Shown here: piece by piece, positions 1-64,000 of the stretch
How the letters are laid out: every line of letters begins with the position of its first letter
Position numbering within the stretch: the first letter of the stretch is position 1
Source of the DNA: Rhodobacter sp. TJ_12
GTDB taxonomy: Bacteria > Pseudomonadota > Alphaproteobacteria > Rhodobacterales > Rhodobacteraceae
Length of the DNA stretch: 64,000 nt
NCBI RefSeq assembly: GCF_020023995.1
Contig: NZ_NRRD01000014.1
Location: 1-64,000 of the forward strand
Reading direction: 5' to 3'
Notes under the pieces: generated by a model
Database searches by the model: none
What the model saw: only the letters and a program-made list of their open reading frames with translations
What the model was told of the DNA's origin: nothing
Position numbers and translations under genes: made by a program

Positions 1-157
1 GTCTACGGCTATCTGTCCTTTGCGGGCGGGGTGCGAACGCCCCCGCAACTGGGGGCGCGCGCACCACGGTGCCCAGCCCCGCACTGGCCAAAGTCGCGCG
101 CGCCCCCAGTTGCGGGGGCGTTCGCACCCCGCCCGCAAAGGACAGATAGCCGTAGAC
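1..157. repeat. Perfect 62-bp inverted repeat at the window edge
   Basis: Bases 1-62 are the exact reverse complement of bases 96-157, separated by 33 bases (63-95). The right arm lies in frame inside pxpC and encodes a normal-looking part of that protein, so the left arm looks like a copy turned back on itself. A perfect palindrome of this length inside a coding region, touching the sequence end, is typical of a fold-back or chimeric assembly end. A true inverted duplication cannot be excluded. Confidence 0.9.
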
Positions 158-490
158 CCCGGTCTCTGCGGCGCCAATCTCCAACACCTGATCTGGGTCC
201 AGCAGATGGCTTGCGTTCCAGATCAACGCGCGGCCCGCCAAAGTGGCGCGCATCGGTGCCCCGGTCAGCGCGATGCGGGTGGGGGCGTTGACCCGAAACC
301 GCCCGCCTGCCAGCGGCAGTTCCAGCGCGGCCAAGGGGGTGTCTTGGCCCAAAAGCGCGGCGGCTTCCCACAGCGCCAGCCGATCCGCCGCCCCGCCTTG
401 CGCCAGCCCCAGCGCGGTATAGCCGGGCCGCCCAAGGTCCTGCACGGTGATTTGTGACGCAGCACCAAGCACTTCGAGGGTATTCGTCAT
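1..490 (-). CDS. pxpC: 5-oxoprolinase subunit C, partial (3' end missing or scrambled)
   Basis: This is the biotin-dependent carboxyltransferase-like (urea amidolyase/KipA) subunit that works with PxpA and PxpB in ATP-dependent opening of 5-oxoproline to glutamate. The visible N-terminus carries the family pattern: VQDLGRPGY near residues 16-24, then an AQGGAAD segment, an ELPLAGG segment and ALTGAP. Its ATG at 490 overlaps the pxpB stop by four bases (ATGA), which indicates translational coupling. About 163 codons are visible; the family is usually about 300 residues. After the family-like GARATLASAGLG segment (about bases 63-100) the frame enters the left arm of the inverted repeat, so the encoded end there is probably not real. 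Confidence 0.85.
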   Translation of the reverse strand, partial: MTNTLEVLGAASQITVQDLGRPGYTALGLAQGGAADRLALWEAAALLGQDTPLAALELPLAGGRFRVNAPTRIALTGAPMRATLAGRALIWNASHLLDPDQVLEIGAAETGVYGYLSFAGGVRTPPQLGARATLASAGLGTVVRAPPVAGAFAPRPQRTDSRR

Positions 491-1212
491 TTTGAAAACC
501 CCTGAACCGCGCCGCCCATCGGATCGCCATTGGCTTCCAAAGCGGAAATTTCTTCGGCGCTGGCGGGGGTAAAGCGCAACAGATCGCCGGGGCGCAGCAG
601 GATCGGCGTCGCGGCCTCGGGGGCAAAGGGGCGCAGCGCGCAGCGCCCCAGCGCGCGCCAGCCGGTGGGCGAGCTTTGCGCAAAAAGCACGATCTGGCGG
701 ATCGCGGTGGTGATCGTGCCGGGGGCGACCGTTGGGGTCAGCGCGGTCTGGCGTGGGATGTCCCAATGCGCGGGCAGCGTGCCCAGATAGGGCTGGCCGG
801 GCGCGAACCCCAGCGCCAATACCCGCAACTCTGTCGCGCAAAGCTCTGAAATCAAGTCGCTTTCACGGCGCCCGGTCAAATACGCCACCTCGGCCAGTTG
901 CGCGCCCGTCGCGCCGCCGAAACAGGCTGGCACGGTCCAGCGGCGCGGCGCGGGCGCGGGCGGCGCGGGGGCGTTGAGCCGGTCTTGCAATGCTGTGCGC
1001 ACCGCCGCGCGCGTGGTGGCGCGCCGGTCAAAGCGCAACAGCACCGAGCCAAGCCCGGGCGCAACCTCGATCTGACCGGGCAAGGGCGTGGCGGCAAGCT
1101 GGGCCGCCAGTGCCTGCGCGGCGCGGTTCGCCACCTCGCAATAGCGGGTGGCAAACCGCACCAGCAGGCCATGAAGCCCAAGTGGCAGGATTTCGGGGGC
1201 GGCGTCGGGCAT
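487..1212 (-). CDS. pxpB: 5-oxoprolinase subunit B (KipI / allophanate hydrolase subunit 1 family)
   Basis: This 241-residue protein has the full length of the PxpB/KipI family. Typical stretches are the LVRFA start, the PACFGG segment near the middle, LGFAPGQPYLG, and a C-terminal SPTGWRALGR...LLRPGDLLRF block. With PxpC and the LamB/YcsF-type PxpA it forms 5-oxoprolinase; some homologues act on sporulation kinase signalling or allophanate, but the adjacent pxpC supports the oxoprolinase reading. The ATG at 1212 shares one base with the stop of the upstream transglutaminase gene, so it is the fourth gene of a five-gene operon. pxpA is not in the window. Confidence 0.88.
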   Translation of the reverse strand: MPDAAPEILPLGLHGLLVRFATRYCEVANRAAQALAAQLAATPLPGQIEVAPGLGSVLLRFDRRATTRAAVRTALQDRLNAPAPPAPAPRRWTVPACFGGATGAQLAEVAYLTGRRESDLISELCATELRVLALGFAPGQPYLGTLPAHWDIPRQTALTPTVAPGTITTAIRQIVLFAQSSPTGWRALGRCALRPFAPEAATPILLRPGDLLRFTPASAEEISALEANGDPMGGAVQGFSK

Positions 1213-2102
1213 CAGGTCTCAAGCGGCAGCACATCGACCGATTGGCGGCTTTCCGCGCCGCCGGCTGACCGCAGCGCACCGCGCACGGGCGCGACATCGT
1301 CATAATCGCGCCCCACGGCGACGGTGATGTAATCCTCGCCCGCGCCTTGGTCATTGGTCGGGTCATATTCGATCCAGCCCATTTCGCGCCCGACCCAGGC
1401 GCGCACCCAGGCATGCATCGCATCTGCGCCTTCCAGCCGGGGCTGACCGGGCGGCGGATAGGTGCGCAAAAAGCCCGAAACATAGCCCGCCGGAATGCCG
1501 ATGCCGCGCAAAGCGGCAATCATCACATGGGTAAAATCCTGACAGACGCCGCGCCGGTTCACAAAGGCCTCGCGCAGCGGGGTGTCGACTGTCGTCGCCT
1601 CCGGATCAAAGGTCATGCGGTGATGCAGTGCATGGCCCAAGGCGGTCACTGCGCTGGCGGCCGTGGCATTGCGCGGGCAGGCGGCACGGGCAAAGGCGGT
1701 GATTTCGGGGCAGGGGCTTACGCGTGGCGAGGCGCCCAGAAAATGATGCGGCGCCGCAGGGCTGAGCGTCATTTCCGCCGCGATTTCCGCTTGCAGATCG
1801 TGCAGCGGGGGCGACAGGTCCAGCGGTTCGGGGGCGGGCAGCCGGTCGACCCTTGCGCTCAGTTCAAACTGCGCCTCGGCCACCGGGATATGCCAGGCAA
1901 GCGAGGTCATCCAATTGCCAAAGAAATCGGGCGTGTCGCGGCGTTCTTGCGGTTGCGGCGAGACGCTGAGCCGCCGCGTCCAGACCCGCTGGCGGCCCGG
2001 CAATTCGGCGGGCAAAAGCCGCACCAAGTTGCGCAGATGGTCCGAGGGGGCGGCGTAATTGTAATCGATGCTCAGGCGGATATCGTAACGCATGGGGCTC
2101 AC
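1212..2102 (-). CDS. Transglutaminase-like cysteine protease family protein
   Basis: Predicted cytoplasmic papain-fold enzyme of 296 residues. An N-terminal bacterial transglutaminase-like beta domain (YDIRLSIDYNY onward) is followed by the catalytic domain with a complete triad: Cys187 in GVCQDFTH, His230 in DAMHAWVRAW and Asp247 in EYDPTN (numbered from the GTG start). Such proteins may hydrolyse or transfer gamma-glutamyl amide bonds, but the substrate is unknown. The GTG at 2102 overlaps the stop of the upstream gene by four bases; an ATG nine bases further in (2093) is an equally plausible start. It lies between an ATP-grasp/alpha-E gene and pxpB, suggesting one peptide-related pathway. 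Confidence 0.85.
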   Translation of the reverse strand: MSPMRYDIRLSIDYNYAAPSDHLRNLVRLLPAELPGRQRVWTRRLSVSPQPQERRDTPDFFGNWMTSLAWHIPVAEAQFELSARVDRLPAPEPLDLSPPLHDLQAEIAAEMTLSPAAPHHFLGASPRVSPCPEITAFARAACPRNATAASAVTALGHALHHRMTFDPEATTVDTPLREAFVNRRGVCQDFTHVMIAALRGIGIPAGYVSGFLRTYPPPGQPRLEGADAMHAWVRAWVGREMGWIEYDPTNDQGAGEDYITVAVGRDYDDVAPVRGALRSAGGAESRQSVDVLPLET

Positions 2103-4510
2103 CGCAGATAGCTTTGTGAGACGAGATTGGAGATATCGGCGAATTCGCCGCGCATCTCGATCAGGCGCTCGGTGGTCAGATCGTCGGGGTTGGCCACCGA
2201 CAGCAGGCTTTCCACCGGCACGATGGCCCGCGACAGCGAGGCCAGCCGCCCTTTTTCGCGCGCATTGGGCAGATCGGCGGCCAATGTCCGCAGTTTGGCA
2301 ACCTGAAACAGCAAAGAGCGGGGGTTGTCGCCATCCAGCGCCAGCAGATCCACCACCGTATCGCGCGACCGCTCCATGCGGTAGCGGCGCTGGTGAATGA
2401 TCACGCTGTCGCCCACCTCGATGGCGATATCAAGCGCGCCGGTGGGGGCTCCGGGATCGGCAAAGGCCGCCAACACGCCAGACAGCGCATCGGCCCGTTC
2501 CAGCGCGCGCCCAAAGCTCAGGAACGTCCAGCCCGAAAAGCGATACATATTTTCATGCACAAGCCCAGAAAAGCCGGTGATCTTGCGCAACAGCACCGAC
2601 ATGGCGCGGGCGGCATCATCGCCCGGGCGCGCGGTCTGGTGCATTTGCCGCGCGGTTTTTGACAGATCGGCCAGCGCCAGCCAGCCATCGGTGGAAAACC
2701 TATCGCGCACCTTAGAGGCACAAGACCGCGCCGCCTCCAGCCGGTCGATCAGCGCCTCGGGCACTGGGCTTTTCAGATCGATCCCATAGCCTTCAAGGAA
2801 TTTGCGCAGCATCCGCAGCCGCGCGTCTTCGACATTGTCGGTGGCGGCCAGCCGCAAATGATAGGCGCGAATGAGCCGGATCGCATCTTCGGTGCGTTCC
2901 ACATAGCGGCCCAGCCAGTAAAGATTATCCGCCGCGCGGGCGGGCAAGATCCCCGGCGCTGCCCGGCGCACCCCGCGCGAGGGGCGGGGCAGCAGGGATT
3001 CTTGGCGCACCGGGCGCTCGCCCACGACCCAGACATCGGCCACCGCGCCACCGCGCTGCATGGCAAGCGCTGTCGTGTCACCCGAACGGCCAATGCGGGC
3101 ATAGCCGCCCTTCATGAAGGTCCAGCGGCCATTGGCATCGCGCGCGGCAAAGACCCGCACCGTCATCGGGCGCGGCTCGATCCGGTTTTGGCCCGCGCCG
3201 CTATCGACCCAAGCGGGTGTGGTGGACAGCGTCACCGCCTCTTGGCCGACCAGCATATTGCCCTCAGCCTCCAGCCATTCGGCAATCGAGGCGCGGGCCG
3301 AACCGCGAAACGCGCCGCCCAAAGCTGTGGTGGCGCCCAGATCAAAGGGCAGATCGCAAGCATAGGCCGAGCCGATCATCATGTTTTCGGCATTGTCGCG
3401 CACATAGGCGCGTTCGGCTGCGCCGCCGCACCACCATGTGGCGATATTGGGCAGTTTGAGCGGCCCGCCGGTCAGCACCTCGCAAATGCGCGGCAAAAAG
3501 GCGAGCATGGCGCGCATTTCCAAAACGCCCGAGCCGAGCGCATTGACCATGGCCAGATTGCCCGCGCGCACGGCCTCGACCATGCCCGGCGTGCCGATGC
3601 GCGAGGTGGCATCAAGCTCCACCGGATCGGCAAAGGCGGCATCGATGCGCCGCCACAAAACGCCCAGCGGGCGCGGCCCTTCGATGGTGCGGACCATGGC
3701 TTGCGCCTCTTGCACCAAAAGGTCTTCGCCCTCCAACAGCGGCAAGCCCAGATAGCGCGCGATATAGGTATGTTCGTAATAGGTGTCGTTCGAGGGGCCG
3801 GGCGTCAGGATCGCCGCGGCCCGTTCGCGCCCGCCGCTGCCTTGGGCAACTTGCTCCATCGCGGCGCGAAAGGCGCCGAAATAGCCCGCCAGCCGGTGGA
3901 TATAGGCGCGCGGGAACCGTTCGGGGAAAATCCGCCCCGTCGCCATGCGGTTTTCCAGCGCGAAGCCCGCGCCCGAAGGTGCGTTGGTCCGGTCGCCCAG
4001 CACGAACCAGCCGCCATCGGGCGAGCGACCGATTTCAAAGGCCAGCACATGCAGGTAATGGCCCCCGCGCGGGCGCACGCCCACCATCGGGCGCAGCCAT
4101 TGTCTGGAGCCTGCAATTAATTCGGCGGGCAGATGGCCGTCGCTGACCAGTTTCCCCTCGCCGTAAAGATCGGCCACCACCGCTTCCAGCAGATCGGCGC
4201 GTTGGGTCAGCCCGGCGCAGATCGTATCCCATTCGCGTTCATGCAAAATGACCGGGATATGCGACAGCGGCCACGCCCGTTCGCTGAGCGGTTCGTTCGA
4301 ATAATGGCGAAAGAACACGCCTGCATCGCGCAGATATTGATCGGCGCGTTCAAACCGGGCGGTGACTTCCTCGGGCGAAAGCCGCGCGAACCGCTCCACA
4401 AAGCGGCGCCAAACCGGGCGCATTTGACCCGCAGCATCGAAAAGCTCATCCGCGACCCCCGGGCGCAGGCGATAGTCAGAAAACAGATCGGGGGTGGGGG
4501 TTGGGGTCAT
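2099..4510 (-). CDS. Circularly permuted ATP-grasp / alpha-E fusion protein
   Basis: An 803-residue two-domain protein. The first part (about residues 1-480) is a circularly permuted ATP-grasp peptide-ligase type domain, with the typical segments SNEPLSERAWPL, GRSPDGGWFVLGDRTNAPSG and ILTPGPSNDTYYEHTYIARYLG. The remainder (about 500-803) is an alpha-E helical domain, recognised by ADNLYWLGRYVERTEDAIRL. In many genomes the two halves are separate genes; here they are fused. ATP-grasp enzymes of this group are predicted to form amide or peptide bonds, and comparative genomics has linked them to alpha-E proteins and transglutaminases. The physiological product is not known. It starts 18 bases after the DUF2126 gene. 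Confidence 0.88.
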   Translation of the reverse strand: MTPTPTPDLFSDYRLRPGVADELFDAAGQMRPVWRRFVERFARLSPEEVTARFERADQYLRDAGVFFRHYSNEPLSERAWPLSHIPVILHEREWDTICAGLTQRADLLEAVVADLYGEGKLVSDGHLPAELIAGSRQWLRPMVGVRPRGGHYLHVLAFEIGRSPDGGWFVLGDRTNAPSGAGFALENRMATGRIFPERFPRAYIHRLAGYFGAFRAAMEQVAQGSGGRERAAAILTPGPSNDTYYEHTYIARYLGLPLLEGEDLLVQEAQAMVRTIEGPRPLGVLWRRIDAAFADPVELDATSRIGTPGMVEAVRAGNLAMVNALGSGVLEMRAMLAFLPRICEVLTGGPLKLPNIATWWCGGAAERAYVRDNAENMMIGSAYACDLPFDLGATTALGGAFRGSARASIAEWLEAEGNMLVGQEAVTLSTTPAWVDSGAGQNRIEPRPMTVRVFAARDANGRWTFMKGGYARIGRSGDTTALAMQRGGAVADVWVVGERPVRQESLLPRPSRGVRRAAPGILPARAADNLYWLGRYVERTEDAIRLIRAYHLRLAATDNVEDARLRMLRKFLEGYGIDLKSPVPEALIDRLEAARSCASKVRDRFSTDGWLALADLSKTARQMHQTARPGDDAARAMSVLLRKITGFSGLVHENMYRFSGWTFLSFGRALERADALSGVLAAFADPGAPTGALDIAIEVGDSVIIHQRRYRMERSRDTVVDLLALDGDNPRSLLFQVAKLRTLAADLPNAREKGRLASLSRAIVPVESLLSVANPDDLTTERLIEMRGEFADISNLVSQSYLR

Positions 4511-4528
4511 GGCTCACATCTTTTGGCC

Positions 4529-7500
4529 TCACTCAAGCCCGATGGGGCGGCGCAGGTCAAGCGTCAAGGGAAATTCCGGATGCGGAACCTCGGGCGCGGG
4601 GGTATAGCTGCCTGCGGTGTGGCCCATCGGTTCGAACCGCGCAAGCCGCCGCGCTTCGGCCTCATAGGCATTGACCGGGAAGGTGTCATAACTGCGCCCG
4701 CCCGGATGGGCGACGTGATAGGTGCAGCCCGCCAATGCCCGGCCCGTCCATGTATCATAGATGTCAAAGACCAAGGGCGTATTGACCGGCAATACCGGAT
4801 GCAACGCCGCGGGCGGTTGCCACGCTTTGAACCGCACCCCCGCGACCGAGGTGCCCGCGGTTTGCGTGCGCGCCAGCGGCACCGGGCGGCGGTTGCACAT
4901 CACGCTATAGCGGTCTTGGTGCAGCGAGGTGAGCTTCACCTGCAACCGCTCGACCGAGCTATCGGTGTAGCGCACCGTGCCGCCAATCGCGCCCGTCTCG
5001 CCCAGCACATGCCATGGTTCAAGCGCTTGGCGCAGTTCCAGATGCACGCCTTCGGCCTCCACCTGACCGCAGAAGGGGAAGCGGAATTCGGATTGCGCCT
5101 CAAACCAGATCGGGTCGAAGTCAAACCCGTGCTGGCGCAGATCCGCAAGCAAACTCAGCAGGTCTTCCCATAGGAAATGCGGCAACATGAACCGGTCATG
5201 CAGCACTGTGCCCCAACGTACGGGCCGGCCCTTCACAGGCGCATTCCAGCATCGCGCGATGAGGGCGCGCAGCAGCAGTTGCTGGGCAAGGCTCATGCGC
5301 GGATGCGGCGGCATCTCAAACCCGCGAAACTCCACCAGCCCCAGCCGCCCGGTGGGGCCATCGGGGGAGTAAAGCTTGTCGATGCAAATCTCGGCGCGGT
5401 GGGTGTTGCCAGTCACATCAATCAGCATGTTGCGCAAAAGCCGGTCGATCAGCCACGGCGGCGGCACCGCGCCGCCATTGACCGGATCGCCAATTTGGGC
5501 GAGCGCGATTTCCAGCTCATAAAGCGTGTCATGCCGCGCCTCGTCGATGCGCGGGGCTTGCGAGGTGGGGCCGATGAACAGGCCGGAAAACAGATAGCTT
5601 AGGCACGGATGGCGCTGCCAGATCAGGATCAGCGATTTCAACAGATCGGGGCGGCGCAAGAACGGGCTGTCATTCGGCGTAGCGCCCCCCACCACCACAT
5701 GGTTGCCGCCCCCCGTTCCGGTATGGCGGCCATCGATCATGAATTTATCGGCGCCAAGGCGCGCATTGCGCGCCTCTTCATAAATTGCCTCGGTGGTGGC
5801 GACGCAATCTTCCCAGCTATGCGCGGGGTGGATGTTCACCTCGATCACGCCGGGGTCGGGGGCGACGCGGATCACATTCAGGCGCGGGTCATCCGGCGGG
5901 GCATAGCCCTCGATATGGATTGGCAGGTTCAATTCCTCTGCCGTGACCTCGGCACAGGCGATCAGATCCAGATAATCGTCCAGCGTGTCGCATGGCGGCA
6001 TGAACAGGCACAGCTTGCCGTCGCGCGGCTCTAGCGACAGTGCGGTGCGCACCGCACCGGTTGACGGGTCGGTGCCCGCGTCCCGATGCGTGTCTTGCGG
6101 CTGAATCGCTTGGCGTTCTGCCGCATCCGCCGCGCCCGGCACCGTGCCTTGATGATGGCCGGGGGTGACGGGGGGCAGCATCGCCTCGCGCTCGGCTTCC
6201 TCTTGGGCAAAGCGGTCGATGTCCGCCTGCACGGCGCGGCGGCGGCTTTCCACCTGCGCGTGGAAATCGGGCAGGGGGCCAAGCTCCACCGTGGGATCGG
6301 CGGGGAAGGAATAGGGATAGGCGGCGGGTGGCACATGGGGCAGCGCCCCCAAGGGCAGCCGAAAGCCCACCGGGCTATCGCCGGGAATGAGGAAAATATG
6401 CCCCCGGCGGGGTTTCCATAGTTCAGATCGCCAGCGCGCGGGCTTGTCGGCGGCTTGCCACATCGGCTGAATGGGCAGCACATAGCCCGAGGGTTCGGTC
6501 AGTCCGCGGTTGAAGACCTTGGCGTAACGTGCCCGATCTTCGGGGTTTTTCAGCTTTGAGTTCTGCGGCGACACATTGGGCGGCAGGTTTGCCTCTTTCA
6601 AGATCCACTCGCCGGGGTCTTCATAGGCGGGTTGGGCAAAGGCCGGGTCCAGCCCCAATTTTTCGGCCAATGTCGCCATGAATTGGCCCGCTTCCTTGGC
6701 CCCCAAGGGTTTCGGCGCGGCCTCGCGCGCGACCAAATCGGGGTTGCGCCAAACCGGCTGGCCATCACGGCGCCAGTATAGCGAAAAGGTCCAACGCGGC
6801 AGGCTCTCGCCCGGATACCACTTGCCTTGGCCGTAATGCAAAAAGCCGCCCGGCGCGAAACGGTGGCGCAAGCGGCGGATCAGATCATCGGCAAGGCCCC
6901 GTTTTTGCGGGCCAACGGCTTCGGTGTTCCATTCCTCGGTCTCGAAATCATCGACAGAAACAAAGGTCGGCTCGCCCCCCATCGTCAGCCGCACGTCACC
7001 CGCTTGCAGCACCTCATCGACATGACGGCCCAGCGCGTTGAGCCGGTCCCAAGATTCATCGGAAAACGGCTTGGTGATGCGCGGATGCTCGGCCACGCGT
7101 TTGACCTGCATGTCAAAGTCAAAGCTGACCTCGGGCGCACCCGCTGCGGTAAAGCCGCCCGCAATCGGCGCGGCATTGCGGTAATGCGGCGTGGCGGCCA
7201 GTGGAATATGGCTTTCGCCCGCCAAAAGTCCCGAGGTCGGGTCCAGCCCCACCCAGCCCGCGCCGGGCAGAAATACCTCGACCCAAGCGTGCAGATCGGT
7301 GAAATCGACCTCGGTCCCCGAGGGGCCATCCAACGCCTTCACATCCGGGGCAAGCTGGATCAGATAGCCCGAGACAAAGCGCGCCGCAAAGCCCAAATGG
7401 CGCAGCACCTGCACCAAAAGCCAAGAGGAATCGCGGCACGAGCCAGAGGCTTTTTCCAGCGTTTCATCGGGCGTTTGCACGCCCGGCTCCATCCGGATGG

Positions 7501-7975
7501 TATAGTTGACCTCGTTCGCAATCCGGGCATTCAGCGCGACCAGAAAATCCACCGTGCGGGTCTGGGTAAAATCCACCGTGCCAATGAATTGCGCGAGCCG
7601 CGGGCCCTCGGGTTCGGGCGTGCGATAGATGCTGAGGTCGTCGCGCAGCTCTTCAGGGTAGTCAAAGGGCCAAAGCTCGGCGCTTTCCTCCAAGAAGAAA
7701 TCAAACGGGTTATAGACCGTCATATCGGCCACCAGATCGACCTCGATCTTAAGCTCGGTAACGGGTTCGGGAAACACGAACCGCGCCAACCAGTTGCCAT
7801 AGGGGTCTTGCTGGTGGTTCACGAAATGCCCGCCGGGGCTGACCTTCAGGCTGTGCGAAATCACCCGCGTGCGCGAATGCGGCGCCGGGCGCAGCCGGAT
7901 GATCTGCGGGCCAAGGCTCACAGGCCGGTCATAGGTGTAATGGGTCAGGTGGTGAATGGATGCGTGGATCGCCAT
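4529..7975 (-). CDS. Transglutaminase-like / DUF2126 protein, first gene of operon
   Basis: A very large protein of 1148 residues. The N-terminal 300 residues form a transglutaminase module with Cys180 (GSCRDSSWL), His229 (DLHAWVEVF) and Asp245 (LDPTSG). The remaining 800 residues match the DUF2126 family, with blocks such as [23 protein letters not shown] and [13 protein letters not shown]. The last resembles glutamine-synthetase/GCS-like carboxylate-amine ligases, so the protein may pair a ligase-like domain with an amide-cleaving one (inference). The ATG at 7975 has a GAGGGA ribosome site. As the promoter-proximal gene it leads the chain transglutaminase/DUF2126, ATP-grasp/alpha-E, transglutaminase, pxpB, pxpC, all on the minus strand. 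Confidence 0.87.
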
Positions 7976-8131
7976 GAAAGTCCCTCGTCGTTGCCTTGAC
8001 TGTAGGCGCGACGGGCGACGGCGCTATGTCAAAGCGTCTCTTTTCATCCCAAAGCTGTGGATTTCCGGGCAAATGCCCAGAATTTGATCGTATGCCCCGC
8101 CATCTTCGCCTTTGGCTCGCGCGAAAAGCGA

Positions 8132-8159
8132 TGCTGCAATTGCGTCATCATGCTATGGT
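8132..8159 (+). promoter_or_regulatory. Possible PhaR-type operator and -10 element before the phasin gene
   Basis: TGCTGCAATTGCG (8132-8144) contains the palindrome GCAATTGC and is TGC-rich, resembling sites described for the PHA repressor PhaR in Paracoccus and Rhodobacter. TATGGT (8154-8159) could be a -10 element. The position, 45-57 bases before the phasin start, fits a PHA-responsive operator. No PhaR gene is in the window, so this rests on pattern only. Confidence 0.25.
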
Positions 8160-8188
8160 AGACCCATCGCAACAGGGGAGGCACTGCG

Positions 8189-8554
8189 ATGACGAAAGCC
8201 AATGGAAAGATCGGAAAGCCCGAACCGTCGGTGTTAGATGCATGGTCGATGGTCTTCGCGCCGCAAGCGCGGATGGCCGAGGCGATGCTGGGCCAGAATA
8301 TCGAAATGCTCGATTTCTTGAAAGCCCGGTTCGAGCGGGACAAGGCGATGCTGGGCGAATTGGCCCGCGCGAAAGACCCGATGGAAGCCGCCAAACTTTG
8401 GCAGGATTTCTGGAGCCGGATGTTCACCGATTATTCGGTGGAAACGACGAAGCTGGCCGCCCATGCGGGCGAGATTGCCGAAACAGCCCTGCGTAGCGCC
8501 ACCGAGGAAAGCGCCGCGCTGATGACCATGGCCACCAAATCCCCCGCGAATTAG
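8189..8554 (+). CDS. phaP: Phasin family protein
   Basis: A small, helical, 121-residue protein with no signal peptide. Its composition (many Ala, Glu, Met and aromatic residues in amphipathic helices, for example FWSRMFTDYSVETTKLAAHAGEIAETAL) fits phasins, which coat polyhydroxyalkanoate granules and control their size. A strong ribosome site (GGGGAGG) precedes the ATG at 8189. It lies 80 bases upstream of phaC in the same orientation, and that neighbour is the main support for the call. Phasins are poorly conserved, so the symbol is provisional. Confidence 0.7.
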   Translation: MTKANGKIGKPEPSVLDAWSMVFAPQARMAEAMLGQNIEMLDFLKARFERDKAMLGELARAKDPMEAAKLWQDFWSRMFTDYSVETTKLAAHAGEIAETALRSATEESAALMTMATKSPAN

Positions 8555-8634
8555 GCGGCCCCAAAACGACCAAGGGCGGGCGGTGCGCCGCCCCCCGCAA
8601 TACCGGGCGCGCCCGCCCGCAGCACGAGGATTGC

Positions 8635-10386
8635 ATGACCCCCCCTGTGAAGACCCGCCCCGAGGCGGAACCGGCGCTGGATGAGGCCGGGTTCCGCCGT
8701 TTCGACCGCATGATTCACGCTCTGATGGGCAAGGCCGAGGGGGGACTTTCACCAGTCTCTTTATGGCTTGCTTGGGCCGATTGGGCCTCGCATATGGCGA
8801 TGAGCCCGGGCAAACAGGCCGAAATTGGCTTTAACGCCATGGCACGCGCGCAAAAACTGGCTGCCGAGGTGCAATGCCAGCTCAAAGGCGGGCGGCTGGA
8901 TGGCGCGGCTTGCGTTGAGCCGATCAAAGCGGATCGCCGGTTTTCCAGCCCAGATTGGCTGAGCTTTCCCTATTCGCTGTATGCCCAAGGCTTTTTGGCC
9001 ACGCAGGCGTGGTGGCAAGAAGCGGCCACTGGGCTTTCAGGCGTTGAGAAAAAGCACGAACAGCTTGTGGAATTCTATGGGCGGCAAATGCTCGATATGG
9101 TCTCGCCCTCGAACTTTCTGGCCACCAACCCCGCGCTGATCGCCCGCACCCAAGAAGAGGGCGGGCAGAACCTTGTGCGTGGCTGGCAGCATATGGCCGA
9201 AGACATGCGCCATGCGCTGTTCCATGACGAAGATCCCGCCGTATTTGTCCCCGGAGAAACGGTCGCCCTGACCGAGGGCCGGGTGGTGTTTCGCAACCGG
9301 TTGATCGAGTTGATCCAATACACGCCTGTCACCGAGAAGGTGCATCCGGTGCCGCTGATGATCGTGCCGGCATGGATCATGAAATATTACATTTTGGATC
9401 TGACGCCGCCCGAAAGCCTGATCGGCTGGCTGGTGGAGCAGGGCTTCACCGTCTTCTGCGTCAGTTGGAAAAACCCCGATGAAGACGACCGCGATCTGGG
9501 GTTTGACGATTACCGCGACTTGGGCGTGATGGCGGCGCTTGACGCGATTGGCAAAATCACCGGCGCGCCCAAGGTGCATGGGCTTGGCTATTGCTTGGGC
9601 GGCACGCTGTTGTCGGTCGCCGCTGCCGCGATGGCGCGCGATGGCGATGATCGGCTCGCCTCGCTGACCATGCTGGCCGCGCAGGTCGATTTTACCGAAG
9701 CGGGGGAATTGAGCCTGTTTACCAATGAAGACCAGCTTGCGCTTCTGGAAGACATGATGTGGCAAGACGGGTTCTTGGACAAATCCGCAATGGCGGGCAC
9801 CTTTTCGATGCTGAAGTCGAAAGATCTTGTTTGGTCGAGAATGGTGCATGATTACATGCTGGGCGAGCGCGATGCGGGGTCCGCCCTTGGCGCTTGGTCG
9901 CAAGATGCCACCCGCATGCCCTATAAGATGCATTCGGAATATCTGCGCCATCTGTTCTTGAACAATGATCTGGCCGATGGCCGGATGGAGGCGGGCGGCG
10001 CGCATGTGATGTTGCGCGACGTGCGCTGCCCGGTCTTTGCCGTGGCCACCGAAAACGACCATATCGCGCCGTGGCATTCGGTGTTCAAACTGACATGGCT
10101 GATGGGCGGCGAGGTGAGTTTTGCGCTCGTTTCTGGCGGGCATAACACGGGCATTGTTGCCCCGCCGGGCAACCCGCGCGCCAAATATCGGCTGCTGACC
10201 CATGTGCATGGCCAGCCGCATCCGGGGCCCGAAGAGTGGGCGGGCGCGGTGGAAAAGGTCGCGGGCTCTTGGTGGGCGGCGTGGGGCGCATGGCTGCGCG
10301 CCAAAGGCGATGGCGCGGACATTCCCCCGCCCGCGCTGGGGCGCAACCTTGGTGCGGCGCCCGGGCGCTATGTGCTGGGGCGCTAA
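8635..10386 (+). CDS. phaC: Class I polyhydroxyalkanoate synthase
   Basis: Polymerises (R)-3-hydroxyacyl-CoA into PHA at the granule surface. The length of 583 residues fits class I synthases, which act without a PhaE or PhaR partner subunit. The lipase-like box GYCLGG holds the nucleophile Cys320; the catalytic Asp475 lies in ENDHIAPW and His503 in SGGHNTGIV, so the triad is intact. The N-terminal third is the usual helical region and the alpha/beta hydrolase core begins near residue 230. The ATG at 8635 has a GAGG site. It follows the phasin gene and is closed by the hairpin terminator at 10405. phaA and phaB are not in the window. Confidence 0.96.
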   Translation: MTPPVKTRPEAEPALDEAGFRRFDRMIHALMGKAEGGLSPVSLWLAWADWASHMAMSPGKQAEIGFNAMARAQKLAAEVQCQLKGGRLDGAACVEPIKADRRFSSPDWLSFPYSLYAQGFLATQAWWQEAATGLSGVEKKHEQLVEFYGRQMLDMVSPSNFLATNPALIARTQEEGGQNLVRGWQHMAEDMRHALFHDEDPAVFVPGETVALTEGRVVFRNRLIELIQYTPVTEKVHPVPLMIVPAWIMKYYILDLTPPESLIGWLVEQGFTVFCVSWKNPDEDDRDLGFDDYRDLGVMAALDAIGKITGAPKVHGLGYCLGGTLLSVAAAAMARDGDDRLASLTMLAAQVDFTEAGELSLFTNEDQLALLEDMMWQDGFLDKSAMAGTFSMLKSKDLVWSRMVHDYMLGERDAGSALGAWSQDATRMPYKMHSEYLRHLFLNNDLADGRMEAGGAHVMLRDVRCPVFAVATENDHIAPWHSVFKLTWLMGGEVSFALVSGGHNTGIVAPPGNPRAKYRLLTHVHGQPHPGPEEWAGAVEKVAGSWWAAWGAWLRAKGDGADIPPPALGRNLGAAPGRYVLGR

Positions 10387-10404
10387 GGCGCATTTCCCAT
10401 CATT

Positions 10405-10438
10405 AAAAAGGGCGGCCCCGCGGGACCGCCCTTTTCTT
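10405..10438. terminator. Bidirectional terminator between phaC and pgk
   Basis: GGGCGG...CCGCCC stem flanked by AAAAA on the left and TTTTCTTT on the right. It sits between the convergent phaC and pgk genes and can end transcripts from both strands. Confidence 0.75.
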
Positions 10439-10455
10439 TGGCCTTGGGGCCAAGC

Positions 10456-11646
10456 TTATTTCATCAGCGCCGCGACGCCGGGCAGTTCCTTGCCTTCCAT
10501 CCATTCCAAGAAGGCGCCGCCCGCAGTCGAGATATAGCTGAAATCTTCCGCCGCGCCCGCCTTGTTCAGCGCGGCCACGGTATCGCCGCCGCCCGCAACA
10601 GAGGTCAGCTTGCCATCTTTCGTCAGCTCTGCCGCCTTTTGCGCCGCCGCATTCGTCGCCGCATCGAAAGGCGCGATTTCAAACGCGCCCAGCGGGCCGT
10701 TCCAGATCAGCGTTTTCGAGGCTTCGAACACGCCCGCGATCTCCTCGACCGATTTCGGCCCGGCATCCAAGATCATCGCATCTTCGGGGCAGGCGTCATT
10801 GGCGACGGTTTCATTCTCGGCATTGGCCTTGAATTCGCGCGCCACCACCACATCAACGGGCAGATGGATCGCGCAGCCAGCGGCTTTGGCCTTTTCCAAG
10901 ATCTCGCGCGCGGTTTCCGCCATATCGCGTTCGGCCAAGGATTTGCCGACATCAACGCCTTGGGCCACCAAGAAGGTATTGGCCATGCCGCCACCGATCA
11001 CCAGATGGTCGACCTTGGTCACAAGGTTGCCCAGCAGGTCGAGCTTGGTCGAAACCTTGGCCCCGCCCACCACGGCACAAACCGGGCGGACCGGTTTGCC
11101 CAATGCGGCTTCCAGCGCCTTGAGTTCGGCTTCCATCAAACGGCCCGCCGCTGCGGGCAGGATATGCGCCACGCCTTCGGTCGAGCTATGCGCGCGGTGC
11201 GCCGCCGAGAAGGCATCATTGACGTAAACCTCGCCCAGTGCGGCCATCGCCGCGCTCAGTTCCGGGTCGTTCTTTTCTTCGCCCGCATGGAACCGGGTGT
11301 TTTCCAGCAACAGCACCTGACCGGCTTCCAGCGCGGCAACGGCGGTTTTCGCCGGGCCGCCAATGCAATCTTCGGCGAATTTCACCTCGACACCCAACGC
11401 TTGCGCCAGTTCGGGCACCAGCGGGCGCAGGCTCATCTCTGGCACCACCTGGCCTTTGGGGCGGCCAAAATGCGCCAGCAGCACCGGTTTGCCGCCTTTG
11501 GCAAGGATGTCTTTCACCGTGGGCACGATCTTGAGGATCCGCGTCGCATCGGTCACCACGCCGTTTTCCACGGGCACGTTGATGTCGACGCGTACCAGCG
11601 CCACCTTGCCCGCCAGATCCACCTCATCGAGCGTTTTCCAAGCCAT
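10456..11646 (-). CDS. pgk: Phosphoglycerate kinase
   Basis: Cytoplasmic glycolytic and Calvin-cycle enzyme that interconverts 1,3-bisphosphoglycerate + ADP and 3-phosphoglycerate + ATP. The 396 residues match the family length. Visible motifs are RVDINVP (substrate site), [24 protein letters not shown] and the C-terminal nucleotide loop GGGDTVAAL. Of two close ATGs, 11646 is chosen because the AGGAG at 11655-11659 lies eight bases upstream, whereas the ATG at 11652 would be only two bases away. It is monocistronic, convergent with phaC and divergent from ppiB. Confidence 0.97.
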
Positions 11647-11702
11647 TCTCATTTCTCCTGATGTCTGCGCGTGGCGGGGGCCGTCCACCCGCGGCTGGCG
11701 CA

Positions 11703-11731
11703 AACTTGCCCGGATGCGGCCCCCCCGTCAA
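11703..11731 (-). promoter_or_regulatory. Candidate pgk promoter
   Basis: On the minus strand TTGACG (11731-11726) is followed after 17 bases by CAAGTT (11708-11703), about 57 bases before the pgk start. The -35 is a good sigma-70 match; the -10 is weak, as is common in high-GC alphaproteobacteria. Confidence 0.35.
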
Positions 11732-11844
11732 CGCCCCGCGTTCACGCTTTTGCCCCGCAGGATCGTGAAAGTCCCCCCGCGCTTTGCCCTTTTCACCCGC
11801 CGACACAGCGCTTAAGTTGCGCCCAGACCAATCAGGAGAGTTCC

Positions 11845-12351
11845 ATGGCCGATATCAAAGACCCCGAGAACACCATCATCATCACCCTTAAAGATGGCCC
11901 CGTGGTGATTGAGCTGCTGTCCGATGTGGCCCCGGGCCATTGCGAGCGGATGAAGCAACTTGCCCGCGACGGTGCCTATGACAATGTGGCCTTCCACCGG
12001 GTGATCGATGGTTTCATGGCCCAGACGGGGGATGTGGAACACGCCAATATGGAAAAAGACTACAACCCGCGCCGCGCGGGCACGGGTGGGTCGCAATACC
12101 CCGACCTGAAAGCCGAATTTTCCAAGCTGCCGCATGATCGCGGCACCCTTGGCGCGGCGCGGTCGATGAACCCGAACTCGGCTAACAGCCAGTTCTTCAT
12201 CAATTTTTCCGACAACCACTTCCTCAATGGCCAATATACCGTCTATGGCCGCGTGATCGAGGGGATGGAGCATGTCGACAAGATCGCCCGTGGCGAGCCG
12301 CCGGCAAACCCCGACCGGATGATCTCGGTGAAGGTGGCCGCCGATGCGTAA
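11845..12351 (+). CDS. ppiB: Cytoplasmic cyclophilin-type peptidyl-prolyl isomerase
   Basis: Speeds cis-trans isomerisation of proline bonds during protein folding. The 168-residue protein has the cyclophilin core: FHRVIDGFMAQTGD (with the catalytic Arg), GGSQYPDLKAEF and NSANSQFFI. No signal peptide is seen, so it is cytoplasmic. The ATG at 11845 follows CAGGAGAG by six bases. Its end overlaps the start of the exported paralogue by eight bases, so both are made from one transcript. The pair looks like a tandem duplication with one copy re-targeted. Confidence 0.93.
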   Translation: MADIKDPENTIIITLKDGPVVIELLSDVAPGHCERMKQLARDGAYDNVAFHRVIDGFMAQTGDVEHANMEKDYNPRRAGTGGSQYPDLKAEFSKLPHDRGTLGAARSMNPNSANSQFFINFSDNHFLNGQYTVYGRVIEGMEHVDKIARGEPPANPDRMISVKVAADA

Positions 12352-12925
12352 GCTTCTGGCCGCGACCGTGCTGGCCTTTGCGGCCAGCACCGCTTTTGCG
12401 CAAGATGGCACCACCGTGCCCGATGGGCCGGGGCCGAACCTTGTGTTGGAGATCGGGGGCGAGACCGAGGGGCGCGTGGTCATTGACCTGCTGCCCGATG
12501 TCGCGCCCCAGCATGTCGAGCGGATCACCCAATTGGCCAATGAGCACGCCTATGATGACGTGGTGTTTCACCGCGTGATCGGCGGCTTCATGGCGCAAAC
12601 GGGCGATGTGCAATTTGGCAAGCGCGGTGGCGATATTCAAATGGCCGGGATGGGCGGGTCGAAATACGGCGATCTTCCGGCTGAATTCTCGAACCGCTCC
12701 TTCACCCGTGGCATGGTCGGCATGGCGCGGTCGTCGGACCCGGATTCTGCCAACAGCCAGTTCTTCATCATGTTTGAGGCGGCCCCGCATCTGGATGGCC
12801 AATATACCATCGTCGGCCATGTGGTCGAAGGGATGGAGGTCGTCGACGCGATCAAGAAGGGCGCGCCGCAACTCAATGGGCTGGTGGAAGACCCCGATTA
12901 CATCGTGACAGCGACGGTCGAATAA
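12344..12925 (+). CDS. ppiA: Exported cyclophilin-type peptidyl-prolyl isomerase
   Basis: A 193-residue cyclophilin with a clear Sec signal peptide: Arg-Lys at positions 2-3, a hydrophobic stretch, and a likely cut after AFA near residue 19. The mature part has FHRVIGGFMAQTGD and NSQFFIMF. It should act on proline bonds of periplasmic proteins. It starts inside the last codons of ppiB (eight-base overlap) and shares its fold and many residues with it. The gene is followed by an intergenic repeat element and a hairpin terminator. Confidence 0.92.
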   Translation: MRKLLAATVLAFAASTAFAQDGTTVPDGPGPNLVLEIGGETEGRVVIDLLPDVAPQHVERITQLANEHAYDDVVFHRVIGGFMAQTGDVQFGKRGGDIQMAGMGGSKYGDLPAEFSNRSFTRGMVGMARSSDPDSANSQFFIMFEAAPHLDGQYTIVGHVVEGMEVVDAIKKGAPQLNGLVEDPDYIVTATVE

Positions 12926-12938
12926 ATCCAACCGCGCA

Positions 12939-13005
12939 GGGGGCTATCTGCCCCCTCTGCGGCGGGGCCGCATTCACCCCCGAGGATATTTGCCCAAAGT
13001 CGAAG
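12939..13005 (+). repeat. Intergenic double-hairpin repeat, copy 1
   Basis: Directly downstream of ppiA: a GGGGGC...GCCCCC hairpin, TCT, a second GC-rich hairpin, then a conserved tail containing CCCCCGAGGATATTTGC and CAAAGTCGAAG. The same architecture and tail recur at 42124-42194 on the minus strand, there downstream of the agmatinase-family gene. Both copies have the same orientation as the gene they follow. Confidence 0.6.
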
Positions 13006-13016
13006 CCGCCAAACAA

Positions 13017-13043
13017 AAAGGGCGCCCGTTTGGAGCGCCCTTT
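13017..13043. terminator. Bidirectional terminator between ppiA and tyrS
   Basis: AAAGGGCGC (13017-13025) and GCGCCCTTT (13035-13043) form a perfect nine-pair stem with T-rich flanks on both strands. It separates the convergent ppiA and tyrS genes. Confidence 0.8.
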
Positions 13044-13075
13044 CCCTTTTAGCGTCACTTAGAGCGCCTAGCCCC

Positions 13076-14326
13076 TTAGCCCAGTTGCACCAGCGCATGG
13101 CGTTTTTTGCCCGCGCTCAGTTTCACCGACTCGGCCAGATCGGCTGCGGTGAACATCCGGCCCGCATCGGTGCAGGCCGCGTCATTCACCTTCAGCCCAC
13201 CCTCGGCAATCAGCCGCTTGCCGTCTTTGCCGGTTTTGGCCAAGCCCGAGCGCACCACAAGCTGCGCCAAGCTGATACCGTCGCCCAACTCGCTTGCGGG
13301 CAGGCTGAGCGTCGGCAGATCCTCGCCCACGCCGCCTTTTTCAAACACTTCGCGCGCGGTGGCCTCGGCGGCGGCGGCGGCCTCGGCCCCGTGCAAGAGC
13401 GTCGTCACCTCATTGGCAAGGATGATCTTCGCGCCGTTGATCTCGGACCCTTCCAGCTTGCCCAAACGGTCGCATTCCTCCACCGGCAGATCGGTGTAGA
13501 GCTTAAGGAAACGCCCGACATCGGCATCGGTCGTGTTGCGCCAGAATTGCCAGAATTCGTAAGGCGACAGCATCTCGCCATTCAGCCAAACCGCGCCACC
13601 TTGCGATTTGCCCATCTTGCGGCCATCCGAAGTGGTCAAAAGCGGCGTCGTCAGGCCGAAAATCTCTCGGTCGCAGACGCGGCGCGTGAGATCGATCCCG
13701 TTGACGATATTGCCCCATTGATCCGAGCCACCCATCTGCAACAGGCACTCATAGCGCCGGTTAAGCTCAAGGAAATCATAGGCTTGCAAGATCATATAGT
13801 TGAATTCGAGGAAGCTGAGCGATTGCTCGCGGTCAAGGCGCGACTTCACCGATTCAAAGCTGAGCATCCGGTTGACCGAGAAATGCCGCCCGATATCGCG
13901 CAGGAACTCAAGGTAGTTCAGATCATCAAGCCATTCGGCATTGTTGCGCATCATCGCGCCATTGCCCGCATCGCCGTAGTCCAAATACCGCGCGAAAACG
14001 CGCTGCATACCGGCGATGTTTTCATCGATCCGCTCGGGCGTCAGCAGCGGCCGTTCTTCCGAGCGGAAGCTCGGATCGCCCACTTTCGTGGTGCCGCCCC
14101 CCATCAGCGTGATCGGGCGGTGGCCGGTCTTTTGGAACCAGCGCAAGAGCATGATGTTGAGCAAATGGCCCACATGCAAACTGGCGGCCGTGGCGTCATA
14201 GCCGATATAGGCCGTCACCATGCCTTTGCTGAGGGCCGCGTCGAGATCTTGCAGATCGGTGCAATCGGCGAGGAAGCCGCGCTCGATAATAACGCGCAGG
14301 AATTCCGATTTCGGGTGATAGGTCAT
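13076..14326 (-). CDS. tyrS: Tyrosyl-tRNA synthetase
   Basis: Class I aminoacyl-tRNA synthetase that charges tRNA-Tyr. The 416 residues contain the Rossmann catalytic domain with HVGH at residues 51-54 (HIGH motif), the [11 protein letters not shown] tyrosine/ATP region and KMGKS at 237-241 (KMSKS motif). A C-terminal S4-like RNA-binding domain covers the last 60 residues ([15 protein letters not shown]). The ATG at 14326 is preceded by AAGGAAC; a start further upstream would only add a non-conserved tail. It is divergent from anmK, with 59 bases between the two starts. Confidence 0.96.
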
Positions 14327-14385
14327 CGTGCTTGTTCCTTTGGCTTGCGCATGCGTATATCGGGGCAAGCTCCAAAGGGGAAGTC

Positions 14386-15513
14386 ATGTTGAAGGCGCAA
14401 CCGGTCTGGGCGCTTGGCGCGATGTCGGGAACCTCGCTTGACGGGGTCGATGCGGCCTGTCTGCACACCGACGGGGTGGAGATTTTGGCCTTTGGCCCCA
14501 CGCTTTACCGGGCGTATCGCGCAGAGGAACGCGCGGCGATTCATGCGGTTTTGGGCGCTTGGCCCGGCGCGCAAGGGGTGGCGCAGGCAGCAGAGGTGGT
14601 GGAAACTGCCCATGCCGAGGTGCTCAGCGCGCTTTTGACGCGCTGCCCCGAGGCGGAATTGGTGGGCTTTCACGGTCAAACGCTGGCGCATGATCCGTTG
14701 GGGGCGACGGGGGCGCCGCGCACGCATCAGGTGGGCGATGGCGATCTGTTGGCCGAGGTGTTGGATCGCCCGGTCGTTTGGGATTTTCGCAGCTCGGATG
14801 TGGAACTGGGCGGGCAGGGCGCGCCTTTGGCGCCGTTTTTTCATTTTGCCTGTGCCAAATGGGCCAGTCTGACCGAACCGGTGGTGTTTTTGAACCTTGG
14901 CGGCGTCGGGAATGTGACCTTTGTCGACCCGCGCGAACCGGGGCCAGAGGTGGCGGGCGCCTGTTTGGCCTTTGACACCGGCCCGGCGAATGCCCCGATC
15001 AATGATCTGATGCAGGCACGGCTTGGGCAGGGCTATGATGCGGGCGGGGCTTTGGCGCAAGCGGGCCGGGTGGATGAGGCCTTTGTTACGCGCTTTTTAA
15101 ACCACGGTTATTTCTTAAAAATGCCGCCCAAGTCTCTGGATAGGAACGATTTTGCGCAGGCACTTGAAGGTGTCGAAGCGCTGTCTGATGCCGATGCGGT
15201 GGCCACGCTCACCGCCTGCGCCGCCGCTGCCGTGGCGCGTGGGTTCGAGCATTTCCCCAGCGCGCCCGCCGCAGTTTATGTGGCGGGGGGCGGGCGGCTC
15301 AATCTCGCGCTGATGACCGAATTGGCGCGCCGTTTGCCCTGTCCGGTGGCCCCGGTCGAAGATCTGGGGCTGAATGGCGATATGCTGGAGGCGCAGGCCT
15401 TTGCCTATCTGGCGGTGCGGGTGGCGCGGGGCCTGCCGACCTCTGGCCCCTTTACCACCGGGGTGGCGGCGCTTGTGGGCGGGGGGCGCGTCTCCAAACC
15501 GCAGGGGCTTTAA
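14386..15513 (+). CDS. anmK: Anhydro-N-acetylmuramic acid kinase
   Basis: Opens and phosphorylates 1,6-anhydro-MurNAc to MurNAc-6-phosphate during recycling of cell-wall fragments. The 375 residues begin with the family signature [14 protein letters not shown] near residues 10-23, then [23 protein letters not shown] and [11 protein letters not shown]. The ATG at 14386 has an AAAGGGGAAG site; the longer open frame upstream lacks similarity. The pairing with tyrS in opposite orientation is common in alphaproteobacteria. Confidence 0.95.
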
Positions 15514-15564
15514 GACGGAAACGGCGCAGCCTTTCGTTCCATAAGAGAATGACAGGAGGATGCC

Positions 15565-16026
15565 ATGACGACTTCTGCTTCCAAGCCTTGCCCGCCGTTT
15601 TCGAACCGCGCGAGTGCCGTCTTTCTGGCGGGCTTCACCTTTCTGGGGCTGTCCGTCTCTGGGCTGGCGATTGCCTTTGCCCCCGCCGGGCGGTTGGCCG
15701 TGCGACTGGATTGGACCCTTTGGGGGCTGAGCCGCGCGCAATGGGAAAGCCTGCATCTAACGCTGGGCGTGTTCTTTTTGATCGCCGCTGGCTGGCATAT
15801 CTGGCTGCATTGGGCGGTGATCCGCAACCTGATCTGGTCGGCGCGCGAACAGGCGCTGTGTCACCGGCGCGAATTGGGTTTGGCGCTGGTGTTGGTGGGC
15901 GCGATGAGCGCTTTGGCGATTGCCGATCTGCCGCCTGCCAACTGGCTGACCGACACATCCGATTATTTCAAGCGCAGCTTTTGGGGCGACTTGCGGCCCC
16001 TTGACCAAGGTCATTGGCGCCCGTAA
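15565..16026 (+). CDS. DUF4405-type membrane protein, cytochrome b561-like
   Basis: A 153-residue protein with about four hydrophobic segments. Histidines stand in membrane helices (SLHLTLG, AAGWHIWLHW), as in the small haem-binding b-type cytochrome fold of DUF4405 proteins. Electron transfer in the inner membrane is a family-based guess; the partner is unknown. The ATG at 15565 has a perfect AGGAGG site. It is followed 107 bases later by another small membrane protein gene on the same strand. Confidence 0.65.
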   Translation: MTTSASKPCPPFSNRASAVFLAGFTFLGLSVSGLAIAFAPAGRLAVRLDWTLWGLSRAQWESLHLTLGVFFLIAAGWHIWLHWAVIRNLIWSAREQALCHRRELGLALVLVGAMSALAIADLPPANWLTDTSDYFKRSFWGDLRPLDQGHWRP

Positions 16027-16133
16027 ACGGCCCAAGCCGAAAAACGTAAGACCGGTCAGGTTATCCCGGTCACCGCCGCAAGGGCGGGAGTTAGTCGATC
16101 TCGAACCCACGGCGCTGCATTCGAGGGAGACCG

Positions 16134-16400
16134 ATGGAAAAACCGAACCCAAAACGTGAAAAGCTGACGATCATTGTCGCGCAGGTGTTCATTTCCTGCC
16201 TGATGGCGCTGTTGATGACCTTTTTCTTTGCCGTGCTGCCCGAGGCGCTGCGCACCGATTTCGCGCCCGGTTGGGGCTGGATTTGGCTGCGCGATTGGCT
16301 CACGGCTTGGCCGGTGGCCTTTGTCCTGTCGCTTGGCGTGGGGCCGCTGGCGTTCAAACTGGCGTTTTGGCTTTTGCACCCGCGCCGGATCACCGAATAA
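16134..16400 (+). CDS. DUF2798 small membrane protein
   Basis: An 88-residue protein with two transmembrane segments (about residues 10-32 and 50-80) and the DUF2798 pattern, including a WLRDWLTAWPVAF stretch in the second segment. The function is unknown. A GGGAG site precedes the ATG. It is convergent with the cupin gene, only 15 bases separating the stops. Confidence 0.72.
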   Translation: MEKPNPKREKLTIIVAQVFISCLMALLMTFFFAVLPEALRTDFAPGWGWIWLRDWLTAWPVAFVLSLGVGPLAFKLAFWLLHPRRITE

Positions 16401-16415
16401 GCCCCGCTAATCGGC

Positions 16416-16844
16416 TTAGGCGGGGATATCAAACCCCGGCGCGGCCAGTTCGAACCCGTCAAACTGGAAGGCGGGGGAGACGGTGCAACTGACCAGCGTC
16501 CATTCTCCCAAGCTGCGCGCCGCTTGCCAGTGATGCGCCGGCACGATGGCTTGCACAGTGTCGCTCGCCAGCACATCGGGGCCAAGGCGCAGCACTTGCG
16601 CGGGGCCAGCGGCGGTTTCGGCGATCCGCAACTCCAGCGGCGCGCCTGCGTGATAATGCCAAATCTCTGCGGCATCGACGCGGTGCCAATGGCTGCTTTC
16701 CCCGGCCTTGAGCAAAAACAAGATCGCCGTGCCCGCCGCGCGGCTGCCCGCGGGCGCCTCGGCGATCCATGTCTGGCGATACCAGCCGCCCTCGGGATGC
16801 GGGGTCAGGTTCAGCTTTTCGATGATCTGATCGGCTTCGGTCAT
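16416..16844 (-). CDS. Cupin DUF985 family protein
   Basis: A 142-residue single-domain cupin. It has the family start LNLTPHPEGGWYRQTW and the first cupin motif SSHWHRVDAAEIWHYHAG, whose histidines and glutamate would bind a metal; GEWTLVSCTVSPAFQFDGFEL closes the domain. Some relatives have been assigned to sugar or cofactor metabolism, but no function can be given here. The ATG at 16844 is chosen for the GGGGGT site just upstream; the longer frame adds 13 unsupported residues. Confidence 0.8.
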   Translation of the reverse strand: MTEADQIIEKLNLTPHPEGGWYRQTWIAEAPAGSRAAGTAILFLLKAGESSHWHRVDAAEIWHYHAGAPLELRIAETAAGPAQVLRLGPDVLASDTVQAIVPAHHWQAARSLGEWTLVSCTVSPAFQFDGFELAAPGFDIPA

Positions 16845-16883
16845 AGGCACCCCCTTTGCGCCACAGTAACGGTCCCTGCGCAA

Positions 16884-16920
16884 AAGAAAACCCCGCCAAG
16901 GCGCAGGCCCGGCGGGGTTT
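16884..16920 (-). terminator. eno terminator
   Basis: AAACCCCGCC and GGCGGGGTTT form a ten-pair stem followed on the minus strand by TTTTCTTTT. It lies 22 bases after the eno stop. Confidence 0.8.
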
Positions 16921-16941
16921 GGAAGTGGCTTTTCGGGACCC

Positions 16942-18246
<1,305 letters not shown>

Positions 18247-18280
18247 CTATAGCCTTCTGCCGCCGCTGCGAAAAGGGTGT

Positions 18281-18306
18281 TGTTAGCGATAACTTGGGTG
18301 TTAGCG
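18281..18306 (-). promoter_or_regulatory. CceR-like operator upstream of eno
   Basis: TGTTAGCGATAACT (18281-18294) is a near-palindrome with GTTA/TAAC arms. A second TGTTAGCG begins at 18299, giving two copies 18 bases apart. It resembles the TGTTAGCG-type palindrome reported for CceR, the LacI-family carbon regulator of Rhodobacter sphaeroides, for which glycolytic genes are known targets. It lies 65-90 bases before the eno start. The match is from memory of the motif. Confidence 0.5.
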
Positions 18307-18324
18307 TCGAAGCCTGCGCGAAAT

Positions 18325-19221
18325 TCAGGCTTTGGCCGGTGCGGCATTGGCGCGGGCCCGGATGCGCTGGCGCGCCAGCGTGTAAAGGCCAGAGCCCACG
18401 ATGATCGCCCCGCCGACCAGTGTCCACAGATCGGGTTTTTCGGCAAAGACCGCCCAGCCGATGATCAGCGCGAAAATCAGTCGAGTGTAGCGAAACGGGG
18501 TGATCACCGCGACCTCGCCAATGCGCATCGCGGCAATCAGCGCGTAATAGCCCGCCGTGCCAAAAATCAGCGCGCCGGCGATTTGGGCGTAATCGAGCGC
18601 GGTGGGCGGCACGAAGGGGCCTTGCAGCACCATGAGCCCCGCGCCGGCGGGAATGACGGTCGCAAACCCATAGGTGGCCAGTTGCATCGAGGTAATCGTG
18701 CGCGGCACCCGGCGGGTGACCACATCACGCGCGGCCAAGCCCACAACCGCAACCACCGCGAACAGCGACAGGATCGAGAACCCCTCGGTGCCGGGGCGGA
18801 TCACCACCAGCACACCGGCAAAGCCCACCATGATGGCCGACCAGCGCCGCCAGCCGACTTTCTCGCCAAGGAAAAGCGCAGCCCCCAGCGTCACGGCCAA
18901 GGGCGTGGCTTGCAAAATCGCCGAGGCTTGGGCGAGCGGCGTGAAGGCAATGGCGCAGACAAAGGCCAGCGTGCCCACAAGCTCGCCAAAGTTGCGGCCA
19001 ATCACGGCGGGGGCCAGCAGATCGCGCGAAAACAGCCGGTCACCGTTTTTCAGCGCAAAGGCGGCAAAGATCGCCGTGCCGCCAAGGCCCAATAGCATCA
19101 GCACCTCGCCCACCGGCATGTGCTGGCTCATGCTTTTGACAAAAAGGTCCTCCATGGCGAAACCGGCCATCGCCGCGACCATCAAAAGACTGCCTTGGAA
19201 GTTTTCGACACCATTGCTCAT
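18325..19221 (-). CDS. EamA/DMT family transporter
   Basis: A 298-residue inner-membrane protein with ten predicted helices in two similar halves (two EamA repeats), as in the drug/metabolite transporter superfamily (RhaT/YdcZ-like exporters). The first half begins GSLLMVAAMAGFAMEDLFVKS and the second starts around SMQLATYGFATVIPAG. The substrate cannot be read from the sequence. The ATG at 19221 has a weak ribosome site. The gene lies between selO and eno, all on the minus strand. Confidence 0.85.
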   Translation of the reverse strand: MSNGVENFQGSLLMVAAMAGFAMEDLFVKSMSQHMPVGEVLMLLGLGGTAIFAAFALKNGDRLFSRDLLAPAVIGRNFGELVGTLAFVCAIAFTPLAQASAILQATPLAVTLGAALFLGEKVGWRRWSAIMVGFAGVLVVIRPGTEGFSILSLFAVVAVVGLAARDVVTRRVPRTITSMQLATYGFATVIPAGAGLMVLQGPFVPPTALDYAQIAGALIFGTAGYYALIAAMRIGEVAVITPFRYTRLIFALIIGWAVFAEKPDLWTLVGGAIIVGSGLYTLARQRIRARANAAPAKA

Positions 19222-19288
19222 GGCGCGGCTTTGCCAAAGCGCGCGGGCGGCGTAAAGCGCGCGATTGTATCCGCCACAAGATCGTGGA

Positions 19289-20710
19289 TCAGGTCCCGCA
19301 GAAGGTGCGGGTCACGCGCTCGTCATGGCTTGGTGCGGCTTCCAGATCGGCAAAGCTGTCGTCGGGGGTAAACGGCGCGGCCAGCGCGGCATTCAACCTG
19401 TGGAAAGGGGCAAAATCACCGTCGACGGCTGCGGCGATCATGTCCTCCACCCGGTGGTTGCGGGGGATGCGCACTGGGTTGGCAGCGGCCATCACCGCTG
19501 CCGGATCGGCCTCGCGTTCCAGCCGCGCGCGCCAGCCCGGTTCCCATGTGTCAAAGGCTTGGGGCTCGGTGAATTCATCCCGCGCGGTGCCGGTGCTTAG
19601 GCCCCGGAAAGTGCGGGTGAAATCCGCTGCGTCGGTCGCCATGCGATTAAGCAGGCTTTCGATCAAGGGCAGGTCGTCTTCGGTGGCCTGGGCCAGCCCG
19701 ATCTTGCGGCCCATGCGGCTGAGCCATGCGGCCTGATAGGTCGGGGCAAACCCATCCAGAACTGCCTGCGCGGCCTCCACCGCGGCCTCACCTTCGCCCA
19801 TCAACGGCAACAGGCACGAGCCTAGCTGCGCAAGGTTCCACAGCGCGATTTGCGGCTGGTTCGCGTAGGCATAGCGGCCCCGCGCATCGATCGAGGAAAA
19901 CACCTTTTTCGGGTGATATTCATCCATGAAGGCGCAGGGGCCATAGTCGATTGTCTCGCCCGACAGCGCGCAATTGTCGGTGTTCATTACGCCGTGAATG
20001 AAGCCAACAGACATCCAGCCAGCCACCAGCTTGGCCTGTGCCGCGGTCACGGCGGCCAGCAGGTCGCGCGCGGTTTCGCCATCGGGATAATGGCGCGCAA
20101 GCGTGTAGCGGCACAGGGTGGCCAGCGCATCCATGTCGCCGCGCGCGGCGAAATATTCAAAGGTGCCCACGCGGATATGGCTGGCGGCCAGGCGCGCGAT
20201 TACCGCGCCGGGCTTTTGCGCCCCGTCACGATAGACCGGCTGGCCCGTGGTGACGCAAGCCAGCGCGCGGGTGGTGGGCAGGCCCAGCGCGGCCATCGCC
20301 TCGCTTAGCACATATTCTCGCAAGACCGGGCCCAGCCACGCCCGGCCATCGCCGCCGCGCGAAAAGGGCGTGCGGCCCGCGCCCTTAAGCGTCAGGTCAA
20401 ACCGCGCGCCATCGGGGGCGACCAGCTCGCCCAGCAAAATCGCGCGGCCATCGCCCAATTGCGGCACAAAGCCGCCAAACTGATGCCCCGCATAGGCTTG
20501 GGCAATCGGGCGCGCGCCTTCGGGCACCAGATTGCCCGCAAAGATCGCCGTCCCTTCGGCACTTTCCAGCGCGTCGCAATCCAGCCCCAGCCGCTTGGCT
20601 AGGGCGTGGTTCACCGCAATCGGGCGGGGATCTTCCACCGGGCTGGGCGGCAGCGCGGCAAAGAACTTTTCGGGCAGGCGGGCGTAGGTATTTTCAAAAG
20701 GCAGGTGCAT
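19289..20710 (-). CDS. selO: SelO/YdiU family protein AMPylator
   Basis: A pseudokinase-fold enzyme that transfers AMP from ATP to protein hydroxyl groups. The 473 residues include [17 protein letters not shown] (the flipped nucleotide loop), [27 protein letters not shown] (catalytic-loop counterpart) and [11 protein letters not shown]. The last residues are FCGT, so a cysteine stands third from the end, where some eukaryotic homologues have selenocysteine. The E. coli partner cysteine after the DYGP segment (C272) appears replaced by serine (KKVFSSID); Cys in DYGPC could take its place (inference). The ATG at 20710 begins the conserved [11 protein letters not shown]; the upstream ribosome site is weak. 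Confidence 0.92.
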
Positions 20711-20746
20711 CGCCCATAGCTGATGCCGCCGCACCCGCTTTCAAGG

Positions 20747-21682
20747 TCAAAGCCGCGCCAAGCGTTCGGTCAGCAGGGTATAAAACCCCTTGGCATCGAT
20801 ATCGCCCATGAACATCGCATTGGGTTTGCGCGGGCTCACACGCCACCAATCGGCCACCGTCATGCCCATCGTCAGTTCCGACTGGGTTTCAATCGCCACA
20901 TTGATATGGCGGCCAGTGAACAGATCAGGCTCAAGAAGATAAGCGATCACACAGGGGTCATGCAGCGGCGCCCCGTCCGAACCATATTTCGCCATGTCGA
21001 ACCGCTCAAAGAAATCTGTCCAGCTGGCCACGGCATGACCGACCGGCGTGCCAAGGTTGCGAAACGCTTCGATCCGGGCGCGGGTGGTCAGCGCCTTATG
21101 CGTGACATCGAGCGGCATCACCACCAGAGAAATGCCGGATTTGAACACGATATCCGCCGCTTGCGGGTCAACGTAAATGTTGAATTCGGCCGCCGGGGTG
21201 ACATTGCCCCCCTCAAAGAAGCCGCCGCCCATCAGCACAATTTCCGCCACCCGATCCACAATATCAGGGGCTTTTTGGAAGGCGGTGGCGATATTGGTCA
21301 GCGGGCCGAGCGGGCACAGGGTCACCGTGCCGGGCGGTTCGCTGCGCAGGGTCTCGATCAGGAAATCCACCGCATGTTGCTCTTGCAGTTTCATCTTGGG
21401 CAGCGGCAGCGCGATGCCGTCTAGCCCGGTCTTTCCATGCACATATTCGGCAGTGACCAGTGCGCGTTCCATCGGCTTGTCGCAACCGGCAAAGACCTTC
21501 ATCTCGCTGCGCCCAGCCAATTCGCAGACCACCCGTGCATTGCGCGCCGTCAAATCCAGCGGCACATTGCCCGCCACACAGGTGATCCCCAAAATGTCGA
21601 GTTCAGGGCTGGCCAAAGCCAATAACAGCGCCACGGCATCATCTTGGCCGGGGTCGGTGTCGATAATGATCTTTCGCGTCAT
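20747..21682 (-). CDS. Inosine-uridine preferring nucleoside hydrolase family
   Basis: Calcium-dependent N-ribohydrolase that splits nucleosides into base and ribose. The 311 residues begin with the metal-binding signature IIIDTDPGQDDAVA and contain CPLGPLTNIATA, MGGGFFEGGNVTPAAEFNIYVDP and a late FTGRHINVAIE segment with the catalytic His. The ATG at 21682 has AAAAGGAG nine bases before it; the longer frame upstream is unsupported. Substrate preference among purine and pyrimidine nucleosides cannot be told. Confidence 0.9.
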   Translation of the reverse strand: MTRKIIIDTDPGQDDAVALLLALASPELDILGITCVAGNVPLDLTARNARVVCELAGRSEMKVFAGCDKPMERALVTAEYVHGKTGLDGIALPLPKMKLQEQHAVDFLIETLRSEPPGTVTLCPLGPLTNIATAFQKAPDIVDRVAEIVLMGGGFFEGGNVTPAAEFNIYVDPQAADIVFKSGISLVVMPLDVTHKALTTRARIEAFRNLGTPVGHAVASWTDFFERFDMAKYGSDGAPLHDPCVIAYLLEPDLFTGRHINVAIETQSELTMGMTVADWWRVSPRKPNAMFMGDIDAKGFYTLLTERLARL

Positions 21683-21865
21683 GGAGACTCCTTTTGCGCG
21701 AAAATGTAGGGCTGCACCGCAGAAGTCCAGATGCCTTGATGGCGCCAAAAACGCGCCACATTCGACGGTTAACCAAATTTCACGGCGCCGCGCGCGCCCG
21801 GTGCGAGTGTTGCAGGTTCACAGATCCGACAAAAGCAATGGCCCAAGGCCGCAACAGGCAGACCC

Positions 21866-22648
21866 ATGACCGTTTCGATGCACCATCTTTTCATCGCCCC
21901 CCCGGTTTTCGACACTTTGGCCACAGCGGTGGCGCGGTCTTTGGCGCAGGGGCAGGGCGATCTGGTCGGCGCCGGTTTGGGGCGGGCGGCACTGGGCCCG
22001 GTCGAGGGCGCGGGGGTGATCATCGATCAGGCGATATTCGGGCGCGCGGGGGCAGGGCTGAAGGGGTTCTTCCCGCTGGCCGGGGCGCGCGCAAAGGCGT
22101 TTGCCGGGTTGCTCCGCGCGCCGGTGGGCCGCATCGTGGTGCCGGTGATGCCGCTCGATCAGGCTTGGCCCATGATGTGGCGCCAGCAGGCCGGGCGCAA
22201 GGTGATGCCCGATTTTGATCGTATCGGCCCGAAACTGTGCCGCTTCAAGCGGGGCTGGGCCCATGTGGTGGCCGAATTGATCGAGGCTTTCGCCCCGCAA
22301 GAGATGATCGTATTGCCCGCGCCGGTGTCCAGCGCGCAGGTTTTGGGCGCGCTGGTGCCCGAGGTCGGATTGCAATCTTTCGCACCCGCGCGCGGCGTGT
22401 TTCCCGATCGCGCGCTGGCAATGCTTCAAGGGCTTTACCGTCAAGGGGGTCAGGTTTCGCCGCAAGAAGCTGCGCGGCTTGCCGCGCAACATGCCAATGC
22501 GCCGCAAACCGCACCGCTGGCCGCCTTTTCCGAGCTGGAGCGCGCCGATCTGCGCCGCCGTTTCGCCGCCGAAATGGAGCAGATGGCCGCGATGCCCGGC
22601 GTGCGGATCGGGCTGGATGGGCTCGATTTTGCAAGCGCGGCCCAGTGA
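21866..22648 (+). CDS. Unrecognised 260-residue protein
   Basis: I do not recognise this family. The codon pattern and the uninterrupted frame of 260 codons are those of a real gene, and its frame does not mirror another gene. It has no obvious signal peptide or long membrane helix. There is a basic patch near GRKVMPDFDRIGPKLCRFKRG, and the C-terminus is helical and charged (AFSELERADLRRRFAAEMEQMAAM). It may be restricted to Rhodobacterales. It starts 183 bases from the divergent nucleoside hydrolase and is convergent with the ABC-F gene. Confidence 0.6.
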   Translation: MTVSMHHLFIAPPVFDTLATAVARSLAQGQGDLVGAGLGRAALGPVEGAGVIIDQAIFGRAGAGLKGFFPLAGARAKAFAGLLRAPVGRIVVPVMPLDQAWPMMWRQQAGRKVMPDFDRIGPKLCRFKRGWAHVVAELIEAFAPQEMIVLPAPVSSAQVLGALVPEVGLQSFAPARGVFPDRALAMLQGLYRQGGQVSPQEAARLAAQHANAPQTAPLAAFSELERADLRRRFAAEMEQMAAMPGVRIGLDGLDFASAAQ

Positions 22649-22685
22649 CGGGCCAATAGGAACAGGTAAACCCTAACCGGCGGGG

Positions 22686-24551
22686 TTAGCCCGCCATTGC
22701 GGTTTCAAGCGCCTCAAGCGCCGCCATCCACAGTTCTTCTGCCCGTCCCATTGCCTCGCGCGCCTCGGCGTGTTTGAGCAGCCACTTGTCACGCTCGGCC
22801 GCGCGCGCGGCGTCATAAAGCTCGGGATCGGCCAGCTTTTCATCCAGCTTCGCCAGCATCTCGCTGAGCTTTTCGACCCGTTCTTCGCATTTGCGCGCCT
22901 CGGATCGCAGCGCCAAGATTTTCTCGCGCGAGGGTTGGGCAGGTTTGTCCCTGGCCGGTTTTTCTGCCGCTTTGGCCGGTTTGTCGTCGGGGTCACCGGC
23001 CAGCAATTCCGCCCGGTAGGCGTCCAGATCGGCGCCATAGGGGGCGACCGCGCCGCCCTTCACCAGCCACAGCCGATCCGCGACAAGGCCCAACAGGTGC
23101 ATATCGTGGCTGACCAAGATCACCGCGCCGGAATAGGCGGTGAGTGCCTCCACCAGCGCTTCGCGGCTTTCGATATCAAGGTGGTTCGTCGGTTCGTCGA
23201 GAATGAGCAGATGCGGCGCATCAAGCGTGGCCAGAAGCAGCGAGAGCCGCGCCTTTTGCCCACCCGAAAGCTTGCCCACTTCGGTTTCCGCTTGATCGGC
23301 CAAAAGCCCAAAGCCGGCCAGCCGCGCGCGCAATTTGGAGGGGTGCTCCTTGGGGCGCAGCCGTTGCAGATGCAACAAAGGCGTGGCGCCAAGGTCCAAT
23401 TCATCCACCTGATGCTGCGCGAAATAGCCGATCCGCAGCTTCGAGGACCGCGCGATCCTACCCTCGCAGGCCTCCAGCTTGCCCGCCAGCAGTTTGGAAA
23501 GTGTCGATTTCCCCTCGCCGTTGCGGCCCAAAAGCGCGATCCGGTCATCTTGGTCGATGCGCAGATTGAGACGGCGCAGGATCGGCTTGCCACCATAGCC
23601 CACCGCCGCGCTATCAAGCGTGATGATGGGGGGCGACAATTGCTCGGGCGTGGGGAAGGTAAAGACCTGTTTCGCCGCTTCTTCAGGGGCGGTGATCGGC
23701 TCCATCTTCTCTAGCATCTTCACGCGGGCCTGCGCCTGCGCGGCCTTGGTCGCCTTGGCCTTGAAGCGATCGACGAAGCTTTGCAGATGCGCGCGCCGCG
23801 CTTCTTGCTTTTTCGCCGCCGCCGCCTGATTGGCGCGCGCCGCCGCGCGTTGGCGGGCGAATTGGTCGTAAGGCCCGTTCCACAATGTCAGTTTGCGGTT
23901 TTCCAAATGCAGGATCGAGCCCACCGCGCGGTTCAAAAGCCCGCGGTCGTGGGAGATGATAATCACCGTATGCGGGTAGCGCGTAAGGTATTGTTCCAGC
24001 CAAAGCGCGCCTTCAAGGTCGAGGTAGTTCGTCGGCTCGTCGAGGAGCAGCAGATCGGGCTGGGCAAAGAGCACGCCCGCCAAAGCCACCCGCATCCGCC
24101 AGCCGCCCGAAAAATCCGAACAGGGGCGTTGCTGCGCTTCGGTATCAAAACCAAGGCCGCGCAAAATGGCACTGGCGCGGGCTTCGGCCGACCATGCATC
24201 AATATCGGCAAGCCGCGTTTGCACCTCGGCAATGCGGCCGGGGTCGGTTGCGGTCTCTGCCTCGGCCAAAAGGCTGGCGCGTTCGGTATCGGCCTGCAGC
24301 ACCGTATCAAGCAGGCTGGTGGCGGAGGAGGGCACCTCTTGCGCCACGCCGCCAATACGGGCGCGGACGGGCAGGGTGATCTCGCCCGATTCCAGCGCGA
24401 TCTCGCCCCGGATCAGCCGAAAGAGTGTGGTTTTCCCGGCGCCATTGGCACCAACAAGGCCGACCTTGTGGCCGGTCGGAATTCGGGCCGAGGCGCCTTC
24501 AAACAGTGGGCGGCCTTCGATGGCATAGGTGATGGCGTCAAGTGTCAGCAT
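22686..24551 (-). CDS. ABC-F family ATPase, YheS/Uup type
   Basis: A soluble protein of 621 residues with two ABC domains and no membrane part, as in ribosome-associated ABC-F translation factors. The first Walker A is GANGAGKTT and the second GRNGEGKST; signature motifs are DFSGGWRMR and KLSGGQKARLS. A basic coiled linker between the domains (QRAAARANQAAAAKKQEARR) fits the P-site tRNA interaction motif, and the C-terminus is a coiled coil rich in Lys/Glu. The ATG at 24551 begins MLTLDAITYAIEGRPLF, the standard family start. Exact subfamily is uncertain. Confidence 0.9.
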   Translation of the reverse strand: MLTLDAITYAIEGRPLFEGASARIPTGHKVGLVGANGAGKTTLFRLIRGEIALESGEITLPVRARIGGVAQEVPSSATSLLDTVLQADTERASLLAEAETATDPGRIAEVQTRLADIDAWSAEARASAILRGLGFDTEAQQRPCSDFSGGWRMRVALAGVLFAQPDLLLLDEPTNYLDLEGALWLEQYLTRYPHTVIIISHDRGLLNRAVGSILHLENRKLTLWNGPYDQFARQRAAARANQAAAAKKQEARRAHLQSFVDRFKAKATKAAQAQARVKMLEKMEPITAPEEAAKQVFTFPTPEQLSPPIITLDSAAVGYGGKPILRRLNLRIDQDDRIALLGRNGEGKSTLSKLLAGKLEACEGRIARSSKLRIGYFAQHQVDELDLGATPLLHLQRLRPKEHPSKLRARLAGFGLLADQAETEVGKLSGGQKARLSLLLATLDAPHLLILDEPTNHLDIESREALVEALTAYSGAVILVSHDMHLLGLVADRLWLVKGGAVAPYGADLDAYRAELLAGDPDDKPAKAAEKPARDKPAQPSREKILALRSEARKCEERVEKLSEMLAKLDEKLADPELYDAARAAERDKWLLKHAEAREAMGRAEELWMAALEALETAMAG

Positions 24552-24816
24552 GCAAGGGCTGTGCCCGAGCGCGGGCGCGGCGTCAATGGGGCAGGGGGCG
24601 GCGCAGGGGGGGCAAAGGCGCCCCCGTCGCCGCCCCCGCCAAATGGCCCATCTTTGAGACAGCCATGCGCGGCTTTCGTGCAAATGTCGCATCCTTTGGT
24701 CAAAACGGCACGCATGCGGGGCTTTTCAACTTCGTTGCCCCATGCTAGCAGGCGCCAGACCTTTTCCTGACCGGTGGATCAATCGCCCCGGTCCCCAACC
24801 AAAGAGGCTTCCCCTC

Positions 24817-25239
24817 ATGGCCATCGAACGCACGCTGTCGATCATCAAACCCGATGCCACCCGTCGCAACCTCACCGGCAAGATCAACGCCAAATTCGAG
24901 GAAGCCGGTCTGCGCATCGTCGCGCAAAAACGCATCAAGCTGTCCATGGAACAGGCCGGCAAATTCTATGAAGTCCACAAAGAGCGCCCCTTCTACGGCG
25001 AACTGTGCGAATTCATGGCGTCCGAGCCGGTTGTCGTGCAAGTGCTTGAAGGCGAAGGCGCGATTGCGAAAAACCGCGAAGTGATGGGCGCCACCAACCC
25101 GGCCAATGCCGATGACGGCACCATCCGCAAAGAATTCGCCCTGTCGGTTGGCGAAAACTCGGTCCACGGCTCGGATGCGCCGGAAACCGCGGCCGAAGAA
25201 ATCGCTTTCTTCTTCTCGGGTCTCGAACTGGTCGGCTAA
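24817..25239 (+). CDS. ndk: Nucleoside diphosphate kinase
   Basis: Balances nucleoside triphosphate pools by phosphate transfer through a histidine. The 140 residues match the family exactly, starting [11 protein letters not shown]; the phosphorylated His117 lies in [14 protein letters not shown] stands nine bases before the ATG at 24817. It is monocistronic, closed by a UUCG-capped terminator. Confidence 0.97.
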
Positions 25240-25264
25240 GCCGCCTTTTCGACCAAAGCTTCAG

Positions 25265-25290
25265 GGGCTGCCCTTCGGGGTGGCCCTTTT
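25265..25290 (+). terminator. ndk terminator with UUCG tetraloop
   Basis: GGGCTGCCC (25265-25273) and GGGTGGCCC (25278-25286) pair over nine positions with two G-U pairs around a TTCG loop, followed by TTTT. Confidence 0.85.
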
Positions 25291-25514
25291 GTTTTGCCGA
25301 TCATGGCAAAGAAAAACCGCGCCGACAGGGCCGGAGCGGTGGCGGCCATGAAGCGCATGGCAGGAAAGACACCCGGTTTCGGATCTCAGAGCAGAGATCC
25401 ACGACGGGTTGGCTCTCGTGAGGGGCGAGAACGGGGCAGTGTCTCGGGCCGATCAAAGCGCGCGCCGGAAGCGCACGCCACAAGCGGCCATGCCCAAGGG
25501 CAGAGGAGGGCGCC

Positions 25515-25679
25515 TTAGATCGAGGCCCAGTCGGTGATCCGGGTCACGCCGGGTTGCGCGGGCTTTTCGCTGCTTGCGCCGTGCTGCTGCACGGAAGCCT
25601 GTTTCGTCGATTGCTGGACCCGCACGCCCTCTTGCTGCTGGCTGGCTTGGCCCATTCCCATTTGCACCATGTCTTGCAT
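25515..25679 (-). CDS. Candidate 54-residue Gln-rich small protein
   Basis: A short frame beginning ATG at 25679 with GAGG upstream (CGAGGCGAAAAG before the ATG) and ending TAA at 25515. The protein starts MQDMVQMGMGQASQQQEG, has about one fifth glutamine, and ends RITDWASI. It has no membrane segment. A promoter-like TTGACC-17-TAGCTG lies about 70 bases upstream, which favours a real gene. I do not recognise it. An Arg-rich frame on the other strand (25303-25518) overlaps only its end. Confidence 0.4.
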   Translation of the reverse strand: MQDMVQMGMGQASQQQEGVRVQQSTKQASVQQHGASSEKPAQPGVTRITDWASI

Positions 25680-25747
25680 CTTTTCGCCTCGTTACGTGAT
25701 CGCCTTGCCCCTTCAGGGGGCGCTGAGATTGTGGCGACACTATGACG

Positions 25748-25776
25748 CAGCTAGCCCGAACTGACAGCTTGGTCAA
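25748..25776 (-). promoter_or_regulatory. Candidate promoter for the Gln-rich small ORF
   Basis: On the minus strand TTGACC (25776-25771), a 17-base spacer and TAGCTG (25753-25748). It points at the small frame starting at 25679. Confidence 0.35.
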
Positions 25777-25918
25777 TTCACGATGAATGACAGCGGTGTG
25801 ACACCCTGTGAGGGATGCGCAAAAGTCACGCTTGAGGCGAGAAAACCCTGCAAAAACAGCGCATCTGGCCAAAAAATTTAACCAAATTGCAGATTCACGA
25901 TGATCTGTGGAAGGTGGC

Positions 25919-26440
25919 TTATTCGGCCGCCGTGCCCGCGGTTTGCGGCGTCGCGTCGCCGTTGCGCTTGCGCGCGGGCGCACCGCAGAGCGAGACCTTG
26001 GGGCGGCCCGACATATGCAGCAGATGTTCCAACGCGCCATTGTCGCGCACCATGTCGCCCAAGGTGTGGCGGTCCATCGCGGAATAGAACGCCTCGACCC
26101 CGGCTTCGAGCGCGTCGCGGAAGCGGCAGGCATCGGCCAGCGGGCAGGAATTGGTCTCCGCATCGAAACACTCGACGAACGGCAGCGACGCCTCAAAGGT
26201 GCGCAGCACCTCGCCCACACCGATCTTGTCCATGTCGCGCGCCAGCCGCAACCCGCCCGAACGGCCGCGTTGCGTTTCGACAAAGCCGCGCTGTGCCAAA
26301 GTGTTGACCACCTGCGCAAGGTGGTTTTCTGAGGCATTGCACGCCTCGGCGATCTCATGCTTGCGCACGATCCTGTCGCTGTTCACAGCACAGAACATCA
26401 AAGTGCGCATCGCCAGGTTGGTCCGAGTCGTCAGTCGCAT
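25919..26440 (-). CDS. nsrR: Rrf2-family nitric-oxide-sensing repressor
   Basis: A 173-residue DNA-binding regulator. The N-terminal winged helix begins MRLTTRTNLAMRTLMFCAV, the usual NsrR start. Three cysteines, Cys91, Cys99 and Cys105 (EC...NSCPLADAC), have the spacing that binds the NO-sensitive iron-sulfur cluster. The C-terminal 30 residues are longer than in E. coli NsrR and probably disordered. GGAG precedes the ATG. It is divergent from a TDT/SLAC1 transporter gene, and the 306 bases between them hold two inverted repeats that could be operators. NO detoxification genes themselves are not in the window. Confidence 0.85.
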   Translation of the reverse strand: MRLTTRTNLAMRTLMFCAVNSDRIVRKHEIAEACNASENHLAQVVNTLAQRGFVETQRGRSGGLRLARDMDKIGVGEVLRTFEASLPFVECFDAETNSCPLADACRFRDALEAGVEAFYSAMDRHTLGDMVRDNGALEHLLHMSGRPKVSLCGAPARKRNGDATPQTAGTAAE

Positions 26441-26746
26441 GCTGGCTCCGAATTCCCGAGGGTTTAAGGCATGTCGCAGATACTTTATTGAGATATGTCA
26501 CGACTGATTGGCAAAAGACAGTGAAACACTGTCCTTGCGTCAATATGTCTGCATGATGCTTCTTTTATTGTATGCAGATTTTGGAATGTTATAACGGTGC
26601 TGCGACGCGGCGGCTTTGGGCCTGTTTTGGGGGCAAAACGCCCGCTGCGGCAAAAGACGGGCATGCCCGGTTTCCACGTTTTATCCCCTGGGTCTTGGCC
26701 CATTTTAGACACGCTGACCCGCAGCTGACGGTATCAAGGATTTCGC
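26441..26746. promoter_or_regulatory. nsrR-TDT divergent control region with two inverted repeats
   Basis: GACAGTG-AAA-CACTGTC is a perfect palindrome at 26517-26533. TCTGCAT (26548-26554) and ATGCAGA (26572-26578) form a second inverted pair with 17 bases between. The region is clearly AT-richer than its surroundings, fitting promoters for both genes. I see no coding frame or RNA gene in it. Confidence 0.5.
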
Positions 26747-27739
26747 ATGACAGCCTCTCCCACCGCCGCGCCGCAGACCGAAAGCCGGCTCGCGCATTTT
26801 CCGATCACCTTCTACGCCACCACCATGGGCTTTGGCGGGCTGACGCTGGCCTTGCGGGCCGCGGCAAAGCCGCTGGGGCTTGGGCCGCTGCCCTATCAGG
26901 TGATGCTGGGCGTGACCGCCACGGCCTTTGTGCTGATTTCGCTGTTCTATCTGGCCAAGGCGCTGACGCATTGGAAAGAGGTTTACGGCGAATGGCACCA
27001 CCCGATCCGGTTGTCGTTCTTTCCGACGATTTCGGTGTCGATGCTGTTGCTGTCGATCGGGCTGATGACGGTGTCGCAACCGGCGGCCACGCTGCTTTGG
27101 GGCATTGGCACGGCCTTGCAGGGCATTTTGACGATTTCGGTGGTGACGAACTGGATCGGCACGCGCTCGTTCCAGCATGGCCATCTGAACCCGGCTTGGT
27201 TCATTCCGGCGGTCGGCAATGTGATTGTGCCGGTCGCCGGCGCGCAGCTTGGCTTTACCGAAATCTCGTGGCTCTTCTTCTCTGCGGGGATGATGTTTTG
27301 GGTGATCTTGCTCACGCTCGTCTTTAACCGGCTGGTGTTTCACGACCCGCTGCCGGGGCGGTTGCAGCCGACGCTGGTGATCATGATCGCGCCCCCGGCG
27401 GTGGCCTTTATCGCCTGGGCGCGCCTGACGATGACCGAGGGCGCCGCGGTGGATGCGATGGGGCATATCCTGTTGTCGCTTGCCTATGTCTTTGCGGCGC
27501 TGGTGGCGGTGCAGATCCCGCGCATCTTGCGGTTGCCCTTTGCGATGTCGTTCTGGGCGCTCAGCTTCCCCTTTGCGGCGCTGACCATTGCCACCTTCCT
27601 TTATGCGGAAATGACCCAGTCGGTCGTGCATCAATATATGGGCACCGGCTTCTTGGGGCTTTTGGTGCTGTTGATCGCGGGGCTGGTGGGGCGCACCGTG
27701 ATGGGCATCGTGCGCGGCGAGATTTGCCGCCCCGAATAA
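26747..27739 (+). CDS. TDT/SLAC1 family anion channel or transporter
   Basis: A 330-residue inner-membrane protein with ten hydrophobic helices of the tellurite-resistance/dicarboxylate transporter (TehA/SLAC1) fold. The family start FPITFYATTMGFGGLTLA and the NWIGTRSFQHGHLNPAWFIPAVGN block are clear. Relatives conduct anions such as nitrate or chloride, or export sulfite; the substrate here is open. Divergence from nsrR suggests control by nitric oxide (inference). AAGGA lies six bases before the ATG. A strong terminator follows. Confidence 0.85.
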   Translation: MTASPTAAPQTESRLAHFPITFYATTMGFGGLTLALRAAAKPLGLGPLPYQVMLGVTATAFVLISLFYLAKALTHWKEVYGEWHHPIRLSFFPTISVSMLLLSIGLMTVSQPAATLLWGIGTALQGILTISVVTNWIGTRSFQHGHLNPAWFIPAVGNVIVPVAGAQLGFTEISWLFFSAGMMFWVILLTLVFNRLVFHDPLPGRLQPTLVIMIAPPAVAFIAWARLTMTEGAAVDAMGHILLSLAYVFAALVAVQIPRILRLPFAMSFWALSFPFAALTIATFLYAEMTQSVVHQYMGTGFLGLLVLLIAGLVGRTVMGIVRGEICRPE

Positions 27740-27763
27740 GCGCGCCGCTTGCAGATCGTGTCC

Positions 27764-27790
27764 GGCCCTCGCCCAGTGCGGGGGCCTTTT
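27764..27790 (+). terminator. Terminator after the TDT gene
   Basis: GGCCCTCGC (27764-27772) and GCGGGGGCC (27778-27786) pair fully with one G-U, then TTTT. Confidence 0.8.
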
Positions 27791-27909
27791 CATGCCGTGC
27801 TGCGCGTCTATGCCGCAAGTGCTTGGGGTGCAGGGCGTTTTTTCCTTGTCGCGGGGGCGTGCTAGGCTAGGTGATCTTTTAGCCCTGCCCGCCGCCCCCC
27901 GGAGGCCCA

Positions 27910-29199
27910 ATGACATCGATCGACGACCATCCGCTGCGCTATGCGTTGGTGAACGAATTGCACGCCCGGCCGTTTCCCTCGGTGGGCGCGCCCGCCCATG
28001 TGATCTACTTCGCCTTCAAGCAACCGAAGGATGCGGCGAACCGCGACCGCGCCAAGGATCACGACCATCTGGTGGATCTGCTGACCCGCAATGGCGCGGC
28101 GATCCCGCCTGCCGGGGCAACCCATTACACCGGCGAGATTGGGCGGCATGCGCTGAAATGGGAAAGCCACACCGAATTCACCACCTATCTGGCGCATGCG
28201 CCGGGCGTGTCGGAGCGGCCGTTTGATCCGGCCGAGGCCGAGATTTTCCCGCCCGGCTGGGTGCATAATGCACCGGGGCGGCGGATCGCGGCGATTTCGA
28301 TCCGGATCGAGGAATTGCCCGAAGACCCGATGAAAATCCTGCCCGCCATCGACAGCTGGTTCGTGCCCGAAAGCCTGACCTGTTCTTGGGTGCTGGAAGA
28401 AACCGCCGTCGTGGCGACCGATTTCCGCATTGATCCGGCGGGGTTGATGCGTTTTGCCGTCTTTGTGCGCCCGGGCACCGGAGAGGCGCGCGTGGGCCGT
28501 GTCGTGCAGCGCATCTGCGAGATCGAGACCTATCGCGCGGTGTCGATGCTGGGCCTTGGCCGGGCGCGGCAACTGACGCAAACGCTCAATCATCTGGAGC
28601 CGGAACTTAGCGCGCTTGTCGACAGCATGAAGGATGACGCACATCCCGCCGAGGATACGCTGCACCGGCTGTTGGAGGTTTCGACCGAGTTGGAAAGTTT
28701 GGCTGTCACCCATACGTTCCGGTTCTCGGCCACCAATGCCTATGAGGCTATCGTGCATGACCGGGTAGAGGTTTTGCGCGAAAGCCGGTTTAACGGGCGG
28801 CAAAAGTTCAATGAATTCATGATGCGCCGCTATGATCCCGCGATGCGGACGGTGAAATCCGCCGAGGTGCGGCTGAACGCGATGGTCGAACGCGCCGCGC
28901 GGGCGGGCGAATTGCTGCGCACCCGGGTCGATGTGGCACGTCAGGCGCAAAACCAAAAACTGCTTGAAAGCATGGATCGCCGGTCCGACTTGCAGTTGCG
29001 GCTGCAACGCACGGTCGAGGGGCTTTCGGTCGTGGCGATCAGCTATTACGCCGTCAGCCTTGCGGCCTATGCGGTTTATCCGGTCGCCAAAGAGATCGGC
29101 ATCAGCAAGGAAATGGCGGTCGCGGGGCTGACGCCCGTTGTGGTGGCGATTGTCTGGCTGGCGCTGCGGCGGATCAGAAACAGCGTCGCACCGCATTAG
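27910..29199 (+). CDS. DUF3422 family membrane-anchored protein
   Basis: A 429-residue protein of the DUF3422 family, recognised by the start HPLRYALVNELHARPFP and the central ISIRIEELPEDPMKILP. Most of the chain is cytoplasmic, with a coiled-coil-like region near residues 330-370, and two transmembrane helices lie at the C-terminus (VEGLSVVAISYYAVSLAAYAVYP and AGLTPVVVAIVWLAL), a layout like CorA-type proteins. The function is unknown. GGAGG lies six bases before the ATG. Monocistronic. Confidence 0.83.
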   Translation: MTSIDDHPLRYALVNELHARPFPSVGAPAHVIYFAFKQPKDAANRDRAKDHDHLVDLLTRNGAAIPPAGATHYTGEIGRHALKWESHTEFTTYLAHAPGVSERPFDPAEAEIFPPGWVHNAPGRRIAAISIRIEELPEDPMKILPAIDSWFVPESLTCSWVLEETAVVATDFRIDPAGLMRFAVFVRPGTGEARVGRVVQRICEIETYRAVSMLGLGRARQLTQTLNHLEPELSALVDSMKDDAHPAEDTLHRLLEVSTELESLAVTHTFRFSATNAYEAIVHDRVEVLRESRFNGRQKFNEFMMRRYDPAMRTVKSAEVRLNAMVERAARAGELLRTRVDVARQAQNQKLLESMDRRSDLQLRLQRTVEGLSVVAISYYAVSLAAYAVYPVAKEIGISKEMAVAGLTPVVVAIVWLALRRIRNSVAPH

Positions 29200-29247
29200 G
29201 CGCGGCCTCGGGCGACGTGCCCGGATCACGTGACCAGAGACGAAAAA

Positions 29248-29268
29248 GGGGGCGCATCGCCCCCTTTT
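29248..29268. terminator. Bidirectional terminator between DUF3422 gene and ilvN
   Basis: GGGGGCG-CAT-CGCCCCC with AAAAA before and TTTTC after, between convergent genes. Confidence 0.85.
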
Positions 29269-29298
29269 CTTTTGATCTGAACGGGCGCTCTAACCGCC

Positions 29299-29859
29299 TT
29301 AGACCCCGCGTGCCAGCGCGGCCACACCCGTGCGCGCCACATCCACAAGCCCCAAGGGGCGCATCAATTCGGCAAAAGCATCGATCTTGTCCGAGGTGCC
29401 GGTGATCTCGAAGACAAAGCTTTCCAGCGTGCTATCGACCACATTGGCGCGGAAGATATCGGCCAGACGCAGCGCTTCGACGCGTTTTTCGCCGGTGCCT
29501 GCCACTTTGAACAGCGCCAATTCGCGTTCCACCGCCGTCGCTTCGGTGGTGAGGTCATGCACCTCATGCACCGGCACGATGCGGCCCAGTTGCGCGCGGA
29601 TCTGTTCGATCACCGCCTCGGTGCCGCGGGTGACAATGGTGATGCGGCTGGTGTGGCCCTTGTGGTCGATCTCGGCCACGGTCAGGCTGTCGATGTTATA
29701 GCCGCGCCCCGAAAAGAGCCCGATCACCCGCGCCAGAACGCCGGGTTCGTTTTCAACAATCACCGCCAGCGTGTGGCTGCGCTCGACCTCCGAGTGGAAA
29801 TCGCGCAGGTCATAGGCGGAGTGGCTCGACGAGCCTTTCTTGATGTTCAGAGCGGCCAT
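29299..29859 (-). CDS. ilvN: Acetolactate synthase small (regulatory) subunit
   Basis: Regulatory subunit that binds valine and raises activity of the catalytic IlvB subunit in branched-chain amino acid synthesis. The 186 residues hold an ACT domain (about 28-105, HTLAVIVENEPGVLARVIGLFSGRGYNIDSL) and a C-terminal domain ending near FAELMRPLGLVDVARTGVAAL. The name ilvH is also used for this family. The ATG at 29859 follows GGGAGAGGG. It lies 77 bases after ilvB, with a GC hairpin between, and is the last gene before the terminator at 29248. Confidence 0.95.
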   Translation of the reverse strand: MAALNIKKGSSSHSAYDLRDFHSEVERSHTLAVIVENEPGVLARVIGLFSGRGYNIDSLTVAEIDHKGHTSRITIVTRGTEAVIEQIRAQLGRIVPVHEVHDLTTEATAVERELALFKVAGTGEKRVEALRLADIFRANVVDSTLESFVFEITGTSDKIDAFAELMRPLGLVDVARTGVAALARGV

Positions 29860-29907
29860 ATGCCCTCTCCCTTCCGAATGTCTTTCATCTTGCCGGACAG
29901 TTTCCGG

Positions 29908-29932
29908 GGTCCGGGGGCGGGGCCCCCGGGCC
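29908..29932 (-). other. GC-rich hairpin between ilvB and ilvN
   Basis: GGTCCGGGGGC (29908-29918) and GCCCCCGGGCC (29922-29932) form an eleven-position stem with one mismatch in the transcript strand. It has no T-run, so it may be a processing or stability element that separates the two messages. Confidence 0.5.
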
Positions 29933-29936
29933 ACTC

Positions 29937-31682
29937 TCACACCAGCGCGGCGCCGCCGCGGAAGGCTTCGGCATCGGCCGAAAGCAGCATATCATTATGC
30001 GGCTTGCCCGACGGGATCATCGGGAAGCAGTTTTCGTGCTTTTCGACCAAGCAATCGAACAGAACCGGGCCATCATACTCGATCATCTCCATGATCGCGT
30101 CATCCAGCTCTTTCGGGTCGCTGACCACAATGCCCTTCCAGCCGAAGCTTTCGGCCAGCTTCACGAAATCGGGCAGGCTTTCCGACCAGCTTTGCGAATA
30201 GCGCCCGCCGTGCAGAAGGTCTTGCCATTGCCGCACCATGCCCAGCCGTTCGTTGTTCAAGATGAACTGTTTGACGGGCGCGCGGAACTGCGTCGCGGTG
30301 CCCATTTCTTGCATGTTCATCAGCCACGAGGCTTCGCCCGCAATGTTGATCACCAGCGCGTCGGGATGGGCGACCTGCACCCCGATCGAGGCCGGGAAGC
30401 CGTAGCCCATCGTGCCAAGCCCGCCCGAGGTCATCCAGCGGTTCGGCGCCTCAAAGCCCAGGAATTGCGCCGCCCACATCTGGTGCTGGCCCACCTCGGT
30501 GGTGATGTAGCGGTCGCGGCCCTTGGTCAATTCTTCAAGCCGTTGCAGCGCATATTGCGGCTTAATGATCGTGTCGGAATTGGTGTAGCTCAGGCAGCGC
30601 ACCTTCTTCCATTCGTCGATCTTGCTCCACCATTTGCCAAGGCCCTCTTTGTTGGTCTTGCGCCCACGCGCCTTCCAGACCTTCAGCAGGTCTTCAAGCA
30701 CATGGCCGATATCGCCCAAGATCGGCAGATCGACCTGAATGATCTTGTTGATCGACGAGGCGTCGATATCGACATGCGCCTTCACCGAATTGGGGCTGAA
30801 ATCGGCCACGCGCCCGGTGATGCGGTCGTCAAACCGCGCGCCAAGGTTGATCATCAGATCGCAATCATGCATCGCGAGGTTGGCTTCATAAAGCCCGTGC
30901 ATCCCCAGCATGCCCAGCCAGTTCTTGCCCGAGGCCGGATAGGCGCCAAGCCCCATCAGCGTCGAGGTGATCGGGAAGCCCGTTGCATCCACCAGTTCGC
31001 GCAAAAGCTGGCTGGCCGCACTGCCCGAGTTGATGACCCCGCCGCCGGTGTAGAAGATCGGGCGCTCGGCCGTTTCCATCATCTCGACAAGCTTGGTGAT
31101 GGCGTCGAGATCGCCTTTCACCTTGGGGCGGTAATGTTCGGTGCGCGCGGTTTTCGGCCCGGTATATTCGGCCGAGGCGAATTGCACATCCTTGGGCAGG
31201 TCGATCAGCACCGGTCCGGGGCGGCCCGAGGTGGCGACATGGAAGGCCTGGTGGATCGTTTCCGACAGTTTCGACGGGTCTTTCACCAGCCAGTTATGCT
31301 TGGTGCAGGCGCGGGTGATGCCCACGGTATCGGCCTCTTGGAAGCCATCGGTGCCAATCATGAAGGTCGGCACCTGACCCGAAAACACCACCAAGGGAAT
31401 GCTGTCCATCAGCGCATCGGTGAGCCCCGTCACCGCATTCGTCGCGCCAGGGCCAGAGGTCACCAGCACGCAGCCCGGCTTGCCGGTCGAGCGGGCATAG
31501 CCCTCGGCCATATGCACGGCGGCCTGTTCGTGGCGCACAAGGATATGCTTGATGTCGTTTTGCTGAAAGATCGCGTCATAGATCGGCAATACCGCGCCGC
31601 CGGGGTAGCCGAAGATCGTATCGACCCCCTGATCCTTGAGCGCCTGCACCACCATTTCTGCGCCGGTCATCTGCCGCGACAT
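29937..31682 (-). CDS. ilvB: Acetolactate synthase large (catalytic) subunit
   Basis: Thiamine-diphosphate enzyme that makes acetolactate or acetohydroxybutyrate, the first common step to valine, leucine and isoleucine. The 581 residues show the three ThDP-enzyme domains: IFGYPGGAVLPIYDA with the catalytic Glu in RHEQAAVHMAEGYAR, the central FAD domain, and the GGLGTMGYGFPASIG...GEASWLMNMQE cofactor region. The cofactor motif here reads GEASWLMN where GDGSFQMN-like sequences are more common. AAAGGACG precedes the ATG at 31682. Upstream is a leader peptide and terminator, so the ilvBN operon is probably controlled by attenuation. Confidence 0.96.
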   Translation of the reverse strand: MSRQMTGAEMVVQALKDQGVDTIFGYPGGAVLPIYDAIFQQNDIKHILVRHEQAAVHMAEGYARSTGKPGCVLVTSGPGATNAVTGLTDALMDSIPLVVFSGQVPTFMIGTDGFQEADTVGITRACTKHNWLVKDPSKLSETIHQAFHVATSGRPGPVLIDLPKDVQFASAEYTGPKTARTEHYRPKVKGDLDAITKLVEMMETAERPIFYTGGGVINSGSAASQLLRELVDATGFPITSTLMGLGAYPASGKNWLGMLGMHGLYEANLAMHDCDLMINLGARFDDRITGRVADFSPNSVKAHVDIDASSINKIIQVDLPILGDIGHVLEDLLKVWKARGRKTNKEGLGKWWSKIDEWKKVRCLSYTNSDTIIKPQYALQRLEELTKGRDRYITTEVGQHQMWAAQFLGFEAPNRWMTSGGLGTMGYGFPASIGVQVAHPDALVINIAGEASWLMNMQEMGTATQFRAPVKQFILNNERLGMVRQWQDLLHGGRYSQSWSESLPDFVKLAESFGWKGIVVSDPKELDDAIMEMIEYDGPVLFDCLVEKHENCFPMIPSGKPHNDMLLSADAEAFRGGAALV

Positions 31683-31774
31683 CTTTCACGTCCTTTCCCG
31701 GGGCCTGCGCCCCCGACCTTCCGGGGCTTTCGCCCCCGCTTCGACAGGGCAAGCGCCCCAACCCGTTTCACAAC

Positions 31775-31802
31775 AAAAAGCCCCCGCGTGATCGGCGAGG
31801 GC
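31775..31802 (-). terminator. ilvBN attenuator terminator
   Basis: On the minus strand GCCCTCGC (31802-31795) pairs with GCGGGGGC (31787-31780) over eight positions with one G-U, followed by TTTTT (31779-31775). It stands between the leader peptide and ilvB, 93 bases before the ilvB start. GCGCATGGG (31843-31835) and CCCATGCGC (31809-31801) form a competing nine-pair stem that takes away the base of the terminator. Confidence 0.75.
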
Positions 31803-31827
31803 GCATGGGAACCAATATGGTCAACCG

Positions 31828-31875
31828 TTACCGGCCCATGCGCGCTTTCCCTACCAGAACGACAAGCGAGATCAT
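31828..31875 (-). CDS. ilvL: ilvBN leader peptide, 15 residues
   Basis: The short frame encodes MISLVVLVGKARMGR. Residues 2-8 contain six branched-chain amino acids (Ile, Leu, Val, Val, Leu, Val) interrupted only by one Ser. The ATG at 31875 has AAAAGG seven bases upstream; two in-frame ATGs (31896, 31908) lack such a site. The stop at 31828 lies 26 bases before the terminator stem. This is the classical architecture of a leader peptide whose ribosome stalls when Ile, Leu or Val are short. The competing stem 31801-31843 starts just beyond the region a ribosome stalled on the Val/Leu codons would cover. Confidence 0.75.
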   Translation of the reverse strand: MISLVVLVGKARMGR

Positions 31876-31944
31876 CGCCGCACCTTTTCGTTGCATTCGG
31901 GCGGACATTAGGGGCAGGCCGATGGGGCGTCAACGGCAAAACGC

Positions 31945-31972
31945 TGAATATAATGTCGCGCAGTGCCTTCAA
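31945..31972 (-). promoter_or_regulatory. Candidate ilvBN promoter
   Basis: TTGAAG (31972-31967), 16 bases, TATTCA (31950-31945) on the minus strand, about 70 bases before the leader peptide start. It fits the distance expected for an attenuator leader. Confidence 0.35.
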
Positions 31973-31974
31973 AT

Positions 31975-32000
31975 GTTGCGAAAGTTGCGCAAAGTTGCGC
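31975..32000 (-). repeat. Three CGCAAC direct repeats upstream of the ilv promoter
   Basis: GTTGCG occurs three times at 31975, 31984 and 31994 (CGCAAC on the minus strand, with TTT between), a spacing of 9-10 bases or about one helical turn. The repeats abut the candidate -35 box, a position suitable for an activator or repressor. No known binding motif is assigned. Confidence 0.5.
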
Positions 32001-32338
32001 GGGCGTGACATTTTCGCAAGTCTTCCGGGGGCAAAAAGGGCCGGACTCGTCTTAATTTGCACGCGGCGGGCTGTGGTGGGCCATTGGGCGAGTCGCGGGC
32101 CTTGAAACGCTGCGTTTGCGCTTCCTTTCAGCGCCAAAATCCCTATCGTAACCGCGACCATGGGGCGGCAAAGCGGCCGCAACGGGCGCTGCGGGGCCGG
32201 GTTAGGACAAAAGTAACGGTGGATTGGTCAGGAATTCGGACCGGATTGGCCCGAGTTCCTTGATTTTCCTGTTCACACCCGGCAAGGAACACCGAAGCCT
32301 CGCAAGGGGCCGTGGGAGCATTGAAAGGGGAGGAGACG
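32001..32338. other. Non-coding stretch between ilv control region and dctQ
   Basis: About 340 bases that should hold the dctQ promoter and leader. I see no convincing gene, RNA or repeat. Frames here are short and lack ribosome sites. Confidence 0.5.
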
Positions 32339-32911
32339 ATGGGCGCTTTGCTGGCTCTGTCACGGGCCGTCGACCGCATCAACGAGGTCATCGGCAGATC
32401 GGTGTCCTGGCTCATTCTGGTGGCGGTGCTGGTGTCCGCCACCAATGCCATTGTGCGTAAGGTGTTCAACACCTCGTCGAACGCCTGGCTTGAGGCACAA
32501 TGGTATCTGTTCGGGGGCGCCTTCTTGCTGGCCGCCGCTTATACGCTCAAGCAAAACGAGCATATCCGCATCGATATCGTTTATGGCGCCTTTTCGCGCC
32601 GGGTGCAGCATTGGATTGACCTGTTCGGCCATGTCTTCTTCTTGATGCCGTTCCTGACGCTGATGCTGTGGATGCTGTTTCCCTATGTGATGATGTCGGT
32701 GAAATCGGGCGAGGTTTCGACCAATGCGGGCGGGCTGATCATTTGGCCGGCGAAATCGCTGTTGCTGATCGGTTTTACGCTGCTCTTTGCGCAAGGGATT
32801 TCCGAAATCATCAAGAAAATCGCGATCATGCGCGGGCTGATCGAAGACCCGCATACCTATAGCGGGCACCACGGCACCGCCGAGGTGATTGCCGAGAAAG
32901 AGGGGCTTTAA
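32339..32911 (+). CDS. dctQ: TRAP transporter small permease subunit
   Basis: A 190-residue inner-membrane protein with four hydrophobic helices, the DctQ fold. The pattern VSATNAIVRKVFNTSSNAWLEAQWYLFGGAFLLAAAYTLKQNEHIRIDI is typical of the TRAP-2 mannitol/chloroaromatic-type permeases. It pairs with DctM to take up an organic acid with sodium. GGGAGGAG precedes the ATG at 32339. The stop is one base before the dctM start region, so the two are co-translated. No periplasmic binding protein gene (dctP) is adjacent. Confidence 0.92.
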   Translation: MGALLALSRAVDRINEVIGRSVSWLILVAVLVSATNAIVRKVFNTSSNAWLEAQWYLFGGAFLLAAAYTLKQNEHIRIDIVYGAFSRRVQHWIDLFGHVFFLMPFLTLMLWMLFPYVMMSVKSGEVSTNAGGLIIWPAKSLLLIGFTLLFAQGISEIIKKIAIMRGLIEDPHTYSGHHGTAEVIAEKEGL

Positions 32912-32912
32912 G

Positions 32913-34772
32913 ATGCTGCTCGAACTCATTGCCACGAACATGGCGCCGATCATGTTCGTTTCGCTGATCGTGTTTTTGCTGCTGGGCTATCCGGTGGCGT
33001 TTTCGCTGGCCGCGAACGGGCTGGTTTTCTTCATCATCGGGGTGGAGCTTGCGCCGCTGTCGGGCGGTTCGATCAACCTCAGCTGGCCGCTTTTGAATGC
33101 GATGCCGGAACGGTTTTGGGGCGTCTTAAGCAACGAGACATTGCTGGCCATTCCGTTCTTCACTTTCATGGGGATCGTGCTGGAAAAATCCGGCATGGCC
33201 GAAGACCTGCTGGATACGATCGGGCAGTTGTTCGGCCCGGTGCGCGGCGGTTTGGCCTATGCGGTGGTAATCGTGGGCGCGCTGTTGGCGGCGACCACGG
33301 GCGTCGTTGCGGCCTCGGTGATCGCGATGGGGCTGATTTCGCTGCCGATCATGTTGCGCTACGGCTATGACCGGCGCATCGCCTCGGGGGTGATTGCGGC
33401 CTCGGGCACGCTGGCCCAGATCATCCCGCCCTCGATCGTTCTGATCGTGCTGGCCGACCAATTGGGCCGCTCGGTGGGCGATATGTATAAAGGCGCGCTG
33501 ATCCCGGGCCTTGTGCTGACCGGCATCTATCTTGGCTATGTTGCGGTGATGTCGATCATCCGCCCGCATTCGATGCCCGCCCTGCCGAAAGAGGCGCGCA
33601 CGCTTGGTTCGGGCGTGATGTCGCTTTTTGTGGTGCTGGCCATCGGTCTGGTGACGTATTACCTCGCCTTCCAATGGCTGCATGATCCGGGCGCGCGCAA
33701 TTCCAATGCGGGCATTCTGGCCTCGGGTCTGGCGGTGGTGGTGATTTATCTCATCGCGCTGATCGACAAATCCACCGGCTTGAACCGCATGAGCCGTTTG
33801 GCGCAGCAGGTGGTGATCGTGCTGATCCCGCCGCTGGCGCTGATCTTCCTTGTGCTTGGCACTATCTTCCTTGGCGTCGCAACGCCGACCGAGGGGGGCG
33901 CGATGGGCGCGGTGGGCTCGCTGATCTTGTCGGGCGTCAAGAAGCGGCTCAACCTGACCGTGGTGCGCGAGGCGCTGGCGGCCACCACGCGGCTGTCGTC
34001 TTTCGTGATGTTCATTCTGCTGGGGGCGCGGGTGTTCTCGCTCACCTTCTACGGGGTGAACGGGCATCTGTGGGTCGAGCATCTGCTGGTGTCGCTGCCG
34101 GGCGGCGAGATGGGCTTCTTGATCGTTGTCTCGCTCTTGGTGTTCTTCCTCGCCTTCTTCCTCGATTTCTTCGAACTAGCCTTCATCATCGTGCCGCTTT
34201 TGGCGCCCGCCGCGGAAACGATGGGGATCGACCTGATCTGGTTCGGGGTGATCTTGGGGGTGAACATGCAGACCTCGTTCATGCACCCGCCCTTTGGCTT
34301 TGCGCTGTTCTTCTTGCGGTCCGTGGCGCCCAAGGTGCCCTATGCCGACAAGGTGACCGGGCTGATGACCGAGCCGGTGAAAACCTCGCATATTTATTGG
34401 GGGGCGGTGCCGTTCGTCTTCATCCAGATCGTGATGATCGCCATTGTGATCACTTTCCCGCAGATGGTGATGCATTACAAAGGCAAGCCGGTCGATGTCA
34501 GCAATGTCGAAATCACCCTGCCCAGCATGCCCGGGCTTGGGGGCGGCCTTGATGGCGGGCTTGGGGCGCCCGGCGGCATGGGGCTGCCGCCGCTCGGCGC
34601 GCCCCGGGCCGCACCGGGCGGTGGGCTGAGCCTTGGCGCGCCGTCCCTTGGTGGTCCGCCTCCGGGTCTTGGGGCGCCCTCGGGCAGCCCGCAAGAGCCG
34701 CCGCAGGGCGGTGGGGCGAGCCTTGGCATCCCCGCGCCGATGGGATTGGGCGGTGCCCCGATCGGGAACTAA
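32913..34772 (+). CDS. dctM: TRAP transporter large permease subunit with Gly/Pro tail
   Basis: The 619-residue protein has the DctM fold with 12 or more helices in residues 1-525. These include LLGYPVAFSLAANGLVFFIIG, TTGVVAASVIAMGLISLPIM, ASGTLAQIIPPSIVLIVL and VLGVNMQTSFMHPPFGFALFF-type segments. After the last helix (about residue 525) comes a low-complexity tail of about 95 residues made mainly of Gly, Pro, Leu, Ala and Ser. This is unusual for a permease, and the tail should lie in the cytoplasm or periplasm without a fold. The ATG at 32913 begins one base after the dctQ stop. Confidence 0.92.
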   Translation: MLLELIATNMAPIMFVSLIVFLLLGYPVAFSLAANGLVFFIIGVELAPLSGGSINLSWPLLNAMPERFWGVLSNETLLAIPFFTFMGIVLEKSGMAEDLLDTIGQLFGPVRGGLAYAVVIVGALLAATTGVVAASVIAMGLISLPIMLRYGYDRRIASGVIAASGTLAQIIPPSIVLIVLADQLGRSVGDMYKGALIPGLVLTGIYLGYVAVMSIIRPHSMPALPKEARTLGSGVMSLFVVLAIGLVTYYLAFQWLHDPGARNSNAGILASGLAVVVIYLIALIDKSTGLNRMSRLAQQVVIVLIPPLALIFLVLGTIFLGVATPTEGGAMGAVGSLILSGVKKRLNLTVVREALAATTRLSSFVMFILLGARVFSLTFYGVNGHLWVEHLLVSLPGGEMGFLIVVSLLVFFLAFFLDFFELAFIIVPLLAPAAETMGIDLIWFGVILGVNMQTSFMHPPFGFALFFLRSVAPKVPYADKVTGLMTEPVKTSHIYWGAVPFVFIQIVMIAIVITFPQMVMHYKGKPVDVSNVEITLPSMPGLGGGLDGGLGAPGGMGLPPLGAPRAAPGGGLSLGAPSLGGPPPGLGAPSGSPQEPPQGGGASLGIPAPMGLGGAPIGN

Positions 34773-34784
34773 GCAAATACCAAG

Positions 34785-34808
34785 CGGCGGCCCTCGGGCC
34801 GCCGTTTT
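34785..34808 (+). terminator. dctQM terminator
   Basis: CGGCGGCCC (34785-34793) and GGGCCGCCG (34796-34804) pair, then TTTT, 13 bases after the dctM stop. Confidence 0.8.
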
Positions 34809-34838
34809 CGCTTCGCCCACGGGCCGCTCAGCGCCCGC

Positions 34839-35831
34839 TCAAACCGCCAGATGGCGCAGGCTGCGCGCGTAAGCCTTGCGCCCCAAAAAGGGCAGGGCAG
34901 GTTGGGGCGCTGGTCCCATGATCGCGCGCACCCGCGCGGCCAAGGCCGTGGGCAATCCCGCCAGCGCCACCGGGCCGGGCCAGAAGCTTTCGCAGCCCAG
35001 CCCCTCGGCCAGCACCACCGCGTGACGCGCCAGCACGATATGCACATAGTCGATCTGTGTGATCTCGGGGCAAAGCCGCACGCCGGGCCGGTCCAGCAGC
35101 AGATGGGCCGCGATCAAGGCCTTGGCCTCGGGCAGGGCCACCCGGTGCTGACGCGACAAGATCAGCCGCCGCGCGGGCCATCCGGGCCCCAGCGCATCGG
35201 GGGCAAAGGAAACCGGCATGCGGCGTGGCGCACCCGCGGGGCGAATGCTTGAGCGCAGCACAAGCGCCACTTCGGCGCTGCCGCCATCCGCCAAGCAAAC
35301 CTGCTGGCCACGCCGCAAAAGACCGGCGGGCACCGCCCCCAAGGGGGTCGCGATCCGGCTTTCAGCGGCAAAACAGCTTGGGGCGGAACTGGCATAGCTA
35401 TAGGTGCCGGTGACAAGGTCTTGTGTGCTGACGACGGTCAGCGGCTCGCCAAAAGGGGGCAAAGGCCCCTGCACGACAAAGCCTTGAATGTTATAGGCGT
35501 CATTGTCGAGCGAGACGAATTGCAGTGTGTAGGGATTGCCAAGGATGTCTTCGAGATGGACGATATATTCCGCCTCGATATTGGTGCCATCGGGCCATGT
35601 GGTGCCGTTGATGGTCTGGGCGCCGTTTAAAATCTGCCCGCCACCGCCATCGTCGTCAAAGGTCGCATCGGTGTAATCGGTGATCGACAGCGTCGTGGTC
35701 GAGGCGCCGGGCGTCAAGGTGATGGTGTCGACATTCCAGGTAAACTGGTAGCCGCCATTGTCCACGAACCCGCCCGCGGCGGTCGTGCTGGCATCGGCAA
35801 TATCAAAGATCTCTAGGGCGTATATGGCCAT
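34839..35831 (-). CDS. Hint-domain (hedgehog/intein-type) protein
   Basis: A 330-residue protein. Residues 1-145 form a beta-rich, Thr/Asp/Gly-rich region of the kind seen in secreted RTX-like proteins, without a Sec signal. Residue Cys153 (SCFAAESRIATPLGAVPAGLL) opens a Hint_2 domain, continued by SRQHRV with His229 and HIVLARHAVVLAEGLGCESFWPG. Hint domains self-cleave at the Cys; Rhodobacteraceae carry many such proteins, of unknown role and often without a clear splicing partner. It could be released by a type I secretion system (inference). Confidence 0.85.
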   Translation of the reverse strand: MAIYALEIFDIADASTTAAGGFVDNGGYQFTWNVDTITLTPGASTTTLSITDYTDATFDDDGGGGQILNGAQTINGTTWPDGTNIEAEYIVHLEDILGNPYTLQFVSLDNDAYNIQGFVVQGPLPPFGEPLTVVSTQDLVTGTYSYASSAPSCFAAESRIATPLGAVPAGLLRRGQQVCLADGGSAEVALVLRSSIRPAGAPRRMPVSFAPDALGPGWPARRLILSRQHRVALPEAKALIAAHLLLDRPGVRLCPEITQIDYVHIVLARHAVVLAEGLGCESFWPGPVALAGLPTALAARVRAIMGPAPQPALPFLGRKAYARSLRHLAV

Positions 35832-35940
35832 GCAGGTCTCTGGTCTGGTTGCCCCTGTATAGCCTGCCTTGGTTAACCGCCCCTGAACCGGTGCGCGGCG
35901 CGGTTTTCGCGCTTTTCGGGTTGCGCGTGACGGTCAAAAA

Positions 35941-35960
35941 TATACTATACCCGAGTATAC
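35941..35960 (+). promoter_or_regulatory. FrmR-type operator before frmR
   Basis: TATACTATACCCGAGTATAC has ATAC/GTAT-type arms around a CCC-containing centre, like the TATAGTATACCCCCC element that E. coli FrmR binds. It lies 16 bases before the frmR start and must overlap the promoter. Confidence 0.6.
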
Positions 35961-35976
35961 GACACGGGAGCCCCTC

Positions 35977-37370
<1,394 letters not shown>

Positions 37371-37379
37371 GGTCCGCAG

Positions 37380-38210
37380 ATGGAACGGCTTGAATCGCAC
37401 GCCTGCTTTGGCGGCGCGCAAACGGTCTGGAAGCACGCCTCCGAGGTGCTGGGCTGTGACATGAACTTTGCCGTTTTTACCCCCGCCCATGCGGCGGGGG
37501 AGCGGCTGCCGGTGATCTATTGGCTGTCGGGGCTGACCTGTAACGAGCAAAACTTCATCACCAAAGCGGGCGCGCAGCAATTTGCCGCCCAGCATGGGGT
37601 GATTTTGGTGGCACCCGACACCTCGCCCCGCGGCGCGGATGTGGCCGATGATGACGCTTACGATCTGGGCCAAGGCGCGGGGTTTTACCTCAACGCCACC
37701 CAAGGCCCCTGGGAGCGGCACTTCAAGATGTATGATTACATCACCCAAGAACTGCCCAAGCTGATCGAGGCGGAGTTCCCGGCCTCGGACAAGCGCTCGA
37801 TCATGGGGCATTCGATGGGCGGGCATGGCGCGTTGACCATCGCGCTGAAAAACCCCGGTCGTTATGCCGCCGTCTCGGCCTTTTCGCCGATTGTGGCGCC
37901 CACCCAAGTGCCGTGGGGCGAAAAAGCCTTCACCGCCTATTTGGGTGAAGATCGCGCCACTTGGGCCGCGTGGGATGCGACCGCGCTTTTGGCGGGCGCT
38001 TCCGAGCGGCTTCCGGTCTTGATTGACCAAGGCGAGGCGGACCCGTTCTTGGAAAACCAGCTTAAGCCCGAGATCTTTGCCGCCGAGGCCGAGCGTCTGG
38101 GCCATCCGCTGACGCTGCGCCGCCAACCGGGCTATGACCACAGCTACTATTTCATCGCAAGCTTCATCGGCGATCACATCGCCCATCATGCGGCTGCGTT
38201 GAAAGGCTAA
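37380..38210 (+). CDS. fghA: S-formylglutathione hydrolase
   Basis: Alpha/beta hydrolase (esterase D type) that releases formate and glutathione, finishing formaldehyde detoxification. The 276 residues include YWLSGLTCNEQNFITKAG, the nucleophile Ser145 in GHSMGGHGAL, DQGEADPFL and the C-terminal YDHSYYFIA with the catalytic His. The start lies nine bases after the frmA stop. Enzyme and dehydrogenase neighbours agree fully. Confidence 0.96.
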   Translation: MERLESHACFGGAQTVWKHASEVLGCDMNFAVFTPAHAAGERLPVIYWLSGLTCNEQNFITKAGAQQFAAQHGVILVAPDTSPRGADVADDDAYDLGQGAGFYLNATQGPWERHFKMYDYITQELPKLIEAEFPASDKRSIMGHSMGGHGALTIALKNPGRYAAVSAFSPIVAPTQVPWGEKAFTAYLGEDRATWAAWDATALLAGASERLPVLIDQGEADPFLENQLKPEIFAAEAERLGHPLTLRRQPGYDHSYYFIASFIGDHIAHHAAALKG

Positions 38211-38216
38211 AAGCAC

Positions 38217-38239
38217 CGGCCCGGGGATCCCTCGGGCCG
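38217..38239. terminator. Possible terminator between fghA and the SbcC-like gene
   Basis: CGGCCCG (38217-38223) and CGGGCCG (38233-38239) form a stem between the convergent genes. A T-run is missing, so it is a weak candidate. Confidence 0.4.
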
Positions 38240-38247
38240 CGCCATTT

Positions 38248-40893
38248 CTAAAGCGGGTCGACCGTCACCTGCGCTTTCGCCCCGCCCAATTGGGCAAAGG
38301 CGCGTTGGCGGCAGGTAAAGACGATGATCTGCTGATCGCGCGCCACCCGGTGCAGCGCGGTGAACATCGCCTCGATCCGGTCGTCATCGCTCATCACCAA
38401 AGCATCGTCCAAGATCACCGGCACCGCTTGGCCCGCCTGCGCAAACAGCCGCGCGAAGGCCAGCCGGGTCAAGATCGCCAATTGCTCGCGCGTGCCACCG
38501 GACAGGATATCAAGCGATTCCTCCGCCCCGTCGCGCGTCAGCGCTGTGGGCAAAAGGCTTTGATCGTCGATCTCGATAACCGCGCCCGGATGCAAGATCG
38601 CCAAAAGCGGTTGCAATTCGCGGATCACCGGGCGGAAATAGGCATCGCGCGCCGCGCTGCGCGCCGCGTCAAGCGCCGCACGCAGGCGCGTCAGCGCCTG
38701 AACCTCGGTGCCGTAGCGCGCTGCGCGGTCCTGAGCCTCCGCCGCGCGGCCTTCCAATTCGGCAAGGGTTTCCTCAATTCCTTCTTCGGCGATCACCGCG
38801 ATCCGGCTGTTCAGCTCGGTCAGTTCTCGGCTCAACGCCTCGGTTTCTTGGCGCGCCTGATCGGCGGCCGTTTGCGCCCGGGTCAAGGCCGCCTCGGCGG
38901 TGGCAAGATCGGGCGCATTTTGGGCAAGCGCCTGATGCGCGGCGGCTTTTTCGATGCGGGCCTTGGTGCGGGCGGGCAGGGCGTCCCGCGCCGCCGCAAG
39001 CCGCGCGGCCAGGGTTTGCGGATCGCCCGCTTCGGCCTGCGCGGCTTCAAACGCGCGGTGGGCGGCGATCCGTTCCGCCTCGGCCCCCGCGCGGGCTTCG
39101 CGCGCGGCATTGGCCAATTCTTGCGCGCTGCGGGCGTTCGCCTGCGCGGCATTTTCTGCGGTCTCGGCTTTGGCCAGTTCGGCGTCCAGCGTGGTAGGGT
39201 CTTCGGGGGCGGCGGGCGTCTCCGCTGCCGCGGCCTCGGCGCGGGCAAGGGCGCTGCGCAACGCCTCTAGCCCCTCGGGGGCCAGATCGGCCAAATGCGC
39301 CGCGCTTTGGGTCAAGGCCGCTTGGTGCTGCTGCGCCTGCCCCCAAAGGGCGCGCATCGCGGCCACACTCTCGACGCCACAGGCCTCCAGCGCGCGGTCG
39401 CGCGCCTGTTGCGCCTGTTCAAGGGCGCGCGCGGTTTCCGCCCCGCGCTTCGCGCCCGGATCAAGATGCAGCGCGCCATAGCCCGGCAAGCTCAGCGTGC
39501 AGGCCGCCAGCACCGGATGCGGCTCCGGGCCCAAGGGCTGCCCATCGATCAAGGCCTGCGCCGCGCCATCGGGCAGGGGGGTGATCTGCACCGCTTGCGC
39601 CTCGGCCTGCGCGGTCAGCCGGTCCAGCGTCGCCTGTGCCTCTTCGGCGGTCTCAAGCGCCTTTTGCGTGAGCCCGATCAGCGCAAGCTTGGCCTTAAAC
39701 GCGTCGATTTGCTGCGAAAGCGTCTCTGCACGGCTGTATTGCTGGCGCAGGGTTGTTGCGCGCGCACGGGCCTCTTGCGCCAGCCGGGCCTTTTGCGCCA
39801 GGCGCAACCGCTGCCGTAAGTCCCGCGCCGCGATGGTGGCGGCTTCGGCGGTTTTGCGGGCCTCGGATTCGCGTTGCCCCAAATCCTCGGCGCGCGCGCG
39901 GGCCGCTTGTGCCTTTTCTTGCGCCCGCTCTTGCGCGTCGCGCAGTGCTGCAAGCCGCGCTTCCAACGCGGCCAGCCGGTCGATGGCCGTTTGCGCCGCC
40001 TGCTCTTCGGTTTGGGCCAGACGCAAGGCAGTTTCGGCTTGTGCCAATTGCGCCGCATGGGCCTTGGCCGCCTCTTGCGCCGCCTTGGCGGTTTTCAGGG
40101 CTTTGTCGCGGGCGGCGACCTCTTCGGGGTGGGTCAGCCGGGTCAGTTGGCGTTGCACGTCGCTGCGCCGGGCCAGATCGCCGCTCAGCCGCTCAGCGCG
40201 CGGGCGCAACGCGGCGATCTCGCGCTCCAGCGCCTCCACCTCGGCCAAAGCCGCAGCCCAAGCGCCGCCCGCCTTGGGCTTGCCGGTCGCGGTGGCCAGA
40301 ACCGCCAGCGCCGTGGACACCCGCGCCACCACCGCATCCATCCGCCGCCCGCCGGTCATCGCCTCGATTTCGCCCGCGACCGAGGACAGCAAGTCCCGCC
40401 GGGTGTTGAGCCCACGCTCGCGGGCGCGTTTTTCCTCGGCAGTCGTGCCTTCGGGTTCAAGCCCCAAAAGCCCCTGGCGCACCCAGACCAGCCCCGACGG
40501 CCCGGCCAGACCGCCGCCGGCCGTCCCGCCCATCAACGCATCGATCCAAGCCTCGGCCTCGTCATCTTGGGCGACGATCCGGCCCTGTGCATCGGTGATG
40601 CGCGCTTGTGGGCGCGACAGCCAGCGCTTGAAGATCGCAAACCGGCCTTCGGGCAGCTCAATCTCGACCGTGACCTCGGGCGCGCCGCCCGCATGGGGGC
40701 GCAAAGCCTTGACCGGCGCGCCCATCGCACGGTGGCGTTCGAAAAACACCGCATGCAGCGCGTCAAAAAAGGTCGATTTGCCGAATTCATTGGGTTCTGA
40801 AAGCACGGTCAGCCCATCGCCCAGCCCCGAAAGCCGCGCGCGCTGGCCCGCGAAACGGCGGATATTGGCCAGTTCAATCGCGCGCAGTTTCAT
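38248..40893 (-). CDS. SbcC/YhaN-like AAA ATPase
   Basis: An 881-residue SMC-like ATPase: N-terminal LANIRRF and the P-loop SEPNEFGKSTFFDA (residues 32-45), a long coiled coil rich in Ala, Glu and Arg, then LSGGTREQLAILTRLAFARL (signature) and VPVILDDALV (Walker B). With its partner nuclease it should process DNA ends or hairpins, as SbcCD or Bacillus YhaON do. The coiled coil has no clear CxxC zinc hook in its middle. The ATG at 40893 overlaps the stop of the nuclease gene (ATGA); the upstream frame extension is unsupported. Confidence 0.85.
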   Translation of the reverse strand: MKLRAIELANIRRFAGQRARLSGLGDGLTVLSEPNEFGKSTFFDALHAVFFERHRAMGAPVKALRPHAGGAPEVTVEIELPEGRFAIFKRWLSRPQARITDAQGRIVAQDDEAEAWIDALMGGTAGGGLAGPSGLVWVRQGLLGLEPEGTTAEEKRARERGLNTRRDLLSSVAGEIEAMTGGRRMDAVVARVSTALAVLATATGKPKAGGAWAAALAEVEALEREIAALRPRAERLSGDLARRSDVQRQLTRLTHPEEVAARDKALKTAKAAQEAAKAHAAQLAQAETALRLAQTEEQAAQTAIDRLAALEARLAALRDAQERAQEKAQAARARAEDLGQRESEARKTAEAATIAARDLRQRLRLAQKARLAQEARARATTLRQQYSRAETLSQQIDAFKAKLALIGLTQKALETAEEAQATLDRLTAQAEAQAVQITPLPDGAAQALIDGQPLGPEPHPVLAACTLSLPGYGALHLDPGAKRGAETARALEQAQQARDRALEACGVESVAAMRALWGQAQQHQAALTQSAAHLADLAPEGLEALRSALARAEAAAAETPAAPEDPTTLDAELAKAETAENAAQANARSAQELANAAREARAGAEAERIAAHRAFEAAQAEAGDPQTLAARLAAARDALPARTKARIEKAAAHQALAQNAPDLATAEAALTRAQTAADQARQETEALSRELTELNSRIAVIAEEGIEETLAELEGRAAEAQDRAARYGTEVQALTRLRAALDAARSAARDAYFRPVIRELQPLLAILHPGAVIEIDDQSLLPTALTRDGAEESLDILSGGTREQLAILTRLAFARLFAQAGQAVPVILDDALVMSDDDRIEAMFTALHRVARDQQIIVFTCRQRAFAQLGGAKAQVTVDPL

Positions 40894-42023
40894 GGGTGCT
40901 CCTCTTGCGCCAGCGCGTAAAGCCGCGCCAGCGCTTGGCTGGCCACATCGCGCTCGGCCTGTGCCAAGGCGGGATTGCGGCTTTCTTCCCAAAGCGTCTG
41001 CGCGGCTTGGCGCAGCGCGCCCGCGCGGTCGATCTGGTCAAGGTCTTCGGGCAAAGCTTCCACCGCGAGGCGCGATAAATCCGCGGCCCACCAGCCGAAT
41101 TCTGGCCCAAGCTGGGCGATCTCGGCTTCCAGTGCGGCGCGCTCGGCCAAGGTCAGCCGCCCGCTGAGCGTAAGCCGCACCAGATGATCGCGCCGCTTCA
41201 CGGCGGGCAGGGCGGCGCGCAACAGCGCGGGCGCATCGCCGCCCGGCAATAGATCAAGGTCCAGCCCGTGCCAGCGAAACTGCCCGGTCTCGCATAGCGT
41301 GACCTCGGGCGGCGCGCCGGGGCCGGGCAGGGTAACCAGCAGCGCCCCCGCGGCCAGATCATGCTTGAACCCGTCGGGTTCGGGCGTGCCGCTATACCAT
41401 GTGGCCGGGCCCACTTGCAGCCGCCCATGCCAATCGCCCAAGGCCAGATAATCCAGCCCCGAGCGCGCCGCCCGGTCGGGCGGGATGATGCCGCTGGCCG
41501 CAGCCTCGCCGCTTTCAAGGGCGGTGAAATCGGTGATCGCGCCATGCCCCAGCCCGATGCGCAGATCGCCCTCGGGCGTGGGGGCCGACATCGCCTCGGT
41601 CAGATCGCGGCCCGGGCGGCGCTGCGTGCAGGGCGCGGGCAACAGGCTCACCCCGGGGGCCAAGGGCACCGGGGCATCCATGGTCAGCGCGCGCAGGTTT
41701 TCGGGCGCTTGCAGCGCGATGCGGCGCCACAGCTCGGTCGCGGCCAGACTGTCATGATTGCCCGGCAGCAAGAGCCAGCCGATATCGGCCTCTTCGGCCA
41801 TCGCCGCCAGCGCATGGCGCAGGGTCTCGGGGGCGGGGGTTTCGGCATCGAAAGTATCGCCCGCCAGCATCACATGGCGCGCGCCATGCGCCCGCGCCGC
41901 TGCCGCCAGCCGCGCCAGCGCGCCATGCCGCGCCTCGCGCAGCCGGTTGCGGATCGTCTCGGGAAAGCCGCCAAAGGGCTTGCCAAGATGCAGATCAGAG
42001 GCATGCAGAATGCGAAAGGTCAT
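40890..42023 (-). CDS. SbcD/YhaO-like DNA repair metallophosphoesterase
   Basis: A 377-residue calcineurin-fold nuclease. The metal ligands stand in ASDLHLGKPF, LAGDTFD, LPGNHDS, GLGHGAITD and YLALGDWHG. It resembles YhaO/SbcD more than Mre11 in length. The C-terminal part is a capping domain. It is the first gene of the pair with the ATPase, overlapping it by four bases. The longer distance to the upstream gene holds an intergenic repeat. Confidence 0.87.
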   Translation of the reverse strand: MTFRILHASDLHLGKPFGGFPETIRNRLREARHGALARLAAAARAHGARHVMLAGDTFDAETPAPETLRHALAAMAEEADIGWLLLPGNHDSLAATELWRRIALQAPENLRALTMDAPVPLAPGVSLLPAPCTQRRPGRDLTEAMSAPTPEGDLRIGLGHGAITDFTALESGEAAASGIIPPDRAARSGLDYLALGDWHGRLQVGPATWYSGTPEPDGFKHDLAAGALLVTLPGPGAPPEVTLCETGQFRWHGLDLDLLPGGDAPALLRAALPAVKRRDHLVRLTLSGRLTLAERAALEAEIAQLGPEFGWWAADLSRLAVEALPEDLDQIDRAGALRQAAQTLWEESRNPALAQAERDVASQALARLYALAQEEHP

Positions 42024-42123
42024 CGAAACTCCGCCAAGTCAGGGCCCGTTTATCGCTGCACGATGCGCCCGCAAGGGTCAACCGCCCGCAGCGGGAACGC
42101 CCCCGTGCGCGCGCCGCTTTGCC

Positions 42124-42194
42124 CTTCGACTTTGTGCAAATATCCCGGGGGGAGACTTGCCCGCGAGGGCAAGAGGGGGGCAGCGCCCCCCCCC
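42124..42194 (-). repeat. Intergenic double-hairpin repeat, copy 2
   Basis: On the minus strand GGGGGCGCTGCCCCC, TCT, the hairpin TTGCCCTCGCGGGCAA, then a tail with CCCCCCGGGATATTTGC and CAAAGTCGAAG. It shares its layout and tail with the copy at 12939-13005. It lies directly downstream of the agmatinase-family gene. Confidence 0.6.
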
Positions 42195-42196
42195 TT

Positions 42197-43162
42197 TTAA
42201 TCGGCCTTTTGCGCGCGGGCATGGAAGATGAAGCCCAGAAAGTTCAACAAAACCTGCGCGGCCAGAATTTGTGTCGCGCCAGAGGGGTCATAATCGGGCG
42301 CCACCTCGACCAGATCGATCCCCACAACATCGTGGTTTTTCGCCACGCCTTGCAGGATCTCAAGCACCTCGTAATACAGGAACCCGCCATGCGAGGGCGT
42401 GCCCGTGCCCGGCGCGATCGAGGGGCAGAAGCCATCAATGTCGATGGTGACATAAATCCGCGCACCTTTGGGGATGCGCGCGAGCACGCCTTCGGTGCCC
42501 AGCTTGCGCACCTGCCGCACGCTTAAGATATCATCGCCCATTGCGCGCGCGGCGTCATAGCCGTCTTTCGCGGTCGAAGACACATTGCGGATGCCAAGCG
42601 CGGTAATGCCGCTGACATAGCCGGTTTCCGCCGCGCGGCGCATTGGGTTGCCGTGGCCATGGCGCACGCCGTGGCGCACATCGACGAAATCGAGATGCGC
42701 ATCGATTTGCAAAATATGGATCGGCCCTTGGTCGTCAAAGGCGCGAATGCAGGGGATGTTGACCGAATGATCCCCGCCAATCACCACCGGCAAAGCGCCC
42801 GCCTTCAGCATCGCGCGCACACCGGCCTCGATATTCGCGTGGCTTTGCTCGGTATCGGTATGAACGATATCGGCATCGCCAATATCGACGATCCGCACGC
42901 TTTCGGGCAGGTAGGTCGCATCGTCTTCATGGTCATAGGCCCCCGCATGGCCGAAGGAAAAGAGGGTCGAGGCCTCGCGCACCGCACGCGGGCCAAAGCG
43001 GGCGCCCGCGCGAAACTGGGTGCCAAAGTCAAAGGGCGCGCCCATCACGGCAACATCGGCCGCGATTGTCGTCCAATCCTCGACATAAGGCCGTTTGCCG
43101 AAGGTCGAAATGCCGACAAAGGGCAGGTTTAGCCGCCCCGTTTCATATCCGTGTTTTGTCAT
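42197..43162 (-). CDS. speB: Agmatinase / ureohydrolase family enzyme
   Basis: Binuclear manganese enzyme that removes urea from a guanidino compound, most likely agmatine to putrescine. The 321 residues show GGDHSVNIPC, IDAHLDFVD, HGHGNPMRR and TIDIDGFCPSIAPGTGTP, the metal and substrate loops of the arginase fold. The DAHLDF form and the long N-terminus are found in several related guanidino hydrolases, so the exact substrate is less certain than the family. The ATG at 43162 begins MTKHGYETG; the frame extension upstream looks like spurious coding. Divergent from a TDT gene. Confidence 0.82.
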   Translation of the reverse strand: MTKHGYETGRLNLPFVGISTFGKRPYVEDWTTIAADVAVMGAPFDFGTQFRAGARFGPRAVREASTLFSFGHAGAYDHEDDATYLPESVRIVDIGDADIVHTDTEQSHANIEAGVRAMLKAGALPVVIGGDHSVNIPCIRAFDDQGPIHILQIDAHLDFVDVRHGVRHGHGNPMRRAAETGYVSGITALGIRNVSSTAKDGYDAARAMGDDILSVRQVRKLGTEGVLARIPKGARIYVTIDIDGFCPSIAPGTGTPSHGGFLYYEVLEILQGVAKNHDVVGIDLVEVAPDYDPSGATQILAAQVLLNFLGFIFHARAQKAD

Positions 43163-43256
43163 TTTTTGGCTCCGTTCCCTGTGGTGGTGGCGTGAGCTTT
43201 TCCTTTGTTGCGAAATAATGCAAGTTGCTGCGGTGGAGTGAGGAGAAGGAAAGACA

Positions 43257-45754
<2,498 letters not shown>

Positions 45755-45784
45755 GACTGATCTTTAGCGCTCTTCGGATCACAG

Positions 45785-45810
45785 CGGATGCCGGCTTTGG
45801 TCGGCATCCG
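45785..45810 (+). terminator. Possible guaB terminator hairpin
   Basis: CGGATGCCG (45785-45793) and CGGCATCCG (45802-45810) are perfect nine-base arms, 31 bases after the guaB stop. There is no T-run, so termination may need Rho. Confidence 0.45.
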
Positions 45811-46033
45811 TAAGCGCTCAAGACCAAGTGGTTTGCGTGCCAGTGCCGCGATACGGGGCGGAAAAGGCTGTCAGGTGACCGGTCTCGCCCTGCGTTTCAA
45901 AAGCGGGGCATTGGCCTTTGGCCGTGCAGGGCGCAGTCCGTGACTGCGCCCTTGGTTTTGTTGCATATCCTGCGCTCAAAGAAGCTATGCCAAACCGTGA
46001 CAGGTCAAGTTTGGCAAGGTGATGGGCGATAGA

Positions 46034-46732
46034 TCAATTGCCGGTGCGCATCACCACGACCTTCGCCGTGCGGAAGATCAAGGACAGATCCGCCATCAGC
46101 GAGCAGCTCCGGCCATAGGCCTCGTCAAAGCGCACGCGGTTCGCAAAGGTCGTGTCATGACGGCCGACCACCTGCCAAAGACCCGTGACGCCCGGCCGCA
46201 AATCGTAATAAGCTTCGCCCCCGGCCGCATCGTAGATGGCTTTTTGCGAGGGCAGAAAGGGGCGCGGGCCCACAAGGCTCATGTCGCCTTTCAGCACGTT
46301 GAAGATTTGCGGCAATTCATCAAGGCTGGTCTTGCGCAGAACCCGGCCGATTGTCGTGATCCGCGGGTCACGGGTCAGCTTTTGATAGGTGTGCCATTCA
46401 TGGGCGACCGCCGGATCGGACGCAATCATTCGCTCCAGAACGCCTTCGGCGTCCAAGACCATGCTGCGGAACTTGTAACACTGAAAGACTTTGCCATTGC
46501 GCCCGACACGCGGCTGCACAAAAAACGCCGCGCCCCCGTCAGCCCGCACGACGAGCCAGATGATCGCAATGATCGGCAGCAAAACGGGCAGCATGAGAAC
46601 TGCCAGAACAAGGTCGAGCACACGTTTGCCCGCGGATTGATAGATCCGGAAGCGGCGCGCCGAGACACGTTTTACCGGCGCCAGTTCGATGGATGCCAGC
46701 TTCATATAAAGATTAGTGTTGTCGAACGCCAT
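46034..46732 (-). CDS. Exopolysaccharide initiating sugar-phosphate transferase
   Basis: Transfers a sugar-1-phosphate to undecaprenyl phosphate, starting the repeat unit. The 232 residues have one N-terminal membrane helix ([24 protein letters not shown]) and the catalytic bacterial sugar-transferase domain with [41 protein letters not shown] and GVTGLWQV. It is the short (WbaP C-terminal/ExoY-like) form. The ATG at 46732 has GGAGGG upstream. It stands alone, 279 bases from guaB, but clearly belongs to the polysaccharide locus to its right. Confidence 0.93.
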
Positions 46733-47180
46733 TTTCGCCCTCCAAACAGCAGAACAGTCACGCAAACAAGGCCTTCTGCCTCAAGCGAACAATTTGATCG
46801 TCACCAAGCCTGGCTCGAAGTTTTGGTGACGCTTCCCTTCTAAAGGGGCCCTTTAACAATTTAGTAACCTATAGCGGCGAAACGACACGTCTTTCAAGTT
46901 TACCAAAGGGGGACCTATGCCCTTTTGCTTGTTTTTTGGTCATTGTTAGTGGTTAACGCTGCAAAGGCAGGGCGTCTGCGCATGAATGCACCGATCGCCG
47001 ATGCTGCGTCGCGGCAACAATCGGGTTCCGCGCGCCAGATCGGCCCCGATTCGGACACAATGGCCTGACCCTTTGCAGTCAGGCGGCGGGTGGCTGACGA
47101 ATCGTGCGGGCCGCTTTATGCCCTCAGACAATAACCCCCAGACAAAGCTGGGGCATCGCGCACAGACGGGGCAGGATGAG
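46733..47180. promoter_or_regulatory. Control region between sugar transferase and phosphatase genes
   Basis: An AT-richer 448-base gap. It holds a perfect inverted repeat CGTCACCAA/TTGGTGACG (46799-46807, 46823-46831) and TTAA-N7-GTAA at 46853-46867, one base from a CtrA site. Upstream ATGs for the phosphatase exist at 46986 and 47118, but without good ribosome sites. No gene or RNA is seen. Confidence 0.5.
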
Positions 47181-47951
47181 ATGAAATCGATGTTTCGCAA
47201 GATCACCGGGGGATTGCGGCGCGGGCCCAAGCGCGCGGCTTCGCCTGCGGCGGCCTTCGCGCCACCAGATCCGGGGGCGCCGCTTGCGGTGATCGGGGAT
47301 GTGCACGGGATGATCGGCCCTTTTACGCAATTGCTGGAGGTCTTGGCGCGCGAACACCCCAAGGCCGAGGTGATCTGCGTTGGTGATCTGATCGATCGCG
47401 GCGAAGACAGCGCGCAGGTGTTGCGGCTGGCATTTCAGCGGCGCGACCACTTGGGGCTGATCTTGGGCAATCATGAAGAGATGTTGCTTGCCTTTCTGGA
47501 GGCGCCCGCGCGCAAGGGGCCCCGGTGGCTGCGCTATGGCGGTTTGCAGACCCTCGCCAGTTTCGGAATTGGCGGGCTGACAGAGGGATCCTCGACCGAG
47601 CAGCTTGCCAAGGCTGCACAGGCGCTAAAGGCCGAGCTTGGTCCCGATCTGTTGGAGTGGCTACATGCGTGCCCGCGGTTTGTTCAGCGTGGCAATGTCG
47701 TGGTCACCCATGCCGGGGCCGACCCTTGGCACCCGATGATGATGCAGCCCCCGCAGGCGGTGACATGGGGGCATCCAGATTTTGGCCGTCGCGCCCGCAC
47801 CGATGGGTTGTGGATCGTCCATGGCCATACGATCGTGCCCGATTTGGTTTGTGCAAACGGGGTGATTTCGGTCGATACCGGAGCTTATGCGGGCGGCGGC
47901 TTGAGTTGTGCCGTTTTGGCGGATGGTCGGGTCGCGGCGCTGCGTGTTTAA
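47181..47951 (+). CDS. PPP-family serine/threonine (or dual) protein phosphatase
   Basis: A 256-residue calcineurin-like phosphoesterase with the full PPP signature: GDVHG (residues 39-43), GDLIDRGEDS, LGNHEEM and VTHAGADP, then VHGHT. Lambda-phosphatase-type enzymes of this family remove phosphate from Ser, Thr or Tyr. The start at 47181 has AGGATGAG; an ATG at 47190 is also possible. It lies inside the exopolysaccharide locus, which has a tyrosine kinase but no Wzb-type phosphatase, so it could serve that kinase (inference). A perfect terminator follows. Confidence 0.85.
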   Translation: MKSMFRKITGGLRRGPKRAASPAAAFAPPDPGAPLAVIGDVHGMIGPFTQLLEVLAREHPKAEVICVGDLIDRGEDSAQVLRLAFQRRDHLGLILGNHEEMLLAFLEAPARKGPRWLRYGGLQTLASFGIGGLTEGSSTEQLAKAAQALKAELGPDLLEWLHACPRFVQRGNVVVTHAGADPWHPMMMQPPQAVTWGHPDFGRRARTDGLWIVHGHTIVPDLVCANGVISVDTGAYAGGGLSCAVLADGRVAALRV

Positions 47952-48028
47952 CCTTGCCGGGCGGGACATCCGGTGCCCATAGGGCAAGGGACGGTAACGC
48001 CGCGCGGTGTCTTCGCCCCTGATCGGAA

Positions 48029-48053
48029 AAACGCCCCGCATCGCGGGGCGTTT
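48029..48053. terminator. Bidirectional terminator after phosphatase and Wza-like genes
   Basis: AAACGCCCCGC-ATC-GCGGGGCGTTT is a perfect eleven-pair hairpin between convergent genes. Confidence 0.9.
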
Positions 48054-48098
48054 GGTTGTTCGTAATACGCGCGGGGCGCGCTTTGACGCCTTTTCAGA

Positions 48099-49475
48099 TC
48101 AGTCCGAAGCCGCATTGACCGAAGATATGATGAGGGACGGCGTGATCGCATTGACCACATTCCCCCAATGCCGCACCGGCTGGGCCGCGACAAAGATCAC
48201 GTCATTGGCATGGAGTTCGAACCGGGTGGCCAGCAGCAGGGCCGCGGCGTTGCGCGCATCCAGATGCCACGCGGTGATCGATTCATATTCCATCGGATCG
48301 GCGGAGCCGCGCAGGATGTAGATTTCCTTCGGGTTGGAGCGCGCCGCATCCAAGCCGGTGCCCGCATCATAAAGCGCATCCGCCAAAGTGGCCTTGCGAT
48401 CAAAGGGCAGGGGGTAGCGCGTTTGCTGACCGATCTCGCCGGTCAGATAGGCATAATCGCGGGCCTCGGCCCCCAGTTCGAGGCGGGCGGCAAAGTTGTC
48501 ACGCCGCTCTTTCAGCTCGTCGCGGCGCAGCGCAACTTCGGTTTGCAGTGCGTTCAGCCGGGCTTGCCGTTCACCTTGCTTGAACTGCGCAAGGCGGATC
48601 TGTTCCTCGAAATAGGCGGCCGCCTTGTCCAGCTCATAGGCGGTATCGACAAAGATACTGTCGCCCGCCAACAAGGTCATGCGGCCAATTTGTGGCCGCT
48701 CATAAACCGATTTGAGCGGCACTTGATAAAGCGTTCCGTCACGGTACAGGCGCACCAGCGCGGTATCCACATCCGCCGACGACACCCCGCCAACGGCGGC
48801 CAGCGCTTCATCAAGATGCAGCGGCGCGAGGGTGATCGGAACGACGCCGGGATTGGTGACATCGCCGCCGATCGCCACTTTCTTCGAGTTGAAATCGGTG
48901 ATTTCCAGCGAGAAGGTCGGGTCGATCTGCTTGTCGAGGAACCGCTGAAAAAGCACCGCCTCGGCATCTTCCACCGTGCGCCCGGCAATCTGCACGCGCC
49001 CCACGGTCGGCACCGAGATAGACCCGTCATCTTGCACGGTATAGCCTTGCCGCGCGGTCTGTGCCGCCAAGATGCCGGTCAGTTGTTCCACGGTCGAACC
49101 GGTTCTCGGGGTGGCCAGCAACACCACATCGCCCACGCCTATGCGGTAGTTCGGCGCCTCTGCCGGGGGCGGCAGACGGGTTTCCAGCCCGCCGGGGCGA
49201 CTGACGCGGTCAAAGGCGGGGCTTGGCGGCGCGATCGGGCGCGCCAAGGTGCCGCCGAGCCCGCCGCTTTGACGGAAATAGGCGGGCAACTCGCGCGGTT
49301 CATAGGGGGCGGCATTGGCCACCAGCACCGATTCCGCAGTCAGCGGCAGCACCCTGACCTTGCCTTCATCGCTAATGCCGGCGGAGACGGACGTTTTGTG
49401 ATAGGCGACGCCACAGCCAGCAAGCGGGCTGACGAGCATGGTCCCCGTGAGAAGGGCGGTCAGAAACTGTTTCAA
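48099..49475 (-). CDS. Wza-like polysaccharide export lipoprotein
   Basis: Outer-membrane polysaccharide channel family. The best start is TTG at 49475 with GGAG six bases before it, giving 458 residues and a clean lipoprotein signal MKQFLTALLTG...LAGC with lipid-bearing Cys21. The polysaccharide export domain includes YRIGVGDVVLLATP, VQDDGSISVPTVGRVQIAGRTVEDAE, then two SLBB-like segments (VAIGGDVTNPGVVPI, EIYILRG). It is followed by a coiled region near residues 290-330. It is the last gene of yjbH-yjbF-wza, transcribed away from the kinase gene. Confidence 0.9.
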   Translation of the reverse strand: MKQFLTALLTGTMLVSPLAGCGVAYHKTSVSAGISDEGKVRVLPLTAESVLVANAAPYEPRELPAYFRQSGGLGGTLARPIAPPSPAFDRVSRPGGLETRLPPPAEAPNYRIGVGDVVLLATPRTGSTVEQLTGILAAQTARQGYTVQDDGSISVPTVGRVQIAGRTVEDAEAVLFQRFLDKQIDPTFSLEITDFNSKKVAIGGDVTNPGVVPITLAPLHLDEALAAVGGVSSADVDTALVRLYRDGTLYQVPLKSVYERPQIGRMTLLAGDSIFVDTAYELDKAAAYFEEQIRLAQFKQGERQARLNALQTEVALRRDELKERRDNFAARLELGAEARDYAYLTGEIGQQTRYPLPFDRKATLADALYDAGTGLDAARSNPKEIYILRGSADPMEYESITAWHLDARNAAALLLATRFELHANDVIFVAAQPVRHWGNVVNAITPSLIISSVNAASD

Positions 49476-49514
49476 ATCGATCTCCAATCGTCATGTCTCG
49501 CGCTGAATGCTTCA

Positions 49515-50183
49515 TCAACTACGAACGCTCGGCACTTTGCGCAAGGATATCTTGCCGGTCAGCGGACCTGCCCACTGGTTCGATTGAACGATTTCCCCCG
49601 AGCCGGGAACCACCCAGTAATAATTGTAAAATTCGCCAAACGGGCCCCGGCAGTATTCGGTCATAAGCCGTGTTTGTATGGGCGTGGTGCCCACGGTGAC
49701 GTCTTCCAAACCGCCGGGATAGATATCGCATTTGAACGCACGGGTGACGGCGTGATCGTTGCCATCGATGAAAGTCATCAACCGCGTGGCGACGCCGCTG
49801 CCGCGCGCCGAGACCAGACGTTCGACCGGCGTCACCTCGGCGGCCATCAGATCATTGCCCAAGCCACGGGTGCCCACCAAGATACCCTTGCGCAGCATGA
49901 ATTGTGTGCCATCGGCGGCAATCATCGTTTCGACCCCGCTTTGGGCGGAGCGGGTTTGCCGCAAGGCTACGGCCAAAGCGTCGGGCGTATCGTCGCGCAC
50001 CACGGCGACGCCGGGGGCGTCGGCCTCGTAAGCGGCAAGGAAATTGGCATTGGCCGTCACCTCAGGCTGGCCGACAAAGGGCACTGCGCCATTGATAAGG
50101 CGTTGCGTCTGGGGATCAGAGGAACAGCCCGCCAGCAGCACTGCGGCAGCCCCAACAAGACAGAATACCGAAAGCCGTGTCAT
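49515..50183 (-). CDS. yjbF: YjbF/GfcB-like polysaccharide lipoprotein
   Basis: A 222-residue lipoprotein with signal MTRLSVFCLVGAAAVLLAGC. The mature part matches YjbF/GfcB, including GTQFMLRKGILVGTRGLGNDLMAA and YWVVPGSGEIVQSNQW. In E. coli such proteins act with YjbH in secretion of exopolysaccharide or group 4 capsule. The ATG at 50183 overlaps the yjbH stop by four bases. The longer upstream frame is a shadow of yjbH. Confidence 0.87.
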   Translation of the reverse strand: MTRLSVFCLVGAAAVLLAGCSSDPQTQRLINGAVPFVGQPEVTANANFLAAYEADAPGVAVVRDDTPDALAVALRQTRSAQSGVETMIAADGTQFMLRKGILVGTRGLGNDLMAAEVTPVERLVSARGSGVATRLMTFIDGNDHAVTRAFKCDIYPGGLEDVTVGTTPIQTRLMTEYCRGPFGEFYNYYWVVPGSGEIVQSNQWAGPLTGKISLRKVPSVRS

Positions 50184-52288
50184 CGCCAGAACTTGCCCCA
50201 TTGATGTTCTAGGTCGCTGGCATTGCTGCTGCGGACCTCTTGATAAAGACGGTTCGCGACAGAGAGCCGCGCGCCGCCGTCGCGTTGGATCGGACGGATC
50301 GTCTGGCCAAACCCCGTACGGTTCGGCTCGCCGGTGATCCAATCCAGCGGAATCGAGAACATCAGCCCTTTGTCAAACGACCCTTCGCCGAATTCTGCGA
50401 ACGAGACATCCGTCAAGGTCATGAAAGCGCCGATCTTGAAACCGTTGTCGAATTCGCGCGTCAGCGTCAGGGTGCCCCCCCAATCGCCCGCCAAATAACG
50501 CCCCACATCAAGTTGGCCGCGGTAGCTGTTGCCGAAATCGTAATAGGCCGAGGCGTGCCCCGTGGCGATGTTGTAATCGGTCAGCCCCATCCGCGAATAG
50601 GGATCGCGTTGCGAGACATAGTTCAGTTCCGCCCCCAGCGCGAGCCGACTGCCTTGTGGATACCAAAGCACCTCGCTCGAAATGCCCGCGAACATCGGTT
50701 CGAAATAGCCCGCCGAAACCCGGCCATAAAGGTCATTGCCCGGACGGAACAGGTAATCTGCGGTCAGCCGCGCTACCTGCGGGCCTTGCAATTTGTCATA
50801 AAGCGGCGCGTCGGAACGCACATGTGGCAAAACCGAATTCGAGATGCGGGTGGATTGATCCAGCGTGCCCACGACTTTTTGCCGGATCACCGCATGGATC
50901 GAGAAGCCCGGCGCAATGTGGTAGCCCGCGCTGGCCGCCAACCCCAGATCCATCCGCACGGGGCTATCGGGGTCGAACAGCGACGTCCGGAAATAGGGCA
51001 GAAGATCCCATTGAAGCCTCGGATAGGCATGAGCGTCAGGGCGCAGCCGCTCTGTCGCATCCGCAATATCGGCGCGCACAAAGCTTTGCCACGCGCCATC
51101 CCAAGCATGTTCAAGTTCATGCAGGTCGGTGCGGCGGATGGTGGTGCGCGACACCGGCATGCCTTGTTTTGCCAAGGTGATTTCGAAGCTGTCCAGATCG
51201 GCCGGCAGGGTGTTGGCCATCACCCGCGCCGCCCGCCCCAAGGCTTCGGCATCGGCGCGATAACGGGTGTTTTGCATCACGATTTGCGCGGTTGTCCCGC
51301 TTTGCGCATAGCTTTCGAGCACCAGCCCGTTCTGGTTCAGTTCCGCCGACAATCTGTTGCGGCTTGCGTCGATATCCTCGACCGCCCAGCCGAGCGCGGC
51401 GATCTCGGCGCGCGGCGTCAAAACAGGGGTGTCGCGTTCCACCCCGCCCGGGGCGCGCGGCGCGCGCGGATCGATCGTATAGGTAAAGCCAAGACCCGCC
51501 TGTGCCCCGCCCACCACAAAGGCGTTCAAGGTCAGGTTGTCGCGCATCTTGTAGTTTAGCCCGAAATTCAGGGGCGAGCGATGTTCGAACCCCATTCGCT
51601 GGGCTTCGGTGCGGTAGGCGTCCGAGGAATATTCCATCACCAGCCGCAGCCGGTCGTTGTATTGGTATTCCAACCCGCCGAAAAAGGCCGCATCGCCACG
51701 GAAGAAGCGATCGAATGAGACGCGGCCGGTTTCAAGGATGTTGCCGGTGAAGACGGGTCGCCGCTTGAACGATTCTGAAAGCGCACCCAACGGGTTGCTG
51801 AACCCGCCGAACGAGGCCAAACGGCCCCAGCCAAGCCCGCCGGTGACCGTCAGCTTGTCGCCCAGGAAATGCTTTGAGGCGACGATATACTCGGCCCCGA
51901 AGATCCCGGTGCCACCAAAGTCGCGCAGACCAAACGCAAAGGCCGGCAAGCGCCGCGTTTCATCGCTGATCTGGTAGTGAAGGTCGAAGCTGCGGTCATA
52001 AAGGTTCGAATACGCCCCACTGAAAAAATCCTTCAGGATCGAGTAGCGAAACACCCCGGACAGGCGTGGGCTGATCTGGAAATGCAGCGTGTTGCGCGTA
52101 TGCCCGTTCAGGAAGGAAGAGGTCCAGTTCAGGGTCCCGTCCTTGGTCGTGGTCGCACTTGGCATGTCGATCAAACCGGGCGTGCCATAGCTGGAAACGC
52201 CATCTGCACGCACCGGCGCGGCGGTGCTCAGTGCCGTGCACAGCAGGGCAGAAAAAAGCAAGCGGGAGGAGTGATCTCGGAAAGCCAT
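50180..52288 (-). CDS. yjbH: YjbH/GfcD-like outer-membrane polysaccharide protein
   Basis: A 702-residue exported protein with a Sec signal ending near APVRA (about residue 28). It starts, when mature, with DGVSSYGTPGLIDMPSATTTKDGTL, the typical YjbH opening, and is rich in alternating beta strands, as expected for an outer-membrane barrel (such as GRVSAGYFEPMFAGISSEVLWYPQG). Its exact role in polymer secretion is unknown. It heads the operon with yjbF and the Wza-like gene and is divergent from the co-polymerase/kinase gene. Confidence 0.87.
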   Translation of the reverse strand: MAFRDHSSRLLFSALLCTALSTAAPVRADGVSSYGTPGLIDMPSATTTKDGTLNWTSSFLNGHTRNTLHFQISPRLSGVFRYSILKDFFSGAYSNLYDRSFDLHYQISDETRRLPAFAFGLRDFGGTGIFGAEYIVASKHFLGDKLTVTGGLGWGRLASFGGFSNPLGALSESFKRRPVFTGNILETGRVSFDRFFRGDAAFFGGLEYQYNDRLRLVMEYSSDAYRTEAQRMGFEHRSPLNFGLNYKMRDNLTLNAFVVGGAQAGLGFTYTIDPRAPRAPGGVERDTPVLTPRAEIAALGWAVEDIDASRNRLSAELNQNGLVLESYAQSGTTAQIVMQNTRYRADAEALGRAARVMANTLPADLDSFEITLAKQGMPVSRTTIRRTDLHELEHAWDGAWQSFVRADIADATERLRPDAHAYPRLQWDLLPYFRTSLFDPDSPVRMDLGLAASAGYHIAPGFSIHAVIRQKVVGTLDQSTRISNSVLPHVRSDAPLYDKLQGPQVARLTADYLFRPGNDLYGRVSAGYFEPMFAGISSEVLWYPQGSRLALGAELNYVSQRDPYSRMGLTDYNIATGHASAYYDFGNSYRGQLDVGRYLAGDWGGTLTLTREFDNGFKIGAFMTLTDVSFAEFGEGSFDKGLMFSIPLDWITGEPNRTGFGQTIRPIQRDGGARLSVANRLYQEVRSSNASDLEHQWGKFWR

Positions 52289-52691
52289 GAAAGACTGAAA
52301 AATCCTGTTGTGATGACGTCTGCGCCTGTTGTGCTCTCAGCGCCTGTTGTTCTCATTTTGCGATTTCGTGCGTTTTCGGGGCGCACCGACCCGTCAAGGC
52401 CCATTCGACTCTATTTCGAATAGATTCCACCTAAAATCGCAACCTTTTCATTGTCGCCTGCCCAGAAATGCACCACAACCGATGCGGGAAGGCCGCACCT
52501 GCTTTCGGCGCTGCACGGTTGTCGTGCGCCAGGGATCCCGAAGCGGTGAAAGAATGCGCAACCCGATGTAAGGTTGTGCATTTTGTCGATATTGGTTTTC
52601 GATATTGAATTGGTTTCTTCTCTGAAAAACCTATGGTTGTCTTCGGGCACCATCGTTACTTTACCGGTTTAAGACGTTTGTGGGAGTTATC
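52289..52691. promoter_or_regulatory. Divergent control region yjbH / BY-kinase with several repeats
   Basis: CCTGTTGT occurs three times (52304, 52325, 52343), spaced 21 and 18 bases, just upstream of yjbH. TGCGCAACC (52555-52563) and GGTTGTGCA (52572-52580) form an inverted repeat with one mismatch. TCGATATTG is directly repeated at 52586 and 52599 before the kinase gene. The right half is AT-rich. These are candidate operators for coordinated control; no coding frame fits. Confidence 0.55.
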
Positions 52692-54755
52692 GTGCAAAAA
52701 GCTAGCCAACCCGCTGAAGAGGACATCATTGATCTTCGCCAGATCGTCGCCGTCTTGCGTGCGGACTGGAAGGTGATTGTCGGCGCCGTTTTCGGGGCGG
52801 TCATCATCGCTTTGATTTATGCCTTGTTTTTGGCGACGCCGATTTACACGGCGACGTCTGTTGTTGTCCTGGATACCCGCAAGCCCAAGGTCGTTGATCT
52901 TGAGGGGATGATGGGGGATTTCACCGGTGAGTCTGCGGAGTTGAACACCGAAGTTGGGGTGTTGCGGTCGCGTGGGCTGGCGGAAAAGGCCGTTGATGCG
53001 CTGAACCTGATGGAGGACCCGGAATTCAATCCGACCTTGCTGCCTCCCTCGTTCACCCAGCGCGTGTTTTCGGCGTTGCTGCCCGCCGGAGAGGACATGG
53101 AGCCCGACCCGCGCCGCATTCATGCCGCGGTCGTGTCGAACCTTCTGTCGAGCATTTCGGTCGCCAATGTTTCATCGAGCTATATCTTTGAAATTTCAGT
53201 GCAATCGGAAGACCCAGAGAAAGCGGCCCTGATCGCGGACAAGATGGCCGATCTGTATATTCTCAGCCAGATCGAGACCAAGTTCGAAGCCACGGAACAG
53301 GCGACCGAATGGCTGGCGAACCGTGTTGTCGAACTCAAGAGCGAGTTGGAGGCCGCCGAAGAAAAAGTAAAAGCTTTCAACGCGCAAACCACACTTATTT
53401 CGCCTGAATCCCTGACCGCGATGGAAGTGGGTCTTAAGGATTTGCGCGAGCGGCGCGAACAACTCGCCGCGGAATTGACCGCCGCTCGGGCGCGTTATGC
53501 CCGGTTGCAAGATGCGCAGAGCCCGCAAGAAAAACGCATGGCGGCGCAAGATCCGCAGCTTTCACAGATTCCGCAGACCGATCCAGACAGGTTCGCACAG
53601 CGGTATGCGCAGATCATCGCCAATGCAAATCTGGAACTTGCCCGTCTTGAAGATCAGCAGGCTGCGCTGGATGCATCGATTGAAAACATGACCGCGCAGA
53701 TTGCGAGCCAAGGCGAAGACATGATCACCTTGCAGCAATTGACCCGCGAGGCAGAGGCCAGCCGTGCCCTTTATGAATATTTCTTGGCGCGGCTCAAGGA
53801 AACCTCGGCGCAGCAGGGCATTCAACAGGCTGACAGCCGGATCTTGTCGTCTGCGGTGATCCCCGGCGCGCCCACGGCGCCGCGCAAAGGCCTGATCCTC
53901 GTGGTTGCCTTGATTTTGGGTCTGTTTGCCGGGGGCGGTTTCGTGCTGGTGCGCGATGCGCTCAACAATGGCATGCGCACCGCCCGGCAATTGGAAGAAG
54001 AAACCGGGATCAGCGTGATGGGGCAAATTCCGTCGATCCCAGCGGCGCGGCGCCAAGAGGTTTTGGGATATATGGCCTCGAAGCCGACTTCGATGGTGAT
54101 GGAGGCGTTTCGCAACCTGCGCACCTCTGTCTTGCTGTCCAATGTCGACGCGCCGCCGCAGGTGATTGTGATTACCTCTTCGGTGCCCGACGAGGGCAAG
54201 ACCACCAATGCCTTGGGGCTGGCGATCAATCTGGTTGGCACGGGCAAATCGGTTCTTCTGGTTGAAGGGGATATCCGGCGCAACATGCTGGGCCAGTATT
54301 TCCCCGAAGCGGCCGAGAATAAAAAAGGTCTGGTTTCGGTGCTGTCGGGGCGGGCCACGCTGGATGAGGTGCTGGTGCAAGATCCCCAACTGGGGGTGAC
54401 GAAGATCATCGGGGAAACCTGCCCGGTCAATGCGGCCGATCTGTTCCTGTCCGAAGCCTATCGGCACCTGATGGAAGAGATCCGTCAGCGTTTCGATTAC
54501 ATCATCATCGACACGCCGCCGGTTCTGGTGGTGCCCGATGCGCGGATCATTGCGCAACAGGCCGATGCTGTGCTGTTCACGGTGCGCTGGAACGACACCA
54601 GCCGCAGCCAAGTGCAGGACGCCTTGCAGATGTTTGAAACGGTGAACCAGAAGGTGAGCGGCCTGATCCTAAGCCAAGTCGATATGCAAAAGGCGCAGCG
54701 CTACGGCTATGGCGGCAAATATGGCGCCTATGCCATGCGCTATTACACCAACTGA
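52692..54755 (+). CDS. Wzc-like polysaccharide co-polymerase and tyrosine kinase
   Basis: Inner-membrane protein of 687 residues with a Wzz domain (helices near residues 28-50 and 405-430 around a large periplasmic coiled coil) and a C-terminal cytoplasmic BY-kinase. Walker A is SVPDEGKTT with Lys503, Walker B IIIDTP with Asp607. The Walker A' motif reads LLVEGDIRR, with Glu525 where Asp is usual, before Asp527. The tail carries six tyrosines in residues 671-685, the autophosphorylation cluster. GTG at 52692 is chosen for GGGAG five bases upstream; GTG at 52680 is the alternative. It controls chain length and export with the Wza-like protein. Confidence 0.92.
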   Translation: MQKASQPAEEDIIDLRQIVAVLRADWKVIVGAVFGAVIIALIYALFLATPIYTATSVVVLDTRKPKVVDLEGMMGDFTGESAELNTEVGVLRSRGLAEKAVDALNLMEDPEFNPTLLPPSFTQRVFSALLPAGEDMEPDPRRIHAAVVSNLLSSISVANVSSSYIFEISVQSEDPEKAALIADKMADLYILSQIETKFEATEQATEWLANRVVELKSELEAAEEKVKAFNAQTTLISPESLTAMEVGLKDLRERREQLAAELTAARARYARLQDAQSPQEKRMAAQDPQLSQIPQTDPDRFAQRYAQIIANANLELARLEDQQAALDASIENMTAQIASQGEDMITLQQLTREAEASRALYEYFLARLKETSAQQGIQQADSRILSSAVIPGAPTAPRKGLILVVALILGLFAGGGFVLVRDALNNGMRTARQLEEETGISVMGQIPSIPAARRQEVLGYMASKPTSMVMEAFRNLRTSVLLSNVDAPPQVIVITSSVPDEGKTTNALGLAINLVGTGKSVLLVEGDIRRNMLGQYFPEAAENKKGLVSVLSGRATLDEVLVQDPQLGVTKIIGETCPVNAADLFLSEAYRHLMEEIRQRFDYIIIDTPPVLVVPDARIIAQQADAVLFTVRWNDTSRSQVQDALQMFETVNQKVSGLILSQVDMQKAQRYGYGGKYGAYAMRYYTN

Positions 54756-54771
54756 TTTTCGAACGGGATTT

Positions 54772-54815
54772 CGGCGGCCCGTGTGCCTGTGGCGCGCGGG
54801 CCGCCGCGCCACAGG
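54772..54815 (+). other. Two mutually exclusive hairpins after the kinase gene
   Basis: Stem A: CGGCGGCCCG (54772-54781) with CGGGCCGCCG (54797-54806), ten perfect pairs. Stem B: CCTGTGGCGCG (54786-54796) with CGCGCCACAGG (54805-54815), eleven perfect pairs. The right arm of A lies in the loop and right arm of B, so only one can form. No T-run follows. It stands between the kinase and sulfotransferase genes and could tune read-through. Confidence 0.6.
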
Positions 54816-54970
54816 AAACGGTTTGCAGTTAGGCAAAACCGCGCGCAATGCCGCCTTTCTTGGCAGGCCGGGCACGGGCGCGCCGCAGACGGCGGGGCAG
54901 GGCGGTGCGTCATTGAAGTTTTGCCCCCACAAGATAAGCTGCCCAAACCTTTCGATGCAGGAGAGCGCCG

Positions 54971-55813
54971 ATGATTGTTAGCCGCACCCATGGCTTTGTA
55001 TTCATGCATAACCCCAAGGTTGCGGGAAGTTCGGTGCGGGCCGTATTGGACAAGTGGCGTGATCCTGACGTCGATCTCTTTGCAACAGATCCCAACCCGA
55101 CCGCACCGCTGCATCGTGTGGACCGAGCTCATATCGGCATTGCGGAATTCGCCGCCAATTACCCAGATCTTTGGGCGCAGACCCGCGATTTTCCCTTTTA
55201 TGTGCTCTATCGTGATCCGTTCTCGCGTTTCTTGTCCTCGGTCAATGAATATTGCCGGGTCTATGGCGAAACAGATATCCGTTTCGCCGCCCAAGCCGAA
55301 CGCCGTAACGTCTTTTTCGGGCTGATCGACCGTTTGCGCGCATTGGGGACGGCAGAAGGGGTGATGGATATCCTGGAGTTGACGCATTTTCGCCCGCAAT
55401 GGATCTATCTCACGCCGCCCGAGGGGGCGGATATCCGGCTGCGCGCCTTCGGGCTGAAGGAGATACCGCGCTTTGCTACGGAACTTTCCGGCTGCATCGG
55501 AGAAACGGTCGATTTCGGGCGCGAGAACGGATCGGAGCAATTCGACCTTCCGCTGCCGATGCGGCGCATTCTGGCCAACAATTCGGTCAAGAAACAGCTG
55601 CGCAAGCTGCCGGGCGCCATGTGGGCGATGCAGCAATTGCGCCAGCGCAGCGCCGGCACGCCGCAATCGGGCGCGCGGCTTTCGGTGCAGGAACGCTATG
55701 GTCTTACCGAGGCCGAGCACCAAGAGGTCGAAACCTTCGTGCAGGGGTTCTATGCGCGCGATCTCGGGGTCATCTCGGGCCTGGCGCAGGCCGCGCATCC
55801 GGTCGAGGCCTGA
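54971..55813 (+). CDS. Sulfotransferase family protein
   Basis: A 280-residue enzyme with the PAPS-binding motifs of carbohydrate sulfotransferases: FMHNPKVAGSSVRAVL (5'-phosphosulfate loop, residues 11-26) and LYRDPFSRFLSSVNEY (3'-phosphate loop). No signal peptide, so it is cytoplasmic. Lying between the kinase/co-polymerase gene and an acyltransferase gene, it probably sulfates the polysaccharide repeat unit before export (inference). CAGGAGAG precedes the ATG at 54971. Confidence 0.83.
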   Translation: MIVSRTHGFVFMHNPKVAGSSVRAVLDKWRDPDVDLFATDPNPTAPLHRVDRAHIGIAEFAANYPDLWAQTRDFPFYVLYRDPFSRFLSSVNEYCRVYGETDIRFAAQAERRNVFFGLIDRLRALGTAEGVMDILELTHFRPQWIYLTPPEGADIRLRAFGLKEIPRFATELSGCIGETVDFGRENGSEQFDLPLPMRRILANNSVKKQLRKLPGAMWAMQQLRQRSAGTPQSGARLSVQERYGLTEAEHQEVETFVQGFYARDLGVISGLAQAAHPVEA

Positions 55814-55814
55814 T

Positions 55815-56375
55815 ATGGACGCCGCCGCCCCCGTGCTGCCGTCGCGCGCGCCCAGCTTTCCGCTACGCCATCGTCTGTTGCGGCTGATCTGGATGATCGT
55901 CTGGGCGCTCGGCGCAAGCTGGACGCCCAAGAAACTGGTCCGCTGGCGGCGCTTTTTGCTGCGCCTGTTCGGGGCAAGCATGGCCGATCGCACGGATGTG
56001 CGCGGGTCGGCGCGGGTGTGGTATCCGCCATGGCTGCGCATGGAACGCGCGACGGTCCTTGCCGAAGGCGTGATCTGCTACAACATGGCCCCGATCACCA
56101 TCCGCGAAAACACCATCATCTCGCAGCGCGCCTTCTTGTGCGCGGGCACGCATGATTACACCAGGGGCAGCCATCCGCTGGTCACCCGCCCAATCGAGAT
56201 TGGGCCGCATGCTTGGGTCTGTGCCGAGGCTTTTGTGGGCCCCGGTGCGGTGGTCTCGGAAGGCTGCGTCGTGGGTGCGCGTGCAGTGGTGAATGGGCGG
56301 CTTGCGCCTTGGGGAGTGTATGCAGGCAACCCCGCGGTCCGGATCAAGGAAAGGCAATTCGATGCCGGTTCATAA
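55815..56375 (+). CDS. WcaF-type hexapeptide acyltransferase
   Basis: A 186-residue left-handed beta-helix acyltransferase. An N-terminal hydrophobic helix (LLRLIWMIVWALGASW) is followed by hexapeptide repeats (VLAEGVICYNMAPITIRENTIISQRAFLCAGTHDY) with the catalytic His in GTHDY. The end AVVNGRLAPWGVYAGNPAVRIKER is typical of putative colanic acid acetyltransferases. The ATG begins one base after the sulfotransferase stop, with GAGG upstream. The larger frame starting at 55473 is a shadow. Confidence 0.87.
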   Translation: MDAAAPVLPSRAPSFPLRHRLLRLIWMIVWALGASWTPKKLVRWRRFLLRLFGASMADRTDVRGSARVWYPPWLRMERATVLAEGVICYNMAPITIRENTIISQRAFLCAGTHDYTRGSHPLVTRPIEIGPHAWVCAEAFVGPGAVVSEGCVVGARAVVNGRLAPWGVYAGNPAVRIKERQFDAGS

Positions 56376-57366
56376 TCCGCATCGGGGGTTGGACCCGCTT
56401 GTGACAGAAATCCAGCGCCGCAATGACCCGCGTCTGGGCATCGCCTTCGCATGGCGGTTTGCAGACCTTTTGCCGTCGAAACTGGGCCCGCTGCGGCGTA
56501 TTGGCGAATATGTTGAATTGGCGTTCAGGATCTGGGGGCAGCGGCAGCGTCAGACGATTTTGGTGCGCGAATTTAGCACCTATTTCTTTTTCCTGACCTT
56601 GGTGCTTGTGTTTCCCCTGCGCCGTAAATGCTTGCTGTTGATCGCGCATAATGTGCAATCAGCAGAGCGAAAGCCCATCGAAAAGCAGCTGTTGAAGGTA
56701 GTTTCGCGATTGGGGCTGCGCTTTGCCTGCCTTGAAAGCGACGCCGGGGTGCAGCAGGTTTTGGGTCTGCATGATGCGGTCGTTTTCCCGCATCCTGTTG
56801 TGTCCGTGTCAAACCAAAGCGCGGCGTCGATAGCCGCGAGGCCACACAGAACCGTGGTCGGGGTGGCCGGTGATCCGCGCCCCGAAAAAGGCTTGGATCG
56901 GGTCATTCCCTATTTAGATGAGGCGCTGCGCGACCGCGAAGATATCGCGTTCCGGGTCGGCACAAACCGGGTTGTCGAGGCGCAGAGCAGATGGCCCAAA
57001 GCCCAGATTTGCGATACCACCGCGCAATCGGATTACATCGCGTTCCTTGAAGATCTGGATATTCTTGTGCTGCCCTATCCAGAGCAGACCTACCGGTTCC
57101 GGGTCAGCGGGGTGATCGCCGAGGCGACAGGATGCGGCACCGCAACGATCTGCACCGATCTGCCCTGTCTGCGCCAGCAGGTTCTGGCGCCCGCCGTGGG
57201 CGGCACGGTTCTTGCCCCTGACGCTTTCACGACGCCGGAACTGCTTGCGGCGATTGAGGCGCTTAGCGCGCAGCGCGAGAGGCTACGGGAGGCGCTTTGC
57301 GAAAACGCAAAGTTTCGGCAACCGCAAGCCGTGGTGGATACTATTTTGGGGCAGCTTGCCCGTTAG
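56362..57366 (+). CDS. Glycosyltransferase, GT4-like
   Basis: A 334-residue protein with two Rossmann-like halves. VVGVAGDPRPEKGLDRVIPYL is the acceptor loop of GT-B enzymes; DILVLPYPEQTYRFRVSGVIAEATGCGTATICTD is the donor-site EX7E-like block. It probably adds one sugar of the repeat unit. AAGGAAAGG lies seven bases before the ATG at 56362, which is 14 bases inside the acyltransferase gene. Its stop overlaps by four bases the stop of the convergent glycosyltransferase gene. Confidence 0.78.
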   Translation: MPVHNPHRGLDPLVTEIQRRNDPRLGIAFAWRFADLLPSKLGPLRRIGEYVELAFRIWGQRQRQTILVREFSTYFFFLTLVLVFPLRRKCLLLIAHNVQSAERKPIEKQLLKVVSRLGLRFACLESDAGVQQVLGLHDAVVFPHPVVSVSNQSAASIAARPHRTVVGVAGDPRPEKGLDRVIPYLDEALRDREDIAFRVGTNRVVEAQSRWPKAQICDTTAQSDYIAFLEDLDILVLPYPEQTYRFRVSGVIAEATGCGTATICTDLPCLRQQVLAPAVGGTVLAPDAFTTPELLAAIEALSAQRERLREALCENAKFRQPQAVVDTILGQLAR

Positions 57367-58289
57367 GTCTTGGGCGCGACCGAAGTTTGCTCGAACACGC
57401 CGCGCCGCTGCAAAAGCGCATAGGGCCTAAGGCCTTCGGCCTGCGCCTGCTGTTGCAGTTCCAGAAGCTTGGCCTCGACCAGCGTGCGATACCAGAAGCC
57501 TTGCAGGAAGTGAAAAAAGAACCCCTCTTTCCCATCCAGAAAACCGCGCCCGATCACGTAGCGATAAAAGAAATAGAGGCTTGAGCGCAGGGTGATGGGC
57601 AAGCGGGTATAGACTTTTTCCTTGAGCCAGCGCTTGCGCGCGGCCTGACCGGACATCGCCTCCATACCGCGGTCCTTGCCAGCGTGGCGGCGCTCAAGGA
57701 TTTCGACCATGTCATAGACTTCGCGGGTGGCATAGCCGTTGTGCTTGCCGATCCACCAGCTCAGGTCATTGAGATTGTGATCGACCAGATCGCCGGTCAG
57801 GGTTTCGCTGACGGGGGCATCAAGCACGATATGTTCATCCATCCAGCGGCTTTCGATCCGCCCTTGCCCGGTGCGCCAGACCCGCAGCATCAGCGCGGGG
57901 TAAAAGAACCCATGCAGGATGGGGCGTCCCAAAAAGACGATTTTGCGCCGCAGATAAAGGGCGTTGATTTCGGGGCGCGGTGCGGCCAGCCAAGCGGTGA
58001 GCGACGCGCGCAATTGCGCATCCAGATATTCGTCGGCATCGATGCGCATCGTCCAGTCGCTGTCGATCCCGAAGCTGTCCAGCCCGTGCTGGAATTGGGT
58101 CGCATAGTTTTTCCAAGGGTTTTGCAAAACCTCGGCGCCCAGGCTGCGGGCAATCTCCACCGTGCGGTCGGTCGAATGGCTGTCGACGATGCAAATCCGC
58201 TCGGCCACCCCCTCAAGCGAGCGGATGCAGCGTTCGATATGCATTTCCTCGTTGAAGGTGAGGATCAGGGCGGTCAGGCTCTGGGGCAT
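57363..58289 (-). CDS. Glycosyltransferase family 2
   Basis: A 308-residue GT-A enzyme like WaaE/KdtX. It has LTALILTFNEEMHIERCIRSL (nucleotide loop), IVDSHSTDRTVEIA and the metal-binding DAD in MRIDADEYLD. A C-terminal helical region contains aromatic amphipathic segments that may bind the membrane (SSLYFFYRYVIGRGFLDGKEGFFFHFLQ). The ATG at 58289 has GGAG upstream. Third gene of a minus-strand group with a GT4 and an acyltransferase. Confidence 0.88.
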   Translation of the reverse strand: MPQSLTALILTFNEEMHIERCIRSLEGVAERICIVDSHSTDRTVEIARSLGAEVLQNPWKNYATQFQHGLDSFGIDSDWTMRIDADEYLDAQLRASLTAWLAAPRPEINALYLRRKIVFLGRPILHGFFYPALMLRVWRTGQGRIESRWMDEHIVLDAPVSETLTGDLVDHNLNDLSWWIGKHNGYATREVYDMVEILERRHAGKDRGMEAMSGQAARKRWLKEKVYTRLPITLRSSLYFFYRYVIGRGFLDGKEGFFFHFLQGFWYRTLVEAKLLELQQQAQAEGLRPYALLQRRGVFEQTSVAPKT

Positions 58290-58302
58290 CGGCAGGCTCC
58301 GG

Positions 58303-59457
58303 TCAAAGGTAATAGGGCTTGGGCCGCGGGGTCGCGCCACCGCGCAGGTGATCAAGAATACCCATCAGATAGGCGGCCCCCACATCGGCGGTCAGATGCG
58401 TTTGGGCATAGCTTTGGCGGGTGGCGCGGGCGCCGGGCGCAAGCGCGCCACGGGCGGCGGCTGTTTCCAGCGCGGTAAGGTAGGCTTTCGGATCATCGCT
58501 GTCGATACGCTGTGCGATCTGTGCGCCATCGGCCAGCACCGACGCCCCGACACGACCGTTGATCACTGCGAACGTGCCAGCGAAAAGCGCCTCGGACACC
58601 ACCACCGCCCAGCCGTCATCCGTGGTCAGCGAGGGCACAACCAATGCATCCAGCCCGGCCATCCATGTGGGCACCTGTGCCATGGGAATGACCCCGGCAT
58701 AGGTGACATTTGGATGATGCGCGGCAGCGGCCTGCGCCGCCTCGGCCATCGCGCCCGACCCGATAATCGAAAAATCGTGCCGACCTTGGGCCGCTTCGAT
58801 CAATCGCAAGAACACGCCAAACCCCTTGCTTTCGATCAAGCGGCCACTGTAGCCGATACGCAGGCGCCCCCCGTCGTGGCGTGGCGCGGGCGGGGCGGCG
58901 ATGGCGGGTGGATCGATGAAATAGGCAAAGGGAAAAACCCGCGCGCCATAGCCGGTCAAGCGAAACCACATCGGCCCATGCCGCCCGATCGCGGCGACAA
59001 AGCTGGCATGTTTGCGGTGGCGCTGCTCTCGCGTCCAAGAATGCAGCAGGCGCATCTTCCCCTTCCAGCCGGTCAGCACCCGCGGCTCGCTCATCACGCC
59101 GAACATGCGTTTATGCTGCGCGGCTTGCTTGATGCCTTCGATGATACACGGCACCCAATGCATTCCAGAAAACACATGCACGGAATCGGTGGCAGAGCGC
59201 GCGATCATCTGCGCCACATCCTCTTGCGAGGGTGTGACGACCAACTCGCAATCGGGCATCCAATCCCCGGGCACGCCTTGCGATACGCGGGTCTCACTCA
59301 ACGGGTTTTGCGCAATAAATACCGTGCGCGCCGCGTAGCCGTGCCTTGCAAAGGCATTGGCAAGGGGAATCGTATGGGGGTTGAGTTCCGGTTGCCAAAA
59401 ATAGATCTCGCTGATCATCTTGTCCCAATTCGCATTGCGCAGGTTTTCCCGCTCCAT
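58303..59457 (-). CDS. Glycosyltransferase, GT4 family
   Basis: A 384-residue GT-B enzyme. RLRIGYSGRLIESKGFGVFLRLIEA is the donor-binding loop and PSLTTDDGWAVVVSEALFAGTFAVI the EX7E region. It follows the acyltransferase stop by three bases. The ATG at 59457 has its ribosome site too close; an ATG at 59418 (MISEIYFWQPE) with GGGA upstream is a good alternative that would shorten it by 13 residues. Donor and acceptor cannot be told. Confidence 0.87.
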   Translation of the reverse strand: MERENLRNANWDKMISEIYFWQPELNPHTIPLANAFARHGYAARTVFIAQNPLSETRVSQGVPGDWMPDCELVVTPSQEDVAQMIARSATDSVHVFSGMHWVPCIIEGIKQAAQHKRMFGVMSEPRVLTGWKGKMRLLHSWTREQRHRKHASFVAAIGRHGPMWFRLTGYGARVFPFAYFIDPPAIAAPPAPRHDGGRLRIGYSGRLIESKGFGVFLRLIEAAQGRHDFSIIGSGAMAEAAQAAAAHHPNVTYAGVIPMAQVPTWMAGLDALVVPSLTTDDGWAVVVSEALFAGTFAVINGRVGASVLADGAQIAQRIDSDDPKAYLTALETAAARGALAPGARATRQSYAQTHLTADVGAAYLMGILDHLRGGATPRPKPYYL

Positions 59458-59460
59458 CCT

Positions 59461-60075
59461 CTAGCCGTCCGCACCATAAAGGTAACGCTCGGCCCGCTCG
59501 ATTCCGCCGGGATCAAAGCGCGGTTTGATCAATTTCGCCGGAACGCCCCCGACAACGGAATAGCGTGGCACATCGTGGCAGACCACGGCGCCCGCGCCGA
59601 TCACGCTGCCGCGCCCGATGCGCACCCCCTCCAGCATCATGACACCACGTCCGATCCAGACATCGGATTCAATGACCGTGACGGGCCGGGGGGACGTTCG
59701 GAAGGCGATACGCGCCGGGGTCTCGGGCGATGCTATCTCGTGGTCATTGCCAATGATGGCGAAATTCGCTGAGATCATGGTGAGATCGCCGACCACCACA
59801 GTGCCACTGAACCGCGCGCCGGGCCCGACATAGGCAAAGCGGCCAATGCGGGCGTTTTTGATCCCCATGTCCTTGCCCCAGTGAAATCCCTCGCCCAGCT
59901 CTTTCACGGCATGTTTCCAAGCGACATAGGGCAAAACCATCCGCCGGACCGCAGATTTGCGCGGACTTTCATAGCTTTTCCGAACGCGCGCAATCACCTC
60001 TTGGCGCACGCGCATTGGGGAAATGGGGGTGTCTTCATGGCTACGTTTGTTGTGCCGTGTCGCTTGGTTGTTCAT
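59461..60075 (-). CDS. Hexapeptide-repeat acyltransferase (LbH)
   Basis: A 204-residue O-acyltransferase of the maltose/galactoside acetyltransferase-like group. Imperfect hexapeptide turns run from about residue 72 (ARIGRFAYVGPGARFSGTVVVGDLTMIS) through GNDHEI with the catalytic His to VWIGRGVMMLEGVRIGRGSVIGAGAVV. The N-terminal 60 residues are basic. It probably acetylates a sugar of the polysaccharide. AAGG lies just before the ATG at 60075. It leads the group acyltransferase, GT4, GT2. Confidence 0.85.
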   Translation of the reverse strand: MNNQATRHNKRSHEDTPISPMRVRQEVIARVRKSYESPRKSAVRRMVLPYVAWKHAVKELGEGFHWGKDMGIKNARIGRFAYVGPGARFSGTVVVGDLTMISANFAIIGNDHEIASPETPARIAFRTSPRPVTVIESDVWIGRGVMMLEGVRIGRGSVIGAGAVVCHDVPRYSVVGGVPAKLIKPRFDPGGIERAERYLYGADG

Positions 60076-60241
60076 ATTGCCTTACTTCGAACAGAGGTTG
60101 CGGTGCACAAAATTGCGCTGCTACGCCTTATTCGCGACCTAAGTGCCAAACAAACGAGACCTGTTCATCACGCGGCCAGCCGCATCCTTTTTGATGCTGG
60201 GCGCTTAAACGGGAGCCATATACCCTTGTACCACACTTAAA

Positions 60242-61492
60242 TCAGCACAGGTGTGCGGATGCGGCTCTTTCTGGCGCGCCGGGCGGGGATGGATATGTTT
60301 TGCGCAACAGTGCCCCGTAAATGAACAAATAATACAGCGAAAGTGGATTTCCAATCGCGAAAAGATAGCGGTTGAAAATCGATTCGAGCAGGCCAAAGGT
60401 CAGCAACATGGCAATCAGCATGTCATCCGAATGCCCCTTGCGTGCGCGAAGCAGGTAATACGGCATGCTGAAAAGCAGCAAAACCAATGCGACGGTTCCG
60501 GGCAGCAGACCGTTTTCGATCAAGACGGTGATGTAAGAGCTTTCCGTCGAAAAGCCGATTGTCCCAACCTCTGAACTGCGCAGGCCAGTGCCGAAAAGGG
60601 CCAGAAGGAAATCGCGATTTGCAATCAGCTCAAGACCCTGCAGCCACAGATCGGTGCGCCCCGAGCCGCCCGAAGTAAGCCCGCGTGTGCTGGATTGCAG
60701 ATCGCTGACTTTAATGATGTAGCCTGCAACCTTCGCCCCCAAATCGGTGAAGACCAAGGCCAGAACGGTCGCGGTCAGGACAAGGCCGAGCAGCCGCGCC
60801 TTGCGGCGCGACAGCGGGAACAGCCGGCTTAGCCCGACCGAGGCAAAGGCCCCGATGGTGGCCACCATACCCGCGCGCGATGAGGCGGCCAGCACCAACG
60901 AAAAAGACAGCGCCGCAAACAGGAAATAGAGTTTGCGCTTCAGTCCAGTCAGATGCAGCGCGCGGACCCAAAGAATGATCGTGCCGCCGCCATAGATGAA
61001 GCCCGCAAGGTTCGGGTGCAAATCAAATGCGGTATAGCGCAACAGCCCGACGCCGGTGATGGTCTCTGCCGAAAGACCGACCATGTAATTCAGCGGGTCG
61101 GACAGGATCGAAAGCCCGACCATGACCGCAAAGCTCAGGGCCACCATTTCGAACAACTCCTGAAAGCGCACGGCGCGCGACAGGGCGATCATCGCGGTGA
61201 TCGAAACGGTGAAAAGCACCGTATATTGCATCGAATAGGGCAGGTTGTTGAGCATCGACGACAGAAAAGAGATCAAGGACAGGCTTACCAAGACCCATTC
61301 ATTCAGCCCAAGCGGCTTCTGTCGGATCTTCCCTTGTATCAGTGCCAGCGCCGCCGTGGCGCCCAAAAGCCCGAGCGCGGCAAGCTGAAGCTCGCGCCCA
61401 AGGCTTGCATGATTGCCAAAAAACAAAAGGCAAATGACAAGGGAGATAAGCCAGACCAGCAGTCTCTCGGTTGCGATCACCTCAGCCCCCAT
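60242..61492 (-). CDS. O-antigen ligase/polymerase (Wzy-like) membrane protein
   Basis: A 416-residue inner-membrane protein with about 11-12 helices and one larger periplasmic loop (residues 255-310) containing SGGSGRTDLWLQGLELI and FGTGLRSSEVGTIGFSTESSYITVLIENGLLPG, the core of the Wzy_C/ligase family. It should polymerise the repeat units on the periplasmic side. Its ATG lies 11 bases inside the flippase gene. 166 bases separate it from the next gene on the strand. Confidence 0.87.
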   Translation of the reverse strand: MGAEVIATERLLVWLISLVICLLFFGNHASLGRELQLAALGLLGATAALALIQGKIRQKPLGLNEWVLVSLSLISFLSSMLNNLPYSMQYTVLFTVSITAMIALSRAVRFQELFEMVALSFAVMVGLSILSDPLNYMVGLSAETITGVGLLRYTAFDLHPNLAGFIYGGGTIILWVRALHLTGLKRKLYFLFAALSFSLVLAASSRAGMVATIGAFASVGLSRLFPLSRRKARLLGLVLTATVLALVFTDLGAKVAGYIIKVSDLQSSTRGLTSGGSGRTDLWLQGLELIANRDFLLALFGTGLRSSEVGTIGFSTESSYITVLIENGLLPGTVALVLLLFSMPYYLLRARKGHSDDMLIAMLLTFGLLESIFNRYLFAIGNPLSLYYLFIYGALLRKTYPSPPGAPERAASAHLC

Positions 61493-62804
61493 CCTTGCGG
61501 CGTATCCAGAAGACGCGTATCAGCACCGCGCATTCTGCAAACGCCATTGCCATTGCGGCAATCGTCGCATCTGCGGTCACCAAAGTGACAAGAATGGCCG
61601 CGATTGCGCTGGCGAGTGCCATGGGGGCAAAGCTTACCTGACGGTTCATGGCAATCAACCCTGCGGCGAGCGCATTCCACAAAGCGTTGAACACCGCCGC
61701 AAGGCTGAGCCAGAAAAACAGCACATGCGACCCGCCCAGATTACCGGCCGAGATAAAGTCCAGCAGTTGCGGACCCCAAAGTGTCAGGCCGATTGCGAAA
61801 GGCATCGTCACCGCTGCGGCGATGCCAAGGTTCAGCCGGTCAAGCCGCCGCGCGAGCGCCTTATTGCCGGTGCTAAGTGCATGGGTCAGTTCGGGCAAGG
61901 AAGGGCGCAGCACCAGCCCGGCGAATTGTAACGGGATCCGGCTCAGCGTGCGCGATGGGCCGAAGATCGCCACCACCGCCGCCCCGGCTGTGGCGCCCAG
62001 ACCGCTGAGCACGCCTTGCAGCAACAGCGCCGCCGCAAAGGTCAAGCCGAGTGCGGCAAGCGAGGGTTTGAGCAAGGCGCGGAACGTGTCTTTCGTGGCC
62101 GCGCTGAAGCCGAAGCTGACCCAAGGCTGGCGGCGCCGCAATAGATTGAGAAAGATCGGAAAACTGACAAGGCGCAGGCAAAAGGTCGTCAAGGTGACCT
62201 GCAAGATATGCGCTCCAAAATGCACCAAAAGCAGCGTCGTAAACCCCTCGATCAGGATCACGATCGCGGAATAGCTCATCGCAAAGGCAAAGGCATGCGT
62301 CGCCCGATAGGCCATCGTGATGATCAGCATCAGCGCATTGATCGCGGAATAGGCCACCACCACCGCGACCGCCCCGGCGATCTGCGGGGCCGAAAAGACC
62401 CCGCCCGGATCGGTGTGCAGATAGACATAGGCGGCGAAGGCAACGCCAAGGCTCCCTGCGATCGTCAGCATGATCGAGGTGAACAGAAAAGCGCTGTGTA
62501 AGATGTTGCGCGCACGCGCAAAATCGCGCAATGCCACCGCCTGCGTCATGGCCGCACCCGCCGCGATGCCAAAGCCGAAATCGGACAACAAGATAAAGGT
62601 GGGCACTGTCATCAGCATCAGCCAGATGCCGTAACCTTCTGCGCCCCAAGCCGAGGTCAAGACCGGGATCATCAACAGTTGGATGATCGTGATCGCGCCC
62701 TTGTCAAAGATATTGGAGAGCACGCCTCTGATCATACGCCCCCTGGCGCCGCTGGCCCTCAGGTGCTGGGCGAGCCAGCGCATAGGCGCTGCGATCCGGC
62801 TCAT
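61482..62804 (-). CDS. Wzx-like polysaccharide flippase (MOP superfamily)
   Basis: A 440-residue protein with about 12-14 membrane helices, beginning with the typical GVLSNIFDKGAITIIQLLMIPVLTSAWGAEGYGIWLML (first helix of oligosaccharide flippases). It carries lipid-linked repeat units across the inner membrane. The ATG at 62804 overlaps the stop of the aldo/keto reductase gene by four bases, and its end overlaps the polymerase gene, so all three are one operon. Confidence 0.9.
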   Translation of the reverse strand: MSRIAAPMRWLAQHLRASGARGRMIRGVLSNIFDKGAITIIQLLMIPVLTSAWGAEGYGIWLMLMTVPTFILLSDFGFGIAAGAAMTQAVALRDFARARNILHSAFLFTSIMLTIAGSLGVAFAAYVYLHTDPGGVFSAPQIAGAVAVVVAYSAINALMLIITMAYRATHAFAFAMSYSAIVILIEGFTTLLLVHFGAHILQVTLTTFCLRLVSFPIFLNLLRRRQPWVSFGFSAATKDTFRALLKPSLAALGLTFAAALLLQGVLSGLGATAGAAVVAIFGPSRTLSRIPLQFAGLVLRPSLPELTHALSTGNKALARRLDRLNLGIAAAVTMPFAIGLTLWGPQLLDFISAGNLGGSHVLFFWLSLAAVFNALWNALAAGLIAMNRQVSFAPMALASAIAAILVTLVTADATIAAMAMAFAECAVLIRVFWIRRKDGG

Positions 62805-63790
62805 GGCTGTGCGGCGGCGTCAAGCACGCGGCCGTGTTGCGCAAGGGCCGCCAGCACGCGCGTGCCCAAAAGCGCGGTGTCCGGCGCAAGCCCGTCTTGC
62901 ACATTTTGCCGTGTGCGCGCGATGCTATGGGAGGCGACGAGCGTGATCCCCTCTGGGTTCAGCGCTTGCGCTGCGCCGATCAAGCCGCGCGCCAGTGTCT
63001 CCGGCGCGGTCAAATCCGCTTCGGCGGTCTGCGACAGCCGTCGGCCAAGGGCCGGGTCTTGCGCCATTGCCGCGCTGAGTTTGTGAAAGGCGGGCATCAG
63101 CGAACGATGGGTGATCCGGAACGCGGGGAAATCTGCGGCCGGGATCGGCGCATCCAGCGCCGACAGCGAAAATTGCACCACCTCGAACACGTTGGGCCAT
63201 TGTGCCAAAATGTGCTGCCCATCCGCGCGCGTGCTGGCAATCCCCAAGGCGCGGATTTTCCCCGCCGCCTTCGCATCCAAAAGCAATTGTATCAGATCGT
63301 CGGTGATATCTTCGGGGCGCGCCTCATGCAAAGCCAAGACATCGACCCAATCGGTGCGCAGCGCGCGCAGGCTGTTTTCCAAAGAGCGTCGGATGCTGTC
63401 CGGCGCGAAATCGCCCTTGGGGCGGGCAACGGGAATATCCGCCGAAGCGGTGTTTTGCCAGCTTTGCTGCACGCGGCTGTGGCGGATCTTGTCGCGGATC
63501 GGTGCGGCCAGCGCCCGCGCGATCAGTTTGTAACCCGGCGCCGGTCGCCCCGGCAGCCCGGCCTTTGTGGTGATGGTGACCTGTGCGCGCCGCTTTGCCA
63601 GCGCCGCTCCCAAAACGCGCTCTGCCGTGCCCATGCCATACATCGGTGCAACATCGAAATGGCGGGCGCCCGCCTCAAAAGCCGCATGGATCAAGCGGTG
63701 ATCATGGCGGGTCGGGCTCCCTGCGGTCAGATAGGCACAGCCCACACCGATCTTGGTGGTCTCGAACGGACAGTTAGGCAGTTGGGGCAT
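62801..63790 (-). CDS. Aldo/keto reductase
   Basis: A 329-residue TIM-barrel oxidoreductase. IGVGCAYL (strand 1), HFDVAPMYGMGTAERVLGAAL with the catalytic Asp and Tyr, and DWVDVLALHEARPEDITDD are family landmarks. It should use NADPH; the substrate may be a sugar or polyketide aldehyde, and its place upstream of wzx suggests sugar modification (inference). It overlaps the GMC gene by 17 bases and the flippase by four. Confidence 0.85.
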   Translation of the reverse strand: MPQLPNCPFETTKIGVGCAYLTAGSPTRHDHRLIHAAFEAGARHFDVAPMYGMGTAERVLGAALAKRRAQVTITTKAGLPGRPAPGYKLIARALAAPIRDKIRHSRVQQSWQNTASADIPVARPKGDFAPDSIRRSLENSLRALRTDWVDVLALHEARPEDITDDLIQLLLDAKAAGKIRALGIASTRADGQHILAQWPNVFEVVQFSLSALDAPIPAADFPAFRITHRSLMPAFHKLSAAMAQDPALGRRLSQTAEADLTAPETLARGLIGAAQALNPEGITLVASHSIARTRQNVQDGLAPDTALLGTRVLAALAQHGRVLDAAAQP

Positions 63791-64000
63791 TGGAACTTAC
63801 GCCTTGTTTCTCGATCAGATGGTCTGCCAAGCGCATGCCAAGTGCGATCGCGGTGAAGGTCGGGTTGGCAAAGCCCGATGTGGGATAGACCGCCGCCCCG
63901 GCCACAAACAGGTTTTCGCTGCCGAAGACGCGGCAATCGGGATCGACCACGCCCCCCTCTGGGCTTTCGGCCATGCGCGCCCCGCCCATCTGATGGTTGG
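63774..64000 (-). CDS. GMC oxidoreductase, C-terminal end only
   Basis: The last 74 residues or so of an FAD-dependent GMC-type oxidoreductase; the rest lies beyond the window. The visible part reads NHQMGGARMA at the edge, then VVDPDCRVFGSENLFVAGAAVYPTSG and NPTFTAIALGMRLADHL, the usual FAD-binding C-terminal block with its catalytic His-Asn pair region. It is the first visible gene of the aldo/keto reductase, flippase and polymerase operon, so it may oxidise a sugar of the repeat unit. Confidence 0.85.
   Translation of the reverse strand, partial: NHQMGGARMAESPEGGVVDPDCRVFGSENLFVAGAAVYPTSGFANPTFTAIALGMRLADHLIEKQGVSSNAPTA

Follow-up and report, generated by a model that had tools for sequence, protein, structure and literature searches.

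The ilvBN operon in the window (the whole stretch of Rhodobacter DNA analysed here, 64 kb long) is preceded by a leader that is, with high probability, a ribosome-mediated transcription attenuator; this is by far the best reading of the region. The first-pass annotation had proposed that a leader peptide and a terminator attenuate ilvBN, and the proposal is supported by conservation of the leader, by its run of isoleucine, leucine and valine (I/L/V) codons, by the rare codons within that run and by two bases able to pair in two ways. The parts of the leader, their conservation, the rare codons and the dual pairing are all directly visible in the window and its relatives.

Attenuators of branched-chain operons are a familiar class. 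The enterobacterial ilvBN and ilvGMEDA attenuators combine an Ile/Leu/Val-rich peptide with a terminator, and they have longer peptides and more alternative helices. The window leader belongs to the same pathway and shares the Ile/Leu/Val-rich peptide and the terminator, but differs in being built of two helices with a two-base overlap, in having its stop codon in a GNRA loop and in that no protecting helix was found.

The suggestion that the element had not been annotated holds for this locus but not for its kind. In its accessible text, PMC1273637 (2005) counts an ilvB leader peptide among previously described alphaproteobacterial elements, citing Vitreschak et al. 2004, and that of PMC4117421 (2014) presents the Caulobacter ilv operon as attenuated by way of a leader that carries Ile and Val codons, which it credits to Tarleton, Malakooti and Ely 1994. 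Compared by description, Caulobacter crescentus ilvBN/ilvIH is likewise an alphaproteobacterial acetolactate synthase operon with a short leader, tandem Ile/Val codons and a rho-independent terminator; the likeness to the ilvB leader peptide of Vitreschak 2004, also alphaproteobacterial, is drawn through PMC1273637 only. The accessible parts of other papers describe a cysS leader of Rhodobacterales and, from Leptospira, an ilvB motif of a different type (PMC8632094), and the ilvBNC attenuator of Corynebacterium glutamicum (PMC11857589), which by description is a leader attenuation in the same pathway, non-alphaproteobacterial and with a three-hairpin model. The kind of attenuator is already known, and we make no claim that its structure is new.

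Layout of the ilvBN leader

The identities of ilvB and ilvN are firm (Table 1). The ilvN frame overlaps the end of ilvB, and the real ilvN start is probably an internal ATG near 29859. Leader peptide, stem and terminator all lie on the minus strand, a detail missing from the first-pass annotation, and the T5 run is separated by 92 bases from the start of ilvB. The first-pass annotation had described a 15-codon frame with six branched-chain residues in seven positions, a ribosome site in front of it, a stem with TTTTT shortly before ilvB, and a nine-base pairing that would compete with the terminator through two shared bases. Every one of these parts was found: I/L/V residues occupy six of residues 2-8 of MISLVVLVGKARMGR, the ribosome site is purine-rich, and the two arms GCGCATGGG and CCCATGCGC are perfectly complementary and form a 9-bp stem, here named P1, whose overlap with the terminator is exactly two bases.

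Table 1. Coordinates of the ilvBN genes and of the leader features in the window
Feature	Coordinates	Strand	Basis and details
ilvB, acetolactate synthase large subunit	29937..31682	-	TIGR00118, 765.8 bits (cut-off 538.35)
ilvN, acetolactate synthase small subunit	29299..29940	-	TIGR00119, 176.4 bits (cut-off 56.9)
Predicted promoter, sigma-70-like	31905..31933	-	Sequence; TTGACG 31933-31928, 17-nt spacer, TAATGT 31910-31905
Putative ribosome-binding site, purine-rich AAAAGG	31888-31883	-	7 nt 5' of ATG; AGnGG in alignment consensus
Leader frame MISLVVLVGKARMGR, 15 codons	31875-31828	-	ATG at 31875, TAA 31830-31828; conserved in 71 leaders
Control codons 2-8	31852..31872	-	Ile Ser Leu Val Val Leu Val; final Val is the rare GTA
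P1 5' arm, GCGCATGGG, candidate antiterminator	31843-31835	-	Sequence, alignment; in leader frame (codons 11-14)
Hairpin P2, CCG-GUAA-CGG	31825..31834	-	71-leader alignment; GNRA tetraloop with stop codon inside
P1 3' arm, CCCATGCGC	31809-31801	-	Sequence, alignment
Bases common to P1 and terminator	31802, 31801	-	Exactly two; pair either way in 71/71 leaders
Intrinsic terminator, 8-bp stem + T5	31802-31775	-	Sequence, 71-leader alignment; 31802-31795 with 31787-31780 (GCCCTCGC, 7-nt loop, GCGGGGGC); T5 31779-31775

Short frames with at least six I/L/V residues in seven codons occur three times on the plus strand and three times on the minus strand of the window. A strong hairpin with T5 follows within 110 nt in three cases, all on the minus strand, and these three frames are start-codon variants of the leader frame. 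Among the 71 aligned leaders described below, a TTGAC box with at least three of six matches to the -10 element at a spacing of 16-18 was found within 90 nt upstream in 69, a count that has no shuffled control.

Two GC-rich hairpins, GGGGGCGAAAGCCCC and GGGGGCGCAGGCCCC, lie at 31685-31745 between the terminator and ilvB, near the ilvB ribosome site. On the other side of the leader, at 32312-34772 on the plus strand, is a divergent gene pair that by eye resembles the small and large permease genes of a TRAP transporter, the large one ending in a long Gly/Pro-rich tail.

Conservation and codon use

The relatives of ilvB came from the best 80 of 595 named matches, a set that leans to near relatives (Rhodobacteraceae and kin). 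A canonical leader stands before the gene in 70 of these 80, which together with the window gives 71 leaders, selected by a pattern that takes in the greater part of both P1 arms; an earlier pattern, any inverted repeat around ATGG, was found in 68 of the 81 upstream regions. The alignment of the 71 (A1) includes two loci of the same assembly (L036 and L040) and leaves out ten regions. One is cut by a contig end and retains the 3' part of the leader (L055, 45.9 bits). Three have a diverged leader with a terminator (L021, L048 and L081), and no leader was seen upstream of ilvB in six of the 80 close relatives, namely five Paracoccus loci (L041, L052, L061, L062 and L067) and L071. To judge from these upstream regions, the five Paracoccus loci likely reflect a lineage-specific loss of attenuation. 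The variant leaders at L021 (2786-2904) and L048 (2800-2924), MSVVLISSGDRTGSA and MRFVLISSGGLNGSV, have the stem sequence replaced and the terminator kept, with the stop codon still within a hairpin loop; in their lowest-energy folds the stem does not overlap the terminator.

A covariance model built from the 71 ilvB leaders (R1) matched 166 of 198 genomes of the window's family, in 165 of 197 genera. The gene directly 3' of the best match was ilvB in all 49 genomes whose neighbours were checked (of the 166, the window's own included). Four genomes of the family have a second R1 match, located before ilvB in G346, before a transporter gene of the MFS group in G407 and before neither in G420 and G447; the G346 assembly has two ilvB genes (L162 and L166), each with its own leader. 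By eye, a distant ilvB (L083, 1300-1700) has an apparently different leader, MSLLIVPCAPNEGLA, with a terminator, and a weak match to the Rfam family RF02502 overlaps this site.

The alignment shows a frame kept as a frame. Start codons, assigned by a rule of our own devising, are ATG in 60 leaders, GTG in 10 and TTG in one, and the length is 15 codons in 59 of the 71. The stop is TAA in 46, TGA in 24 and TAG in one; a UAG stop would break the GNRA loop of P2. The mean number of I/L/V residues per seven codons is 4.87 in the leader frame, compared with 1.10 and 0.34 in the other two frames. The first-pass annotation had looked to homologues for a conserved run of these codons and a terminator: at least four of seven codons are I/L/V in 70 of the 71 leaders, and the terminator is present in all 71.

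The control codons are also rare ones. Valine is encoded by GTA at 98 of 178 positions (55%) in the leaders and at 3.7% in ilvB of the same loci, and leucine by CTA at 30 of 118 (25%) and 1.2%, respectively. Judged by these frequencies, such codons suit an amino-acid-sensing leader. Further constraint is seen at codon 11, which lies outside the pattern used to select the leaders: its third base is G in 71 of 71 while it encodes 11 different residues. It is Trp or Met, which leave no choice, in 35 leaders, and the other 36 had a synonymous choice. The wobble position of codon 10 is unconstrained (A 21, C 20, T 18, G 12), while codon 12, inside the selection pattern, is CGC in 67 of 71 and codon 15 is CGG in 67 of 71. 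With codon 11 fixed and codon 10 free, the RNA-level constraint therefore extends exactly as far as the outermost pair of P1, and one of the bases in this pair is among the two common to P1 and the terminator.

That the frame arose by chance, the hairpin being merely a terminator or a stable element of the 5' untranslated region, can be set aside with near certainty. The energy of the whole-leader fold is unremarkable, 1.3 sd better than shuffles (z about -1.3), as such an origin would allow, but the conservation and the codon statistics stand against it; because the leader is conserved among relatives, a chance origin is untenable.

Pairing, folding and the proposed switch

Co-variation, which the first-pass annotation had suggested looking for, was found in part. 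At the seven aligned terminator pairs, pairing is intact in 100% of cells; three of these pairs are doubly changed, and the T run is present in all 71 leaders. P2 pairs in 200 of 213 cells, compared with 64 and 75 when the pairing is slid by one base; its tetraloop is GTAA or GTGA in 66 of 71, and one pair is doubly changed, in three sequences, with AU, UA and GC replacements. P1, on the contrary, has changes on both sides at none of its nine pairs, a constancy that is partly built in because most of both arms formed part of the pattern used for selection. The two shared bases are able to pair both ways in every leader. All five pairing measures exceed those of 500 of 500 shuffles and of the slid versions, with the exception of one covariation score at slide -1.

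In the RNAalifold consensus of the 71 leaders the terminator takes both shared bases and stands complete alongside a 7-bp P1; P2 is absent from this fold, which contains no conserved helix that masks P1. In the trp leader, a protecting helix (1:2) gives termination when there is no translation, an optional feature that does not define all attenuators; no helix of this type was seen in the consensus fold. A hairpin ACCAT...TGGT after P2, visible in the window and some relatives and by eye unpaired in others, is not claimed, and a short frame opening at the AUG in the 3' arm of P1 was dismissed on visual inspection, because loop lengths vary.

A riboswitch that senses a metabolite or ppGpp, or a leader that binds a protein, is very improbable. 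Either would accommodate the highly conserved P1 arms CGCATGGG and CCCATGCGCC (conserved in part because the leaders were selected on them) and the variant L021, which retains CCCCATGCGCC although its usual pairing partner is absent. No riboswitch family appears, however, among the Rfam 15 matches of the window leader up to E 5, where hits to DUF805b and a frameshift site were taken as chance, and the conserved start, frame, length, stop and I/L/V codons count against both.

In the folding of the window, the ribosome was taken to protect the RNA as far as 15 bases beyond the first P-site base. The basal pairs of the terminator have a probability of 0.01-0.02 without a ribosome. Placing the A site at V5 brings it below 0.01, at V6 to about 0.5, and at V8 or the stop codon to at least 0.997. 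Folding with and without a ribosome, as the first-pass annotation had envisaged for codons 5-8, thus bears out the switch for a stall at V5, where the terminator base stays open, but not for one at V6, which leaves it about half formed, or at V8, where termination is complete. Across the 71 leaders the basal pair has a mean probability of 0.36 without a ribosome (above 0.5 in 25 of 71). When the A site is placed on codons 4-7 the mean is 0.60-0.79, with values above 0.5 in between 46 and 66 of the 71, and it rises to about 1.0 from codon 8 or 9 onward, depending on the footprint assumed. The computed folds shift in the direction expected of an antiterminator, with a modest amplitude and partial exclusion at equilibrium. 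The nine-base pairing put forward as the switch is backed by the dual pairing in all 71 leaders and by the direction of the window folds, but the exclusion is only partial across the set; full exclusion of the terminator by P1 is weakened, since in most leaders the stem leaves the terminator formed at equilibrium.

From these parts we infer the following course; translation of the leader, the stall, what the two-base overlap does and how amino acids act are all proposed steps in it. RNA polymerase would initiate near 31900 and a ribosome would load onto the leader. With charged Val, Leu and Ile tRNAs plentiful, the ribosome would reach the stop codon and lie over the P1 5' arm and P2; P1 would be blocked, the full terminator would form, including the two basal G-C pairs beside the U-run, and ilvBN would be off. 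With one of these tRNAs short, the ribosome would stall around codons 4-7 and P1 would form with the GNRA hairpin on top, capturing 31802 and 31801 from the terminator base, so that the terminator would be set apart from the U-run and polymerase would read through. As no conserved helix masking P1 was seen, we predict that a leader left untranslated would give read-through, the reverse of the trp leader.

During intrinsic termination, the pairs at the terminator foot form last, against the RNA-DNA hybrid. For this reason the two-base overlap may be effective beyond the equilibrium estimate, and we infer that a helix already holding the two foot bases would outweigh the equilibrium expectation. 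Attenuation could also operate with P1 as a pause or timing hairpin, read-through then coming from the stalled ribosome and an uncoupled polymerase and not from exclusion between base pairs. The weak exclusion at equilibrium, the consensus fold that holds a 7-bp P1 and the full terminator together, and the missing stem-terminator overlap in L021, L048 and six leaders of the RF02502 type (below) all favour this version. It is nevertheless unlikely, if the least so of the alternatives, given the dual pairing in 71 of 71 canonical ilvB leaders, the wobble constraint at the overlap and the shift of the folds in the antiterminator direction.

Related leaders before a transporter gene

Searched across the class, R1 had matches with E no higher than 0.01 in 16 of 289 genomes. 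Nine of the matches are below 1e-6; four are ilvB leaders of the window's family, and five stand in other families before a gene for an MFS transporter. A sixth leader of the latter kind matched at 4e-4, giving a range of 2.8e-15 to 4e-4 for the six, and six weaker matches have neither ilvB nor an MFS gene. The transporter belongs to the Bcr/CflA family (TIGR00710, 216.8 bits for L150 and 212.3 for L113, cut-off 200.9). A second covariance model, R2, was built from the six MFS leaders alone; it recovers the window leader at 7.2e-16 and, at E up to 1e-6, has matches in 158 of 198 genomes of the window's family. Either model thus picks up the set of leaders that was left out of its construction.

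Class-wide (385 genomes), R2 gave 16 matches better than 1e-7. Five are genomes of the window's family, all with the leader before ilvB, and 11 fall in ten other alphaproteobacterial families, all before MFS genes, six of them being the sources of R2. The MFS genes behind these 11 leaders (L150, L151, L152, L153, L154, L156, L173, L176, L177, L178 and L179; leader near 1501-1625) include that of L150, and the others share 52-57% identity with it. The leader peptides are mostly Val-rich, such as MNPKSVVVVVSRRCMVR, MHILIVVVGERRLDR and MTVTTVVVGAWRLDR, with L154 and L156 weak. G407, of the window's own family, has its second R1 match (2.4e-6) ahead of an MFS gene with 55% identity, in addition to the ilvB leader, and the peptide there (L221) is MSFLNVVVSVRCVVR. 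Matches weaker than 1e-5 with neither ilvB nor an MFS gene nearby (L155 and L157-L161 for R1, L180-L184 for R2) were taken as noise.

Upstream of ilvB in the 12 genomes with MFS leaders, we found only one weak R1 match (L186, E 0.02), one insignificant R2 match (L187, 0.4) and no short frame with at least five of seven I/L/V codons. Six of these regions have a short frame with four of seven, and four have a T5 run; a different, unrelated leader may precede ilvB in these genomes. The window's own genome encodes a 39% identical transporter, with no leader seen upstream.

These transporter leaders lead to a known RNA family. RF02502 (Atu_C8, labelled 'Rhizobiales sRNA') matches the window leader over the whole element (model positions 1-122, E 0.0038) with 25.9 bits, below its gathering score of 50 bits. 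Its arms GCGCAUGGGC and CCCAUGCGC are those of the window leader and its start is similar, but its strong matches differ from the window leader in standing before an MFS transporter and in having a stem that does not overlap the terminator. The gathering score was reached in one of 289 class genomes. At E 1 the class-wide search returned 80 of 289 genomes, mostly noise, and also 5 of 14 control genomes; from it we used only L082, L083 and L084, the matches whose genomic context was inspected. Strong matches were found in 6 of 36 genomes of one family (L082, L112, L113, L114, L115 and L116), all before the same MFS transporter, which is 46-50% identical to that of L150, and with peptides like MNGLLTIVVVGRRMGEAA and MQVSVVVGRRMGKAA. 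In these six leaders about 8 nt separate a P1-like stem from the terminator downstream of it, with no overlap, and the match to our models is weak (R1, E 0.0025-0.078; R2, 2e-6 to 0.011, with L116 missed). Because of the missing overlap and the weak matches, either the switch would differ or P1 would have another role in these leaders, which are evidence against a single mechanism for the whole set. Our literature search, thin in subscription journals, returned no relevant paper on Atu_C8 or 'sRNA C8'. We cannot say that the MFS transporter leader is unreported; the accessible text of PMC10117765 mentions translated small frames of Sinorhizobium, some of which fall within predicted operons for transporters, one being an MFS transporter.

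The presence of a homologous cassette before an efflux-family transporter elsewhere bears on what the leader senses. Together with the expectation that, with no conserved protecting helix, loss of translation should cause read-through, it would fit a leader that responds to general slowing or inhibition of translation (by antibiotics or cold) and not to branched-chain amino acids specifically. We regard this as improbable for ilvBN, since the I/L/V run (at least four of seven codons) is kept in 70 of 71 leaders with rare Val and Leu codons enriched, and the controlled gene makes branched-chain amino acids. The sensing of branched-chain aminoacyl-tRNA by the ilvBN leader remains our preferred reading. 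Whether the element is a portable branched-chain, and above all valine, attenuator cassette, placed before ilvBN in the window's family and before a Bcr/CflA-type MFS transporter elsewhere, with the strong Atu_C8 matches being terminated transporter leaders, is in our judgement evenly balanced.

The attenuator of ilvBN is real, conserved, ordinary in kind and economical in structure. The ilvB switch is expected biology, now backed by comparison instead of a single sequence. Its two-base overlap beside the U-run offers a sharp test of the minimal overlap for a transcription switch, and the stop codon inside the GNRA hairpin makes this a locus where the effect of that placement can be tested. 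The transporter leaders are a lead worth following, and the Rfam sRNA family Atu_C8 could possibly be re-annotated as an attenuator leader. The common cassette is a functional clue to a drug-efflux-like transporter. If the cassette is indeed portable, the transporter would be induced when branched-chain aminoacyl-tRNA runs short, and it might transport a branched-chain metabolite or pump out natural acetolactate synthase inhibitors.
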